Origin: a virus
IMG/VR virus record: IMGVR_UViG_3300009103_000090
Coordinates: 1 to 35,732 of that record
Length of the DNA: 35,732 bases
Direction: 5' to 3' (one strand)
Part shown: piece by piece, positions 1 to 35,732 of the stretch
How positions within the stretch are numbered: position 1 is the stretch's first letter
Layout: each line of letters starts with the position of its first letter
The notes under the pieces: generated by a model
The model's database searches: none
What the model was told of the DNA's origin: nothing
The model's input: only the letters and a program-made list of their open reading frames with translations
Program-made: the position numbers and the translations under genes

Positions 1-1
1 C

Positions 2-172
2 GAGGATTTATACAAGACCACGGATAAGTTGAACAAGCATATAGAATCTATGGCTTTAAACAAAGTAAATATAGAATTTTTAACAAAACAAATGGATAAA
101 GTGTTAGAAGATATAGAAAAATTAAAAGACGCATCTAGAGAGATGAAATACACAAATGGAGGTACACATTAA
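2..172 (+). CDS. Hypothetical coiled-coil protein, 5' end cut by window edge
   Basis: An open frame runs from the first bases to a TAA at 170-172 with no start codon of its own that is clearly the true start, so the N-terminus lies outside the window. The visible 56 residues are rich in Lys, Glu, Asp and Leu with a heptad-like hydrophobic pattern (for example KVNIEFLTKQMDKVLEDIEK), which suggests an amphipathic or coiled-coil helix. The next gene starts immediately after the stop, with its GGAGG at 158-162 lying inside this frame, so the two are translationally linked. I do not recognise a family and assign no function. Confidence 0.6.
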   Translation, partial: EDLYKTTDKLNKHIESMALNKVNIEFLTKQMDKVLEDIEKLKDASREMKYTNGGTH

Positions 173-385
173 ATGATAGAGACAGTGGTCGCCCTAATTA
201 TGTTCATAGGAGCAGAAATTAAGGAGCACAGAATACAGCCAGATGGAATGGCCCAATGCTTACGCGGGAAAAGACACGCAGAGAGACAGTACACTCCAAA
301 TGTAACTTACAAATGCATTAAGAGTAAGGCTGAGACCGAGATTTACATGGGTGAAAAGTCTATTAAGAAATTGATATTAGACTGA
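173..385 (+). CDS. Small conserved-looking phage protein with hydrophobic N-terminus
   Basis: This 70-residue protein starts at an ATG 10 nt after a strong GGAGG Shine-Dalgarno (158-162), directly behind the previous stop. Residues 5-14 (VVALIMFIGA) are hydrophobic and could be a short signal or membrane anchor, followed by a charged, Cys-containing region (Cys29, Cys48) and a basic C-terminus. Its stop overlaps the next ATG by one base (TGATG), so it belongs to a tightly coupled run of small genes. It resembles small proteins I associate with marine phages, but I cannot name a family and infer no function. Confidence 0.75.
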   Translation: MIETVVALIMFIGAEIKEHRIQPDGMAQCLRGKRHAERQYTPNVTYKCIKSKAETEIYMGEKSIKKLILD

Positions 386-708
386 TGAAAAAATGGCTAA
401 AAACCCTATTGCGAAAATACTTAGGTGTAAGCTTTTCCGTCTCCGTAAAATCAAAAGCAAAAAGAAATACAATAAAAAGAAAAAGGCGTCCGAAATTGTC
501 AACTATCATAAAACAGATTGGTCGGATGCATACTGGTAAAGATTTAAATTTAGATTATGGTGTGTGCCCATACTGTGAATTTTATGTATCAATGATTAGT
601 TTTAGAAAAGGATTATATACATGTTTTAATTGTAGACAATTAGTTAAGCAACACATTAATGGCTCAGTGAAATATGTACCAGTGAGCCATGGCGAGAATA
701 AAATTTAA
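385..708 (+). CDS. Small zinc-ribbon protein
   Basis: The protein has 107 residues. The first 45 are strongly basic (KSKAKRNTIKRKRRPK). The C-terminal half carries two cysteine pairs, CPYC near residues 61-64 and CFNC near 80-83, the spacing expected of a single zinc ribbon. A basic tail plus a zinc ribbon suggests nucleic-acid binding, perhaps a transcription modulator, but this is inference from composition. Start and previous stop overlap by one base. The 3' end overlaps the start of the next small basic gene by 20 nt in another frame. Confidence 0.7.
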   Translation: MKKWLKTLLRKYLGVSFSVSVKSKAKRNTIKRKRRPKLSTIIKQIGRMHTGKDLNLDYGVCPYCEFYVSMISFRKGLYTCFNCRQLVKQHINGSVKYVPVSHGENKI

Positions 709-811
709 GAATATAGAAGTAAGAGCAAAGCCTAAAAAACGTCCTGGACGTCATAAAAAGCGCAGAAATAAACAAGAAAAAAGGCAACAAAAAAAGAGGA
801 AGAAGGGTTGA
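689..811 (+). CDS. 40-residue highly basic protein
   Basis: ATG at 689 opens a 40-codon frame ending at TGA 809-811. About half the residues are Lys or Arg (for example KKRPGRHKKRRNKQEKRQQ). It starts inside the end of the zinc-ribbon gene (GAGCC upstream, weak ribosome site). Such polybasic miniproteins usually bind nucleic acid or neutralise DNA charge. I recognise the type from marine phage genomes but cannot assign a function. The stop codon overlaps the -35 box of the promoter that follows. Confidence 0.6.
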   Translation: MARIKFKNIEVRAKPKKRPGRHKKRRNKQEKRQQKKRKKG

Positions 812-836
812 CAAAGATCATTTAATTTCCTATATA
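808..836 (+). promoter_or_regulatory. Sigma70-type promoter
   Basis: A perfect -35 box TTGACA (808-813) is followed by exactly 17 nt and a -10-like TATATA (831-836). The expected start point is near 843, nine or so bases before the ATG of the next gene at 852, so the leader would be very short. The -35 overlaps the stop codon of the preceding basic miniprotein. Host RNA polymerase would be expected to use it. Confidence 0.65.
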
Positions 837-851
837 TACAGCATAGAAAGT

Positions 852-1046
852 ATGAAGTATAAATTTAAAATAACAAAAGATGGAGCTGAACCAGAAGAAA
901 AGGAAGCTATGTCTTATAAAAAATTATTGAAGTCTTTGATTACCGCGGAACCCAAGTGGAGCGGCACTATCAAATACATTAATAAAAAACAGAAGGATGT
1001 TATACATTTTATCAGCAATGGTAGGAAGTATAATACTACTGTTTAA
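852..1046 (+). CDS. Hypothetical 64-residue protein
   Basis: This is the first gene behind the sigma70-type promoter at 808-836. The protein is charged and soluble, and looks alpha/beta with alternating Lys and hydrophobic residues (KYKFKITKDG at the start, ISNGRKYNTTV at the end). No motif is recognised. Stop and next ATG overlap as TAATG (1044-1048), so translation of the next gene is probably coupled. Upstream of the ATG only AGAAAG is visible as a possible ribosome site, consistent with a very short leader. Confidence 0.65.
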   Translation: MKYKFKITKDGAEPEEKEAMSYKKLLKSLITAEPKWSGTIKYINKKQKDVIHFISNGRKYNTTV

Positions 1047-1258
1047 TGGACTTAATAATTCTCACAGATGGGATGTATCATTTAGTTCCAGTAACTAAAG
1101 AGATGTTAAAATCTATTCAGTTGGTGGAAGAAACAGTGAAATACGCAGATCTCTGTGAGATATTAAGGTTAAAATTAACAGATTATGCTGATTACCCTAT
1201 CAATGCACATATGATGAAAGATGGTAGTGGTGATTTTTATGGGTGTATATGGAAATAG
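1046..1258 (+). CDS. Hypothetical 70-residue protein
   Basis: It begins in a TAATG overlap with the previous gene and ends inside the start of the peptide deformylase gene. The sequence is soluble with an acidic, helical middle (VEETVKYADLCEILRLKLTD). No known motif is visible. Position and overlaps on both sides indicate co-translation with the deformylase, but I infer no common function from this alone. Confidence 0.6.
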   Translation: MDLIILTDGMYHLVPVTKEMLKSIQLVEETVKYADLCEILRLKLTDYADYPINAHMMKDGSGDFYGCIWK

Positions 1259-1692
1259 TAAAACAACCACATGTCTTTTTAAGAGAAGGCACTAACGAAA
1301 TAGATATTCCTATTAGTCCAGATAATGAACAATTAATAGAGAATATGATTAAAGTAATGTATGAACACAATGGTGTTGGTCTTGCTGCAAATCAAATAGG
1401 TTATAACAGAAGAATCTTTGTGATGGATATAAGTAATGAAAGAGATAAACCACAAGTATTTGTCAATCCAGTTATAAAAACAAAAAATAATATTAAGATG
1501 GGCGACAATGAAGGTTGTCTATCTTGCCCTGGTCATGAAGTAAAAGTGAGTAGGTCTATATCTGTGAATCTTGAATGGATATGTAGACACGGAAAGAAAC
1601 AATTTAAAACATTTTATCATTTACCATGTAGAGTTGTGTTACATGAAATGGATCATTTAGATGGGAAATTAATTTTAGACTATGAAAAATAA
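1249..1692 (+). CDS. def: Phage peptide deformylase
   Basis: The protein removes the formyl group from the N-terminal methionine of nascent proteins, using an Fe2+ or Zn2+ ion. All three family motifs are present (numbering from ATG 1249, 147 residues): GVGLAANQ at 42-49, EGCLS at 88-92 with metal ligand Cys90, and HEMDH at 132-136 with ligands His132 and His136 and catalytic Glu133. It is about 20 residues shorter than typical bacterial enzymes and lacks the C-terminal helix, as is known for marine phage deformylases. A GTG two codons upstream (1243) is an alternative start. The gene overlaps its predecessor's stop. Phage versions are thought to sustain maturation of virus or host photosystem/respiratory proteins late in infection. 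No disrupted residue is seen. Confidence 0.93.
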   Translation: MEIVKQPHVFLREGTNEIDIPISPDNEQLIENMIKVMYEHNGVGLAANQIGYNRRIFVMDISNERDKPQVFVNPVIKTKNNIKMGDNEGCLSCPGHEVKVSRSISVNLEWICRHGKKQFKTFYHLPCRVVLHEMDHLDGKLILDYEK

Positions 1693-1933
1693 GAAAGTCC
1701 CGATCTCTGAAGAGGGACAACAGAGACATCGGGAACAAAAGGTGGGAAGAATTAAATTCTTCCGTGAGAAGAACACAATTCTAACACAATTTGGACACAT
1801 AGTCAACTATGTAGCTGGGTCCTTTGGTTGTGGAATTTTTGGCTCTATGTCTTGGCACACAAACCTAATATATAAACCATACTTATTGACTTCTTCGGCA
1901 CCTAAATCTACCATTTTATCAAATGATCTCTGA
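1682..1933 (+). CDS. Doubtful open frame of 83 residues
   Basis: An ATG inside the end of the deformylase gene opens a frame to 1933. Its first 40 residues are charged and plausible (ISEEGQQRHREQKVGRIKFF), but the second half is the antisense of the minus-strand secreted-protein gene and looks non-protein-like. The first half also coincides with a series of strong DNA dyads (1699-1812) that look like a transcription end region. I lean towards this being spurious or only its first half being real. Confidence 0.25.
   Translation: MKNKKVPISEEGQQRHREQKVGRIKFFREKNTILTQFGHIVNYVAGSFGCGIFGSMSWHTNLIYKPYLLTSSAPKSTILSNDL
1699..1812. terminator. Cluster of three dyads between convergent genes
   Basis: Three inverted repeats lie in a row between the end of the deformylase gene and the end of the minus-strand gene. 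The first pairs CCCGATCTCTG (1699-1709) with CAGAG-AC-ATCGGG (1721-1733). The second is a perfect palindrome GGAAGAATT-A-AATTCTTCC (1745-1763). The third is ACATAG-TCAA-CTATGT (1797-1812), which contains the minus-strand stop codon. None has a classical T-run, so a bidirectional termination or mRNA-end-protection role is inferred from position. Confidence 0.4.
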
Positions 1934-2043
1934 TATCCATCCAACATACATGAGAAATTATCTCCGTACGTATCTTCAAACGTGTGGGGTTGTAAACATG
2001 TTCCCATATAAAGAGAACACAAAAATATTGTTAGCTTTATCAT
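1807..2043 (-). CDS. Small secreted or membrane-anchored protein
   Basis: The 78-residue product starts at the ATG at 2043 (a TTG two codons earlier is less likely, because AGGA sits 9 nt before the ATG on the minus strand). Residues 1-16 (MIKLTIFLCSLYMGTC) form a hydrophobic signal-like segment ending in Cys; the lipobox is poor (Gly-Thr before Cys). The mature part has two further cysteines (FSCML and RFVCQD) and the phrase GAEEVNKYG, which I associate with small secreted proteins of marine phages. It is a lone minus-strand gene in a plus-strand block, divergent from 2079. The function is unknown. Confidence 0.65.
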   Translation of the reverse strand: MIKLTIFLCSLYMGTCLQPHTFEDTYGDNFSCMLDGYQRSFDKMVDLGAEEVNKYGLYIRFVCQDIEPKIPQPKDPAT

Positions 2044-2071
2044 TGACAATCCTATCTAAATATCCTATAAA
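2043..2071 (+). promoter_or_regulatory. Near-consensus sigma70 promoter, transcript apparently leaderless
   Basis: TTGACA (2043-2048), a 17-nt spacer and TATAAA (2066-2071) make a near-consensus promoter. Only seven bases (TTAAATT) separate the -10 box from the ATG at 2079, which puts the expected transcription start at or next to the start codon. No Shine-Dalgarno is possible on such a transcript. The -35 box abuts the start codon of the divergent minus-strand gene. Confidence 0.7.
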
Positions 2072-2078
2072 TTAAATT

Positions 2079-2213
2079 ATGGAAAGTAAGAAATTAATTT
2101 CACTTGTTAAGGAAATCATAAAAGATTTCATTAAGTTGAAAGCGAAAGTATCACTTTTAGAAACTAAAGTAAATCAGTTAATCAAGGAGAAGAAACATGA
2201 CAGATATAACTAA
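2079..2213 (+). CDS. 44-residue coiled-coil miniprotein
   Basis: The ATG at 2079 sits 7 nt behind the -10 box of a strong promoter, with no ribosome binding site upstream. The protein is a single amphipathic helix with Leu/Ile/Val heptads (LISLVKEIIKDFIKLKAKVS, then LLETKVNQLI), typical of a small coiled coil or phage scaffold/regulator peptide. It overlaps the start of the next gene by 17 nt, and AAGGAG within its end (2184-2189) serves that gene. The function is unknown. Confidence 0.6.
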   Translation: MESKKLISLVKEIIKDFIKLKAKVSLLETKVNQLIKEKKHDRYN

Positions 2214-2379
2214 ATATCGTAACATATCAGTCACTCATAAGGTGTATAATGATTTGATTGCTATATCAAAAGCACAAATACCTGGTGTTAAACTCTCTGT
2301 AAGCAAGACTGTTGAAACGTTGGCTACTAAAGAAAAGAAACGTTTAAACGGTAAACTCTCAGGGAAAAAACATGAGTGA
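2197..2379 (+). CDS. Putative ribbon-helix-helix-like small protein
   Basis: The 60-residue protein begins 7 nt after AAGGAG. The order of a short beta strand (RNISVTHKVY), a helix (NDLIAISK) and a second helix starting LSVSKTVETLATKEKKR matches the layout of CopG/Arc-type ribbon-helix-helix DNA-binding proteins. The match is by pattern only. If correct, it would bind operators as a dimer and could regulate the neighbouring phage promoters. Its end overlaps the next ATG by 8 nt. Confidence 0.6.
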   Translation: MTDITKYRNISVTHKVYNDLIAISKAQIPGVKLSVSKTVETLATKEKKRLNGKLSGKKHE

Positions 2380-2965
2380 TGGATTTTTAAACTCGCAGAC
2401 GCTACCTATAGAAAATTCGCAAGAGACGGATTGGTGTAAAGTATTATGGGTAGCTGTACTGGAGAGAGCAGTCATGGATGCTTTCTTTCCTACAGATCAT
2501 AAAGAATCAGCCGAAGCATTAAAATGGATAGATAAAGAAAATGAAGATTTCCAGATGGTTTGCAGATTTGCAGGACTTGAACCGGAATTTGTTTATGAAA
2601 AACTATATGTTAAAATTAAACTTCGAGAAAAATTTTTTAGAAATTTTTTAGAAACGAGAGATGCAAAAGAAGTTGCGATGAGAAATAAACTTTTAGCAGA
2701 AGACCGAGCACTCCCTATTGAAGAACAAAAGTATGATAAGAATAAAATGATGCTTAAGTTGTTAAACATCGAAGATAAAAAATTAGAGAAAGATAGTACA
2801 TACAAGGTTAAGTATGATAAGAATAATCCTGACGATATGAAAAGATTAGAAGTACACGCTATTGATGAATGTATTATGAACTTAGATACTGATACAATAA
2901 ATAAAGTAGAAAAAGTAGAAGAAGCTAAATTTACAAAGGAGTTACAATGTCTAAACATAAGATGA
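2372..2965 (+). CDS. Conserved hypothetical phage protein, 197 residues
   Basis: The N-terminal part has a pattern I associate with a small family of phage proteins: WVAVLERAVMDAF around 26-38, a short acidic linker, then a Trp-Ile-Asp helix and VCRFAGLEPEFV around 63-74. A helix-turn-helix-like arrangement around AGLEPEFVYEKL is possible. The C-terminal 100 residues are charged and probably helical. The function is unknown. It overlaps both neighbours (8 nt upstream, 19 nt downstream), and the ribosome site AAAGGAG (2935-2941) near its end serves the zinc-finger gene. Confidence 0.7.
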   Translation: MSDGFLNSQTLPIENSQETDWCKVLWVAVLERAVMDAFFPTDHKESAEALKWIDKENEDFQMVCRFAGLEPEFVYEKLYVKIKLREKFFRNFLETRDAKEVAMRNKLLAEDRALPIEEQKYDKNKMMLKLLNIEDKKLEKDSTYKVKYDKNNPDDMKRLEVHAIDECIMNLDTDTINKVEKVEEAKFTKELQCLNIR

Positions 2966-3165
2966 TATGTCCTAAATGTAATGGTAATGGATATGTAAAA
3001 AAGAAAACACCTATTTTTAGCATATGGCGATGGGGTTTAACTAAACATTCTGTCGTACAATGTAAAAAATGTAAATCAGAAGGAGAGATAGAGATAGATG
3101 AACAACTGGGAACGGGTCAGTATAACCCTTATGCTGTTCACGATCACATTGATCGTCTTCACTAG
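2947..3165 (+). CDS. DnaJ-type zinc-finger miniprotein
   Basis: The 72-residue protein has CPKCNGNGY at residues 8-16 and CKKCKSEGE around 39-47. The first matches the CxxCxGxG module of the DnaJ cysteine-rich domain, and the pair would bind one zinc ion. No J domain is present, so it is not a chaperone of the usual type. In other proteins this module mediates protein-protein contacts. It begins within the previous gene behind AAAGGAG, and its last 68 nt are shared in another frame with the lipoprotein gene at 3098. Confidence 0.7.
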   Translation: MSKHKMICPKCNGNGYVKKKTPIFSIWRWGLTKHSVVQCKKCKSEGEIEIDEQLGTGQYNPYAVHDHIDRLH

Positions 3166-3235
3166 TGGATGTGCCATGAAAGACGTGAATCCATGGACAA
3201 CAGCAACAAGGATAGTATTGAATGAATCAAAATAA
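3098..3235 (+). CDS. Small lipoprotein
   Basis: The 45-residue frame has a charged N-terminus, a hydrophobic stretch (ITLMLFTITLIVF) and a lipobox TSGC at 22-25, so signal peptidase II processing at Cys25 would leave a mature peptide of about 20 residues (AMKDVNPWTTATRIV...). It starts inside the zinc-finger gene, 68 nt before that gene's stop, in the +1 frame, with AAGGAG about 13 nt upstream. Size and lipidation resemble Rz1-type outer-membrane spanins, but the enclosing gene is not Rz-like, so that role is speculative. Envelope function is likely. Confidence 0.6.
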   Translation: MNNWERVSITLMLFTITLIVFTSGCAMKDVNPWTTATRIVLNESK

Positions 3236-3311
3236 TTTTTTTATATTAGTTTTTGGTGGACTTGGAGTTATGATCATTCTAAGTTTATATATGATAATAT
3301 TTGTAATATGA
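3222..3311 (+). CDS. 29-residue single-span membrane peptide
   Basis: ATG at 3222 overlaps the end of the lipoprotein gene by 14 nt. After MNQNN the whole remaining peptide is hydrophobic (FFILVFGGLGVMIILSLYMI), one transmembrane helix ending at a TGA that overlaps the next ATG (ATGA at 3308-3311). Small phage membrane peptides of this kind can be holin-like or modulate the host envelope. Support is from the coupling and clean membrane helix only. Confidence 0.5.
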   Translation: MNQNNFFILVFGGLGVMIILSLYMIIFVI

Positions 3312-3472
3312 GTAAGGATTCCAAAGGTACAAAATGGGATGGAAAATCAAGGGTTTCCACGAATAAGTATAGAAAAAGATGGGAAGAAATTTTCGGAAAA
3401 AAAGAACAGGATGAATTAGATGAATCTTATAAACAGTCATTAAGAAATAAAAAAGAAAGAGAAAAAATATGA
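3308..3472 (+). CDS. 54-residue hydrophilic phage protein
   Basis: It starts in an ATGA overlap and ends in another (3469-3472). The sequence is strongly charged and Trp-containing (MSKDSKGTKWDGKSRVSTNK, then KRWEEIFGKKEQDELDESYK). I recognise the DSKGTKWDGKSR opening as typical of a small protein seen repeatedly in marine phages, function unknown. The tight overlaps argue that it is translated together with its neighbours. Confidence 0.6.
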   Translation: MSKDSKGTKWDGKSRVSTNKYRKRWEEIFGKKEQDELDESYKQSLRNKKEREKI

Positions 3473-3636
3473 ATGATGAGACAAAACAACTATTAGAGGA
3501 GATTAAAGCTTATCGGAACGATATGGTAGCGCGTAATTATCCCTTTCAACAGATTAGTAATATTATTACTAAATGGGAAAGAAATGAAGCTTCAGCTAAG
3601 GTCTTTAAAGAGGTAAATGAAAAAATTAAAACTTAA
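3469..3636 (+). CDS. 55-residue hypothetical protein
   Basis: It is the next link in the ATGA-coupled chain. It is a soluble, mostly helical protein (TKQLLEEIKAYRNDMVARNY, PFQQISNIITKWERNE) without a known motif. Its end overlaps the start of the following 36-residue frame by 20 nt. No function is inferred. Confidence 0.55.
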   Translation: MNDETKQLLEEIKAYRNDMVARNYPFQQISNIITKWERNEASAKVFKEVNEKIKT

Positions 3637-3727
3637 AATTTTAAAAGTGATCCAACACACGTGTCACAGGATTGGTGATTGGGCTTGGATGAAGAGAGTA
3701 TTATTACTAAATGAAAAAAAGCGATAA
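3617..3727 (+). CDS. 36-residue basic miniprotein
   Basis: The frame lies between the previous gene and the exonuclease gene and overlaps both (20 and 17 nt). The peptide is basic with several aromatic residues (IQHTCHRIGDWAWMKRVLLL). The H-x-x-x-D-W-x-W pattern looks like small proteins in related phages, but this is from memory and unverified. It could be a real gene or simply the translational bridge to the exonuclease. Confidence 0.4.
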   Translation: MKKLKLKILKVIQHTCHRIGDWAWMKRVLLLNEKKR

Positions 3728-4430
3728 ATATACCTATAGACAAGGTACACAGTTAACGGACCAGGGATCGCGGATCTATGAGGTCGACGGTATGAGAGCA
3801 CCGAGCGTTACAACAATACTTGCAAAAACTAAAAATCAAGAGTATTTAAACGCGTGGAAAAATAAAGTAGGACATGAAGAAGCAGAACGAATTAAGAATT
3901 TATCTTCGAAGCGAGGGACCGCCATGCATAAGTTCTTGGAAAAACACATCATCGGTGAAGGTTACGACGATCTTACGAACGTTGGTAAAGAAGCTAAGCC
4001 GATGGCTCAAAAAATTATTGACACTGGGTTAACTCCGGTCACAGAGTATTTTGGCTCGGAAGTGACTGTGCATTATACAGGATTATACGCTGGAAGTACA
4101 GATTTAGTTTGTTTACACAATGATATGGAAACTATTGTTGACTTTAAGCAAGCAAATAGACCAAAGAAAGTAGAGTGGATAGAGGATTACTACCTACAGG
4201 TTGCGGCATATGCTATGGCGCATGACCAAATGTATGGCTCTAGTATTAGGCAAGGAGTTATATTGGTATGTACTCCTGACCTATATTTACAAGAATTCAG
4301 GTTTCAAGACCATGAAATGCGTAGATGGAGACACGCATTCTTGAAACGATTAGACCAATATTATGAAATGCAACGAGATGAGAAGGAGCAAGCGTCTGTT
4401 AAGATGACTCCGGGAGATTTCGGTGTATAA
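3711..4430 (+). CDS. RecB/MGME1-like PD-(D/E)XK exonuclease
   Basis: The 239-residue protein has the motifs of Cas4/RecB-type nucleases: SVTTIL at 32-36, RGTAMHKF at 68-75, Glu117, GSTDLV with Asp131, DFK at 144-146 and QVAAYAMA (Q163, Y167). The last is the QxxxY motif of processive RecB-like exonucleases. Spacing matches the mitochondrial MGME1 and phage PDDEXK_1 families. It probably degrades single-stranded DNA ends during phage recombination, replication or host DNA breakdown in the cytoplasm. All presumed catalytic residues are present. It starts in overlap with a small frame, with no clear Shine-Dalgarno. It is the last gene of the leftmost block and is followed by a non-coding region. 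Confidence 0.85.
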   Translation: MKKSDKYTYRQGTQLTDQGSRIYEVDGMRAPSVTTILAKTKNQEYLNAWKNKVGHEEAERIKNLSSKRGTAMHKFLEKHIIGEGYDDLTNVGKEAKPMAQKIIDTGLTPVTEYFGSEVTVHYTGLYAGSTDLVCLHNDMETIVDFKQANRPKKVEWIEDYYLQVAAYAMAHDQMYGSSIRQGVILVCTPDLYLQEFRFQDHEMRRWRHAFLKRLDQYYEMQRDEKEQASVKMTPGDFGV

Positions 4431-4799
4431 TTCATTACAAGTTGGGGCCCGTCAGTCCTTTCGCGCTGTGCCGACAGCGTACAAGGTAGACTGTGTGACG
4501 GTTTCACCCCTTTCTCACAATACGCAGTCTGCCATCGGCTATTCATATGGGTGTGACATTTATGTCACACTCTTACGACTATATAGGGATATGAGAAGTT
4601 TTGTACATAGTGAAATTAAAAACACCTCAGAAAAAGGTAGAATAGTAAGTTTTGGCTTAGAAGCATTGATATTACTAGCAAAAGTACCTTACTTTTTACT
4701 TACTTTTTCTACTTTTTTACACAATACACGCGCGCGAATGGTTGTTTTCCCTTTGCTTAAAAGTTTTCATATGCTATATAGGGGGTGGGTTATGTGCAT
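4431..4799. other. Hairpin-rich non-coding region
   Basis: No convincing gene is found here. A long open frame crosses the region, but its product is not protein-like. The left half holds three strong dyads: CGCTGT-GCCG-ACAGCG (4464-4479); AGACTGTGTGA (4488-4498) pairing with TCACA (4515-4519) and CAGTCT (4525-4530); and the palindrome at 4551-4570. The right half is T-rich with two copies of CTATATAGGG (4579-4588, 4774-4783). Likely roles are regulation of the genes to the right or an RNA element. Confidence 0.5.
4551..4570. promoter_or_regulatory. Perfect operator-like palindrome
   Basis: GTGTGACAT-TT-ATGTCACAC is a perfect 9-bp dyad with a 2-bp centre. The half-site TGTGA/TCACA also occurs just upstream at 4494-4498 and 4515-4519. 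It resembles CRP/FNR sites but with an 8-bp gap instead of 6, so it is more likely a phage repressor or activator operator. It lies about 10 bp upstream of a TATATA box (4580-4585), overlapping where a -35 element would be. Confidence 0.5.
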
Positions 4800-4931
4800 A
4801 TGGGAAAAGAAAAAGAAGATTGGATGGTTGCATTCAATCGTAAACACAATTCACATTTAGATGCCAAAAAGAAAACCAAAAAAAAGAAGACCAAGAGTAA
4901 GAAAAAGAATCGTAAACGCAATTCAACCTAA
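4800..4931 (+). CDS. 43-residue lysine-rich protein
   Basis: The frame begins MGKEKEDWMVAFNRKHNSHL and then becomes almost pure Lys/Thr/Arg. The N-terminal part (EDWMV) looks like a conserved opening of small phage proteins. Its basic tail is encoded by DNA that is also the start of the next gene in a different frame (71-nt overlap). A TATATA box at 4775-4780 with TTGCTT 16 nt upstream could be its promoter; the ribosome site is weak. Probably nucleic-acid binding, by charge only. Confidence 0.45.
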   Translation: MGKEKEDWMVAFNRKHNSHLDAKKKTKKKKTKSKKKNRKRNST

Positions 4932-5181
4932 TACAATTCCTTATAAGAAGGTTAGAGTTGAGTGGTGTGATATCTTAAGTGATAGTGGTTGGACTGATGA
5001 AAAAGGTTTTAACAAAATGAAATTGGCATTTCCTGTAAATGAAGGATGGGTGTTTTCTAAAACAGACGACGCAATTAAACTATTTGCTTCTTATGATAAA
5101 GAAGATGATGGTTCGTTTACTTTTGGGGATCGGACGATGATTCCTTTGGCTTGTGTGAAGAAGATTGTGAAACTTTCTTAA
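4861..5181 (+). CDS. Conserved hypothetical protein with basic N-terminus
   Basis: The first 25 residues are polybasic (PKRKPKKRRPRVRKR). The remaining 80 form a compact domain with several aromatic and acidic residues (VEWCDILSDSGWTDEKGF, LFASYDKEDDGSFTFGDRT) that looks conserved, possibly a small beta-barrel. The combination suggests binding to nucleic acid, but no family is recognised. Its first 71 nt are shared with the lysine-rich frame at 4800, and its last 65 nt are antisense to the 3' end of the small terminase gene. The true start could lie within the basic part, which cannot be settled here. Confidence 0.65.
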   Translation: MPKRKPKKRRPRVRKRIVNAIQPNTIPYKKVRVEWCDILSDSGWTDEKGFNKMKLAFPVNEGWVFSKTDDAIKLFASYDKEDDGSFTFGDRTMIPLACVKKIVKLS

Positions 5182-5701
5182 GAGTATTTAATCCTTCAGT
5201 ATCTTTCGGTTTAGGCATTGCTTTAACTTCTTTTTTAATTTCTTCTATTGGTTTAGCATTAAGTATAGGTGCGTAATCACTAATAATTTGTTTCATTTTA
5301 GCTTCTAATTCTAGCTCACTCATATCCTCAAGCTTACCAGTTTTTATTATTTTTTGTTCAATATATAATCCAGCGGCCTTTCCTCTATTTACTTCTGCGT
5401 TAACAGCAGATGAAAAACTACCACGTTTAATAGCTAACTCTCTGATCTTAGCTAGTTCAGCTATATGTCTTTCAAAATCTATTGCATATTTCTTTTGATT
5501 CTCTTCTCTCAATTCCCCAATATACTTAACTACCAGTGGTGATAACTTAGGGTTTTGTAGTTCACTTGCTTCAACACTAGCTCTGTCTTTGCTGTAGCCG
5601 GCAGCAATCGCAGCCTCTCTGGCGGTAGTCTTGCCTTCATTGTAGACAAGATACTCAGAGAATCTCTTTTGCATTTCAGTTAATCTTTTTGGTACTCCCA
5701 T
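5117..5701 (-). CDS. terS: Terminase small subunit
   Basis: The protein resembles phage small terminases of the Terminase_2 type. The N-terminal part has the DNA-binding helix-turn-helix region (LTEMQKRFSEYLVYNEGKTT, then EAAIAAGYS), a helical oligomerisation middle, and a low-complexity Ser/Lys/Pro tail. It recognises phage DNA and works with the large subunit during packaging. I place the start at the ATG at 5701 (194 residues), because the upstream TTG at 5737 falls on the promoter's -35 box. Then the ATG sits 7 nt behind a good -10 box, so the mRNA looks leaderless. The gene is on the opposite strand from, and about 5.6 kb away from, the large terminase. Its last 65 nt are antisense to the gene at 4861. 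Confidence 0.75.
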   Translation of the reverse strand: MGVPKRLTEMQKRFSEYLVYNEGKTTAREAAIAAGYSKDRASVEASELQNPKLSPLVVKYIGELREENQKKYAIDFERHIAELAKIRELAIKRGSFSSAVNAEVNRGKAAGLYIEQKIIKTGKLEDMSELELEAKMKQIISDYAPILNAKPIEEIKKEVKAMPKPKDTEGLNTLKKVSQSSSHKPKESSSDPQK

Positions 5702-5703
5702 AT

Positions 5704-5738
5704 ATTGACTTATAGAGTAATCTAAGGTAAAAGTCAAT
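5704..5738. promoter_or_regulatory. Symmetric divergent promoter, both transcripts apparently leaderless
   Basis: A perfect inverted repeat ATTGACTT (5704-5711) and AAGTCAAT (5731-5738) carries the -35 box of each direction. Minus strand: TTGACT (5737-5732), 17 nt, TATAAG (5714-5709), 7 nt, ATG at 5701. Plus strand: TTGACT (5705-5710), 17 nt, TAAAAG (5728-5733), 6 nt, ATG at 5740. Each -35 lies across the other strand's start region, so only one polymerase could sit here at a time. A repressor could also use the dyad. The plus-strand -10 is the weaker of the two. Confidence 0.65.
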
Positions 5739-5739
5739 T

Positions 5740-6081
5740 ATGTCACTAATACTTGATGAATTAAGAAGAGAAATACAGAAATTAAAAATGCAGTTATCCG
5801 AGCAGGTCGAGGAGAATATTAGACTTAAAGGATTTAAAGAAATGGTTATGTGTGAACCCAGTAAGTTTGAAGACAAACGTACCTATAAAAATTTAAAAGA
5901 ACATGGAACAGATATTTCATTTGAAAATGAGTCCAGAATTAAAGATGATAGAGGTGATGCAGATTTAACTAAACAGATAGACTCGTTAGAACGAGAGAAT
6001 ACAGATTTAAAAAGAGATAATAAGATTCTTGCTGATGACAATGCAACACTTACTAACAGATTAAGACAAGCGGGCATGTAA
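5740..6081 (+). CDS. Coiled-coil protein, 113 residues
   Basis: The protein consists of two predicted coiled-coil blocks, residues 5-30 (ELRREIQKLKMQLSEQVEEN) and about 75-110 (QIDSLERENTDLKRDNKILA, then DDNATLTNRL), joined by a charged linker. The second block has clear leucine heptads. It is the plus-strand partner of the divergent promoter, starts with no proper Shine-Dalgarno (only AAGG 12 nt upstream, which would lie within the promoter spacer), and ends in a TAATG overlap with the next gene. The function is unknown; a scaffold-like or regulatory oligomer is possible. Confidence 0.7.
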   Translation: MSLILDELRREIQKLKMQLSEQVEENIRLKGFKEMVMCEPSKFEDKRTYKNLKEHGTDISFENESRIKDDRGDADLTKQIDSLERENTDLKRDNKILADDNATLTNRLRQAGM

Positions 6082-6296
6082 TGTATATAAAAGATTTACA
6101 AAATATATTAGGTGAATTCACCGATGGTAAGAAAGGAAACAACATCAGAGATGCTAAGATATATGTCCACTTACACAACAATCAAATTGCTGAGATAAAA
6201 AAAATTGATGTACAACATAATAATATAATTGGTACGCGAGAACCCTTGCGTGTTGTATTATTTCCTGCTAAAGAAACTCCAAAAATCATTCTTTAG
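6081..6296 (+). CDS. Hypothetical 71-residue protein
   Basis: It is coupled to the coiled-coil gene by TAATG. The sequence suggests a small beta-rich domain (AKIYVHLHNNQIAEIKKIDV, PLRVVLFPAKETPKIIL). No motif is recognised and no function is inferred. The next gene starts 27 nt downstream. Confidence 0.6.
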   Translation: MYIKDLQNILGEFTDGKKGNNIRDAKIYVHLHNNQIAEIKKIDVQHNNIIGTREPLRVVLFPAKETPKIIL

Positions 6297-6322
6297 AACA
6301 ACAGGATTACCTCAAAAATGAA

Positions 6323-6697
6323 ATGGCACCCGAGCGAAAATTATATCAAGATTTACGCAAACATCTCCCACAAATTAGCTGGACTAGGCTGGAAAATCTT
6401 AGTGGGTTGGGTACTCCTGATCTATTGGGCTACAATACTTCTGGCCACTTTTTCACTGTAGAATTAAAAGTAACGAAGGGTAAAAAGGTACGCCTGAGTC
6501 CACACCAAATTTCCTTCCATGTTAAACATCCTAAACATTCATTCATCCTTATCAGGCACCTCGGTCAACGGTGCCTGAAACTTGTTCCAGGGAACAAGGT
6601 CCTTGAGCTTGAAGCTCAAGGTATTAACGCTTGTGGCTTGAAGCTTGATGCTTGGAGCTTGTTGCTTGAGGCTTTTGAGAACCTGGACCCGAACTAG
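6323..6697 (+). CDS. VRR-NUC/resolvase-like PD-(D/E)XK nuclease
   Basis: The first 80 residues form a small nuclease fold: Glu24 in WTRLEN, PD at 32-33 (GTPDLLGY), ELK at 47-49 and Gln62 (SPHQISFH), the usual PD-(D/E)XK order E...PD...ExK...Q, as in VRR-NUC and phage Holliday-junction-resolvase-like enzymes. It probably cuts branched or damaged DNA. The last 35 residues are different: they are encoded by perfect hairpins (6552-6620) and a 7-nt repeat array (6629-6677), giving a Leu/Ala/Lys-rich tail that is likely non-essential. The 3' end is antisense to the minus-strand gene 6624-6818. Confidence 0.75.
   Translation: MAPERKLYQDLRKHLPQISWTRLENLSGLGTPDLLGYNTSGHFFTVELKVTKGKKVRLSPHQISFHVKHPKHSFILIRHLGQRCLKLVPGNKVLELEAQGINACGLKLDAWSLLLEAFENLDPN
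6552..6620. repeat. Three consecutive perfect hairpins
   Basis: Three inverted repeats follow one another: TCAGGCACC-N9-GGTGCCTGA (6552-6578), CTTGTTCC-AG-GGAACAAG (6581-6598) and CTTGAGCTT-G-AAGCTCAAG (6602-6620). They lie inside the 3' part of the nuclease gene and directly before the first GCTTGNN array. A further imperfect pair GAACCT/AGGTTC sits at 6679-6701. They could end transcripts from either side of this convergent junction, or be part of the repeat element itself. Confidence 0.6.
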
Positions 6698-6818
6698 GTT
6701 CTGGTTCCGGTTTGCTTGTAGCTTGTGGCTGGTCCTCCGGGGCCTGTTGCTTGACGCTTGCAGCTCGGATCTTTCTTAGTTCTTTGTAGTACTTGGGGTG
6801 TCGCCAGCAGTGAGTCAT
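6624..6818 (-). CDS. Small repeat-tailed protein, last gene of minus operon
   Basis: The N-terminal 20 residues (MTHCWRHPKYYKELRKIRAA) look like a real, conserved small protein with Cys/His/Trp/Tyr. The rest, 44 residues, is low-complexity and built from the 7-nt repeats (KQQAPEDQPQATSKPE, SSKHQASSHKR). It begins 5 nt after the stop of the GP88-like gene. Its last 74 nt are antisense to the nuclease gene. It could equally be a short gene whose original stop was lost when repeats expanded. Confidence 0.5.
   Translation of the reverse strand: MTHCWRHPKYYKELRKIRAASVKQQAPEDQPQATSKPEPEPSSGPGSQKPQATSSKHQASSHKR
6629..6677. repeat. GCTTGNN heptamer array, seven units (array 1)
   Basis: Seven tandem units: GCTTGTG, GCTTGAA, GCTTGAT, GCTTGGA, GCTTGTT, GCTTGAG and a degenerate GCTTTTG. 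The first five bases are fixed and the last two vary. Smaller clusters follow at 6714-6727 (two units) and 6742-6769 (four units, two degenerate). On the minus strand the unit reads NNCAAGC, which cannot form a stop in any frame. The array codes for the tail of the plus-strand nuclease and for the C-terminus of the minus-strand gene 6624-6818. Confidence 0.85.
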
Positions 6819-6822
6819 GAGT

Positions 6823-7422
6823 CTAGTGTTTAGGATATACTATGTGGGCCACGTCGCGGTCCCAGCAGGCTCTGCAGTCTCTGCATTTATTGCCTTGCTT
6901 AGAGGCCGGGCATGTCACCTGTGCGGGGTCCGTTGAGACTGAGCTCGTCCAGGGCCAGGCGCCCGAGGGTCCGGCGTTAACTTTGCTTGAGCTTAATCTA
7001 ATAATCATATTGTCTGGTACAGCTGCGCGGTCCGGCAGGAACTGACGTTCCTGTGTTGGCATCCAGTGCTTCGTACTAGGGGAATTTTTTGCTACTGTCA
7101 AGATATCATTCATATGGTCCGAGCTCTGGACGTCGCCGGAGTCGTGCCACCTGAACCACTTCGCGCGCTTCGTGAGCGTTGTCATGGCCTGGACCCACAG
7201 CGGGTTGGCCAGCGCCTTCAGGCGTCTATTCATTGCTTTAATTGTATTAGGCCACACGTACCGGAGCTTCAGGGCATAACAGCCAAAGCATGGAGTCCCG
7301 GGGACCTTGGCCAGCTTGGCGCCAGTCTTACAGGCCCAGGCCGGCAGGTTGATTGAAGGACCAGGCATCTTGCCCGGCTTACTTAAACCGCCTACTATTT
7401 TTTGTGCTTCTTTTACTAACAT
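6823..7422 (-). CDS. GP88-family (phage gene 88-like) protein
   Basis: The 199-residue protein matches the layout I know for the phage GP88 family: an early Cys (31), PCFGCYA at 44-50, RWHDSGDV at 91-98, a PTQE motif at 122-125 and a C-terminal cysteine cluster CPASKQGNKCRDCRACW (171-187). Seven cysteines in three groups suggest a metal or iron-sulphur site. The biochemical role of the family is not established. The gene is visibly GC-rich compared with the plus-strand genes around it. It follows the upstream gene by one base (TAA, T, ATG). The long plus-strand frames over it are shadows. Confidence 0.8.
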   Translation of the reverse strand: MLVKEAQKIVGGLSKPGKMPGPSINLPAWACKTGAKLAKVPGTPCFGCYALKLRYVWPNTIKAMNRRLKALANPLWVQAMTTLTKRAKWFRWHDSGDVQSSDHMNDILTVAKNSPSTKHWMPTQERQFLPDRAAVPDNMIIRLSSSKVNAGPSGAWPWTSSVSTDPAQVTCPASKQGNKCRDCRACWDRDVAHIVYPKH

Positions 7423-7423
7423 A

Positions 7424-7702
7424 TTATTTTATACCTTTTAATTGTGTCAATTTTAAGGCGCCTGTTGCTTGCTGCTCGTTGCTTGCTGCTTGTAGCTCTA
7501 ATTTAAAATATATAGGCTTCATCTCAGCCGGGAACCATGGACCGCACGCCTGAAGCTTGAGGCTGTGATAGCCCTGGAGATCCTTAGCGTCGATATCTCC
7601 CTGCAGCATCTGGACCGCTCGGTCCAGCTGCTTGTGCAGGTGATCAGGACATATGGGAATATCATCATCCACGGTATATGTGACTATAAATTTATGCTGC
7701 AT
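7424..7702 (-). CDS. Hypothetical protein with heptamer-encoded tail
   Basis: I start it at the ATG at 7702 (92 residues), which overlaps the upstream stop by 11 nt; the TTG at 7747 would extend it into the upstream gene. Residues 1-60 are soluble with an acidic loop (VTYTVDDDIPICPDHLHKQL, DRAVQMLQGDIDAKDL). From about residue 70 the sequence (FKLELQAASNEQQATGALKL) is encoded by the GCTTGNN array at 7460-7501. The function is unknown. It is the fifth gene of the minus-strand operon. Confidence 0.6.
   Translation of the reverse strand: MQHKFIVTYTVDDDIPICPDHLHKQLDRAVQMLQGDIDAKDLQGYHSLKLQACGPWFPAEMKPIYFKLELQAASNEQQATGALKLTQLKGIK
7460..7501. repeat. GCTTGNN heptamer array, six units (array 2)
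   Basis: Units in register: GCCTGTT, GCTTGCT, GCTCGTT, GCTTGCT, GCTTGTA, GCTCTAA. Variation is mostly at the third, fourth and last two bases. It lies in the 3' part of the minus-strand gene 7424-7702. A smaller cluster (GCCTGAA, GCTTGAG) is at 7548-7561 in the same gene. Confidence 0.75.
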
Positions 7703-7877
7703 CTGCTGCAAATCCTTCAAGTATGTTCTGGAGGTATCGTGGCTCAACTACGAAGTATTGGCCCATCATCTGGGCGTCATCATCGACGTTGTCTTTCCAC
7801 CACTCCTGCGCAAATTCAGTTAGCGGCATAACCAGGGCCAATGAGCCCTGATTAATTATTTCAAAATGCTCTTCCAT
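7692..7877 (-). CDS. Conserved small phage protein, 61 residues
   Basis: The ATG at 7877 is coupled to the upstream stop by TAATG; the in-frame TTG at 7925 would overlap the upstream gene and is less likely. The sequence (FEIINQGSLALVMPLTEFAQ, EWWKDNVDDDAQMMGQYFVV, EPRYLQNILEGF) follows a pattern I recognise from many phages: a GS-hydrophobic opening, PLT...A.EW, then VVEPRY. The function is unknown. No repeats are present in this gene. Confidence 0.65.
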   Translation of the reverse strand: MEEHFEIINQGSLALVMPLTEFAQEWWKDNVDDDAQMMGQYFVVEPRYLQNILEGFAADAA

Positions 7878-8131
7878 TAATCTAGAACCACCATGTATTG
7901 AGCAGGGAAATATTTCCTGAACCAATCAAGACCTTCTCTATGAGACTTCCAATCTTGCAACATCTCAGAGCCCATGATCACGTCATACACTGCGACAGCG
8001 AAGGCGGGCATTGTGCACGCTTGACCACTGAACCTGTTCTTAACTTCAATTTCTTTTAAAGGCTCATCTCCATAGTCTGCGCCTTCAAAAGGTAGTTTTA
8101 TTGTTTTATTATTATATTTAATTGTTTTCAT
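7877..8131 (-). CDS. Conserved hypothetical phage protein, 84 residues
   Basis: The reading frame opens at 8146, but on the minus strand AAAGGA sits 6 nt before the second ATG at 8131, which is therefore the likely start. The protein is compact and non-repetitive (NRFSGQACTMPAFAVAVYDV, then WKSHREGLDWFRKYFP), a sequence type I associate with marine phages. The function is unknown. It ends in a TAATG overlap with the next gene of the operon. Confidence 0.7.
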   Translation of the reverse strand: MKTIKYNNKTIKLPFEGADYGDEPLKEIEVKNRFSGQACTMPAFAVAVYDVIMGSEMLQDWKSHREGLDWFRKYFPAQYMVVLD

Positions 8132-8176
8132 ATTTTTTCCTTTCATGACTCAAGTTACCATCTCACCGGTGGCGCG

Positions 8177-8380
8177 TCAACAAAATTCTTTTGCTTGTTG
8201 CTTGTAGCTCGGGCCCGGCCCGCCGCCTGCTGCTTGGAGCTTATTTATATTATTTTTTTTAATTAGAATCATTCTAAACTGGTTCATATTCCCAGGACCA
8301 AGGTTGACCGGTCCTTGGATCCTGGAGGCTGTCATACCACGCTCTATAGGCATGCCTGGAGGGGCTACAGCACTTATCAT
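8177..8380 (-). CDS. Hypothetical protein with heptamer-encoded tail
   Basis: It starts in an ATGA overlap with the upstream 49-residue gene. The N-terminal 45 residues look conserved and Gly/Pro/Met-rich (VAPPGMPIERGMTASRIQGP, VNLGPGNMNQFRMILIKK). The C-terminal 20 residues (NINKLQAAGGGPGPSYKQQA) are encoded by the arrays at 8193-8245. The conserved part ends just where the repeats begin, so the tail appears to be a later extension. The function is unknown. Confidence 0.6.
   Translation of the reverse strand: MISAVAPPGMPIERGMTASRIQGPVNLGPGNMNQFRMILIKKNNINKLQAAGGGPGPSYKQQAKEFC
8193..8245. repeat. GCTTGNN heptamer clusters (arrays 3 and 4)
   Basis: Two short clusters: GCTTGTT, GCTTGTA, GCTCGGG (8193-8213) and GCCTGCT, GCTTGGA, GCTTATT (8225-8245), separated by a GC-rich 11-nt spacer. 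Both lie at the 3' end of the minus-strand gene 8177-8380. They have the same unit and the same phase behaviour as arrays 1 and 2. Confidence 0.7.
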
Positions 8381-8526
8381 TTTTTATACTTCTTTTTTTG
8401 AGTTATTATAAAAGTGGTATTATTCATCTTTTTTTGACTCATGTTGCCGCGTTCATCTTTGTATAATTCAAAGATGTTTCCTTTACCATCTATATAATAT
8501 CCGTCTAATGTTTTCTTTTTTGTCAT
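8377..8526 (-). CDS. 49-residue protein, first clear gene of minus operon
   Basis: ATG at 8526 opens a frame (MTKKKTLDGYYIDGKGNIFE, LYKDERGNMSQKKMNN) ending at TGA 8379-8377 in an ATGA overlap with the next gene. The composition, Lys-rich with a beta-hairpin-like DGYYIDGKGNIFELY, is that of a small folded domain. AAGGA lies about 13 nt upstream. A 12-codon mini-frame (8561-8523) overlaps its start and may couple translation. The function is unknown. Confidence 0.55.
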   Translation of the reverse strand: MTKKKTLDGYYIDGKGNIFELYKDERGNMSQKKMNNTTFIITQKKKYKK

Positions 8527-8848
8527 TTTAATACTTTATTCCTTTTTCTTTCATTGTCCATTTAAATGTGGCCCGCCCGATGCTCAGGGCAGACTAGTAC
8601 AATTATTTCAACCACAAGGGACCGGCTCATAGGCAGGGTTTCCGGTATGCATCCCTACTGGCCCAGCACCGCCCGATGCTCGCGACCTATAATATAGTTC
8701 ACCTTAGTAAACGCCAAAAAGTCCCAAGAGCTCTGGTACTGGTACAACTCAATATTTTGGCTTTCGCTACTTCTATTAGCTACCAGTAACCTGCTCTATC
8801 TAATAAAATAAACTATTGTTTTTTTATTTCGATTAATCATATTTAATA
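8527..8848. other. GC-rich intergenic region with direct repeats, divergent control region
   Basis: About 320 nt separate the minus-strand operon from the plus-strand cassette. CCGCCCGATGCTC is present twice (8573-8585 and 8669-8681), 96 bp apart. On the minus strand a frame of at least 44 codons ends at a TAG (8657-8655) and continues for 30 more codons to a TAA (8564-8562). The second part contains an ATG at 8630 opening 22 codons. Both repeats are read as Glu-His-Arg-Ala in this frame. Whether it is coding, a leader or a structured RNA is not clear. The part from 8700 to 8848 is AT-rich and contains GGTACTGGTAC and a T-run. Confidence 0.45.
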
Positions 8849-8876
8849 CTTGACTATCCTATTGTCAAGGTATAAA
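8849..8876 (+). promoter_or_regulatory. Promoter with dyad for accessory cassette
   Basis: CTTGAC (8849-8854) and GTCAAG (8864-8869) form an inverted repeat with a 9-nt centre. TTGACT (8850-8855) could be a -35 box and TATAAA (8871-8876) a -10 box, with a short 15-nt spacer. A regulator bound to the dyad would cover the -35 box and spacer. The expected start is near 8883, a few bases before the first ATG of the 8912 gene's frame. Confidence 0.45.
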
Positions 8877-8911
8877 AGAAAATAATTATGTTAAATAATA
8901 GAAAGGACAAT

Positions 8912-9946
8912 ATGCAAAAACAACATAGAATAAGATTGAATACAGAATACAGAAATAAGATTGCAAATCGTATGCGTATTCATCTTGAACAAGAGAACAC
9001 CCAAGAAAAAATAAAGTATGATGATTTAAAAGCTAATTTTAAAAACATACAAAATAAAACTTGGGAACTCGCAAAACAATGTGTCGAAAAACAATATCCA
9101 AAAGAAGATGTTGATATGGCACACTATCTGCAAGACAAATATCCTAATGTTAATACAATCGCAAAAGATAGTTGTTTTCACTTTGGTTATATGAAAACTA
9201 AAGAGAGAATTGACGAAAATGGCGAAGTCATTGACGAAGATGATAAGTACGAAACAAAGCACTTTGATTTCAAAATTGGTGGCGATATTAATGGTATTGA
9301 TAGACAAGAAAGAGAGGGACATAAACCTAATCTTGATGAAAGTGGAAGAAATTTTTCTTATGCTTATTTTCGTGATGAACTTAAAGCACAAGATAATTGT
9401 AATCCTGATATCAATATTGAAATGTTAGGCAAAGACCGAAATCCACACGAACAAAAATTTCAAGACGCAAACGACAAGTTTTTGGGATTAAGTGGTGGCT
9501 ATCGTGATAATCTTACAAGTTATTCTGCCGAGTGGGATAAGGAATATGAACTTGACCTTATTGGTAGAGAATATTGTAGAGATAGACAAATAAAAGTTTC
9601 AAGAGAGAATTTTGAAACTTTTTTAGAGTGGCAACAAGCTAAAGGACAATTAATTGTTTGTCATCAAAAATGGATTGAGAGCATTTTAAACCAGATGAAA
9701 GAAATTAAAATGGGTTTAAAAGGTTATCGTTATTTAGATGAAGCGATTGAGTTATGTACTGAACTTGGTTTGTCGGTTAATGACGCAGAAATTATAAGAG
9801 TTAATTCAACAGGGTTGACTATTTATAATCCCAAAAATCTTGCTGATAGGATTAAGGGCATGAAAAACAAAAATATCAGTAGAGAGGATAAAATAAAGGC
9901 GAGATTATTATACGAGAATAATCAAGCCAAATCTATGAGTAATTAA
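8912..9946 (+). CDS. Unknown 344-residue accessory protein
   Basis: The frame opens at ATG 8888, but GAAAGG (8901-8906) is placed for the ATG at 8912, my preferred start. The protein is hydrophilic, charged and without membrane segments. The N-terminal third is helical and basic (RIRLNTEYRNKIANRMRIHL). The middle has aspartate- and aromatic-rich segments (HFDFKIGGDINGIDRQ), and the C-terminal third is again helical with a basic end. I recognise no catalytic motif or family. It opens a cassette with its own promoter, and its ribosome site is nearly identical to those of two later genes in the cassette, so it appears to be part of an acquired accessory module. Confidence 0.75.
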   Translation: MQKQHRIRLNTEYRNKIANRMRIHLEQENTQEKIKYDDLKANFKNIQNKTWELAKQCVEKQYPKEDVDMAHYLQDKYPNVNTIAKDSCFHFGYMKTKERIDENGEVIDEDDKYETKHFDFKIGGDINGIDRQEREGHKPNLDESGRNFSYAYFRDELKAQDNCNPDINIEMLGKDRNPHEQKFQDANDKFLGLSGGYRDNLTSYSAEWDKEYELDLIGREYCRDRQIKVSRENFETFLEWQQAKGQLIVCHQKWIESILNQMKEIKMGLKGYRYLDEAIELCTELGLSVNDAEIIRVNSTGLTIYNPKNLADRIKGMKNKNISREDKIKARLLYENNQAKSMSN

Positions 9947-9950
9947 TAGA

Positions 9951-9987
9951 TTGACAATGTGTGGGATTTCGTGTTATAATCCCACAC
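9951..9987 (+). promoter_or_regulatory. Consensus promoter under a perfect operator dyad
   Basis: TTGACA (9951-9956), 18 nt and TATAAT (9975-9980) match the sigma70 consensus in both boxes. A perfect 10-bp inverted repeat GTGTGGGATT-N9-AATCCCACAC (9959-9968 and 9978-9987) spans the spacer, the -10 box and the expected start point. A dimeric repressor bound here would block the polymerase. This is the strongest promoter in the window by sequence, and control would be expected to be tight. Confidence 0.8.
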
Positions 9988-10005
9988 ATAAATAGAAAGG
10001 ACACA

Positions 10006-10206
10006 ATGACAGAAGAAAATAAAAACACAATAACTTTTAAGATTACTTACTATGCAAAAAAATATGGTAAGATGATTACTAGAAATGGCGACAATAGAGA
10101 GGGTTCAAAAACTAGAACAGATAAGCAAGGGATTAAATGTTTTACTTATTGGGATTTGGACGCAGACGGTTGGCGACAAGCAACAGATATGTGGTGGATT
10201 AAATGA
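10006..10206 (+). CDS. Small accessory protein, 66 residues
   Basis: The ATG at 10006 follows GAAAGG (9995-10000) at good distance and lies about 20 nt after the expected start point of the operator-controlled promoter; upstream in-frame codons fall inside the promoter and are rejected. The protein is small, basic then acidic/aromatic (ITYYAKKYGKMITRNGDNRE, KCFTYWDLDADGWRQATDMW). The end is Trp-rich, suggesting a compact fold. No family is recognised. It ends in an ATGA overlap with a membrane peptide gene. Confidence 0.7.
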   Translation: MTEENKNTITFKITYYAKKYGKMITRNGDNREGSKTRTDKQGIKCFTYWDLDADGWRQATDMWWIK

Positions 10207-10289
10207 GTTGGGAAACAGCTTTTTATAATATTGCGTTTGTTATAATTTTATTTACTTTATTTGCTTTAGTTGAAAAGGGGGTTTTATGA
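10203..10289 (+). CDS. 28-residue membrane peptide
   Basis: The short frame is linked by ATGA overlaps on both sides (10203-10206, 10286-10289). After MSWETAFYN it is one transmembrane helix (IAFVIILFTLFALV) ending EKGVL. AAAAGGGGG near its end serves as the ribosome site of the following gene. Size and topology fit a small regulatory or holin-like peptide; its role in the cassette is unknown. Confidence 0.5.
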   Translation: MSWETAFYNIAFVIILFTLFALVEKGVL

Positions 10290-10660
10290 AATATTGCCAA
10301 GGACCACAATGCCATACTTATTACACCCAAGATAGGATAAGAGGACCGAAAGGAAATAAAACAAATCAAACTAGAAGAAGAAGTCATTTTTATTATTTAG
10401 GTGGAAATGCATGTTCAATGGTATGTGAACGCGATTGGTTTTTAAAGTTTGGCGAAATGGCTTTAGACCAATTTGGCAGAATAACGCAGCCTATTATTTT
10501 AGGACCTGAGAACGCGTGGTTTAAAGATTATGATTATAGTTGGCGCGATGAAACTAGGTCTAATTTTAGATATGTGAATAAAGTAACAAAGGAAGAAAGA
10601 CCATTGACCGAGGAACAATATAATGATAGAAACTATGACTTAAACGAAAGGACACAATGA
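10286..10660 (+). CDS. Conserved zinc-binding-like protein, 124 residues
   Basis: Cys4 and Cys9 (MKYCQGPQCH) and Cys43 and Cys47 (GNACSMVCERDWF) are spaced like the ligands of one zinc site. Between them lies a basic stretch (DRIRGPKGNKTNQTRRRSHF). I recognise the combination GPKGNKT...RRRS...CERDWF as a small protein found in many marine phages, but its role is unknown. The C-terminal half is acidic and aromatic. The start overlaps the stop of the membrane peptide, and the stop overlaps the next ATG (ATGA). Confidence 0.7.
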   Translation: MKYCQGPQCHTYYTQDRIRGPKGNKTNQTRRRSHFYYLGGNACSMVCERDWFLKFGEMALDQFGRITQPIILGPENAWFKDYDYSWRDETRSNFRYVNKVTKEERPLTEEQYNDRNYDLNERTQ

Positions 10661-10851
10661 GTATAAAACTAGAAACAAATAACTTTGTAATTACTTTTGA
10701 AACACAAGAGGAAGTTATAGAGTATATTAACCGACACATACCAAACGAAAAGAGTTTGTTGTGGTTAGGTTTTATGATGGGTAGTAATTATACTGCTAAT
10801 CAAGTAAATAAAACATTTAATCTGGAGTATAAAAATGACAAAGCCAAGTAA
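10657..10851 (+). CDS. Hypothetical 64-residue protein
   Basis: It starts behind the exact 14-mer GAAAGGACACAATG (10646-10659) also used by the gene at 10006. It is a small soluble alpha/beta-like protein (LETNNFVITFETQEEVIEYI, then WLGFMMGSNYTANQVNK). The function is unknown. It overlaps the next gene by 17 nt, with GGAG inside its end as that gene's ribosome site. It seems to be the last gene carrying the cassette-type ribosome site. Confidence 0.65.
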   Translation: MSIKLETNNFVITFETQEEVIEYINRHIPNEKSLLWLGFMMGSNYTANQVNKTFNLEYKNDKAK

Positions 10852-11161
10852 GAAAGATAGATTATATCTTTTAGATAAACTAGAAGAAATGTTTGAACAT
10901 CTACCTAGCTATCTTCAACCGAAGATATTAAATGCTGTTGCATTCTTATATCAATCAAGTAAGGACGAAGACAAGACTGCATTTGCTAGAAGAGTAGAGA
11001 TATTAAGAGATTGTAAGAACTCTAACTTTACTAAAGAAGAAATGGCTCATATCATTTTACTAGCTAACATGGATATGGTTCATGACATGATGTGGACACA
11101 CCCACAAACAGAAGACATTAAAGAATTAGTCAAGGCTAAGACTAAAAGTACACTTCACTAA
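10835..11161 (+). CDS. Hypothetical helical protein, 108 residues
   Basis: The protein is almost entirely helical by pattern (KKDRLYLLDKLEEMFEHLPS, LQPKILNAVAFLYQSSKDED, MAHIILLANMDMVHDMMW), with a Met/His-rich C-terminal half. No family is recognised. It lies directly before the terminator-like hairpin and the packaging genes, and overlaps the previous gene by 17 nt behind GGAG. It may be a small helical regulator or packaging accessory, but this is only positional. Confidence 0.7.
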   Translation: MTKPSKKDRLYLLDKLEEMFEHLPSYLQPKILNAVAFLYQSSKDEDKTAFARRVEILRDCKNSNFTKEEMAHIILLANMDMVHDMMWTHPQTEDIKELVKAKTKSTLH

Positions 11162-11204
11162 GTGTCCAAGTGACACGCGTATGCGATGCCGCATACGCGT
11201 GTCA
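11162..11204. terminator. Strong 15-bp hairpin with competing upstream stem
   Basis: TGACACGCGTATGCG (11171-11185) and CGCATACGCGTGTCA (11190-11204) pair perfectly around the loop ATGC. Just upstream GTGTC (11162-11166) can pair with GACAC (11172-11176), which is part of the left arm, so the two stems exclude each other. Only TTTAATT follows, so termination in the plus direction may be weak or need help. The region from 11205 to 11345 is AT-rich and holds a possible promoter (11305-11333) but no gene. Confidence 0.6.
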
Positions 11205-11304
11205 TTTAATTAAGTAGGACCCGCTTGAAACTTCAATTTTATATATAGACAATTATCAATCCCCGATTAAAAAAAAGGGGTCCCACTACTTTTTACTTTA
11301 TGGC

Positions 11305-11333
11305 TTGATTTAGACAGTCAATCATGCTAAAAA
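11305..11333 (+). promoter_or_regulatory. Possible promoter for the packaging genes
   Basis: TTGATT (11305-11310), 17 nt and TAAAAA (11328-11333) precede the terminase ATG at 11346 by 12 nt. The boxes match consensus at 4 of 6 positions each, so support is moderate. If used, the leader would be only about 5 nt, again nearly leaderless, and indeed no Shine-Dalgarno is seen before this ATG. Confidence 0.3.
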
Positions 11334-11345
11334 CTTTTTGGTACC

Positions 11346-12833
11346 ATGGACTTGAATAATATAGATATTAGCAAGTTACCTGCGGATGTCCGGAAGCAAT
11401 TCAGACGATATCAGGTCATGCATGCTGAAAAAAAGATACAGAACAAAGCTAAAGACGATTTTCTATCTTTTGTTAAGTGCGTATGGCCCGAATTTATTGA
11501 GGGGCCCCATCACAGGCACATTGCAAAAAAATTTAATAAATTAGCCACAGGCGAGATAAATAGGCTAATTGTTAATATGCCTCCAAGGCATACAAAATCA
11601 GAATTTGCCTCCTACCTGCTTCCAGCGTGGATGGTGGGCCGTAATCCAAAATTAAAAATAATTCAAGCAACTCACACAGGGGAATTAGCAATTCGTTTTG
11701 GTAGAAAAGCAAAACATTTAATTGACTCCCAGGAATATCACAAAATTTTTGAAACAAAATTACAAGAAGACTCTAAAGCCGCGGGCCGTTGGGAGACAGC
11801 CCAGGGTGGTGAATATTTCGCCGCTGGTGTAGGTGGAGCAATAACGGGCCGTGGAGCTGATTTATTGATTATTGACGATCCACACTCGGAGCAAGATGCA
11901 ATGTCAGAAACGGCAATGGAAAATGCGTACGAATGGTACACTTCAGGACCACGTCAAAGGCTTCAACCAGGCGGAAAAATAATTTTAGTTATGACAAGGT
12001 GGTCAACTAAAGATTTGACTGGAATTTTATTAAAAAATCAAGGTGAAGTTAAGTCGGATCAATGGGAAATTGTAGAATTTCCGGCAATTTTGGACGATGA
12101 CACTAAAAAAGCAAAACCAGTTTGGCCTCAATATTGGAAATTAGACGAATTAGAGAAGGTAAAAGCAACATTACCGGTTGGAAAATGGAATGCACAGTGG
12201 ATGCAACGTCCAACATCGGAAGAAGGAGCCTTAATTAAGCGAGAATGGTGGATGAAATGGGAAAAAGACTGGGTTCCACCGTTAGAACACGTAATTCAGT
12301 CATACGATACCGCATATTTGAAAAAAGAAACAGCAGATTTTAGTGCAATCACTACTTGGGGCATTTTTAAGCCTGATCCTAACGAACCTAAGCAAGCATT
12401 GATACTTTTAGACTCTATAAAAGGACGTTGGGAGTTCCCAGAATTGCGTAGAAGAGCCCTTGCAGCGTATAAATACTGGGATCCAGAGACAGTTTTAATA
12501 GAGGCAAAAGCCGCAGGATTGCCATTAACCTATGAATTAAGGCAGATGGATATTCCTGTCGTAAACTTTACACCGAGCAAAGGAAATGATAAACATGTAC
12601 GTGTTAACTCGGTCGCACCGCTATTTGAGAGCGGAACGATATGGGCGCCCACTCAAAAATTTGCAGAAGAGGTGATCGAGGAATGCGCAGCTTTTCCACA
12701 TGGCGATCATGACGACCTTGTGGATAGTACAACACAAGCAGTTATGAGGTTCAGGCAAGGTGGATTAATTCAACACCCTGAAGATTATGTTGAAGAGAAA
12801 CTTCCTGATGTAAAAAGGCAGTATTATGGCTAA
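11346..12833 (+). CDS. terL: Terminase large subunit
   Basis: This is the packaging ATPase and nuclease. The 495-residue protein has a Walker A-like loop PPRHTKS at 79-85, Walker B LLIIDDPH at 173-180 and the coupling motif TRWS at 217-220. The C-terminal RNase H-like nuclease domain has acidic residues at Asp321 (SYDTAYLK), Glu386 (VLIEAKAAG) and the HDDLVD cluster 455-460. Length is typical. It acts at the portal, pumping DNA into the procapsid. The small subunit is on the other strand 5.6 kb upstream. The start has no visible Shine-Dalgarno, and the end overlaps the next gene by 8 nt. Confidence 0.95.
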   Translation: MDLNNIDISKLPADVRKQFRRYQVMHAEKKIQNKAKDDFLSFVKCVWPEFIEGPHHRHIAKKFNKLATGEINRLIVNMPPRHTKSEFASYLLPAWMVGRNPKLKIIQATHTGELAIRFGRKAKHLIDSQEYHKIFETKLQEDSKAAGRWETAQGGEYFAAGVGGAITGRGADLLIIDDPHSEQDAMSETAMENAYEWYTSGPRQRLQPGGKIILVMTRWSTKDLTGILLKNQGEVKSDQWEIVEFPAILDDDTKKAKPVWPQYWKLDELEKVKATLPVGKWNAQWMQRPTSEEGALIKREWWMKWEKDWVPPLEHVIQSYDTAYLKKETADFSAITTWGIFKPDPNEPKQALILLDSIKGRWEFPELRRRALAAYKYWDPETVLIEAKAAGLPLTYELRQMDIPVVNFTPSKGNDKHVRVNSVAPLFESGTIWAPTQKFAEEVIEECAAFPHGDHDDLVDSTTQAVMRFRQGGLIQHPEDYVEEKLPDVKRQYYG

Positions 12834-15213
12834 AGGCAGTTGGGATGAGTTACTAAAACTCATCAACAAATATTTAAGAGGCAATAAAGACAAGGAAGGA
12901 GTTTTAAAACTCCTAACTCGTAAAGATATTGGTGATTTTCCAGCAATTGGAATTCGTTTTAGAAATCCTATAAATGAAACGCAATATAGTCTTGCTAATA
13001 AAGGCATGACTAGAGAGCGACAGTTTTATCTTTTTAAAACTTACGAAAAAGACATTTTTGATGACATCATGAAAATCTTAAAGAAGATTGATGATGAAGG
13101 AATTAAATTAGGCAGAGAACAATTAAAAAATTTAGAATATAACGTTGGAATTCTTAAGATGTTAAGAACTAACAACATTAAGTCAGCAGATGTCTTAAGA
13201 AAAGACGGAAAAAACGTTGCTGAAGTTATGAAGAAACAAGGTCAAAAAGACTTTGTTGGTGATAGCGGCATTATGGGATCACTTCAAGATAAATTAAAAG
13301 AATTAAAAGCTTTAGCTGATGAAATGAAGCCTGAAAACATTGCTAAGAAAGAAGCTGTGGAAAAAGCTGCAAGAGATAAATTTTTTAAGAGAAAATATCA
13401 CGGTAGAGCTTATGAAGGAAGATCTGACATGTATAGAGGTCTATCTTACCAATTAGCCAAGCTCCACGAAGCGGGAATCATTAAACTTGATGATGAAATC
13501 TATAATGCCGTTAAAGAAGGCAAATATCACTGGGCTGGGGCCGATATGTTTGCTCCTGATATACCAAGAATTTGGAGATATCACTTTGGGGATGAGATAT
13601 TTGATAAATTTGATGAAGTCTTTGAAGCGGACATGTTTAATCAAGGAGATACCTTCATTGGTCCAAATGCAATGGAAGAGTGGATGAAAGCTAACAAGAT
13701 TAAACCAATCAAGGTTGACGGACCGAAGAACGCGTTAGATTACATGAATGAAGTAGAATTAATAGCTCATGCTGAAGAAGCTCAAAAAAGTATAGATATT
13801 TTTAAAGGTGATGATCATTTCTATAGTAATCTTGATATGAGTCCTAAAGATAAAGCTGAAAATGTAATGCGAGCAATTGTTGATAATGCAGAAAAGAAGA
13901 AAAAATATTTAGATGCGTTGAAAAGAAATTATCCTGAAGCTTATAGTAAATACAAGGACAAACCAACTACTACTGCTGATGCGGAAGCTACTTATAAAGT
14001 TATTTCTGAAGGAGATGAAGGCTTTAAAGAAATTTCTGAAAAATTAGGTATTAATGCTAAACCAGGAGACAATTTAGAATTAGAAAGCAACGTGATTGAA
14101 GGACCGTGGAGTAAGAGTACTAAACCTGTAGTCAAAGAAACAGTTTCAGAAACAATAGACATATCTAAATTAACAGATGATGATTTAAACAAGTTAGTTG
14201 ATGAATTACACATGAACCAAGGGAAGATGTCTGAAGTAGATTCTACTGGTGGTACTAAAATGGGATATCAAGAATTTAAACAATTAGAGAAAAGAAATGA
14301 AGCGATTGAAAAAGCATTAGCTGAGGCTAAAAAAATGTATGAAGAATTAGGGAAAGGAACTGGAAACTTCCAGTATGATTATCAACTCTGGAAGCAAAAG
14401 TTTGGTTCAAAAACAAAGACCACGGCTCCCGGAACTTATACTATTACCGATCATATTGAATATATAAAAACTTTAGAACCGATTGAAGCGATGAAGGAAG
14501 TAAATAAGGTGTTACAAGGAACTGGAAGATACAAAGGTATATCAAAAAAAGACCAAGATCAGATTTTTATCGATACCGACGATTGGGTTAATCAAAGAGA
14601 TTTATCAGATAGATGGGATTACAAAAATAACAGACCTTATAGAGATGACCCTAATTTTGATCCCGATGATCCAGATTTTAATCCAGATGAGGGTTTATAT
14701 GCAGAAGGTGGTATTGTTCGTTTAGGATTTGACGGTGGTGGAGATCCACTTACAAGACTTAAAAATCAAATTGTTGAAAGCATGAAACCTTATGCTCCTG
14801 GTATATCCGAAGATAGACTGTGGATAATTGTTAAAGATATTACTTTAGACATGAGCCCAGAACAAGCTCAAGCATCAGCAATAGCAAATTTAAAAAAGAA
14901 TTTTGCAACAGGCGGACGTGTTGGCTATTCTCAAGGAGCAAATTATAATTATCACTGGGGTCATGGGGATTCAAATATTATGCCACCTGAATGGGACGAA
15001 GGTTTTGATACTATGCCAGAAATCTTAAGAATGTTGGGTCAACAACAAATTGGTGACCAAGTTTCAGCATCTTCAGGAGATCTTGATGATTTATTAGAAA
15101 GACTTAGAATGGTTGTTGAAGGCTTGGGTATATACTCGGATTACAACCAAGACCAGAGAAAACAAATGCAGAGGAGTTTAACAAGTAGAATAAACGTGTT
15201 ATTACAAAATTAA
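12826..15213 (+). CDS. Large structural-region protein of unknown function, 795 residues
   Basis: The protein is long, hydrophilic and mostly helical, rich in Lys, Glu and Asp. No enzyme motif is recognised. Near its C-terminus are two glycine-rich motifs: YAEGGIVRLGFDGGG (about 625-639) and FATGGRVGYSQG (693-704), followed by YNYHWGHG. The same type of motif occurs in other proteins of this module. The position between terminase and portal, and the size, suggest a virion component such as an internal or ejected protein. It begins inside the terminase stop and ends in a TAATG with the next gene. Confidence 0.8.
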   Translation: MAKGSWDELLKLINKYLRGNKDKEGVLKLLTRKDIGDFPAIGIRFRNPINETQYSLANKGMTRERQFYLFKTYEKDIFDDIMKILKKIDDEGIKLGREQLKNLEYNVGILKMLRTNNIKSADVLRKDGKNVAEVMKKQGQKDFVGDSGIMGSLQDKLKELKALADEMKPENIAKKEAVEKAARDKFFKRKYHGRAYEGRSDMYRGLSYQLAKLHEAGIIKLDDEIYNAVKEGKYHWAGADMFAPDIPRIWRYHFGDEIFDKFDEVFEADMFNQGDTFIGPNAMEEWMKANKIKPIKVDGPKNALDYMNEVELIAHAEEAQKSIDIFKGDDHFYSNLDMSPKDKAENVMRAIVDNAEKKKKYLDALKRNYPEAYSKYKDKPTTTADAEATYKVISEGDEGFKEISEKLGINAKPGDNLELESNVIEGPWSKSTKPVVKETVSETIDISKLTDDDLNKLVDELHMNQGKMSEVDSTGGTKMGYQEFKQLEKRNEAIEKALAEAKKMYEELGKGTGNFQYDYQLWKQKFGSKTKTTAPGTYTITDHIEYIKTLEPIEAMKEVNKVLQGTGRYKGISKKDQDQIFIDTDDWVNQRDLSDRWDYKNNRPYRDDPNFDPDDPDFNPDEGLYAEGGIVRLGFDGGGDPLTRLKNQIVESMKPYAPGISEDRLWIIVKDITLDMSPEQAQASAIANLKKNFATGGRVGYSQGANYNYHWGHGDSNIMPPEWDEGFDTMPEILRMLGQQQIGDQVSASSGDLDDLLERLRMVVEGLGIYSDYNQDQRKQMQRSLTSRINVLLQN

Positions 15214-18200
15214 TGAGCAGAATAATATTTAACCCATCTACCGGAAATATTGAACCAGTAGATAATGTAACTTCACCACTTAAACCACTTGGTGAAAAGT
15301 TAAAGTTAACTGGTGGTAATCCTTTACCAGAGGACCCAACTAAACCAGTTAATCCTTGGGCACCTAAACCAATAGGACCAGTTTTACCTAATAAAAAGCT
15401 AGCCTCCCTAACTAACATGAACACTCCTGACTTGGAGCAATCTCCAGATTCTTTTTTAAGACCTGGTGAAACTCTAGAAGATTGGGATGTAACGTTCAGA
15501 AGAGCGAATGCTTATGGTGGGTTGCAGAGAACCGGTTTTGCTGATGGACCAGAAAAAAAATACATTACACCTTTAAGAAGAAAATTTGATGGACGGAAAT
15601 TTGATAGTGTTCCTGATCCAACATATTCTGATGGAAGAAGAAGAGTTAAAACTAAAGCTTATAAAAAATGGTTAAAAGAACAACACGCTCTTCCTAAACC
15701 AAAATACCTTTATACAAGAACAGTTCGTCCAGAACTAGATAACTATTTAATTGAAATTGCAGAAGCTATGCGGGAAGCAGATAACACTCAAGATTTTGAA
15801 TATTTAATGAGAAATAAGGAAGCAACAAAAAAATTAGAGATACAACAAGCTAAAAGTAGGAAAAAAGGAGGAAAAAAAGTTTATAAGCAAAGAGTTTATC
15901 CAAAAGGAATGTTAAGCTTAGATGCTCTAAAAGTTTTAGAAACGTTAGAAACTGATCCAGTTAATTTAAAAATAATAGCTGATTCTTTAGATGAGGATGT
16001 AAATTGGGTATTACAAATATTAGACGAAAGAAATCAATATGTAGAAGATGTTAAAGGTGAAAGAGCTTTAGCAAAAGATGATCCTAAATATAAAAAACCT
16101 AGAAATGATTATTTAAAAGTTGAAAACTGGTTGCAAAAAAATGCTAAGAGATATTCTACCCCACAAGCTTTTGAAAAAGCTTTAATTAAAAGATTTGGTA
16201 ATAAAAATCAATTTGTCATGGATATGAAAAAAGGAGGATCTATTGCTTCAACATATTTTAGTGATGGTTTTAAAAAACTAATGTTAAATTCAGATCCTGG
16301 AAGTCCGGTTCAATCTCATCATTTGAGACAGTTAATATCGAGCTCTCTCTATAATTATAATGATAAAATTAAAGCCCAATTAACTGATGAAATAAAAAAA
16401 ATTTTTACCTCTGAAAATCTTCCAAAGCTTAGAACAGAAGCAAGGAAGATGATAAAAAATAACCCTTTGTTTAAAATGTTTGGATTAGATAAAACTATAA
16501 CAGGACCTTTTCCTAGAGTTATTCAAGGAGTAATAGGGGAAAAACTATGGAAAGATTTTAGAGCTTTTAGACATCCAAGAGTTAATACTTATGAATTATT
16601 AAAAGCTTTTGAAGATTTAGTTCCAAAAGAATTTAAAGGAATATTTAAGGAGTCCGCTAGAGCTGTTTTGGATGCCCAACAAAATAAATGGCCAGAGGCA
16701 AAGAAAAAATTGGGTATTGCCGATAAAATTGCATGGGATCATAAAATTCCTTCTTCTATCATTGATAAAGGTTACGCTGATATTATTGAGTATACAAAAG
16801 TAAATCCAGTTAACTATGAGTGGAATTCGAGAATTAAAAATGCAAAATTTGATACTCCACTTAATAGATCAATTAAAAAATTTGAGAAAGCTAAAACATT
16901 AAGTGCAAAAAAGAAAATTGTTGAAGACATGATCAGTGACAAAAATAAATTTAGTAAAAACTGGGGTGGTTATTTAGATGAAATAGATATTAACTTTAAT
17001 GAAAAAACAGGTCAACTTAAATTTTCTAGTTCTGCTAAACCATTAGATACAAAAGCAAATACAGTAGAAATGTTAAAAAAAAGTATAAGCCAAATAGAAA
17101 AAAAATATAAACCAGTTATTCAAAGCAGATTAAATTCAGGAATCCCTCTTGATGATATTTTTCAAAGAATAGCAGTTGACTTAAATCTTCCTGTGGAACA
17201 AATTAAAAATGTAGCAGGAAAAACTTTAAGAGGCTTGGGTAAAGCAGCGATAGTTGCAGATCCCGTGTTTATGGCTTTTGATGAAAAAAGAGCAACTGAT
17301 AGAGGTGCAGGAGCATTAGATACTGCAGAGTACGTGGTGGATAGTTTTTTTCAAGGTGTTTTAAATTTACCTGATTTAGTTGTAAGTGGTGCAAAATGGG
17401 GTAAAGGAAAATTAAGTGGGAAAGATACAAAATTTGAAACAGGTGCTTTGTATGAACCGTTTACATTTGCTGAGAAAGAATTAGAAAAAAATTTAAGTGA
17501 AACTCCTATGAAAAAAAGAGTCAGGAATTTAATGGGACATTTTGCTAGTGCTGGAGGTTATAAAGAATCTAAAATGGAGGATCCAGAGTATGTTAAGATC
17601 TTTGAATCATTGTCTGATGAAGAACTTAAAAAAAGATTAGAAAAGGAAGATGAAGAACGTAAATACTTTTTAAAAGAGTCTGAATTTGTTAAAGATAAAT
17701 TTAACCAAGAATTTGCAACAGGAGGTCGTGTTGGATTTGCAGACGGCACTTCTCACGATGATAAATCTGATGAAGAAATTTTAGAATGGATTAAAAACCA
17801 AATGTTTGAAATGGAACAAGGTTGGAATACCGGTAAGAGTATTCCAGGAAAAATTCTTGATGTAGCAAGAGTAGATAACTGGCCATACTACGCAGCTCGA
17901 ATGTTAAGAGCTGGAATGAATGTTGCAGAAGTTTCTGCTAAACTTCCTTTTGTATCAATTGATTTATTACAAAAATTAGCAACACGACCTGCGTTTAAAC
18001 TTGTGGATGCTAAAACATCAACAGGAGATCCTCTAAATAAATCTGTTGTAGAAATGGGGATGGGTGAAAAATATATGCCAGGGTTTGATGATAGTTGGTT
18101 AACAGATCAACCACAAAAAAAATTAAAAGGAACCGGATTATTTACAGAAGCATTTAAAAATTTAATGCCCGGCGCATTTTCAGAAAAAACAGGACTAGAT

Positions 18201-19043
18201 TCTTTAATTGAAGGAATGGAAGAAAAAATGATAGCGCAAGGGCAATCTAAATGGCCAACTATTGCTGGTAAGAATATTGAAATGGGATTAGATATAACAT
18301 TACCATTTGGATATGTAATGGCAGCTAATAAATATAATGCTCTTAAAAAGTCTTTAGCTCCTTTTGTTGCTGGTAAAAGTCCTTCGAAAGTAATTGAAGA
18401 AGCTTTAACCGAGAAAGGAATGAATAGAAGAGACTTTAATAAACTTTTAGTTACAGGGGGTGCTATTGGTGCTCTTAAATATTTAGGTTTAGATAAATTA
18501 TTAAAAGGTGTTGCGCGTAACCCGATCCCTGGTCCAATTAAAATGATTGAAAGATCAACCACTAAAATGCCTGTATGGTTTCCAAAATTTATAGATAAGA
18601 TAAATGATAAAATGACATATCACGGTGATGGTATGTGGTCGTTTACAGGTACAGATGATTTCCTTCCAGGATTTCATATAGAAAGAATTGGTGATGATTA
18701 TCATATCAGTGGGAAAAATTCTTATGAACAAGATTTCCAAATTACATATGAGTCTCCTAAATGGGAAGGTGATGCAGATGGATCATTTTATAATCAGGGA
18801 GAATTTGTAGTTGAAGATTCTGTTCCAGTGAAGACTGATCCCGATGGTAATGTAGATTGGGATTCTGAAGTAGTTGATGAACTTCATAACGTTTTAGGTG
18901 GTACTAAAGAACTGGAAGAAATTGGCACTGGACAAAAAGTTAAAGAAATGACTAAAGGTGAAATACAGGTTGATTGGGCTGAAGGTAGAGCTCAAAGTGC
19001 TTATGATGAAGCAAGAGATGCAGGAGAGTTTGATGTCGAATAA
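15213..19043 (+). CDS. Very large putative internal virion protein, 1276 residues
   Basis: The protein is encoded by the largest gene in the window. It starts with a Pro-rich region, then long basic helical stretches. A segment AWDHKIPSSI around 507-516 followed by NPVNYEWNSRIKNAKF faintly recalls HNH or colicin-type nuclease signatures (DH..P...N...N). FATGGRVGFADG lies at 834-845. A hydrophobic segment with MNRRDFNKLLVTGGAIGALK starts at residue 1070 and looks like a twin-arginine signal. The last 150 residues are acidic. I infer a DNA-ejection or internal virion protein from size, basic helical character and place between terminase and portal. It is coupled upstream by TAATG. Confidence 0.8.
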   Translation: MSRIIFNPSTGNIEPVDNVTSPLKPLGEKLKLTGGNPLPEDPTKPVNPWAPKPIGPVLPNKKLASLTNMNTPDLEQSPDSFLRPGETLEDWDVTFRRANAYGGLQRTGFADGPEKKYITPLRRKFDGRKFDSVPDPTYSDGRRRVKTKAYKKWLKEQHALPKPKYLYTRTVRPELDNYLIEIAEAMREADNTQDFEYLMRNKEATKKLEIQQAKSRKKGGKKVYKQRVYPKGMLSLDALKVLETLETDPVNLKIIADSLDEDVNWVLQILDERNQYVEDVKGERALAKDDPKYKKPRNDYLKVENWLQKNAKRYSTPQAFEKALIKRFGNKNQFVMDMKKGGSIASTYFSDGFKKLMLNSDPGSPVQSHHLRQLISSSLYNYNDKIKAQLTDEIKKIFTSENLPKLRTEARKMIKNNPLFKMFGLDKTITGPFPRVIQGVIGEKLWKDFRAFRHPRVNTYELLKAFEDLVPKEFKGIFKESARAVLDAQQNKWPEAKKKLGIADKIAWDHKIPSSIIDKGYADIIEYTKVNPVNYEWNSRIKNAKFDTPLNRSIKKFEKAKTLSAKKKIVEDMISDKNKFSKNWGGYLDEIDINFNEKTGQLKFSSSAKPLDTKANTVEMLKKSISQIEKKYKPVIQSRLNSGIPLDDIFQRIAVDLNLPVEQIKNVAGKTLRGLGKAAIVADPVFMAFDEKRATDRGAGALDTAEYVVDSFFQGVLNLPDLVVSGAKWGKGKLSGKDTKFETGALYEPFTFAEKELEKNLSETPMKKRVRNLMGHFASAGGYKESKMEDPEYVKIFESLSDEELKKRLEKEDEERKYFLKESEFVKDKFNQEFATGGRVGFADGTSHDDKSDEEILEWIKNQMFEMEQGWNTGKSIPGKILDVARVDNWPYYAARMLRAGMNVAEVSAKLPFVSIDLLQKLATRPAFKLVDAKTSTGDPLNKSVVEMGMGEKYMPGFDDSWLTDQPQKKLKGTGLFTEAFKNLMPGAFSEKTGLDSLIEGMEEKMIAQGQSKWPTIAGKNIEMGLDITLPFGYVMAANKYNALKKSLAPFVAGKSPSKVIEEALTEKGMNRRDFNKLLVTGGAIGALKYLGLDKLLKGVARNPIPGPIKMIERSTTKMPVWFPKFIDKINDKMTYHGDGMWSFTGTDDFLPGFHIERIGDDYHISGKNSYEQDFQITYESPKWEGDADGSFYNQGEFVVEDSVPVKTDPDGNVDWDSEVVDELHNVLGGTKELEEIGTGQKVKEMTKGEIQVDWAEGRAQSAYDEARDAGEFDVE

Positions 19044-19179
19044 AATGATTAAACCAAAGAGATTAACTAAGACAATTCCCCCTTTAAAAGGACCAGTTCC
19101 TCAAGGTTTGCCTTATGGCAAGAAACCTGTTATAAAAACCAACAGTGGATTAAAAAATGGCAGATACTCCGGAAGATAG
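19033..19179 (+). CDS. 48-residue Pro/Lys-rich protein
   Basis: ATG at 19033, 6 nt after AGGAG, opens a frame overlapping the end of the 1276-residue gene by 11 nt and the start of the portal gene by 23 nt. The sequence (RLTKTIPPLKGPVPQGLPYG) has the IPPLKGPxPQG signature I associate with small marine phage proteins next to portals. The function is unknown. Strong ribosome site and double overlap support reality. Confidence 0.6.
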   Translation: MSNKMIKPKRLTKTIPPLKGPVPQGLPYGKKPVIKTNSGLKNGRYSGR

Positions 19180-21694
19180 AAAATTTTCGCCTATGGAAAA
19201 GGCATTACCAGGTATACCAGGTGTAGACCTAGACAAGGATGATGTTGCGTCTGACGTAAACGTTGAAGTAGAAGGACAAGCTCCTTCACCAGAAGGTGGA
19301 CCAGCAATTACAGAATTAGCAGATGGGGGTGTTGAAGTTAACTTTGACCCTACACAATTGATGCCAGGAAATCCTGATGATCATTTTGCAAACCTAGCCG
19401 AAATGCTTCCTGAAAATGTTTTAGGACCTTTAGCATCGGATTTATATGAAAAACAAATGGACTATAAAATGTCCAGAAAAGATTGGGAGAATACTTATAT
19501 TGAAGGGCTTGACTTACTTGGATTTAAGTACCAACAGAGAACACAACCCTTTCAAGGGGCTTCAGGTGCAACTCACCCAGTATTAGCAGAAGCAGTTACA
19601 CAATTCCAAGCACAAGCGTATAAAGAATTATTACCGGCACAAGGACCTGTAAGAACACAAATTATGGGGATGCCTACTCCACAGAAAGATCAACAGTCTC
19701 AAAGAGTTAAAAATTATATGAACTACATGTTGATGAATCAAATGGATGGATATGATGAAGATTTTGATAGAATGTTATTCTATTTACCATTAGCAGGTTC
19801 TACATTTAAAAAAGTTTTCTTTGATGCTGTTAAACAACAACCGGTTTCTCAATTTGTACAAGCAGATGATTTATTAGTTCCATATAGTGCAACTAATATT
19901 GAAGATGCAGAATGTGTTATTCACGTTTTAAAAATGTCTGGTAATGAAATTAAAAAACAACAATACGCAGGTTTTTATAGAGATGTAGAATTAGGAACAC
20001 CACAAATGTTTGAAGACCCATTAAGACAAAAAGAAAAAGAATTAGATGGGCAAAAGAAAACTAAACCTGAAGATATTTACACTCTTTTAGAGTGTCATAC
20101 AAATTTGGACCTGGAGGGTTTTGAAGACGTTAATCCACAAACTCAAGAACCAACAGGTATCAAACTACCCTATATCGTAACCATCGATGCAGGTAGCCGT
20201 ACAGTTCTTTCTGTAAGAAGGAACTATGCGCCCAACGATCCGACTAAAAAGAAAACCCAATATTTCGTCCATTTCAAATTTCTGCCTGGACTAGGGTTTT
20301 ATGGTTTCGGATTAATACACATGATTGGCGGATTGAGCAGAACCGCAACGGTTGCTCTCCGCCAATTATTAGATGCTGGTACACTATCTAATTTACCAGC
20401 TGGATTTAAAATGAGAGGTATCAGAATTAGAGATGATGCTTCTCCTTTACAACCGGGAGAATGGAGAGACGTTGATGCTCCTGGTGGAAGTTTAAAAGAT
20501 TCATTTATGAACTTGCCGTATAAAGAACCTTCTCCAGTTCTTATGCAATTACTAGGAACAGTAGTAGCGGCAGGACAAAGATTTGCATCCATTGCTGATT
20601 CGCAAGTTGGTGATGGAAACCAATCTGCTGCAGTTGGAACAACTGTAGCTTTATTGGAAAGAGGCTCTAGAGTTATGAGTGCAATACATAAAAGATTGTT
20701 TTCATCTCTTAAAGAAGAGTTTCAATTACTAGCAAAAATATTTGCTACTTCTTTGCCACCAGAATATCCTTATGATGTTGTTGGTGCACAAAGAACAATC
20801 AAATCAGCCGATTTTGATGATAGGATAGACATTCTTCCTGTAGCGGACCCAGATATATTTTCACAAACACAGCGTATAAGTGTAGCTCAAACTGAATTAC
20901 AGTTAGCTATGTCAAACCCAAAAATGCACAACTTATATGAATGTTATAGACAAATGTACACGGCTTTAGGAGTGAAGAATATTGATGCAATATTACCACC
21001 TCCTGCTCCGCCTATGCCAAAAGATCCTGCGTTAGAGCATATTGATGCTTTAGCACAGAAACCTTTTCAAGCATATTCAGGCCAAGATCATAGAGCGCAT
21101 GTTACCGCGCACTTACATTTTATGGCTTTAAATATGGTAAGGAATAATCCTGTCATCATGGCTGCAGTAGAAAAAAATATTTTAGAGCATATTTCATTAA
21201 TGGCTCAAGAACATACTCAAATGGAGTTTCCACAAGAAATGCAGATGTTAACTCAATTACAACAGATGTCTCAACAAAGCCCTGAAATGCAACAACAGCT
21301 TGCACCTCAGATACAAGATATTACTCAAAAAATTGAAGCAAGAAAAGCTATATTGATTGCTGAAATTACAGAAGACTTCATGAAGGAAGAGAAGAAAATT
21401 ACTTCTCAATTTGATCATGATCCATTACTTAAACTTAAATCAAGAGAAGTTGATTTAAAAGCTATGGATACGGTCAGAAAACAAGAGGAAATGGAGCAAA
21501 GAAAAGCAGTAGAACAAGCTAAAATACTATCTAGAGAAGGTATTGAGGATGAGAAGCTTGATCAAAACGAAGAATTAGCTATACTACGAGCTGATACATC
21601 TTTAACAAAACAAGAAATGGCCGATGAAAATAAACGTGTCATTGCTAGAATGAAAGCTAAAGATGTTAGAACTTTAAAAGGTCCAAAATCTTAG
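19157..21694 (+). CDS. Portal protein (P22-like, long form)
   Basis: The 845-residue protein forms the dodecameric ring at one capsid vertex through which DNA passes and to which terminase and adaptors dock. The N-terminal 70 residues are Pro/Gly/Asp-rich. The core (DWENTYIEGLDLLGFKYQQR, then GASGATHPVLAEAVTQFQAQ) matches the pattern of long portals in podoviruses. The stem and crown region follows (VVAAGQRFASIADSQVGDGN), and from about 690 a Gln/Met-rich helical barrel (EMQMLTQLQQMSQQSPEMQQ) precedes a charged coiled tail. A P22-like internal barrel would fit the Gln-rich helix. Codon choice between about 20155 and 20370 is visibly more GC-rich than the rest. Confidence 0.85.
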   Translation: MADTPEDRKFSPMEKALPGIPGVDLDKDDVASDVNVEVEGQAPSPEGGPAITELADGGVEVNFDPTQLMPGNPDDHFANLAEMLPENVLGPLASDLYEKQMDYKMSRKDWENTYIEGLDLLGFKYQQRTQPFQGASGATHPVLAEAVTQFQAQAYKELLPAQGPVRTQIMGMPTPQKDQQSQRVKNYMNYMLMNQMDGYDEDFDRMLFYLPLAGSTFKKVFFDAVKQQPVSQFVQADDLLVPYSATNIEDAECVIHVLKMSGNEIKKQQYAGFYRDVELGTPQMFEDPLRQKEKELDGQKKTKPEDIYTLLECHTNLDLEGFEDVNPQTQEPTGIKLPYIVTIDAGSRTVLSVRRNYAPNDPTKKKTQYFVHFKFLPGLGFYGFGLIHMIGGLSRTATVALRQLLDAGTLSNLPAGFKMRGIRIRDDASPLQPGEWRDVDAPGGSLKDSFMNLPYKEPSPVLMQLLGTVVAAGQRFASIADSQVGDGNQSAAVGTTVALLERGSRVMSAIHKRLFSSLKEEFQLLAKIFATSLPPEYPYDVVGAQRTIKSADFDDRIDILPVADPDIFSQTQRISVAQTELQLAMSNPKMHNLYECYRQMYTALGVKNIDAILPPPAPPMPKDPALEHIDALAQKPFQAYSGQDHRAHVTAHLHFMALNMVRNNPVIMAAVEKNILEHISLMAQEHTQMEFPQEMQMLTQLQQMSQQSPEMQQQLAPQIQDITQKIEARKAILIAEITEDFMKEEKKITSQFDHDPLLKLKSREVDLKAMDTVRKQEEMEQRKAVEQAKILSREGIEDEKLDQNEELAILRADTSLTKQEMADENKRVIARMKAKDVRTLKGPKS

Positions 21695-21702
21695 GAGGAT
21701 AA

Positions 21703-21885
21703 ATGACAAAGAACGGTAAAGAACCATTCTACAAAGGAGTTAATCAAAAACAATTCGTCAATAAAGATGGATATCTTAAAGGCGGTGTTGAGATTAAAAT
21801 CCCTGAAGAGATCCCAACAGTAAACAAAGTTGGTGGTCAAAGAAGAATGCTTGCTGATAAAAAGTCAAAAGTTAAGTGGTATTAA
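21703..21885 (+). CDS. Small basic structural-region protein, 60 residues
   Basis: It starts behind AGGAGG (21694-21699) just after the portal. The sequence is short and Lys/Gly-rich (YKGVNQKQFVNKDGYLKGGV, VNKVGGQRRMLADKKSKVKW). The KVGGQRRML piece recalls the GGR motifs in neighbouring proteins. No family is recognised. It belongs to a row of six small proteins between portal and co-chaperonin. Confidence 0.65.
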   Translation: MTKNGKEPFYKGVNQKQFVNKDGYLKGGVEIKIPEEIPTVNKVGGQRRMLADKKSKVKWY

Positions 21886-21888
21886 CTT

Positions 21889-22275
21889 ATGGCTTGGTTT
21901 AGTTTAGCTAAGATCGCGTTACAAGCGGGATCACATATTTATAAAAAACGTCAAGAGACAAAAATGGCGATGGCGGATGCACAACACATGCACGCATCTA
22001 AGATGGCCCGAGGCGAGGAAGCTTACCAGGGCAAACTTTTAGAAGCCCGTCAAAACGACTACAAGGACGAGGTCGTTTTAGCGATTCTCACACTGCCCAT
22101 TTTGGTGCTCGCATGGGGGGTCTGGTCGGACGATCCGGCCGCTATGGAGAAAATTAAGACTTTCTTCGAACATTTCCAGGCGCTCCCATCATGGTTCACT
22201 AATTTATGGATCCTTGTATGTGCGTCAATTTTTGGTATAAAGGGAACACAGATATTTAGAAACGGTAAAAAATAA
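21889..22275 (+). CDS. Holin-like membrane protein
   Basis: The 128-residue protein has an N-terminal helical, Met/His/Gln-rich region, then two hydrophobic segments at about 61-79 (EVVLAILTLPILVLAWGVW) and 103-117 (FTNLWILVCASIFGI), and a short charged end. This layout resembles the phage/GTA 3TM-holin family, whose members permeabilise the inner membrane at lysis. An N-terminal amphipathic helix could be the third segment. No lysin is recognised in the window. The DNA from about 21960 to 22200 is clearly more GC-rich than its neighbours. There is no clear Shine-Dalgarno, but the ATG follows the upstream stop by 3 nt. Confidence 0.65.
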   Translation: MAWFSLAKIALQAGSHIYKKRQETKMAMADAQHMHASKMARGEEAYQGKLLEARQNDYKDEVVLAILTLPILVLAWGVWSDDPAAMEKIKTFFEHFQALPSWFTNLWILVCASIFGIKGTQIFRNGKK

Positions 22276-22284
22276 GGAGCTAAA

Positions 22285-22632
22285 ATGGCAAACACAGGAA
22301 GAATGAACCTACTTGAAGAAGAAGGTCGTATCAAATCTGAACCTCAAACTAAAAACGTCAAAGCTGAAGAAAAAAGAGTAGTTGGCGAAATAAAAAAAGG
22401 CTACAAAAAAGGTGGTCGTATTGGGTTTAAACATGGTAAGTGGGTATCAAAACCTAATCCGCATATTGATATGCATCAATATGTTGATAAAAAAACTGGC
22501 AAAGAAGTCGACGATGGAAAACCCGGAACAAGTAAAACTATTAAGGGTTCTGAAATGAAAATATCAAAACGTCAAAGACGTTTAGGCCCATCAAAAGGAA
22601 GTGGTAGACCTAAGGGTGGTTGGACAAGTTAA
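22285..22632 (+). CDS. Basic Gly-rich protein with GGRIGF motif
   Basis: The 115-residue protein is very basic. Residues about 40-52 read YKKGGRIGFKHGK, the same motif as in the 795- and 1276-residue proteins. The C-terminus (KISKRQRRLGPSKGSGRPKG) is Lys/Arg/Gly-rich and resembles DNA- or RNA-binding tails. It probably is a virion or assembly component binding nucleic acid; this is inference from composition and place. AAGGAG precedes the ATG. Confidence 0.7.
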   Translation: MANTGRMNLLEEEGRIKSEPQTKNVKAEEKRVVGEIKKGYKKGGRIGFKHGKWVSKPNPHIDMHQYVDKKTGKEVDDGKPGTSKTIKGSEMKISKRQRRLGPSKGSGRPKGGWTS

Positions 22633-22647
22633 TTAACGGAGGAAACA

Positions 22648-22878
22648 ATGAGACAGAACGGCGTAAGAAGTAATGTTAGATTTCCATATGCAAGTAGAGC
22701 TAAAAAATCTACTGGCGGAAAATCTCAAGGTTACAACGACAGACTGGATGAATCATTAGGCGCAAGAGATGGTAAAAAATCTCAAACCTTTAAGGCTCGA
22801 AGAGATGAGTCTAAAGGTATGGAAAAAGCTATGGGTAAAAGAGCTTATTCTGCGGTGTCTACTATGGATAAATCCTAA
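22648..22878 (+). CDS. Small basic phage protein, 76 residues
   Basis: A GGAGG ribosome site precedes it. The sequence (YNDRLDESLGARDGKKSQTF, then KARRDESKGMEKAMGKRAYS) contains two related halves, each with RxDES, and matches a small protein type I recognise in marine phages located near portal and capsid genes. The function is unknown. Stop and next ATG overlap as TAATG. Confidence 0.7.
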   Translation: MRQNGVRSNVRFPYASRAKKSTGGKSQGYNDRLDESLGARDGKKSQTFKARRDESKGMEKAMGKRAYSAVSTMDKS

Positions 22879-23126
22879 TGAGTTATCAGGATAAAAAAGC
22901 ATTTCCTGATGCTGGAATGAAAAAATATTTTTCATCTAATAAAGATTTATATCCTAGTGGTGGAATTCCAATTAGAACGAATTTTAGCACTGGTGGAAAT
23001 GAGCAAATGAAAAAACATGCTAAGCATCATTCAGATAAACATATGTCTCATATGAAAGCAAATATGAAAAAAGGAGATAGTTTTAAAAAAGCACATAATA
23101 AAGCTATGAAAAAAGTAGGTGTATAA
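22878..23126 (+). CDS. Small His/Lys/Met-rich protein, 82 residues
   Basis: It is joined on both sides by TAATG. The N-terminal half contains SGGIPIRTNFSTGGNEQ. The C-terminal half is extremely rich in Lys, His and Met (KKHAKHHSDKHMSHMKANMK), suggesting metal or nucleic-acid contact. No family is recognised. It is probably translated in one run with the genes before and after. Confidence 0.65.
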   Translation: MSYQDKKAFPDAGMKKYFSSNKDLYPSGGIPIRTNFSTGGNEQMKKHAKHHSDKHMSHMKANMKKGDSFKKAHNKAMKKVGV

Positions 23127-23401
23127 TGGCACATTATGATTCAACATCACATAATCCAAGACTCAAAGGTAAACCAAAACCTTTAAGTTCTCAATCACCT
23201 CATTTATCTGTTTATAAAGAAGGTGGTAGAGTTGGCGCTAAACATGGTGGCGGCAAAGATCATTGGATTCAAGATGCTACTAAAGGTATGAGAAAAGATA
23301 AACCATGCACAGGAAAAAAATTCGGGAGTAAAACATGCCCGCCAGGTTCTAAAAGATATAATTTAGCCAAGACTTTTAGATCCATGAATAAAAAAGGTTA
23401 A
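23126..23401 (+). CDS. Small basic protein with GGRVG motif, 91 residues
   Basis: A third small protein in the TAATG chain. YKEGGRVGAKHGGGKDHW (about 30-47) is a further copy of the recurring glycine-rich motif. Two cysteines (KPCTGKKFGSKTCPPGSKR) follow. The protein is basic throughout. Likely a virion or assembly-associated protein, from position and the shared motif only. Confidence 0.65.
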   Translation: MAHYDSTSHNPRLKGKPKPLSSQSPHLSVYKEGGRVGAKHGGGKDHWIQDATKGMRKDKPCTGKKFGSKTCPPGSKRYNLAKTFRSMNKKG

Positions 23402-23637
23402 TGGAAGAAATATTAAAATTAAAAAGACAGATTAAAAATACTTTAGGAGCAATAACACTTGCACTAACTTCAGGGGCAGGGGTTGACAATTTCGAAGCTT
23501 ATAAGTATATGTTAGGACAAATAAACGCTTACGAAGCAATTTTACAGGAAATTTCCAACCTGCTTGAAAAAAAGGAGCAATATGAAAAACACACAGGAAA
23601 CGTCATCGATATCAACGACAGACATACCAAAAATTAA
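23401..23637 (+). CDS. Small helical protein, 78 residues
   Basis: It begins in a TAATG overlap and overlaps the co-chaperonin gene by 56 nt. The sequence (EEILKLKRQIKNTLGAITLA, YMLGQINAYEAILQEISNLL) gives two amphipathic helices with an intervening Gly-Val loop, the size of small phage chaperone or scaffold-like proteins. The ribosome site AAAGGAG for the next gene (23571-23577) lies within it. The function is unknown. Confidence 0.7.
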   Translation: MEEILKLKRQIKNTLGAITLALTSGAGVDNFEAYKYMLGQINAYEAILQEISNLLEKKEQYEKHTGNVIDINDRHTKN

Positions 23638-24004
23638 ATCAGCATTAACAGATAAATACAAAGAAGAATCATCTAAGTTGCCTAAACCAACTGGTTGGAG
23701 AATTTTAGTTCTTCCTTTTCAAGGGAAGAAAAAAACTAAAGGAGGAATTCTATATTCCGATGAACAAGTCGATAGACAACAACTCGCTACAGTATGTGGA
23801 AACGTACTAGAGATGGGTCCCGATTGTTATAGGGATAAAGAAAGATATCCCGATGGTCCGTGGTGCAAAAAGGGAGACTGGGTAATATTTGCTCGGTATG
23901 CAGGATCTCGGTTTAAAATAGAAGGTGGAGAAGTAAGACTGTTAAACGATGATGAAATCATCGCAACAATTAAGAACCCAGAGGATATAATCCATGAGTT
24001 CTAA
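23582..24004 (+). CDS. Phage GroES-like co-chaperonin
   Basis: The 140-residue product starts at ATG 23582 behind AAAGGAG; an in-frame TTG at 23564 is rejected because it precedes that site. The core is GroES-like: PTGWRILVLPFQGKKKTKGG (N-terminal strand and start of the mobile loop), ILYSDEQVDRQQLATVCGNV, then PWCKKGDWVIFARYAG (roof-strand GD-VIF motif) and NDDEIIATIKN. It would cap host GroEL and aid folding of capsid protein, as T4 gp31 does. An N-terminal extension of about 30 residues and an insert (DCYRDKERYPDGPWC) are typical of phage versions. The capsid gene lies 2.2 kb downstream. Confidence 0.85.
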   Translation: MKNTQETSSISTTDIPKIKSALTDKYKEESSKLPKPTGWRILVLPFQGKKKTKGGILYSDEQVDRQQLATVCGNVLEMGPDCYRDKERYPDGPWCKKGDWVIFARYAGSRFKIEGGEVRLLNDDEIIATIKNPEDIIHEF

Positions 24005-24024
24005 TTTCTACATAGGAGGAAACT

Positions 24025-25047
24025 ATGCCTGATCAAGAACAACAATCAGACAAAAAAGAAGAAAAGTTAGTTCCACTTGATACAACAGGACCAGGAGCCG
24101 AAGTTGATTTACCAGATGATACGGTAAAAAAAGACGAAACTCCCGCACCTGAAGTTAAAACGGAACCGGAACAAGAACCAGCAATAGTTACTGAAGTACC
24201 AGCAGAACCAGCAGAACCAGTAAAAACGGAACAAGAGCCACAAGAAGAACAAAAACTAGAAGAGTATAGTGAAGGCGTTAATAAACGTATTGCTAAACTA
24301 ACTAGAAAAATGAGAGAAGCTGAGCGTAGGGAAAAAGCTGCGCTTGATTATGCACAGGGTGCTAAACGTGAAATCGAGATTATGTCCGATAAGTTTAGAA
24401 CTACTGAAGAAAAGTATGATAAAGCTTTCTCTGATAAAGTCTCTCAACAACTTAAATCAGCACAAGAAGAATTAGGTCAAGCTATAGAATCAGGCGATGC
24501 TGCTAAACAAGTTTTAGCAAATAAGAAAATCGCTGCTTTATCTATAGAAGAAGCTAGATTATCTGCCGCTGAACAGTATAGAGCAGACACTAAACCTAAG
24601 ACTCCTGAGGAGCAGGATTATCTTAGACATAGGGAAACACCTTCAACCCTTCCAAGAGAACATGCGGCTCGGGGAACACCTGATCCAAAAGCTGAAACTT
24701 GGGCAGAAAAGAATAATTGGTTCGGTCAAGATCGAGCTATGACATTCACTGCTTTTGAGATTCATAAAGATCTCGTGGAAAAAGAAGGTTTTGATCCTAA
24801 ATCTGACGAATATTATAAGGAAATTGACAAGCGAATAAGAGTTGACTTTCCTCATAAATTTGATAAGAGTGATTATAACTCGACCAAAACCGTTCAGACG
24901 GTTGCTTCAGCGACTTCATCAGCTGCTAGAAGTATAAAACCTGGTCGCAAAACCGTGAAGCTCACGTCTTCACAGGTAGCAATAGCTAAAAAGCTAAACG
25001 TGCCACTCGAAGATTATGCGAAACAATTATCCATGAAGGAGGTATAA
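24025..25047 (+). CDS. Putative scaffolding protein
   Basis: The 340-residue protein has an acidic Pro/Glu/Val-rich N-terminus (1-75), a long charged coiled-coil region (GVNKRIAKLTRKMREAERRE, to about 175) and a basic C-terminal part ending in a short helical segment (SQVAIAKKLNVPLEDYAKQL). Acidic low-complexity start, coiled coil and basic end, together with its position just before the capsid genes, fit a scaffold that organises capsid assembly and is then lost. Strong AGGAGG before the ATG. The identity is by architecture, not by motif. Confidence 0.65.
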   Translation: MPDQEQQSDKKEEKLVPLDTTGPGAEVDLPDDTVKKDETPAPEVKTEPEQEPAIVTEVPAEPAEPVKTEQEPQEEQKLEEYSEGVNKRIAKLTRKMREAERREKAALDYAQGAKREIEIMSDKFRTTEEKYDKAFSDKVSQQLKSAQEELGQAIESGDAAKQVLANKKIAALSIEEARLSAAEQYRADTKPKTPEEQDYLRHRETPSTLPREHAARGTPDPKAETWAEKNNWFGQDRAMTFTAFEIHKDLVEKEGFDPKSDEYYKEIDKRIRVDFPHKFDKSDYNSTKTVQTVASATSSAARSIKPGRKTVKLTSSQVAIAKKLNVPLEDYAKQLSMKEV

Positions 25048-25051
25048 GCAT

Positions 25052-25510
25052 ATGGAAAAACAAACTAAAACTCCTCGTGCTCAACAAACTAGGTCTGAAT
25101 CTGAAAGACCAAAAGTTTGGGTGAACTCATCTCACTTAGATGCACCTAAGTGTCCAGACGGCTTTAGACAGCGTTGGATTCGTTATGAAACGATGGGACA
25201 AGATGATACTAAAAATATCACGTCCAAGTTAAGGCAGGGTTGGGAACTCGTAAGAGCTGATGCCTATCCTGATCTGAACTATCCCGCAATAGAGTCCGGT
25301 CGGTACAAAGGTTACATCGGAGTAGGTGGTCTAGTGTTGGCTAGAATACCAGAAGAACTCGCACGTCAACGTGACGCTCACTTTAGTAAGCTCACGAAAG
25401 ACAAACAGGAAGCTGTTGAAAACGAGCCTCTGAAGGACCAGCATCCAAGTATGCCAATGAGTAATCAAAGGCGTACTACGTATAGTTTCGGTGGTGGCAA
25501 AAAAGAATAA
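25052..25510 (+). CDS. Hypothetical head-region protein, 152 residues
   Basis: It follows the scaffold by 4 nt with AGGAGG in the scaffold's end. The sequence (DGFRQRWIRYETMGQDDTKN, KLRQGWELVRADAYPDLNYP, GRYKGYIGVGGLVLARIPEE) has Trp/Tyr/Arg-rich conserved-looking blocks and a hydrophilic C-terminal third. I associate this type with the scaffold-capsid interval of marine podoviruses, function unknown. Followed by about 80 nt without a gene, containing the palindrome TTTACATGTAAA and two copies of AACAACTATGG (25563-25573, 25582-25592). Confidence 0.7.
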   Translation: MEKQTKTPRAQQTRSESERPKVWVNSSHLDAPKCPDGFRQRWIRYETMGQDDTKNITSKLRQGWELVRADAYPDLNYPAIESGRYKGYIGVGGLVLARIPEELARQRDAHFSKLTKDKQEAVENEPLKDQHPSMPMSNQRRTTYSFGGGKKE

Positions 25511-25588
25511 TTCTTTTCAAACTTTCCGAATTTAAATTAACCCGTTTACATGTAAAAATGTGAACAACTATGGAATAGGTAAACAACT

Positions 25589-26209
25589 ATGGCAAATAGA
25601 CAAACTGTGGGCTATGGCTTAAAACCTGTAAATACGCTTGGAAATACTCCAGCTACTTCAGGTCAGTCAAAGTACACAATCGAAACCGGTCATGCGGCTG
25701 CTATTTACAATGGTGAGCCAGTTTTGCTAATCGTTTCTACGACAGCAGGTACTGGTGGTTTTCTTAACACTGCGGCAGCAGGTACTACAGGTGATCTTCT
25801 TGGAGTTTTCAATGGTTGCTTCTACAATGCAGCAACTACTGAGAAACCAACTTGGAGCAACTACTACCCAGCTGCAACAGCACCAGCAAATAGCGAAAAC
25901 ATAACTGCTTTCGTTAACGACAACCCGTTCCAGGAATATCAGATCGCACTTAGCACAGCTATTAGTCCAACGACTATTGCTGGAAAAGCGGTTCTTGCAG
26001 GATTAGTGATCCCTACATCTGCTTCCGGTGAAAGTACTGGAGGAAGATCGAACATCAATGCTGATTATGGAAACATTGCAGCATCAGCTAAAAACTGGAG
26101 AATCTTACGTTCAGCTGAAGATCCTGATAACTCAGACTTCGCATCAGCATTTGCGAATATTATAGTTATGCAAAACTGTAAATATTCTCAACTTGTTGTT
26201 GGAGTCTAA
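25589..26209 (+). CDS. Capsid-associated protein (decoration-like)
   Basis: The 206-residue protein is rich in Ala, Thr, Gly and Asn with beta-like sequence (ETGHAAAIYNGEPVLLIVST, TTGDLLGVFNGCFYN). It sits immediately before the major capsid gene, with which it shares abundant-protein codon choice. A head-decoration or minor capsid role is likely. Its ATG lies in the second copy of the direct repeat AACAACTATGG and has only a weak ribosome site. Confidence 0.7.
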   Translation: MANRQTVGYGLKPVNTLGNTPATSGQSKYTIETGHAAAIYNGEPVLLIVSTTAGTGGFLNTAAAGTTGDLLGVFNGCFYNAATTEKPTWSNYYPAATAPANSENITAFVNDNPFQEYQIALSTAISPTTIAGKAVLAGLVIPTSASGESTGGRSNINADYGNIAASAKNWRILRSAEDPDNSDFASAFANIIVMQNCKYSQLVVGV

Positions 26210-26224
26210 TAGGAGCATAACGAC

Positions 26225-27133
26225 ATGGCAATATCACGAGCACAGCTAGTTAAAGAACTAGAACCCGGTCTGAATGCACTATTCGGCCTGGAATATAAAC
26301 GTTATGAAAACGAAGCAAGTCAGATTTTCGACAACGAATCTTCTGACAGAGCTTTTGAAGAAGAAGTAATGTTATCTGGTTTTGGGACTGCAGATGTTAA
26401 ACCTGAAGGTAGCGGCGTTCAATACGACGATGCACAGGAAACATACACTGCTAGATACACTCACGACACAGTAGCATTAGCATTCGCGTTGACAGAAGAA
26501 GCTATCGAAGATAACCTCTACGACAGAATCTCTTCTAGATACACAAAGGCTTTAGCACGTTCAATGGCGACATCAAAACAAGTTAAAGGTGCAAACGTAC
26601 TTAATAATGCGTTCCAAGCTTCCGGCTACAATGGCGGAGACGGCGAATCATTATGTGGTAACGCTCACCCTACACTTAATGGTAACCAAACTAACATCCC
26701 TACTACTGCAGCAGACTTATCTGAAACATCTTTAGAGCAAGCGTTGATTGACATCGCTTCTTTCCAAGATGAAAGAGGTCTTAAAATTGCAGCTCAAGGA
26801 ATGAAAATGATCATCCCTAAAGAGCTTCAGTTTACTGCTGAGAGAATTATGAAGTCTCAAGGTAGAGTTGGTACTGCGGATAACGATATCAATGCTGTTA
26901 AAAGCATGGGTATGGTTCCTCAGGGATTTGTAGTTAATCACTACTTATCTGATACTGACGCTTGGTTTATCAAAACTGATGTACCAAATGGAATGAAGCA
27001 CTTCGTTAGAGCACCATTAAAAACAGCTATGGAAGGCGACTTCGATACTGGAAACGTTAGATACAAAGCTAGAGAAAGATACAGCTTCGGCTGGTCTGAC
27101 TGGAGAGGTATCTACGGAAACCAAGGTGCTTAA
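26225..27133 (+). CDS. Major capsid protein
   Basis: The 302-residue protein is acidic, without low-complexity, and has the layout of HK97-fold capsid proteins: N-terminal helices (LEPGLNALFGLEYKRYENEA), an E-loop-like segment (QYDDAQETYTARYTHDTVAL), the spine helix (DRISSRYTKALARSMATSKQ), and the A-domain with PKELQFTAERIM and the final DFDTGNVRYKARERYSFGWSD. The position after scaffold and before a strong terminator, and codon choice with many preferred codons, support a highly expressed shell protein. AGGAG is 10 nt upstream of the ATG. Confidence 0.88.
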   Translation: MAISRAQLVKELEPGLNALFGLEYKRYENEASQIFDNESSDRAFEEEVMLSGFGTADVKPEGSGVQYDDAQETYTARYTHDTVALAFALTEEAIEDNLYDRISSRYTKALARSMATSKQVKGANVLNNAFQASGYNGGDGESLCGNAHPTLNGNQTNIPTTAADLSETSLEQALIDIASFQDERGLKIAAQGMKMIIPKELQFTAERIMKSQGRVGTADNDINAVKSMGMVPQGFVVNHYLSDTDAWFIKTDVPNGMKHFVRAPLKTAMEGDFDTGNVRYKARERYSFGWSDWRGIYGNQGA

Positions 27134-27161
27134 TAACTAATTAAGTCTTTAAACTAATATT

Positions 27162-27190
27162 AAGGGGCGGCTTGACCGCCCCTTTTTTTT
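27162..27190 (+). terminator. Strong intrinsic terminator after capsid gene
   Basis: AAGGGGCGG (27162-27170), the loop CTTGA and CCGCCCCTT (27176-27184) form a perfect GC-rich stem followed by a run of T (to 27190). It lies 28 nt after the capsid stop and should end most head-gene transcripts in the plus direction. Confidence 0.92.
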
Positions 27191-27219
27191 GTGTTATGGT
27201 AAAAAATCAAAAGGTAATA

Positions 27220-27471
27220 ATGAAAACATTTAGAATACAGATAAGAGCTTACGGTTATTATGCCGATTTTAAGGTAGAATCGAACGACACTCCCGAAGAC
27301 CTTGAAAAAGCTATTATTGACAAACTGGGACAAAATGTTGTAAAGTGGGACAGTGCTGGAGAATTTTTTGGAGGCACTAACTATATTACCTATGAGGAGG
27401 TCCAAGACTATGGTAACAGACCTATACAAACAAAAAAGGTCCTTGGAGTTGAACTGGCAACAGGAGTATAA
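27220..27471 (+). CDS. Hypothetical 83-residue protein
   Basis: The ATG at 27220 follows AAGGT by 5 nt; upstream in-frame codons lie in the terminator and are rejected. The protein is small and alpha/beta-like (KTFRIQIRAYGYYADFKVES, NDTPEDLEKAIIDKLGQNVV, KWDSAGEFFGG). No family is recognised. Its end overlaps the next gene by 62 nt. It has its own ribosome site, but its promoter, right after a strong terminator, is not evident. Confidence 0.65.
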   Translation: MKTFRIQIRAYGYYADFKVESNDTPEDLEKAIIDKLGQNVVKWDSAGEFFGGTNYITYEEVQDYGNRPIQTKKVLGVELATGV

Positions 27472-27619
27472 TGAAAATGGTAAATATACTCTCAATATGG
27501 TCCAGATTGATAAAAAGGTGCAAGAAGTTATTGCAGCAATTAAGGCAGAAGAGTCTAAAATTGCTAATAGGGAAAACGCAATAACTAATGCTGCACCATC
27601 AGTATCAATAGCAACTTAA
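27410..27619 (+). CDS. Hypothetical helical protein, 69 residues
   Basis: I use the ATG at 27410, 9 nt after GAGGAGG, rather than the in-frame codon at 27353. The protein is mostly helical (DLYKQKRSLELNWQQEYNEN, QIDKKVQEVIAAIKAEESKI) with an Ala/Ser-rich end. The function is unknown. It overlaps the previous gene by 62 nt in another frame. Followed by 160 nt without a gene, which holds a promoter candidate. Confidence 0.6.
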   Translation: MVTDLYKQKRSLELNWQQEYNENGKYTLNMVQIDKKVQEVIAAIKAEESKIANRENAITNAAPSVSIAT

Positions 27620-27656
27620 GGCTTTTACAAAATCACACAAAATACCCTGGGATACC

Positions 27657-27780
27657 TTGCACTCTATTAAAAATTAGAGTATATCTAACTTACTATACAA
27701 TTAATTAAACAAACAATGAGTACTGACGCGTATAGTCGACATCCCTAGAGGACAGTATTCAGATATTCTAGGAGGAATAT
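27657..27780 (+). promoter_or_regulatory. Promoter candidate and structured leader for tail/structural genes
   Basis: TTGCAC (27657-27662), 17 nt and TATATC (27680-27685) make a moderate promoter, with ACTCTA/TAGAGT as a short dyad around the spacer. The leader of about 90 nt contains CCTAGA (27744-27749) pairing with TCTAGG (27767-27772). The latter overlaps the AGGAGG ribosome site (27770-27775) of the gene at 27782, so the site may be partly hidden in the RNA. Confidence 0.4.
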
Positions 27781-27781
27781 T

Positions 27782-28240
27782 ATGGCAAACACAACTTTTT
27801 CGGGTCCAATTTTAGCTGGTGGTATTAAAAATACTACTGGTACTACTGTTGGAACGGATATGAAAAACACAGGATATGTGTTGATGTCACAAACTGAAGC
27901 TGTTGATCAAACAGCTGGTACGGACACAACAAATATAATTATCCCTGCAAACAGCCAATTGGTTTCTGCACAATTATATGTAAGTGTTGTATGGAATGGA
28001 TCTGTATCGACAGCAGGTTTAGGCTATGTTGGTGACGCAACTGCATTTACTTCAGCTACTGGTGTAGCGGGTGGTACTTTAGGTGTCATCGATATTACAG
28101 CTGGAGCTAGTAAAGCAAGAGTTGATGCATGGGCAGATGTTGGTTCTACGGATAGAAGATTACTTTTAACTAATGGAAATACCGGAACAGGTGTTGGTTG
28201 GTTAACGGTTACTTATATTCAAAACGTTAACGTCGGTTAA
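27782..28240 (+). CDS. Structural protein, beta-rich, 152 residues
   Basis: AGGAGG precedes the ATG. The sequence is rich in Thr, Gly, Ala and Val without charges in clusters (TTFSGPILAGGIKNTTGTTV, QLVSAQLYVSVVWNG, GTGVGWLTVTYIQNVNVG), typical of beta-sandwich virion proteins such as head decoration or fibre-base proteins. It is isolated between its own leader and a strong terminator, suggesting separate high expression. The exact role is unknown. Confidence 0.7.
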   Translation: MANTTFSGPILAGGIKNTTGTTVGTDMKNTGYVLMSQTEAVDQTAGTDTTNIIIPANSQLVSAQLYVSVVWNGSVSTAGLGYVGDATAFTSATGVAGGTLGVIDITAGASKARVDAWADVGSTDRRLLLTNGNTGTGVGWLTVTYIQNVNVG

Positions 28241-28249
28241 TAAATAATT

Positions 28250-28277
28250 AAAGATGCTCCTTCGGGAGCATCTTTTT
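28250..28277 (+). terminator. Strong intrinsic terminator with TTCG loop
   Basis: AAAGATGCTCC (28250-28260), the tetraloop TTCG (28261-28264) and GGAGCATCTTT (28265-28275) pair perfectly and are followed by T residues. It ends the single-gene unit at 27782-28240. Confidence 0.9.
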
Positions 28278-28292
28278 AGGAGATAAAAACAT

Positions 28293-28634
28293 ATGTCATA
28301 TAATGGAATGGCGACGCCAGTAAAACAATTTTATACTGAAGCTAGTTCTACTTTAAGAACTCTTACAGGTGGAGCAACTGTTGTTGGTGGTATTTGTATG
28401 CTTAAAGGTGTTACAATCAATGCAGGAGCAGCTAATTGTTCTATAAAAATATTTGATGGTTCTGATAATACTGGAACTTTAAGATATCAATTTAGAGGTT
28501 TATCTGCTGCAAATGAGGTGTACCAAGAGTATATAGCTGCAACTGGAATTAAATTTGATGCAGGAATGTATATTGAATTTCAAACTGGTGGCGGTTTAGG
28601 AGCAACTACTTCTGTACAAGTAATCTGGCAGTAG
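28293..28634 (+). CDS. Structural protein, beta-rich, 113 residues
   Basis: AGGAG precedes the ATG. The protein (SSTLRTLTGGATVVGGICML, KGVTINAGAANCSIKIFDGS, GIKFDAGMYIEFQTGGGLGA) has a Gly/Thr-rich beta pattern similar in style to its upstream neighbour. Likely a virion decoration or fibre-associated protein. No known motif. Confidence 0.65.
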   Translation: MSYNGMATPVKQFYTEASSTLRTLTGGATVVGGICMLKGVTINAGAANCSIKIFDGSDNTGTLRYQFRGLSAANEVYQEYIAATGIKFDAGMYIEFQTGGGLGATTSVQVIWQ

Positions 28635-28644
28635 GAGGTCAATA

Positions 28645-29397
28645 ATGGCGACGTCCGGTACGGTAAGTTTTGACTTATCAATAGAAGAAATAATTGAAGA
28701 CGCATTTGAACGTTGTGGTGGTCAAGGAAGATCAGGGTATGATCTTAAGAGCGCTAGACGTTCATTAAATATTTTATTGTCCGAATGGGGCAATAGAGGT
28801 TTACATTTTTGGGAAGTAGCTAACGTCAGCATTAAATTAAATGAAGGTCAAAATCTTTATAGAATATATAAAGATGAAACAGCTAGAAATAGTGTGACTA
28901 CTAATCCTGCTAAAATAGGGGATAGTGCAGATTATTTATATAATGCTACTGATGTATTAGAAGTGGTTTATAGAAATGATCTAACTGAACCAACTGATAC
29001 TACTATGTCCAAAATAGATAGATCTACTTACCAAGCATTAGCAAATAAAGAATCAAAAGGGACTCCTTCCCAATATTTTATACAAAGATTTAGAGAATAT
29101 ACTGATTTAACTGTTTATATGGCACCGAGTTCAAGTACCAATAAATATTTAAATTTTTATTATGTTAAAAGAATTGAAGATAGTGGAGTATATTCAAATA
29201 ATCCAGATGCTCCATATAGATTTTTACCAGCGATGACTTCTGGTTTAGCATTTTATCTAAGTCAAAAAGTATCACCAGATAGAACACAAGCTTTAAAATT
29301 ATATTATGAAGATGAACTTAATAGAGCTTTAACAGAAGATGGATCTCCTACAAGTTCTTATGTAACTCCAAAAGCTTATTATCCATCAGTGAGTTAA
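28645..29397 (+). CDS. Head-completion/tail accessory protein (P22 gp4-like)
   Basis: The 250-residue protein begins with SIEEIIEDAFERCGGQGRSG and SARRSLNILLSEWGNRGLHF, a pattern I know from connector proteins of podoviruses that resemble P22 gp4, which binds beneath the portal. The rest is alpha/beta with Tyr-rich segments (FIQRFREYTDLTVYMAPSSS) and a helical C-terminal part. Its place after capsid and before the second adaptor fits a head-to-tail connector. The identity rests on sequence pattern. AGGAGG upstream. Confidence 0.65.
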   Translation: MATSGTVSFDLSIEEIIEDAFERCGGQGRSGYDLKSARRSLNILLSEWGNRGLHFWEVANVSIKLNEGQNLYRIYKDETARNSVTTNPAKIGDSADYLYNATDVLEVVYRNDLTEPTDTTMSKIDRSTYQALANKESKGTPSQYFIQRFREYTDLTVYMAPSSSTNKYLNFYYVKRIEDSGVYSNNPDAPYRFLPAMTSGLAFYLSQKVSPDRTQALKLYYEDELNRALTEDGSPTSSYVTPKAYYPSVS

Positions 29398-29399
29398 TT

Positions 29400-30278
29400 A
29401 TGGGAAAATACGCATCAGGAAAACATGCTATAGCCATTTCAGATAGAAGTGGTTTAAGATTTCCTTACAGAGAAATGGTTAAGGAATGGAATGGCATGTG
29501 GGTGCATTATACAGAATACGAATCTAAACAACCACAATTGGAATTAGCTGTTATAGGGGCCGATGGAATTGGCTTAGAACATCCAAGACCAGAACAACGA
29601 GCCACTCCAACTGTTCCAGTAATGCTTCCAGCAAATCCTTTTGAAACATACGCTGCAGGTAGTGGTATAATTTTTGTTCATTCTCCTAACCATATGAGAA
29701 AAGAAGGAGATACTGTTAGATTTAGAGGAACTCCAGATCAATCATCAAGTACGGGTAGTTCAGATTTCCCACCAACGGGAAACAATGGATCACCTGGTTT
29801 TTCTAATTGTAAAGATATAGATGGAATTCCTGGTTCTAGTATTTGTAATTCAAGTGGATATGTAATTGATGTAGGAAAGGGAGTTCCCGTAACACAAACT
29901 ACATTAGTTGATGCATTAGATGCTACTCAAACTACAGGGATTAAATTAACTAATTCAACATCTTTTTCTGCTGTAACAACAAATGATTTTTTACGTCAAG
30001 CAATTATGGTTGACAACGAACTGATAAGATATACAACTATTGCAAGTGATGATACTTTAGGGCAAGTAAGTCCTGAAGCAACGTCCATAAATCCTAATGT
30101 GGTTACCAGAGGAGCATATGGCACTACGGCTGCAACCCATAATGCGGGTGCAACGGTGACATTGATTGAAGATCCAGATAACTATTTTCAATTTAGTCAA
30201 GCTACAAATGCTACAGTAGGAGGAATTGAAGGAGGAGGATTTCCAGTTTCAGCTGGTCCTGTTACTATTACACCATGA
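29400..30278 (+). CDS. Structural protein between connector genes, 292 residues
   Basis: It starts 2 nt after the previous stop and lacks a Shine-Dalgarno. The N-terminal 110 residues contain Trp/Tyr-rich motifs (EMVKEWNGMWVHYTEYE), and the middle is Gly/Ser/Pro-rich (TGNNGSPGFSNCKDIDGIPG). The C-terminal half is beta-rich with IMVDNELIRYTTI, typical of phage structural proteins. Probably a neck or tail component, given its location between two adaptors. It ends in an ATGA overlap with the next gene. Confidence 0.7.
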   Translation: MGKYASGKHAIAISDRSGLRFPYREMVKEWNGMWVHYTEYESKQPQLELAVIGADGIGLEHPRPEQRATPTVPVMLPANPFETYAAGSGIIFVHSPNHMRKEGDTVRFRGTPDQSSSTGSSDFPPTGNNGSPGFSNCKDIDGIPGSSICNSSGYVIDVGKGVPVTQTTLVDALDATQTTGIKLTNSTSFSAVTTNDFLRQAIMVDNELIRYTTIASDDTLGQVSPEATSINPNVVTRGAYGTTAATHNAGATVTLIEDPDNYFQFSQATNATVGGIEGGGFPVSAGPVTITP

Positions 30279-30949
30279 CATATGCAGAATTAGTACAAAA
30301 AATTAAAGATTATTGTGAAGTAGATGATACAGTATTTACATCAACTATTGTGGATGGTTTTATAGAAAACGCTGAATTTAGAATAATGACAGACGTTGAT
30401 CTAGATGTCTTTAGAAGAAATGATTATTCTACTTTAACCGTAGGAAATGAGTTTTTAACACTTCCAAATGGTATCTTATTAATAAGATGGCTAGAAACTT
30501 ATAATAGTTCTACAGGAGCTAGAGAGACTTTAATGCAAAAAGATGCCTCTTTTATTGATGAATATACAGCCAATAGAACCACACAGGGTAATCCTAAATT
30601 TTATGCCTATTGGAATGAGACTAAATTATTATTGGGTCCAACCCCTAACGCAGCCTTGAAAGTTGAGTGCGCTTATGTTAAAAGACCTAATACATCAGAT
30701 GGAACTAAACTAGATTCATCTAACACAACTACGTATATAAGCTTAAATGCTCCAAATACGCTCTTGTTTGCTTGCCTGGTCGAAGCATCCAGTTTCTTAA
30801 AAGACAAAGACCTGCTAAATACATATGAAGGTCGTTATCAACAATCCTTAACTGGATTAGGTATCGAACAACAAGGTAGAAGAAGAAGAGACGAATACGT
30901 GGACGGAGAAATTAGACAAAAACTAAGATCTGTTCCACCTAGTCCATAA
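30275..30949 (+). CDS. Phage adaptor protein (head-tail connector)
   Basis: The 224-residue protein matches a widespread phage adaptor family: TYAELVQKIKDYCEVDD at the start, FIENAEFRIMTDVDLDVFRR, a middle PKFYAYWNETKLLLGPTPNA and ALKVECAYVKRP, and a final LLFACLVEASSFLKDK then YEGRYQQSL and RRRRDEYVDGE. Members form a ring below the portal or the upper part of the short tail. It is translationally coupled to the gene before. Confidence 0.8.
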   Translation: MTYAELVQKIKDYCEVDDTVFTSTIVDGFIENAEFRIMTDVDLDVFRRNDYSTLTVGNEFLTLPNGILLIRWLETYNSSTGARETLMQKDASFIDEYTANRTTQGNPKFYAYWNETKLLLGPTPNAALKVECAYVKRPNTSDGTKLDSSNTTTYISLNAPNTLLFACLVEASSFLKDKDLLNTYEGRYQQSLTGLGIEQQGRRRRDEYVDGEIRQKLRSVPPSP

Positions 30950-30967
30950 TAATATAAGGAGTAAAAA

Positions 30968-31393
30968 ATGGCAAATACGGTAATGACTAGTTTCAAAAAA
31001 GAGCTATTAGAAGGAGTCCATGACTTCGAAAATGGTGGTGATACATTTAAACTAGCTTTGTACAATAGTTCATATACAGGAAACACTGCATCAACTACAG
31101 TTTATACTACAGGTAATGAAGTCGGTAACAGCGGAACTTATTCTGCTGGAGGCGGAACTTTACTTAGTCAGTTAACAAATACTGATGGTACGACTGCATA
31201 TGTTGACTGGGCTGATCTAAATTTTACTAGTGCTACTATTAATGCAAGATATGCATTAATTTATAATAGTAGTGAAAGTAACAAAGCTTGTTGTGTATTA
31301 GATTTTGGTTCTGATCAAGTGTCTACTGCTGGAACATTTACAATTCAGTTCCCTGCAGCGGGTGCAAGCACAGCTATTATAAGAGTAGCATAG
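30968..31393 (+). CDS. Conserved virion structural protein, 141 residues
   Basis: The protein starts ANTVMTSFKKELLEGVHDFE with DTFKLALYNSSYTGNTASTT and later TDGTTAYVDWADLNFTSATI, RYALIYNSS, ACCVLDFGSDQVSTAGTFTI. This is a well-known type of small phage structural protein, beta-sandwich, found near tail-fibre genes. AAGGAG precedes the start. Its exact place in the virion is not established. Confidence 0.75.
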   Translation: MANTVMTSFKKELLEGVHDFENGGDTFKLALYNSSYTGNTASTTVYTTGNEVGNSGTYSAGGGTLLSQLTNTDGTTAYVDWADLNFTSATINARYALIYNSSESNKACCVLDFGSDQVSTAGTFTIQFPAAGASTAIIRVA

Positions 31394-31401
31394 GAGATTA
31401 A

Positions 31402-32049
31402 ATGGCGTTTAAAACAGATGATCGGGTTAAAGAAACCTCGACAACTACAGGTACTGGTTCGTTTACATTAGCTGGTGCGGTTTCAGGTTTTATAACTTTT
31501 AATGCAGGTATAGGAAACAGTAACTCTACTTATTATACTATCGTTGGGGAAGATAATCCTGGCGAATGGGAAATAGGTATTGGAACTTATACTCATTCAG
31601 GTACATCACTATCAAGAGATACCGTAATTGGTAGTAGTAATGGTGGGTCTAAAACTTCTTTTACAGCTGGAACAACAATAGTATTTGTTTCATTACCTTC
31701 AGAAAAAGCTTTGATGAAGGATGATTCTGGCAAAGTAGTATTTGGAGATAACTCCAGTAATGTAGCTTTTGACGGAGATGTTTCCGTTGGTGCATTATTT
31801 AAATTACCAACTAATACAGCTAATAAAATATTAGTTGCAGATGGTACTTCATTTGAAGAAGTTGATATGTCAGGAGACGCGACTATCGCTACAGGTGGAG
31901 CATTAACATTAGCGAACACTGCAGTGTCGGCAGGTTCATACACTAATGCAAGTTTAACAGTCGACGCAAAAGGAAGATTAACAGCAGCATCGAGTGGATC
32001 TGCAGGGGCAAGTCAAGGTTTTGCCGTTGCAATGGCCGTTGCTTTGTAG
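31402..32049 (+). CDS. Tail-fibre-like protein
   Basis: The 215-residue protein begins with a common phage tail-fibre head (DDRVKETSTTTGTGSFTLAG, GFITFNAGIGNSNSTYYTIV, GEWEIGIGTYTHSG). Residues beyond about 110 hold the fibre repeat style (GDATIATGGALTLANTAVSA, SYTNASLTVDAKGRLTAASS). The head probably anchors to the tail, and the rest extends outwards. Short for a complete fibre, ending in a hydrophobic Ala/Met/Val stretch. AGGAG upstream. Confidence 0.75.
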   Translation: MAFKTDDRVKETSTTTGTGSFTLAGAVSGFITFNAGIGNSNSTYYTIVGEDNPGEWEIGIGTYTHSGTSLSRDTVIGSSNGGSKTSFTAGTTIVFVSLPSEKALMKDDSGKVVFGDNSSNVAFDGDVSVGALFKLPTNTANKILVADGTSFEEVDMSGDATIATGGALTLANTAVSAGSYTNASLTVDAKGRLTAASSGSAGASQGFAVAMAVAL

Positions 32050-32072
32050 TCTAAAAATGGTAAATATTTAAT

Positions 32073-32408
32073 ATGGCTCAAAACTTTAGAAACTATCTAA
32101 AAAGAAACACTGGTACAACACCTGTGGACCTTTTAGGAGGTGCAGTAGGTTCGAGTACTTATGATTGTATTGTCAGTTTAAGATTAGCTAATGTTACCAC
32201 TTCTACTATTGAGGTAGAGGTTTATATTACAGATACCAATAATTTTTATCTAATTAAAAATGCGCCCATTGTAAGCGGCGGATCATTAGAATTAATGGAT
32301 GGTGGTAGTAAGGTTGTATTACAAGACGGACAACAATTATTTGCAAAATCGGATACAGCTTCATCTTTAGATACAATAGTTAGTGTAGTTGATCAAATTA
32401 GTACATAG
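32073..32408 (+). CDS. Structural protein of tail region, 111 residues
   Basis: A beta-rich small protein (NTGTTPVDLLGGAVGSSTYD, SLRLANVTTSTIEVEVYITD, GGSLELMDGGSKVVLQDGQQ) of a type commonly found among tail-fibre genes; the pattern suggests a small jelly-roll domain. No Shine-Dalgarno is seen, and the ATG lies 24 nt after the previous stop. Structural role inferred from place and composition. Confidence 0.7.
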   Translation: MAQNFRNYLKRNTGTTPVDLLGGAVGSSTYDCIVSLRLANVTTSTIEVEVYITDTNNFYLIKNAPIVSGGSLELMDGGSKVVLQDGQQLFAKSDTASSLDTIVSVVDQIST

Positions 32409-32416
32409 GAGGAATC

Positions 32417-32860
32417 ATGGCTTATTTAGGAAACGCCCCAAAAAATAATTTATTAACCATGAACTCTTCGCAGTACAGTGGTAATAATATACTTACAAAT
32501 TTTACACTTTCTCAATCTGTAGGAAATGTTAACGAAATTGAAGTTTACGTTGGAAACGTCCGTCAGGATCCGTTTTCAGCTTATTCAGTAACAGGTGGAA
32601 CAACTCTAGCTTTTACCGCAGCCCCTCCAACAGGCACTAATAATATTTACGTAGTATACCAAGGTAAAGCTGTAGGTACGACTACACCTGGAGAAAATTC
32701 AATCGAATACGGAATGATAAAATCAATCAATGGTGGCTATGAAAATTTAGCAACTATATCAACTTCTATTACTGTTGCAGCAACAGACAATATGATGTTG
32801 TGTGGTCCTGTTAGTATGACAGGCACTGTTACAGTAAGTGGAACTTTAACGATAGTATAA
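32417..32860 (+). CDS. Tail-fibre N-terminal-type protein
   Basis: The 147-residue protein starts MAYLGNAPKNNLLTMNSSQY, with VNEIEVYVGNVRQDPFSAYS, VTGGTTLAFTAAPPTGTNNI, YVVYQGKAVGTTTP, a familiar phage fibre head domain. The C-terminal part (TDNMMLCGPVSMTGTVTVSG) is a short repeat-like shaft. It has the same opening as the gene cut off by the window end (35520). AGGAGG upstream. Confidence 0.75.
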   Translation: MAYLGNAPKNNLLTMNSSQYSGNNILTNFTLSQSVGNVNEIEVYVGNVRQDPFSAYSVTGGTTLAFTAAPPTGTNNIYVVYQGKAVGTTTPGENSIEYGMIKSINGGYENLATISTSITVAATDNMMLCGPVSMTGTVTVSGTLTIV

Positions 32861-32861
32861 T

Positions 32862-33425
32862 ATGGCAACTTTATTTGTAGATAAATTAGACCCGCAATCA
32901 GGAACAAGTTTAGAGATAGGCTCTTCAGGGGATACGGTTTCAATAGGATCAGGGGTTACACAAACAATAGCTGTTAATACTCCAAATTTTTTTGCATCAC
33001 ATTCTAGCGATCAAAGTATGAATGACATGACACTTACAAAAATTACATATGATAATGAGGTTTTTGATACAGGATCAAATTATGACACTAGTAATTATAG
33101 ATACACCCCAGGATTTGTTGGAAAAAGTTTTCTAGCGGCGGCTGCTTGGAGTTATGATGCTCAAACATCAATTTTTGAACAACATTTTTATCTTTATAAA
33201 AATGGATCAGAGTTAGTTTATTTTGACGATGAACAGGATTCTTCAAGACCATGGAATAGGATGTCATCTCATTTTAGTGTTATAATTTCTCATAATGCTA
33301 CTGATTATTACGAAGTTTATGGAAAACTAAATACTGCTGATAGTGGAACAGCAAACTTTCCACAAGGCTCTGGAGATAATGCAATATTTAGAAATTATTT
33401 TTATGGATACAAAATTATAGAATAG
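32862..33425 (+). CDS. C1q-like tail-tip protein, copy 1
   Basis: The 187-residue protein has a short N-terminal shaft (residues 1-38) and a C-terminal domain starting NTPNFFASHSSDQSMND, with FDTGSNYDTSNYRYTP, FYLYKNGSELVYF and YYEVYGKL, ending FYGYKIIE. Order and spacing match the C1q/TNF-like jelly roll (xFxA..., a Y/F-D-T segment, a KNG turn, DYxE-Y, G-K-I at the end). Such trimeric tips usually bind cell surfaces. It is the most divergent of four neighbours and has no Shine-Dalgarno. Confidence 0.7.
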   Translation: MATLFVDKLDPQSGTSLEIGSSGDTVSIGSGVTQTIAVNTPNFFASHSSDQSMNDMTLTKITYDNEVFDTGSNYDTSNYRYTPGFVGKSFLAAAAWSYDAQTSIFEQHFYLYKNGSELVYFDDEQDSSRPWNRMSSHFSVIISHNATDYYEVYGKLNTADSGTANFPQGSGDNAIFRNYFYGYKIIE

Positions 33426-33428
33426 ATT

Positions 33429-34013
33429 ATGGGAACACTTAAAACAACAAACATACAATCGATATCTGGATCAGGAACAGTAACTCTTGGTGTATCTGGG
33501 GAAACTTTTGACATTCCTTCAGGTGTAACTTTAGATTCTACAGGGGCTACTATTACTGGAGCTTTAACTAACACTCCATCTTTTGCTGCGTATGCTTCTG
33601 GAGATCAAGCGTTAACTGATAACGCTTGGACCAAATTACAGTTTGATACAGAAATTTATGATGTTGGTGGTGGATATGATAATGTAAATGATAAATTTGT
33701 TGTTCCAGCAGGTGAAGCTGGAAAATATTCTTTTAGTGCTAGATGTAATATAGACACAGCTCATAACACTGCTGGTGCATCTGACATCCATATTGGTATT
33801 TATGTAAATGGAACAATATATTCTAACCAACAACAAAGATGGTTAGGTTATCCACAAAGAAATGTAGGGGTAAATTTAACTCAAATTTTAAATTTATCAG
33901 TTAGTGATTATGTTGAAATTTATATTAATTGTGATGATGGACAAAATTCACCAAATGCAGAATCATCTGACAAACACATTTATTTTGAAGGGTTTAAATT
34001 AATAGGAGCATAA
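33429..34013 (+). CDS. C1q-like tail-tip protein, copy 2
   Basis: The 194-residue paralogue has an N-terminal shaft of about 48 residues (TTNIQSISGSGTVTLGVSGE) and the C1q-like domain: NTPSFAAYASGDQALTDNAW, FDTEIYDVGGGYDNVNDKF, GKYSFSAR, IGIYVNGT, DYVEIYINCDDG, YFEGFKLIGA. The N-terminal shaft differs from that of the other copies. It ends in a TAATG overlap with copy 3. Confidence 0.75.
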   Translation: MGTLKTTNIQSISGSGTVTLGVSGETFDIPSGVTLDSTGATITGALTNTPSFAAYASGDQALTDNAWTKLQFDTEIYDVGGGYDNVNDKFVVPAGEAGKYSFSARCNIDTAHNTAGASDIHIGIYVNGTIYSNQQQRWLGYPQRNVGVNLTQILNLSVSDYVEIYINCDDGQNSPNAESSDKHIYFEGFKLIGA

Positions 34014-34564
34014 TGGGATCAATTATTAAAGTAAACGAATATAAAGATTTTAACAACAACGACATCATCACGAGTGATGGTGCTGGAGCTATTACTTTAT
34101 CTTCAGGAATGACTACGGCTGTTAATTCGGCCGGTGGAAACGCTCCAACTTTTTCTGCATATATGTCTGGTGATTTTGCTGCAGCTAATGCTTCTTGGGT
34201 TAAACTACAATTGAATTCAGTATACTATGATACTGATTCAGCTTTTGATACAAGTAATTATAAATTTACTGTTCCTTCTGGAAAAGCAGGCGTGTATTTT
34301 TTTTCAGCGAAAACTGCTTGTCCAGGTATTGATGATCAAGAAGATTTTGCTATAGGTTTTTGGAAAAATGGTAGCAGAGTAGAACAATGTGATGTAGGTA
34401 GGTTTTCACCTAAAACAAATGCAGAACTTTTTGCTGAGGTTAGTTATGCATGGGATTTATCTGCAGGTGATTATATTGAAGTTTATGCACATCAAACATC
34501 AGGAGATACACAAAATATAGACGCAAGTTTTACTAATTTTTTAGGATTTAAATTAATAACGTAG
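34013..34564 (+). CDS. C1q-like tail-tip protein, copy 3
   Basis: The 183-residue paralogue: short N-terminus (KVNEYKDFNNNDIITSDGAG), then NAPTFSAYMSGDFAAANASW, YYDTDSAFDTSNYKFTVPSG, GVYFFSAK, IGFWKNGSRVEQ, DYIEVYAHQTSGD, FLGFKLIT. The domain aligns end to end with copies 2 and 4. Coupled to copy 2 by TAATG. Confidence 0.75.
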   Translation: MGSIIKVNEYKDFNNNDIITSDGAGAITLSSGMTTAVNSAGGNAPTFSAYMSGDFAAANASWVKLQLNSVYYDTDSAFDTSNYKFTVPSGKAGVYFFSAKTACPGIDDQEDFAIGFWKNGSRVEQCDVGRFSPKTNAELFAEVSYAWDLSAGDYIEVYAHQTSGDTQNIDASFTNFLGFKLIT

Positions 34565-34571
34565 GAAAATT

Positions 34572-35099
34572 ATGGCATTAAGTAAAATAGACGGAACAAA
34601 TTTTATAGCACCAACGATTCCAGTAGCTTCTGGAGGGACAGGTTCTGCTACTTTAGCGGGCGCTGGACTAGCTAACACTCCAGCTTTTCAAGCCTATATG
34701 AATGGTAATCAAACAATAGCAGATGCTACTTGGGTAAAATTAGAAATGGATGCAGAAGTTTTTGATACGGATTCTACGTATGATGTCAGCTTATATAGAT
34801 TTACCCCTGCAGTAGCAGGTAAATATTGGGCTTGGGGAAAATTTAGATATGACCAAACAAATGATATTTATGCTGCTGCAATAGGTTTTTATTTAAATGG
34901 TGCTCTTATTAGCAAGAGTACAGAATTTATAACTAATGTTACAACAAAAGCTATAGGAATAACAGTAACATTAGATGACGATGATTATTTAGAATGTTAT
35001 GCTTATCAAAATAGTGGTGGTTCCGTAACTGTAAATGGAGGTTCATACCCATCACAAGATACTGGTACTTGGGGAGCATACAAAGTTATAGGAGTATAA
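34572..35099 (+). CDS. C1q-like tail-tip protein, copy 4
   Basis: The 175-residue paralogue: N-terminal DGTNFIAPTIPVASGGTGSA, a fibre motif, then NTPAFQAYMNGNQTIADATW, VFDTDSTYDVSLYRFTPAVA, GKYWAWGKF, IGFYLNGALIS, DYLECYAYQNSGG, GAYKVIGV. Of the four it has the shortest shaft. AGGA precedes the ATG by few bases. Different loop sequences between the shared framework residues suggest different surface specificities. Confidence 0.75.
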   Translation: MALSKIDGTNFIAPTIPVASGGTGSATLAGAGLANTPAFQAYMNGNQTIADATWVKLEMDAEVFDTDSTYDVSLYRFTPAVAGKYWAWGKFRYDQTNDIYAAAIGFYLNGALISKSTEFITNVTTKAIGITVTLDDDDYLECYAYQNSGGSVTVNGGSYPSQDTGTWGAYKVIGV

Positions 35100-35111
35100 A
35101 TTAACTAGAAT

Positions 35112-35132
35112 TTTAGCATATAATATGCTAAA
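35112..35132. terminator. Hairpin between tail genes
   Basis: TTTAGCATA (35112-35120), the loop TAA and TATGCTAAA (35124-35132) pair perfectly over 9 bp. No T-run follows directly, so it may be an mRNA-stabilising or weak terminator element. A TATAAT (35119-35124) in the middle has no good -35 box. Confidence 0.4.
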
Positions 35133-35156
35133 TATAACAACAAAGGAGTAAAAACT

Positions 35157-35507
35157 ATGGCATCACTATCAAGCAAAGTAAAGCAGTATTGCGCTGACAA
35201 CGGCGTGGCATCTGTTGACTTTACAAAAGACGTTTTGCTTCAGGATGACTCAGACGGTAAAGGCCCTTACATAAAAAGCTGGAATGTTTCTGGCGTGGCT
35301 CAACCAACTGACGATCAACTGAATTCTGTAGACTCTGCTGCTGATTTGTCTGAAAGACAAAACGCTGCAAGAGGTGCAAGAAGAAACGCCTATGGTGACT
35401 GGAATAGCCAGCTCGACATGCAGTACCACGATGAAAAAGACGGTACTACTACATGGAAAGACCATGTAGCAAAAGTGAAGACTGACAATCCAATCCCAAC
35501 TGAGTAA
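35157..35507 (+). CDS. Conserved tail-region protein, possible fibre-assembly type
   Basis: The 116-residue protein has an acidic N-terminal half and an end YGDWNSQLDMQYHDEKDGTT, TWKDHVAKVKTDNPIP. The R...YG...QLDM-YHD...W...V..VK...P pattern occurs in proteins often next to phage tail-fibre genes, sometimes called XkdW-like or fibre-assembly proteins. AAAGGAG precedes the ATG. It separates the C1q-like array from a further fibre gene. Confidence 0.65.
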   Translation: MASLSSKVKQYCADNGVASVDFTKDVLLQDDSDGKGPYIKSWNVSGVAQPTDDQLNSVDSAADLSERQNAARGARRNAYGDWNSQLDMQYHDEKDGTTTWKDHVAKVKTDNPIPTE

Positions 35508-35519
35508 AGGAACTAACAC

Positions 35520-35732
35520 ATGGCCTACGTCGGAAAATCGCCCCAAACGGGCGCGTATCAAATTTTGGACGATATATCAGGATCGTTCACCGGATCAACA
35601 CCAGGACCGTTTAACTTAACGGTTGGCGGGACAGCTGTGTCTCCAGGAAACGAAGCATCAGTAATTATTTCTGTTTCATCTGTGATCCAAGAACCGATTT
35701 CAGCTTTTACAATTACAGGGTCTACAATTTCT
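35520..35732 (+). CDS. Tail-fibre protein, 3' end cut by window edge
   Basis: ATG at 35520 behind AAAGGAACTAACAC opens a frame still open after 71 codons. The visible part (MAYVGKSPQTGAYQILDDIS, SFTGSTPGPFNLTVGGTAVS, VIQEPISAFTITGSTIS) is the standard phage fibre head domain, a divergent relative of the gene at 32417. The outer part lies beyond the window. Confidence 0.7.
   Translation, partial: MAYVGKSPQTGAYQILDDISGSFTGSTPGPFNLTVGGTAVSPGNEASVIISVSSVIQEPISAFTITGSTIS

Follow-up and report, generated by a model that had tools for sequence, protein, structure and literature searches.

The window, meaning the whole stretch of DNA that was analysed (35,732 nucleotides), is a virus record of 35.7 kb and comes from a SAR11-type ocean phage. 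In it the small terminase gene (terS) and a gene for a predicted coiled-coil protein diverge from start codons 39 bp apart, and between the two start codons lies an inverted repeat that reads as two opposed candidate promoters (Table 1). On the plus strand, a -35 box is followed by a 17-nt spacer, a -10 box, 6 nt, and the ATG at 5740. On the minus strand the order is the same, with a 17-nt spacer again and 7 nt between the -10 box and the ATG at 5701. As read from the sequence of this 33-bp element, each -10 box overlaps the -35 box of the opposite promoter. The bases, arms, boxes and spacers had been described in an earlier, sequence-only reading, and all of them were correct on direct reading. 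A promoter scan listed neither of these candidate promoters, because both -10 boxes are without T at position 6.

Table 1 Features of the window, with predicted promoter elements given as candidates
Feature	Position	Strand	Basis or remark
Small terminase gene (terS), predicted leaderless or near-leaderless	5117..5701	-	PF03592, E 1.3e-08; phrog_51
Inverted-repeat arms, ATTGACTT and AAGTCAAT	5704-5711; 5731-5738		Read directly from the bases
Mirrored promoter core TTGAC-N23-GTCAA, 33 bp, candidate	5705..5737	none	Matching element in 80/80 relatives examined (best 80 of 272)
Candidate plus promoter, -35 box TTGACT	5705..5710	+	Sequence and comparison of distinct elements
Candidate plus promoter, -10 box TAAAAG	5728..5733	+	Positions 1-2 (T, A) invariant in 31/31 distinct elements
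Candidate minus promoter, -35 box TTGACT	5737-5732	-	Sequence and comparison of distinct elements
Candidate minus promoter, -10 box TATAAG	5714-5709	-	Positions 1-2 (T, A) invariant in 31/31 distinct elements
Predicted coiled-coil gene, 113 aa, predicted leaderless or near-leaderless	5740..6081	+	Coiled coil by eye
Second mirrored pair, inside-out, candidate	8840..8878	none	-35 boxes inside, -10 boxes outside; both spacers 17 nt
Inside-out 19-bp dyad TTGAC-N9-GTCAA with the -35 boxes	8850-8868		
Inside-out -10 box TAAAAG	8873-8878	+	
Inside-out -10 box TAAATA	8845-8840	-	

Two other assignments around the start codons were dropped. One was a Shine-Dalgarno reading of TAAGG, which lies 12 nt upstream of the plus ATG; many same-type relatives do not retain its AAGG. 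The in-frame TTG at 5737 was considered as the start of terS; the relatives align from the ATG, and several relatives with leaders have a ribosome-binding word ahead of this ATG, which also disfavours the TTG. When the divergent 113-aa gene is compared with its counterpart in L003, substitutions number 15, 12 and 42 at the first, second and third codon positions. With this third-position excess, the gene is judged to be protein-coding. The one profile that matches its product is a RecBCD-inhibitor profile, weakly and over 20 residues (E 6.5e-4), and the match was not trusted. Elsewhere in the window, the protein encoded at 1243-1692 resembles peptide deformylase by eye.

Single promoter-like sites are common in this sequence. 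Sites with a spacer of 17 and at least 9/12 matches number 45 in the window, against an average of 38.5 over 40 shuffles, and one isolated σ70-like site is at chance level and means little. The mirrored TTGAC/TA geometry, on the other hand, occurs once in the window and in none of 300 dinucleotide shuffles; unlike single sites, the mirrored pair exceeds chance. A loosely spaced TTGAC...GTCAA dyad alone is not rare (1 found versus 0.52 expected).

Conservation and spacing of the mirrored element

Small-terminase relatives were collected from viral contigs (272), and the best 80 were examined. The dyad TTGAC-N23/24-GTCAA lies upstream of terS in 80/80 of those examined, the best 80 of 272. Loss of the dyad with the gene starts kept, which the sequence-only reading had named as evidence against itself, was looked for in this set, and the dyad was retained throughout. 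Among the terS relatives examined, the mirrored geometry that had been called unusual is the rule. The window and the 80 relatives together have 43 dyads that are 33 bp long and 38 that are 34 bp long, with 31 distinct sequences, counts that are not independent, as the terS relatives share ancestry. A chance 35-bp match in L075 (at 1779) was excluded. The mirrored element is absent from HTVC023P and from the regions read of 023Pt_psg01 and DSL-LC04.

In all 31 distinct elements, 33- and 34-bp forms alike, TTGACN-N17-TA is found in both directions, so that -35 and -10 boxes of σ70 type stand 17 bp apart both ways. The distance within a half-site varies (TTGAC-N3-TA or TTGAC-N4-TA), and the arm-to-arm length varies as well. 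On the divergent side, 70/81 loci have an ATG no more than 3 nt from the dyad, and the commonest gap between -10 box and ATG is 6 nt (27/43 of the 33-bp and 28/38 of the 34-bp type). On the terS side, the ATG lies within 4 nt of the dyad in 50/81, a leader of 40-164 nt is present in 29, and L057 and L058 (2/81) are unscored, their terS starts having been missed by the start-motif search. The gap on this side is 6 nt in 27/38 loci of the 34-bp type; in the 33-bp type, gaps of 6, 7 and 8 nt occur in 6, 9 and 2 of 43, and nearly all remaining loci have leaders. Such spacings and gaps would be expected from a promoter pair whose spacer and start distance are fixed, not from an operator with two half-sites.

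Such an operator would be bound on its TTGAC arms by a repressor or activator, from phage or host, acting as a dimer or tetramer, with the promoters elsewhere or secondary. We consider it unlikely, even though a long inverted repeat between divergent genes is what it would look like. The symmetry ends at TTGAC: the sixth -35 base is unequal between the arms in 31/56 distinct 34-bp elements, and symmetric covariation of the arms, tested at this position as a sign of an operator, was not found. Half-site spacing varies while the cross spacing stays fixed, the middle varies freely at the helicase junction described below, profile searches found no regulator family, and no regulator gene is constant at the junction across the relatives. 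What an operator could explain is an extra conserved TTAC in the middle of the element at terS (positions 18-21 on the terS strand; 5720-5717, minus, in the window). It sits just upstream of the terS -10 box, each of its bases is kept in 29-30 of the 31 distinct elements, and σ70 contacts do not account for its conservation. Some bacterial sites of the same pattern, near-perfect palindromes, also adjoin proteins that by eye look like TetR or XRE types.

The 33-bp type departs from the σ70 pattern at -10 position 6, where T is missing and G stands in the window and in all 21 distinct 33-bp elements. As described in PMC10268837, this base (-7) is normally among the best conserved. Given the G, promoters of the 33-bp type may be weak or activator-dependent.

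The geometry was also recovered in a protein-independent scan of viral contigs for CATATTGAC-N-GTCAA. With N23/24, an ATG is present on the other side in 78 among the 128 matches listed, and in 74 among these 128 listed it is accompanied by TA at spacer 17 both ways. With N21/22 the other-side ATG is found in 7 among 120 matches listed, and with N25/26 in 6 among 120 listed; TA at spacer 17 both ways is found in 0 among either set. A second pattern, for which no ATG was required, gave 119 occurrences at the 118 loci parsed out of 120 viral stretches listed, and among these an ATG lies within 4 nt on both sides in 71/119 while 68/119 adjoin terS. Among the matches listed from bacterial genomes, 2/119 have an ATG within 4 nt on both sides.

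The geometry at other junctions

The form with -35 boxes outside recurs in relatives between a helicase gene and a gene whose product starts with MKE or MKD (19 distinct dyads at 20 loci). This helicase resembles gp87 of Pelagibacter phage HTVC027P, annotated as a superfamily II helicase. TTGACA-N17-TA is found both ways in 18/19 distinct dyads, and the 12-nt middle varies freely. The start codon of the MKE/MKD gene usually lies 2 nt beyond the dyad, and the leader of the helicase gene is mostly 11-24 nt. Two further kinds of gene pair also carry the outside form, one in L107, L193 and L648 and the other in L186 and L521. In the former three (at 4154 in L193), the 34-bp geometry lies between an MKDINK-type gene and a different partner, of METK type in L193 and L648, once in a bacterial genome contig.

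These junctions bear on the idea that the dyad is a packaging (pac-like) site or a recognition site of TerS, and is promoter-like by coincidence. Although other phages are known to have pac sites close to terS, and the dyad adjoins terS in most loci, this idea is hardly probable at all. The same geometry is found at the helicase and other junctions away from terS, a gene or a leader of 40-164 nt can separate the dyad from terS, and the 17-nt TTGACN/TA spacing in both directions is not predicted by it.

The window also has a mirrored pair of inside-out form (Table 1). Upstream of the same gene, a TTGAC-N7..10-GTCAA dyad is present in 49/64 loci, 15/64 being without it. TA is found at spacer 17 in 34/35 distinct 19-bp forms in one direction and in 35/35 in the other; the figures are 1/2 each way for the 18-bp forms, and 5/8 and 7/8 for the 17-bp forms. 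The 17-bp forms often keep the spacer of 17 because the flanking bases have shifted along with the dyad. To the left of the pair, about 300 nt of the window (8527-8840) are without a convincing gene, and in relatives short hairpins, ACAACCAGAAGTTGT among them, occur in this region. The transcript running leftward may itself be a non-coding RNA or may contain one.

It is conceivable, and put forward here tentatively, that the clade uses an exchangeable 'interlocked' cassette at several junctions, in outside and inside-out forms. Such a cassette would hold two σ70 promoters in 33-39 bp and serve leaderless pairs, and its one-at-a-time firing would couple both outputs.

Predicted leaderless starts and promoter overlap

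The mRNA of lambda cI is a known leaderless mRNA. At near starts of the mirrored element, where the ATG is mostly 5-8 nt after the -10 box, a Shine-Dalgarno word of at least 5 nt is found at 0/50 terS starts and 0/70 divergent starts, the conserved dyad occupying the place where the word would stand. Among terS starts that have a leader, 11/29 show such a word. In HTVC027P, words of 4 nt or longer are present at 53/87 genes, but not at gp30 and gp31, which lie at its dyad. The absence of the word at near starts fits leaderless initiation, which it supports rather than proves. Leaderless or near-leaderless mRNAs are predicted as very likely in both directions.

In loci with a leader, a conserved hairpin leader GGTCTTGTTTG...CAAACAAGGCC, with CTCCACCAC in the loop, is seen between the dyad and terS (L043, L047, L053, L061, L078 and others). 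It begins directly after the dyad, TTTTT often comes next, and it looks like an attenuator or a small RNA. Rfam gave no match in six loci, namely L025, whose leader is short, and five others whose leaders differ in kind.

The dyad itself is predicted to fold as RNA (z from -2.3 to -4.7 across four sequences), and it could then be an RNA hairpin within a longer leader, with the promoters further upstream. Any inverted repeat would fold likewise, however, and, because the genes diverge, the dyad would lie in a leader only for transcripts that begin within the opposite gene. Such a leader would have no ribosome-binding word, and the ATG positions follow the -10 box, not the end of the dyad. An RNA hairpin is thus very improbable.

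The 33-bp element is probably a set of back-to-back, overlapping σ70-type promoters, producing mostly leaderless mRNAs under exclusive occupancy by polymerase. Each outer TTGAC would be the -35 box of one promoter and, in the other, would fall in the interval from the -10 box to the start site, and the 33-bp core with a few more bases would serve both genes. The host housekeeping σ factor would direct both promoters. Transcription would begin some 7 nt downstream of each -10 box, on or next to the A of the ATG, leaving leaders of 0-2 nt, and two polymerases could not occupy the element simultaneously. Mirrored overlapping promoters with starts at or beside both ATGs were the central claim of the sequence-only reading, and conservation, the fixed 17-nt spacers and the gaps between -10 boxes and ATGs support it. 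We infer promoter activity, the σ factor, the start sites and leaderless translation from sequence comparison; any regulatory use of the element is speculative.

That reading had further proposed a switch between a packaging gene and a possible regulator, and this part is not supported. The divergent gene changes, its protein varying strongly between relatives and another gene replacing it in HTVC027P and some contigs; profile searches found no match of the protein to a DNA-binding family; and the dyad of HTVC027P is flanked by a different gene pair. Physical exclusion of one polymerase by another would follow from the promoter overlap. In the account of PMC12825309, basal activity in all five E. 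coli bidirectional promoters tested was insufficient for competition, which emerged once they were activated. The importance of polymerase exclusion would therefore depend on promoter strength.

A cultured relative and known promoter systems

The closest cultured relative found is HTVC027P, with 70% identity in the large and 63% in the small terminase. It retains the geometry with arms TTGAT/ATCAA, and its dyad is flanked by gp30 and gp31, unlike the pair in the window. No such dyad was found at its helicase junction. Because no RNA polymerase is among the annotated HTVC027P products, the host polymerase is the likely user of the element. In PMC12753301, gp30 is named ArfA, and the per-gene data place it in its own cluster, with high expression at 3 hpi and a second time at 12-15 hpi; RNA-seq reads of the infection are given there as PRJNA1253180. 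The word 'promoter' is absent from the main text of PMC12753301, and promoters are unmentioned in the main text of PMC9599517.

The bidirectional promoters that Warman, Grainger and colleagues describe in E. coli, Salmonella and other prokaryotes (PMC12825309, PMC10268837) share a -10 element and have starts 7-25 bp apart, 18 being the commonest distance. The phage pair resembles them in that a short symmetric DNA is predicted to take polymerase in two opposed, mutually exclusive orientations. It differs from the promoters described there in that each -10 box overlaps or abuts the opposite -35 box and both RNAs would be mRNAs, both possibly leaderless. With predicted starts about 37-39 bp apart, the pair falls outside the definition of Warman, in which starts are 7-25 bp apart and -10 elements overlap reciprocally. 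By its sequence, it is classed as a variant of overlapping divergent promoters that the published bidirectional definition does not include.

The CR/M promoters of the EcoRV restriction-modification system, as presented in PMC5333194, likewise have overlapping divergent cores; one polymerase excludes the other there, and such exclusion is predicted here. In EcoRV a controller protein is present and the C transcript carries a leader, whereas the phage pair has no known controller and is mirror-exact in geometry. The AhdI C transcript in the same source has its start site at the start codon and no Shine-Dalgarno word, like the sequence prediction here. Unlike such single leaderless mRNAs, two predicted leaderless genes would share one promoter core in the phage. 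No description of this mirrored element in pelagiphages was found in the literature searched.

Published bidirectional promoters mostly share one -10 element, and many ocean phages have kept a different solution. Because spacing changes were compensated in evolution, its design is readable from comparison alone. The element suggests how streamlined phages, probably using the host polymerase, fit two promoters into 33 bp. HTVC027P on HTCC1062, with RNA-seq already existing, offers a cultured system for leaderless initiation and polymerase competition.

Follow-up and report, generated by a model that had tools for sequence, protein, structure and literature searches.

A conspicuous characteristic of the virus record IMGVR_UViG_3300009103_000090 (the complete IMG/VR record of 35,732 nt, hereafter called the window) is the presence of tandem heptamers in which GCTTG is fixed and the last two bases vary. 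This raises the question as to what such arrays are, and a first-pass annotation made from the sequence alone had proposed three possibilities, namely an array of binding sites, a repeat that is mobile, or a target for recombination. A tolerant scan finds four GCTTGNN arrays in the window, all on one strand and all within 6.6-8.25 kb. The same annotation had listed five clusters, four of which stand as arrays; the remaining one, at 7548-7561, consists of two units, one of them mismatched, and is not counted. Its statement that the arrays are confined to one island holds for the whole record and beyond, as no further GCTTGNN array was found outside 6.6-8.25 kb in the window, nor any outside the zone in related records of 12-64 kb.

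An abundance of this kind is not expected by chance. A search for GCTTGNNGCTTG with at most one mismatch, which picks up near-exact double units, gave 20 matches in the window, all on the plus strand and all inside 6629-8243, vs. a mean of 1.57 and a maximum of 6 for the same search on shuffled sequence. When all 1024 5-mers were scanned at periods of 5-12, only GCTTG with a period of 7 formed an exact run of more than three units in the window, the longest such run comprising 6 units (6629-6668). The dinucleotide-shuffled island yields 0.007 arrays on average at a score of at least 6, compared with the 4 that are observed. An equal frequency in random sequence or in the rest of the genome had been set beforehand as a refutation of the arrays; with shuffles giving close to zero arrays, none resulted.

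Organisation of the zone

The zone with the arrays is leftward-oriented and lies between the genes for the small (terS; Terminase_2, 5117-5737) and large (terL; 11346-12833) terminase subunits; it contains GP88 and small accessory genes. Read leftwards on the minus strand, the zone opens with its first promoter (TTGACAATAGGATAGTCAAG...TAAATA; 8840-8868), which is divergent from the gene at 8888-9946 and has no upstream array. Behind this promoter lies a leader region (8250-8840) that has no family match. It is GC-rich in places, with a strong hairpin around 8290-8330, and judging from relatives it probably corresponds to a structured non-coding leader transcript. The leader-end array (8193-8243, minus strand) consists of 3 units at 8193-8211, 2 of them exact, and a partial piece at 8225-8243. 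It is located upstream of a TTGACG hexamer, and behind it follows a small accessory gene of 89 aa with no family (7877-8146, minus strand). The GP88 5' array (7460-7492, minus strand; 5 units, 3 exact) falls in the C-terminal part of the ORF at 7424-7747 and ends 9 nt before a -35-like TTGACA (7445-7450, minus strand), for which, unlike in most relatives, a canonically placed -10 is absent in the window.

The GP88 gene itself (PF17338; 6823-7422, minus strand, 199 aa), assigned by Pfam and sequence comparison, is the orthologue of HTVC027P gp33; its structure gave weak fold matches. A tiny predicted ORF on the same strand (MTHCWRHPKYYKELRK..., 64 aa; 6624-6818) starts 4 nt past the GP88 stop. 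Its head is conserved and coding-like in relatives, and in its C-terminal part arrays A and B read as QAxSxKx-like heptapeptides. Array A (6714-6767, minus strand) has 8 units, 4 of them exact, with an imperfect middle, and array B (6629-6675, minus strand) has 7 units of CAAGCNN (GCTTGNN on the plus strand), 6 of them exact; between the two lies a short hairpin (6691-6707), which reads GAACTAGGTTCTGGTTC on the plus strand and is of the AGAACCTAGTTCAGGTTCT type in several relatives. Array B, the homologue of which usually has 9-10 units in relatives, forms the convergent border behind GP88 and overlaps the 3' end of a Hjc/VRR-type nuclease ORF on the plus strand (6323-6697), so that this 3' end is read out of the array.

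Occurrence in HTVC027P-type pelagiphages

The window is an HTVC023P/HTVC027P-type pelagiphage, with a large terminase that is 70% and a GP88 that is 55.5% identical to those of Pelagibacter phage HTVC027P. This cultured phage has four arrays at the same place, between terS and terL, flanking the GP88 orthologue gp33; none of this length were found elsewhere in its genome. They lie on its minus strand near 17737-17719, 17428-17396 and 16631-16506, in a region with three TTGACA promoters. A placement between the two terminase genes might suit replication iterons, as sites for a replication initiator, or a terminase pac site, as a site for the small terminase, but in HTVC027P the arrays are near promoters as well. 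HTVC023P has no GP88 cassette and no arrays, and in 023Pt_psg01 GP88 is present and the heptamers are absent. That the arrays go with the GP88 strand, with promoters and with a lineage had not been remarked on in the first-pass annotation.

Scanning viral contigs for four exact units returned at least 120 stretches, and 118 of the 120 stretches listed carry at least one lineage marker gene. Together, the repeat scan and the loci found via GP88 alone gave 150 GP88 loci with 483 arrays, which, as relatives of one lineage, are not independent. Every array (483/483) is on the GP88 coding strand and lies within about 2.5 kb of GP88. In the subset found through GP88 only, where the repeat was not used in the search, arrays are present in 53/58 loci and 192/192 are on the GP88 strand. 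No array outside the zone or on the opposite strand was found in the 150 loci, which disfavours the suggestion of a freely mobile repeat; a mobile repeat family, with copies dispersed over several places and in both orientations, was rejected on the single zone and single strand in all loci and whole records.

Conservation of the repeat unit

Read on the strand of GP88, the unit is CAAGCNN and forms arrays of 3-12 contiguous units with a period of 7; the units of the 483 arrays include 2432 exact cores. In 109/399 exact runs the preceding unit is NAAGC, with the first C missing (background 0.5%), so that the unit is better written AAGCNNC. That the last two bases are free, as claimed from the window, can be quantified on the relatives, where adjacent NN spacers are identical in 6.8% of 2004 cases vs. 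7.4% expected by composition, and in 9.3% for the subset found without using the repeat. Since neighbouring spacers are uncorrelated, the arrays are not made, or at least not kept, by slippage, and a slippage microsatellite or STRR, in which neighbouring units would be nearly identical, was rejected. In 225 close pairs of anchored arrays (56 loci; pairs not independent), the core mismatches at 0-9% per position and the NN bases at 49% and 33%; in the same pairs, GP88 codon positions differ at 10, 7 and 34% and the promoter spacer at 37.5%. The free bases are near neutral, evolving about as fast as third codon positions.

A neutral or selfish repeat with no function for the phage could be argued from the short tandem GCTTGNN arrays that occur by the hundred in some bacterial genomes. 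However, in those arrays adjacent spacers are identical in 70% and adjacency to TTGACA is 0/156, whereas in the phages spacers are uncorrelated, cores are selected and positions are fixed, and we consider a functionless repeat highly improbable.

The arrays could also be primarily coding, extending tiny proteins by disordered QAxSxKx tails. All frames of CAAGCNN are free of stops and yield the same heptapeptide. In addition, the heads of the tiny ORFs that precede arrays (HPKYYKELRK, HWRWLEANGYK and FFKNGTGWCVRHD) look protein-coding, being in frame in 39/42, 27/27 and 25/28 cases and having excess variation at third codon positions. The core, however, is equally conserved at synonymous or four-fold and at non-synonymous sites: exact-core frequency across the three codon phases is 78, 83 and 83%, and A is present in 95% at a four-fold degenerate core site. 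There are, moreover, arrays that lack such heads and arrays that follow immediately on a non-coding leader. As synonymous sites do not drift, the constraint acts on nucleotides, and a core that is frozen in all phases next to unrelated free bases indicates a nucleotide-level element and neither slippage nor a protein repeat. Coding tails as the main cause are mostly rejected by the codon-phase comparison, and primarily coding arrays seem very unlikely.

The near-neutral spacers bear likewise on the proposed recombination target, in which the assembly of promoter, small gene and array would be exchangeable, with the arrays as direct-repeat joints for accessory-gene swaps between phages. The cargo between arrays indeed varies strongly among relatives, the island is GC-richer (45-47% vs. 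35% in the rest), and 121 of 516 similarity breakpoints lie in arrays vs. 54.6 expected, an excess that is confounded because the fast NN divergence in arrays itself ends alignments. The free NN bases would reduce the homology that such a role would want, no recombinase was found beside the arrays, and no case of array-to-array deletion has been demonstrated. We regard recombination joints as quite unlikely.

Position relative to promoters and terminators

An exact TTGACA follows within 40 nt for 69% of the arrays just before GP88 and for 66% of those further upstream, compared with 2% of the 3' arrays and 1.9% of random positions. The distance from array to TTGACA is zero in 81/180 dereplicated junctions, giving CAAGCTTGACA, and the spacer to the -10 hexamer is 17 nt in 53/63 and 45/51 cases (98/114 in all). 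The zone's first sigma70-type promoter is array-free in 64/73 loci (array upstream in 9/73), vs. an array upstream in 77/88 of the later ones (Fisher p 3e-23). The longest arrays, of typically 4-6 and 9-10 units, are the last ones, between GP88 and the convergent nuclease gene. All of these placements follow a single rule, by which each leftward transcription unit has an array at its downstream border. Intrinsic-terminator-like sites (GC hairpin and T-run) were found near 19/483 arrays, about the random rate of 9/480, and intrinsic terminators were rejected on these numbers.

The junctions with -35 boxes could suggest that the arrays are operator or activator arrays only, i.e. duplex sites for a cooperative regulator of the adjacent sigma70 promoter, like the pSM19035 omega repressor, with the 3' arrays as extra looping or partition sites. 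Besides the zero gap and the 17-nt spacer behind it, the own timing of the genes behind arrays (PMC12753301) and the resemblance of unit length, copy number and head-to-tail order to the WATCACW heptads (PMC9499535) would fit such a role. However, a promoter does not follow in 271/483 arrays, so that pure promoter control cannot explain them, and the longest and most numerous arrays are promoterless. The orientation is single throughout, vs. both for omega heptads (PMC9499535), and Pfam gave no RHH/HTH or ParA candidate in ~35 neighbouring proteins, a subset of those of the window and HTVC027P, in which a small RHH is easily missed. A promoter element only is likewise an incomplete account, given the 3' arrays without promoter and the array-free first promoter. 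Operators alone are the next most probable explanation after the boundary reading given below, though a rather unlikely one.

Leader RNA and related elements

In the loci, the first promoter is separated from the first array by a leader of ~180-540 nt, in which ORFs are mostly very short and the GC content is 0.32-0.50. In 50 loci this leader contains a palindromic module, TGATCCC-T-(8 nt)...(8 nt)-T-GGGATCA, in one to three copies; its inner arms are paired at 7.8 of 8 positions, and up to six pair types occur. Such pairing with varied pair types is strong evidence that the module folds, as RNA or as a single strand. For the 3' element, the covariance model R1 covers only the outer stem and has no two-sided changes, and this element therefore remains a lead. 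Rfam gave nothing at the arrays. A microRNA match in the window was discarded (28 bits vs. a gathering score of 90), and Flavobacterium-1 RNA matches are located away from the arrays, in HTVC027P and L086.

In the sister phages 023Pt_psg01 and L167, these borders are occupied by RAGC tetramers in rows, with a density of 37-49 per kb vs. 3.5-6.7 per kb elsewhere. In the relatives L188 and L167, the tetramer rows replace the heptamers at the corresponding places.

A possible role as transcription-unit boundaries

We tentatively favour, with a confidence somewhat short of even, the reading that the arrays are transcription-unit boundary elements bound by a putative multivalent factor. Its basis is what is observed here, namely core conservation, free spacers, strand, the position rule and the lack of intrinsic terminators. 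Of the three options raised at the outset, the binding site is the one favoured by the selected core, the near-neutral NN, the promoter-position rule and the single strand. The arrays would be cis-acting boundary elements of the leftward accessory zone in HTVC027P-type pelagiphages, each offering about 3-10 head-to-tail AAGCNNC sites that would be read on the transcribed strand. They would mark the transition from one transcription unit to the sigma70-type promoter of the next, as well as the final, convergent border that follows GP88. Most likely, a multivalent factor encoded by phage or host would bind the sites of a row cooperatively, on duplex DNA in the manner of RHH dimers on heptad operators or, alternatively, on nascent RNA. 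The bound array might then block or end read-through, separating the units, and might gate the promoter directly behind it, giving the genes their own timing. This reading is weakened by the Pfam search of ~35 proteins described above, which gave no RHH/HTH candidate for the factor, and by the promoter behind the GP88 5' array of the window, which has no well-placed -10.

DNA as the bound form is suggested by the zero-gap junction with -35 boxes and by the heptad operator precedent (PMC9499535), and RNA by the single orientation, the promoterless arrays, the folded leader RNA and the tetramer variant; the RAGC rows of L188 and L167 are a poor fit to a strict 7-bp protein lattice. In a reading based on nascent RNA, a putative phage or SAR11 factor would read rows of AAGCNNC (RAGC in the sister phages) and end or insulate units that lack an intrinsic terminator, which together with the covarying palindromic leader RNA would make an RNA-based transcription-control zone common to a very abundant ocean phage lineage. 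We consider this specific version unlikely.

Infection data are in line with array-bounded units having their own timing. RNA-seq of HTVC027P infection places gp33 (GP88) and gp34 in a temporal cluster at 6-9 h that is separate from those of early, middle and late genes, and the phage relies on the RNA polymerase of its host at all stages (PMC12753301). Each of the two genes is preceded by a TTGACA promoter that directly follows an array, and they are the two array-promoter genes of HTVC027P; their shared timing is supportive and not proof, since the genes are adjacent and adjacency alone could explain it. Pelagiphages infect SAR11, the most abundant bacteria of the ocean surface, and little is known about gene timing of lytic HTVC023P-type phages. 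A cis-element that is conserved, easy to recognise and present at almost all unit borders of a single accessory zone provides a concrete handle, as it predicts start and end sites, a multivalent factor and a structured leader RNA, and these predictions can be tested on existing infection RNA-seq, which for HTVC027P is deposited as BioProject PRJNA1253180.

Comparison with known systems

Bacterial chromosomes, e.g. those of Pseudomonas abyssi, Alcanivorax and Flavitalea, contain GCTTGNN arrays with the same 5-mer and period as the phages. Unlike the phage arrays, these are on both strands and often form inverted pairs 3-97 bp apart, and, given also their repeated spacers and the lack of TTGACA neighbours, they appear to be a different phenomenon. 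The TRAP-type RNA arrays of trp leaders consist of about 11 NAG triplets with spacers of 2-3 nt. They have in common with the phage arrays that short tandem sites with free spacers of constant length lie on one RNA strand, but their units are of 3+2/3 nt, unlike the 5+2 of the phages.

The omega heptads of pSM19035 have the consensus WATCACW and occur as 7-10 contiguous units, and several of these arrays overlap or adjoin promoters; full activity requires at least 4 contiguous units, and both orientations occur (PMC9499535). These operator/parS heptads of omega, a ParB-type RHH protein, share with the phage arrays the gapless 7-bp units, several per array and head-to-tail, and a conserved core, with looser edges in the heptads. 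However, the phage core is CAAGC and not ATCAC, the WATCACW consensus is not matched and the spacers are fully free. Furthermore, the phage arrays have one orientation only, with upstream arrays that abut -35 boxes and 3' arrays that are promoterless, and no RHH/ParA gene was recognised nearby by the Pfam search described above. The TAACTGA direct repeats of marine Beggiatoaceae, cyanobacteria and Bacteroidetes, a proposed site for a multivalent regulator (PMC4679880), are likewise heptamer direct repeats of marine microbes with one orientation relative to genes. In these, all seven bases are fixed and the repeats lie a few nt upstream of start codons, genome-wide in cells (PMC4679880), whereas the phage arrays have five fixed and two free bases and lie upstream of the -35 or behind a gene.

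As both consensus and placement differ, we do not file the phage arrays under omega heptads or TAACTGA repeats, and an open-access literature search found no paper on them. What these phages share looks like a so far undescribed control element, and not like a product of chance or a stuttering repeat.

Candidate structured RNA in the leaders and beside the arrays

The leaders 5' of GP88, the PF17338 gene (for example in loci L059, L023 and L068; window ~8250-8840, a possible structured RNA), may contain a new structured RNA. They carry a palindromic module, TGATCCC-T-arm...arm-T-GGGATCA, repeated in 1-3 copies per locus, the arms of which show strong covariation; the RNA is without a match in Rfam. 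Flavobacterium-1 RNA (RF02976) is present in pelagiphage-type genomes (L187:5477-5597, L086:2151-2276), and in HTVC027P lies shortly upstream of the first heptamer array. Another structured-looking element, with YGGAYCAGG...ATTAGC, a C-GACG-G hairpin and GCGTGCACCTGGTCCGGGCC, immediately precedes array A, one of the arrays behind GP88, at L187:6648-6719 and at 28 further loci, in some cases within an HPKYY tiny ORF.

Proteins of the zone and elsewhere

The GP88 product (window 6823-7422) has conserved CxxC and CxxCRxC motifs and a predicted structure with pLDDT 89.9, for which fold comparison gave weak matches only (E >= 0.03; best, viperin and TIM-barrel enzymes). Behind the upstream arrays are recurring small proteins (30-60 aa) of the HTVC027P gp34 type with the motif QLKRIADALEEILRLVKKDQE, as well as variable accessory genes. 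HTVC027P gp30 (L308:15768-15944), a separate temporal class in infection RNA-seq (PMC12753301), weakly matches ArfA (E 4e-4, below the Pfam cut-off). The window also encodes a phage-borne peptide deformylase (1243-1692; PF01327, E 1e-41).

Repeats in relatives and bacteria

Around GP88, relatives that lack heptamers carry other repeats at the equivalent borders. L188 and L167 have rows of RAGC tetramers plus a G-rich GGGGGGAGGGTGGGCCC block, octamers of the sequence GCAAGCTC occur in L181, and L176 has a perfect 14-mer, CTTGTACATAATAG. A literature search found no description of bacterial GCTTGNN arrays. Five bacterial genomes (G002, G004, G005, G006 and G008; loci L239, L231, L257, L224 and L200) each have ~90-430 matches to three exact GCTTGNN units, counting both strands. 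These genomes are from Pseudomonas, Alcanivorax, Flavitalea and Fulvivirgaceae, and the matches are frequently paired in inverted orientation, with 3-97 bp between partners.
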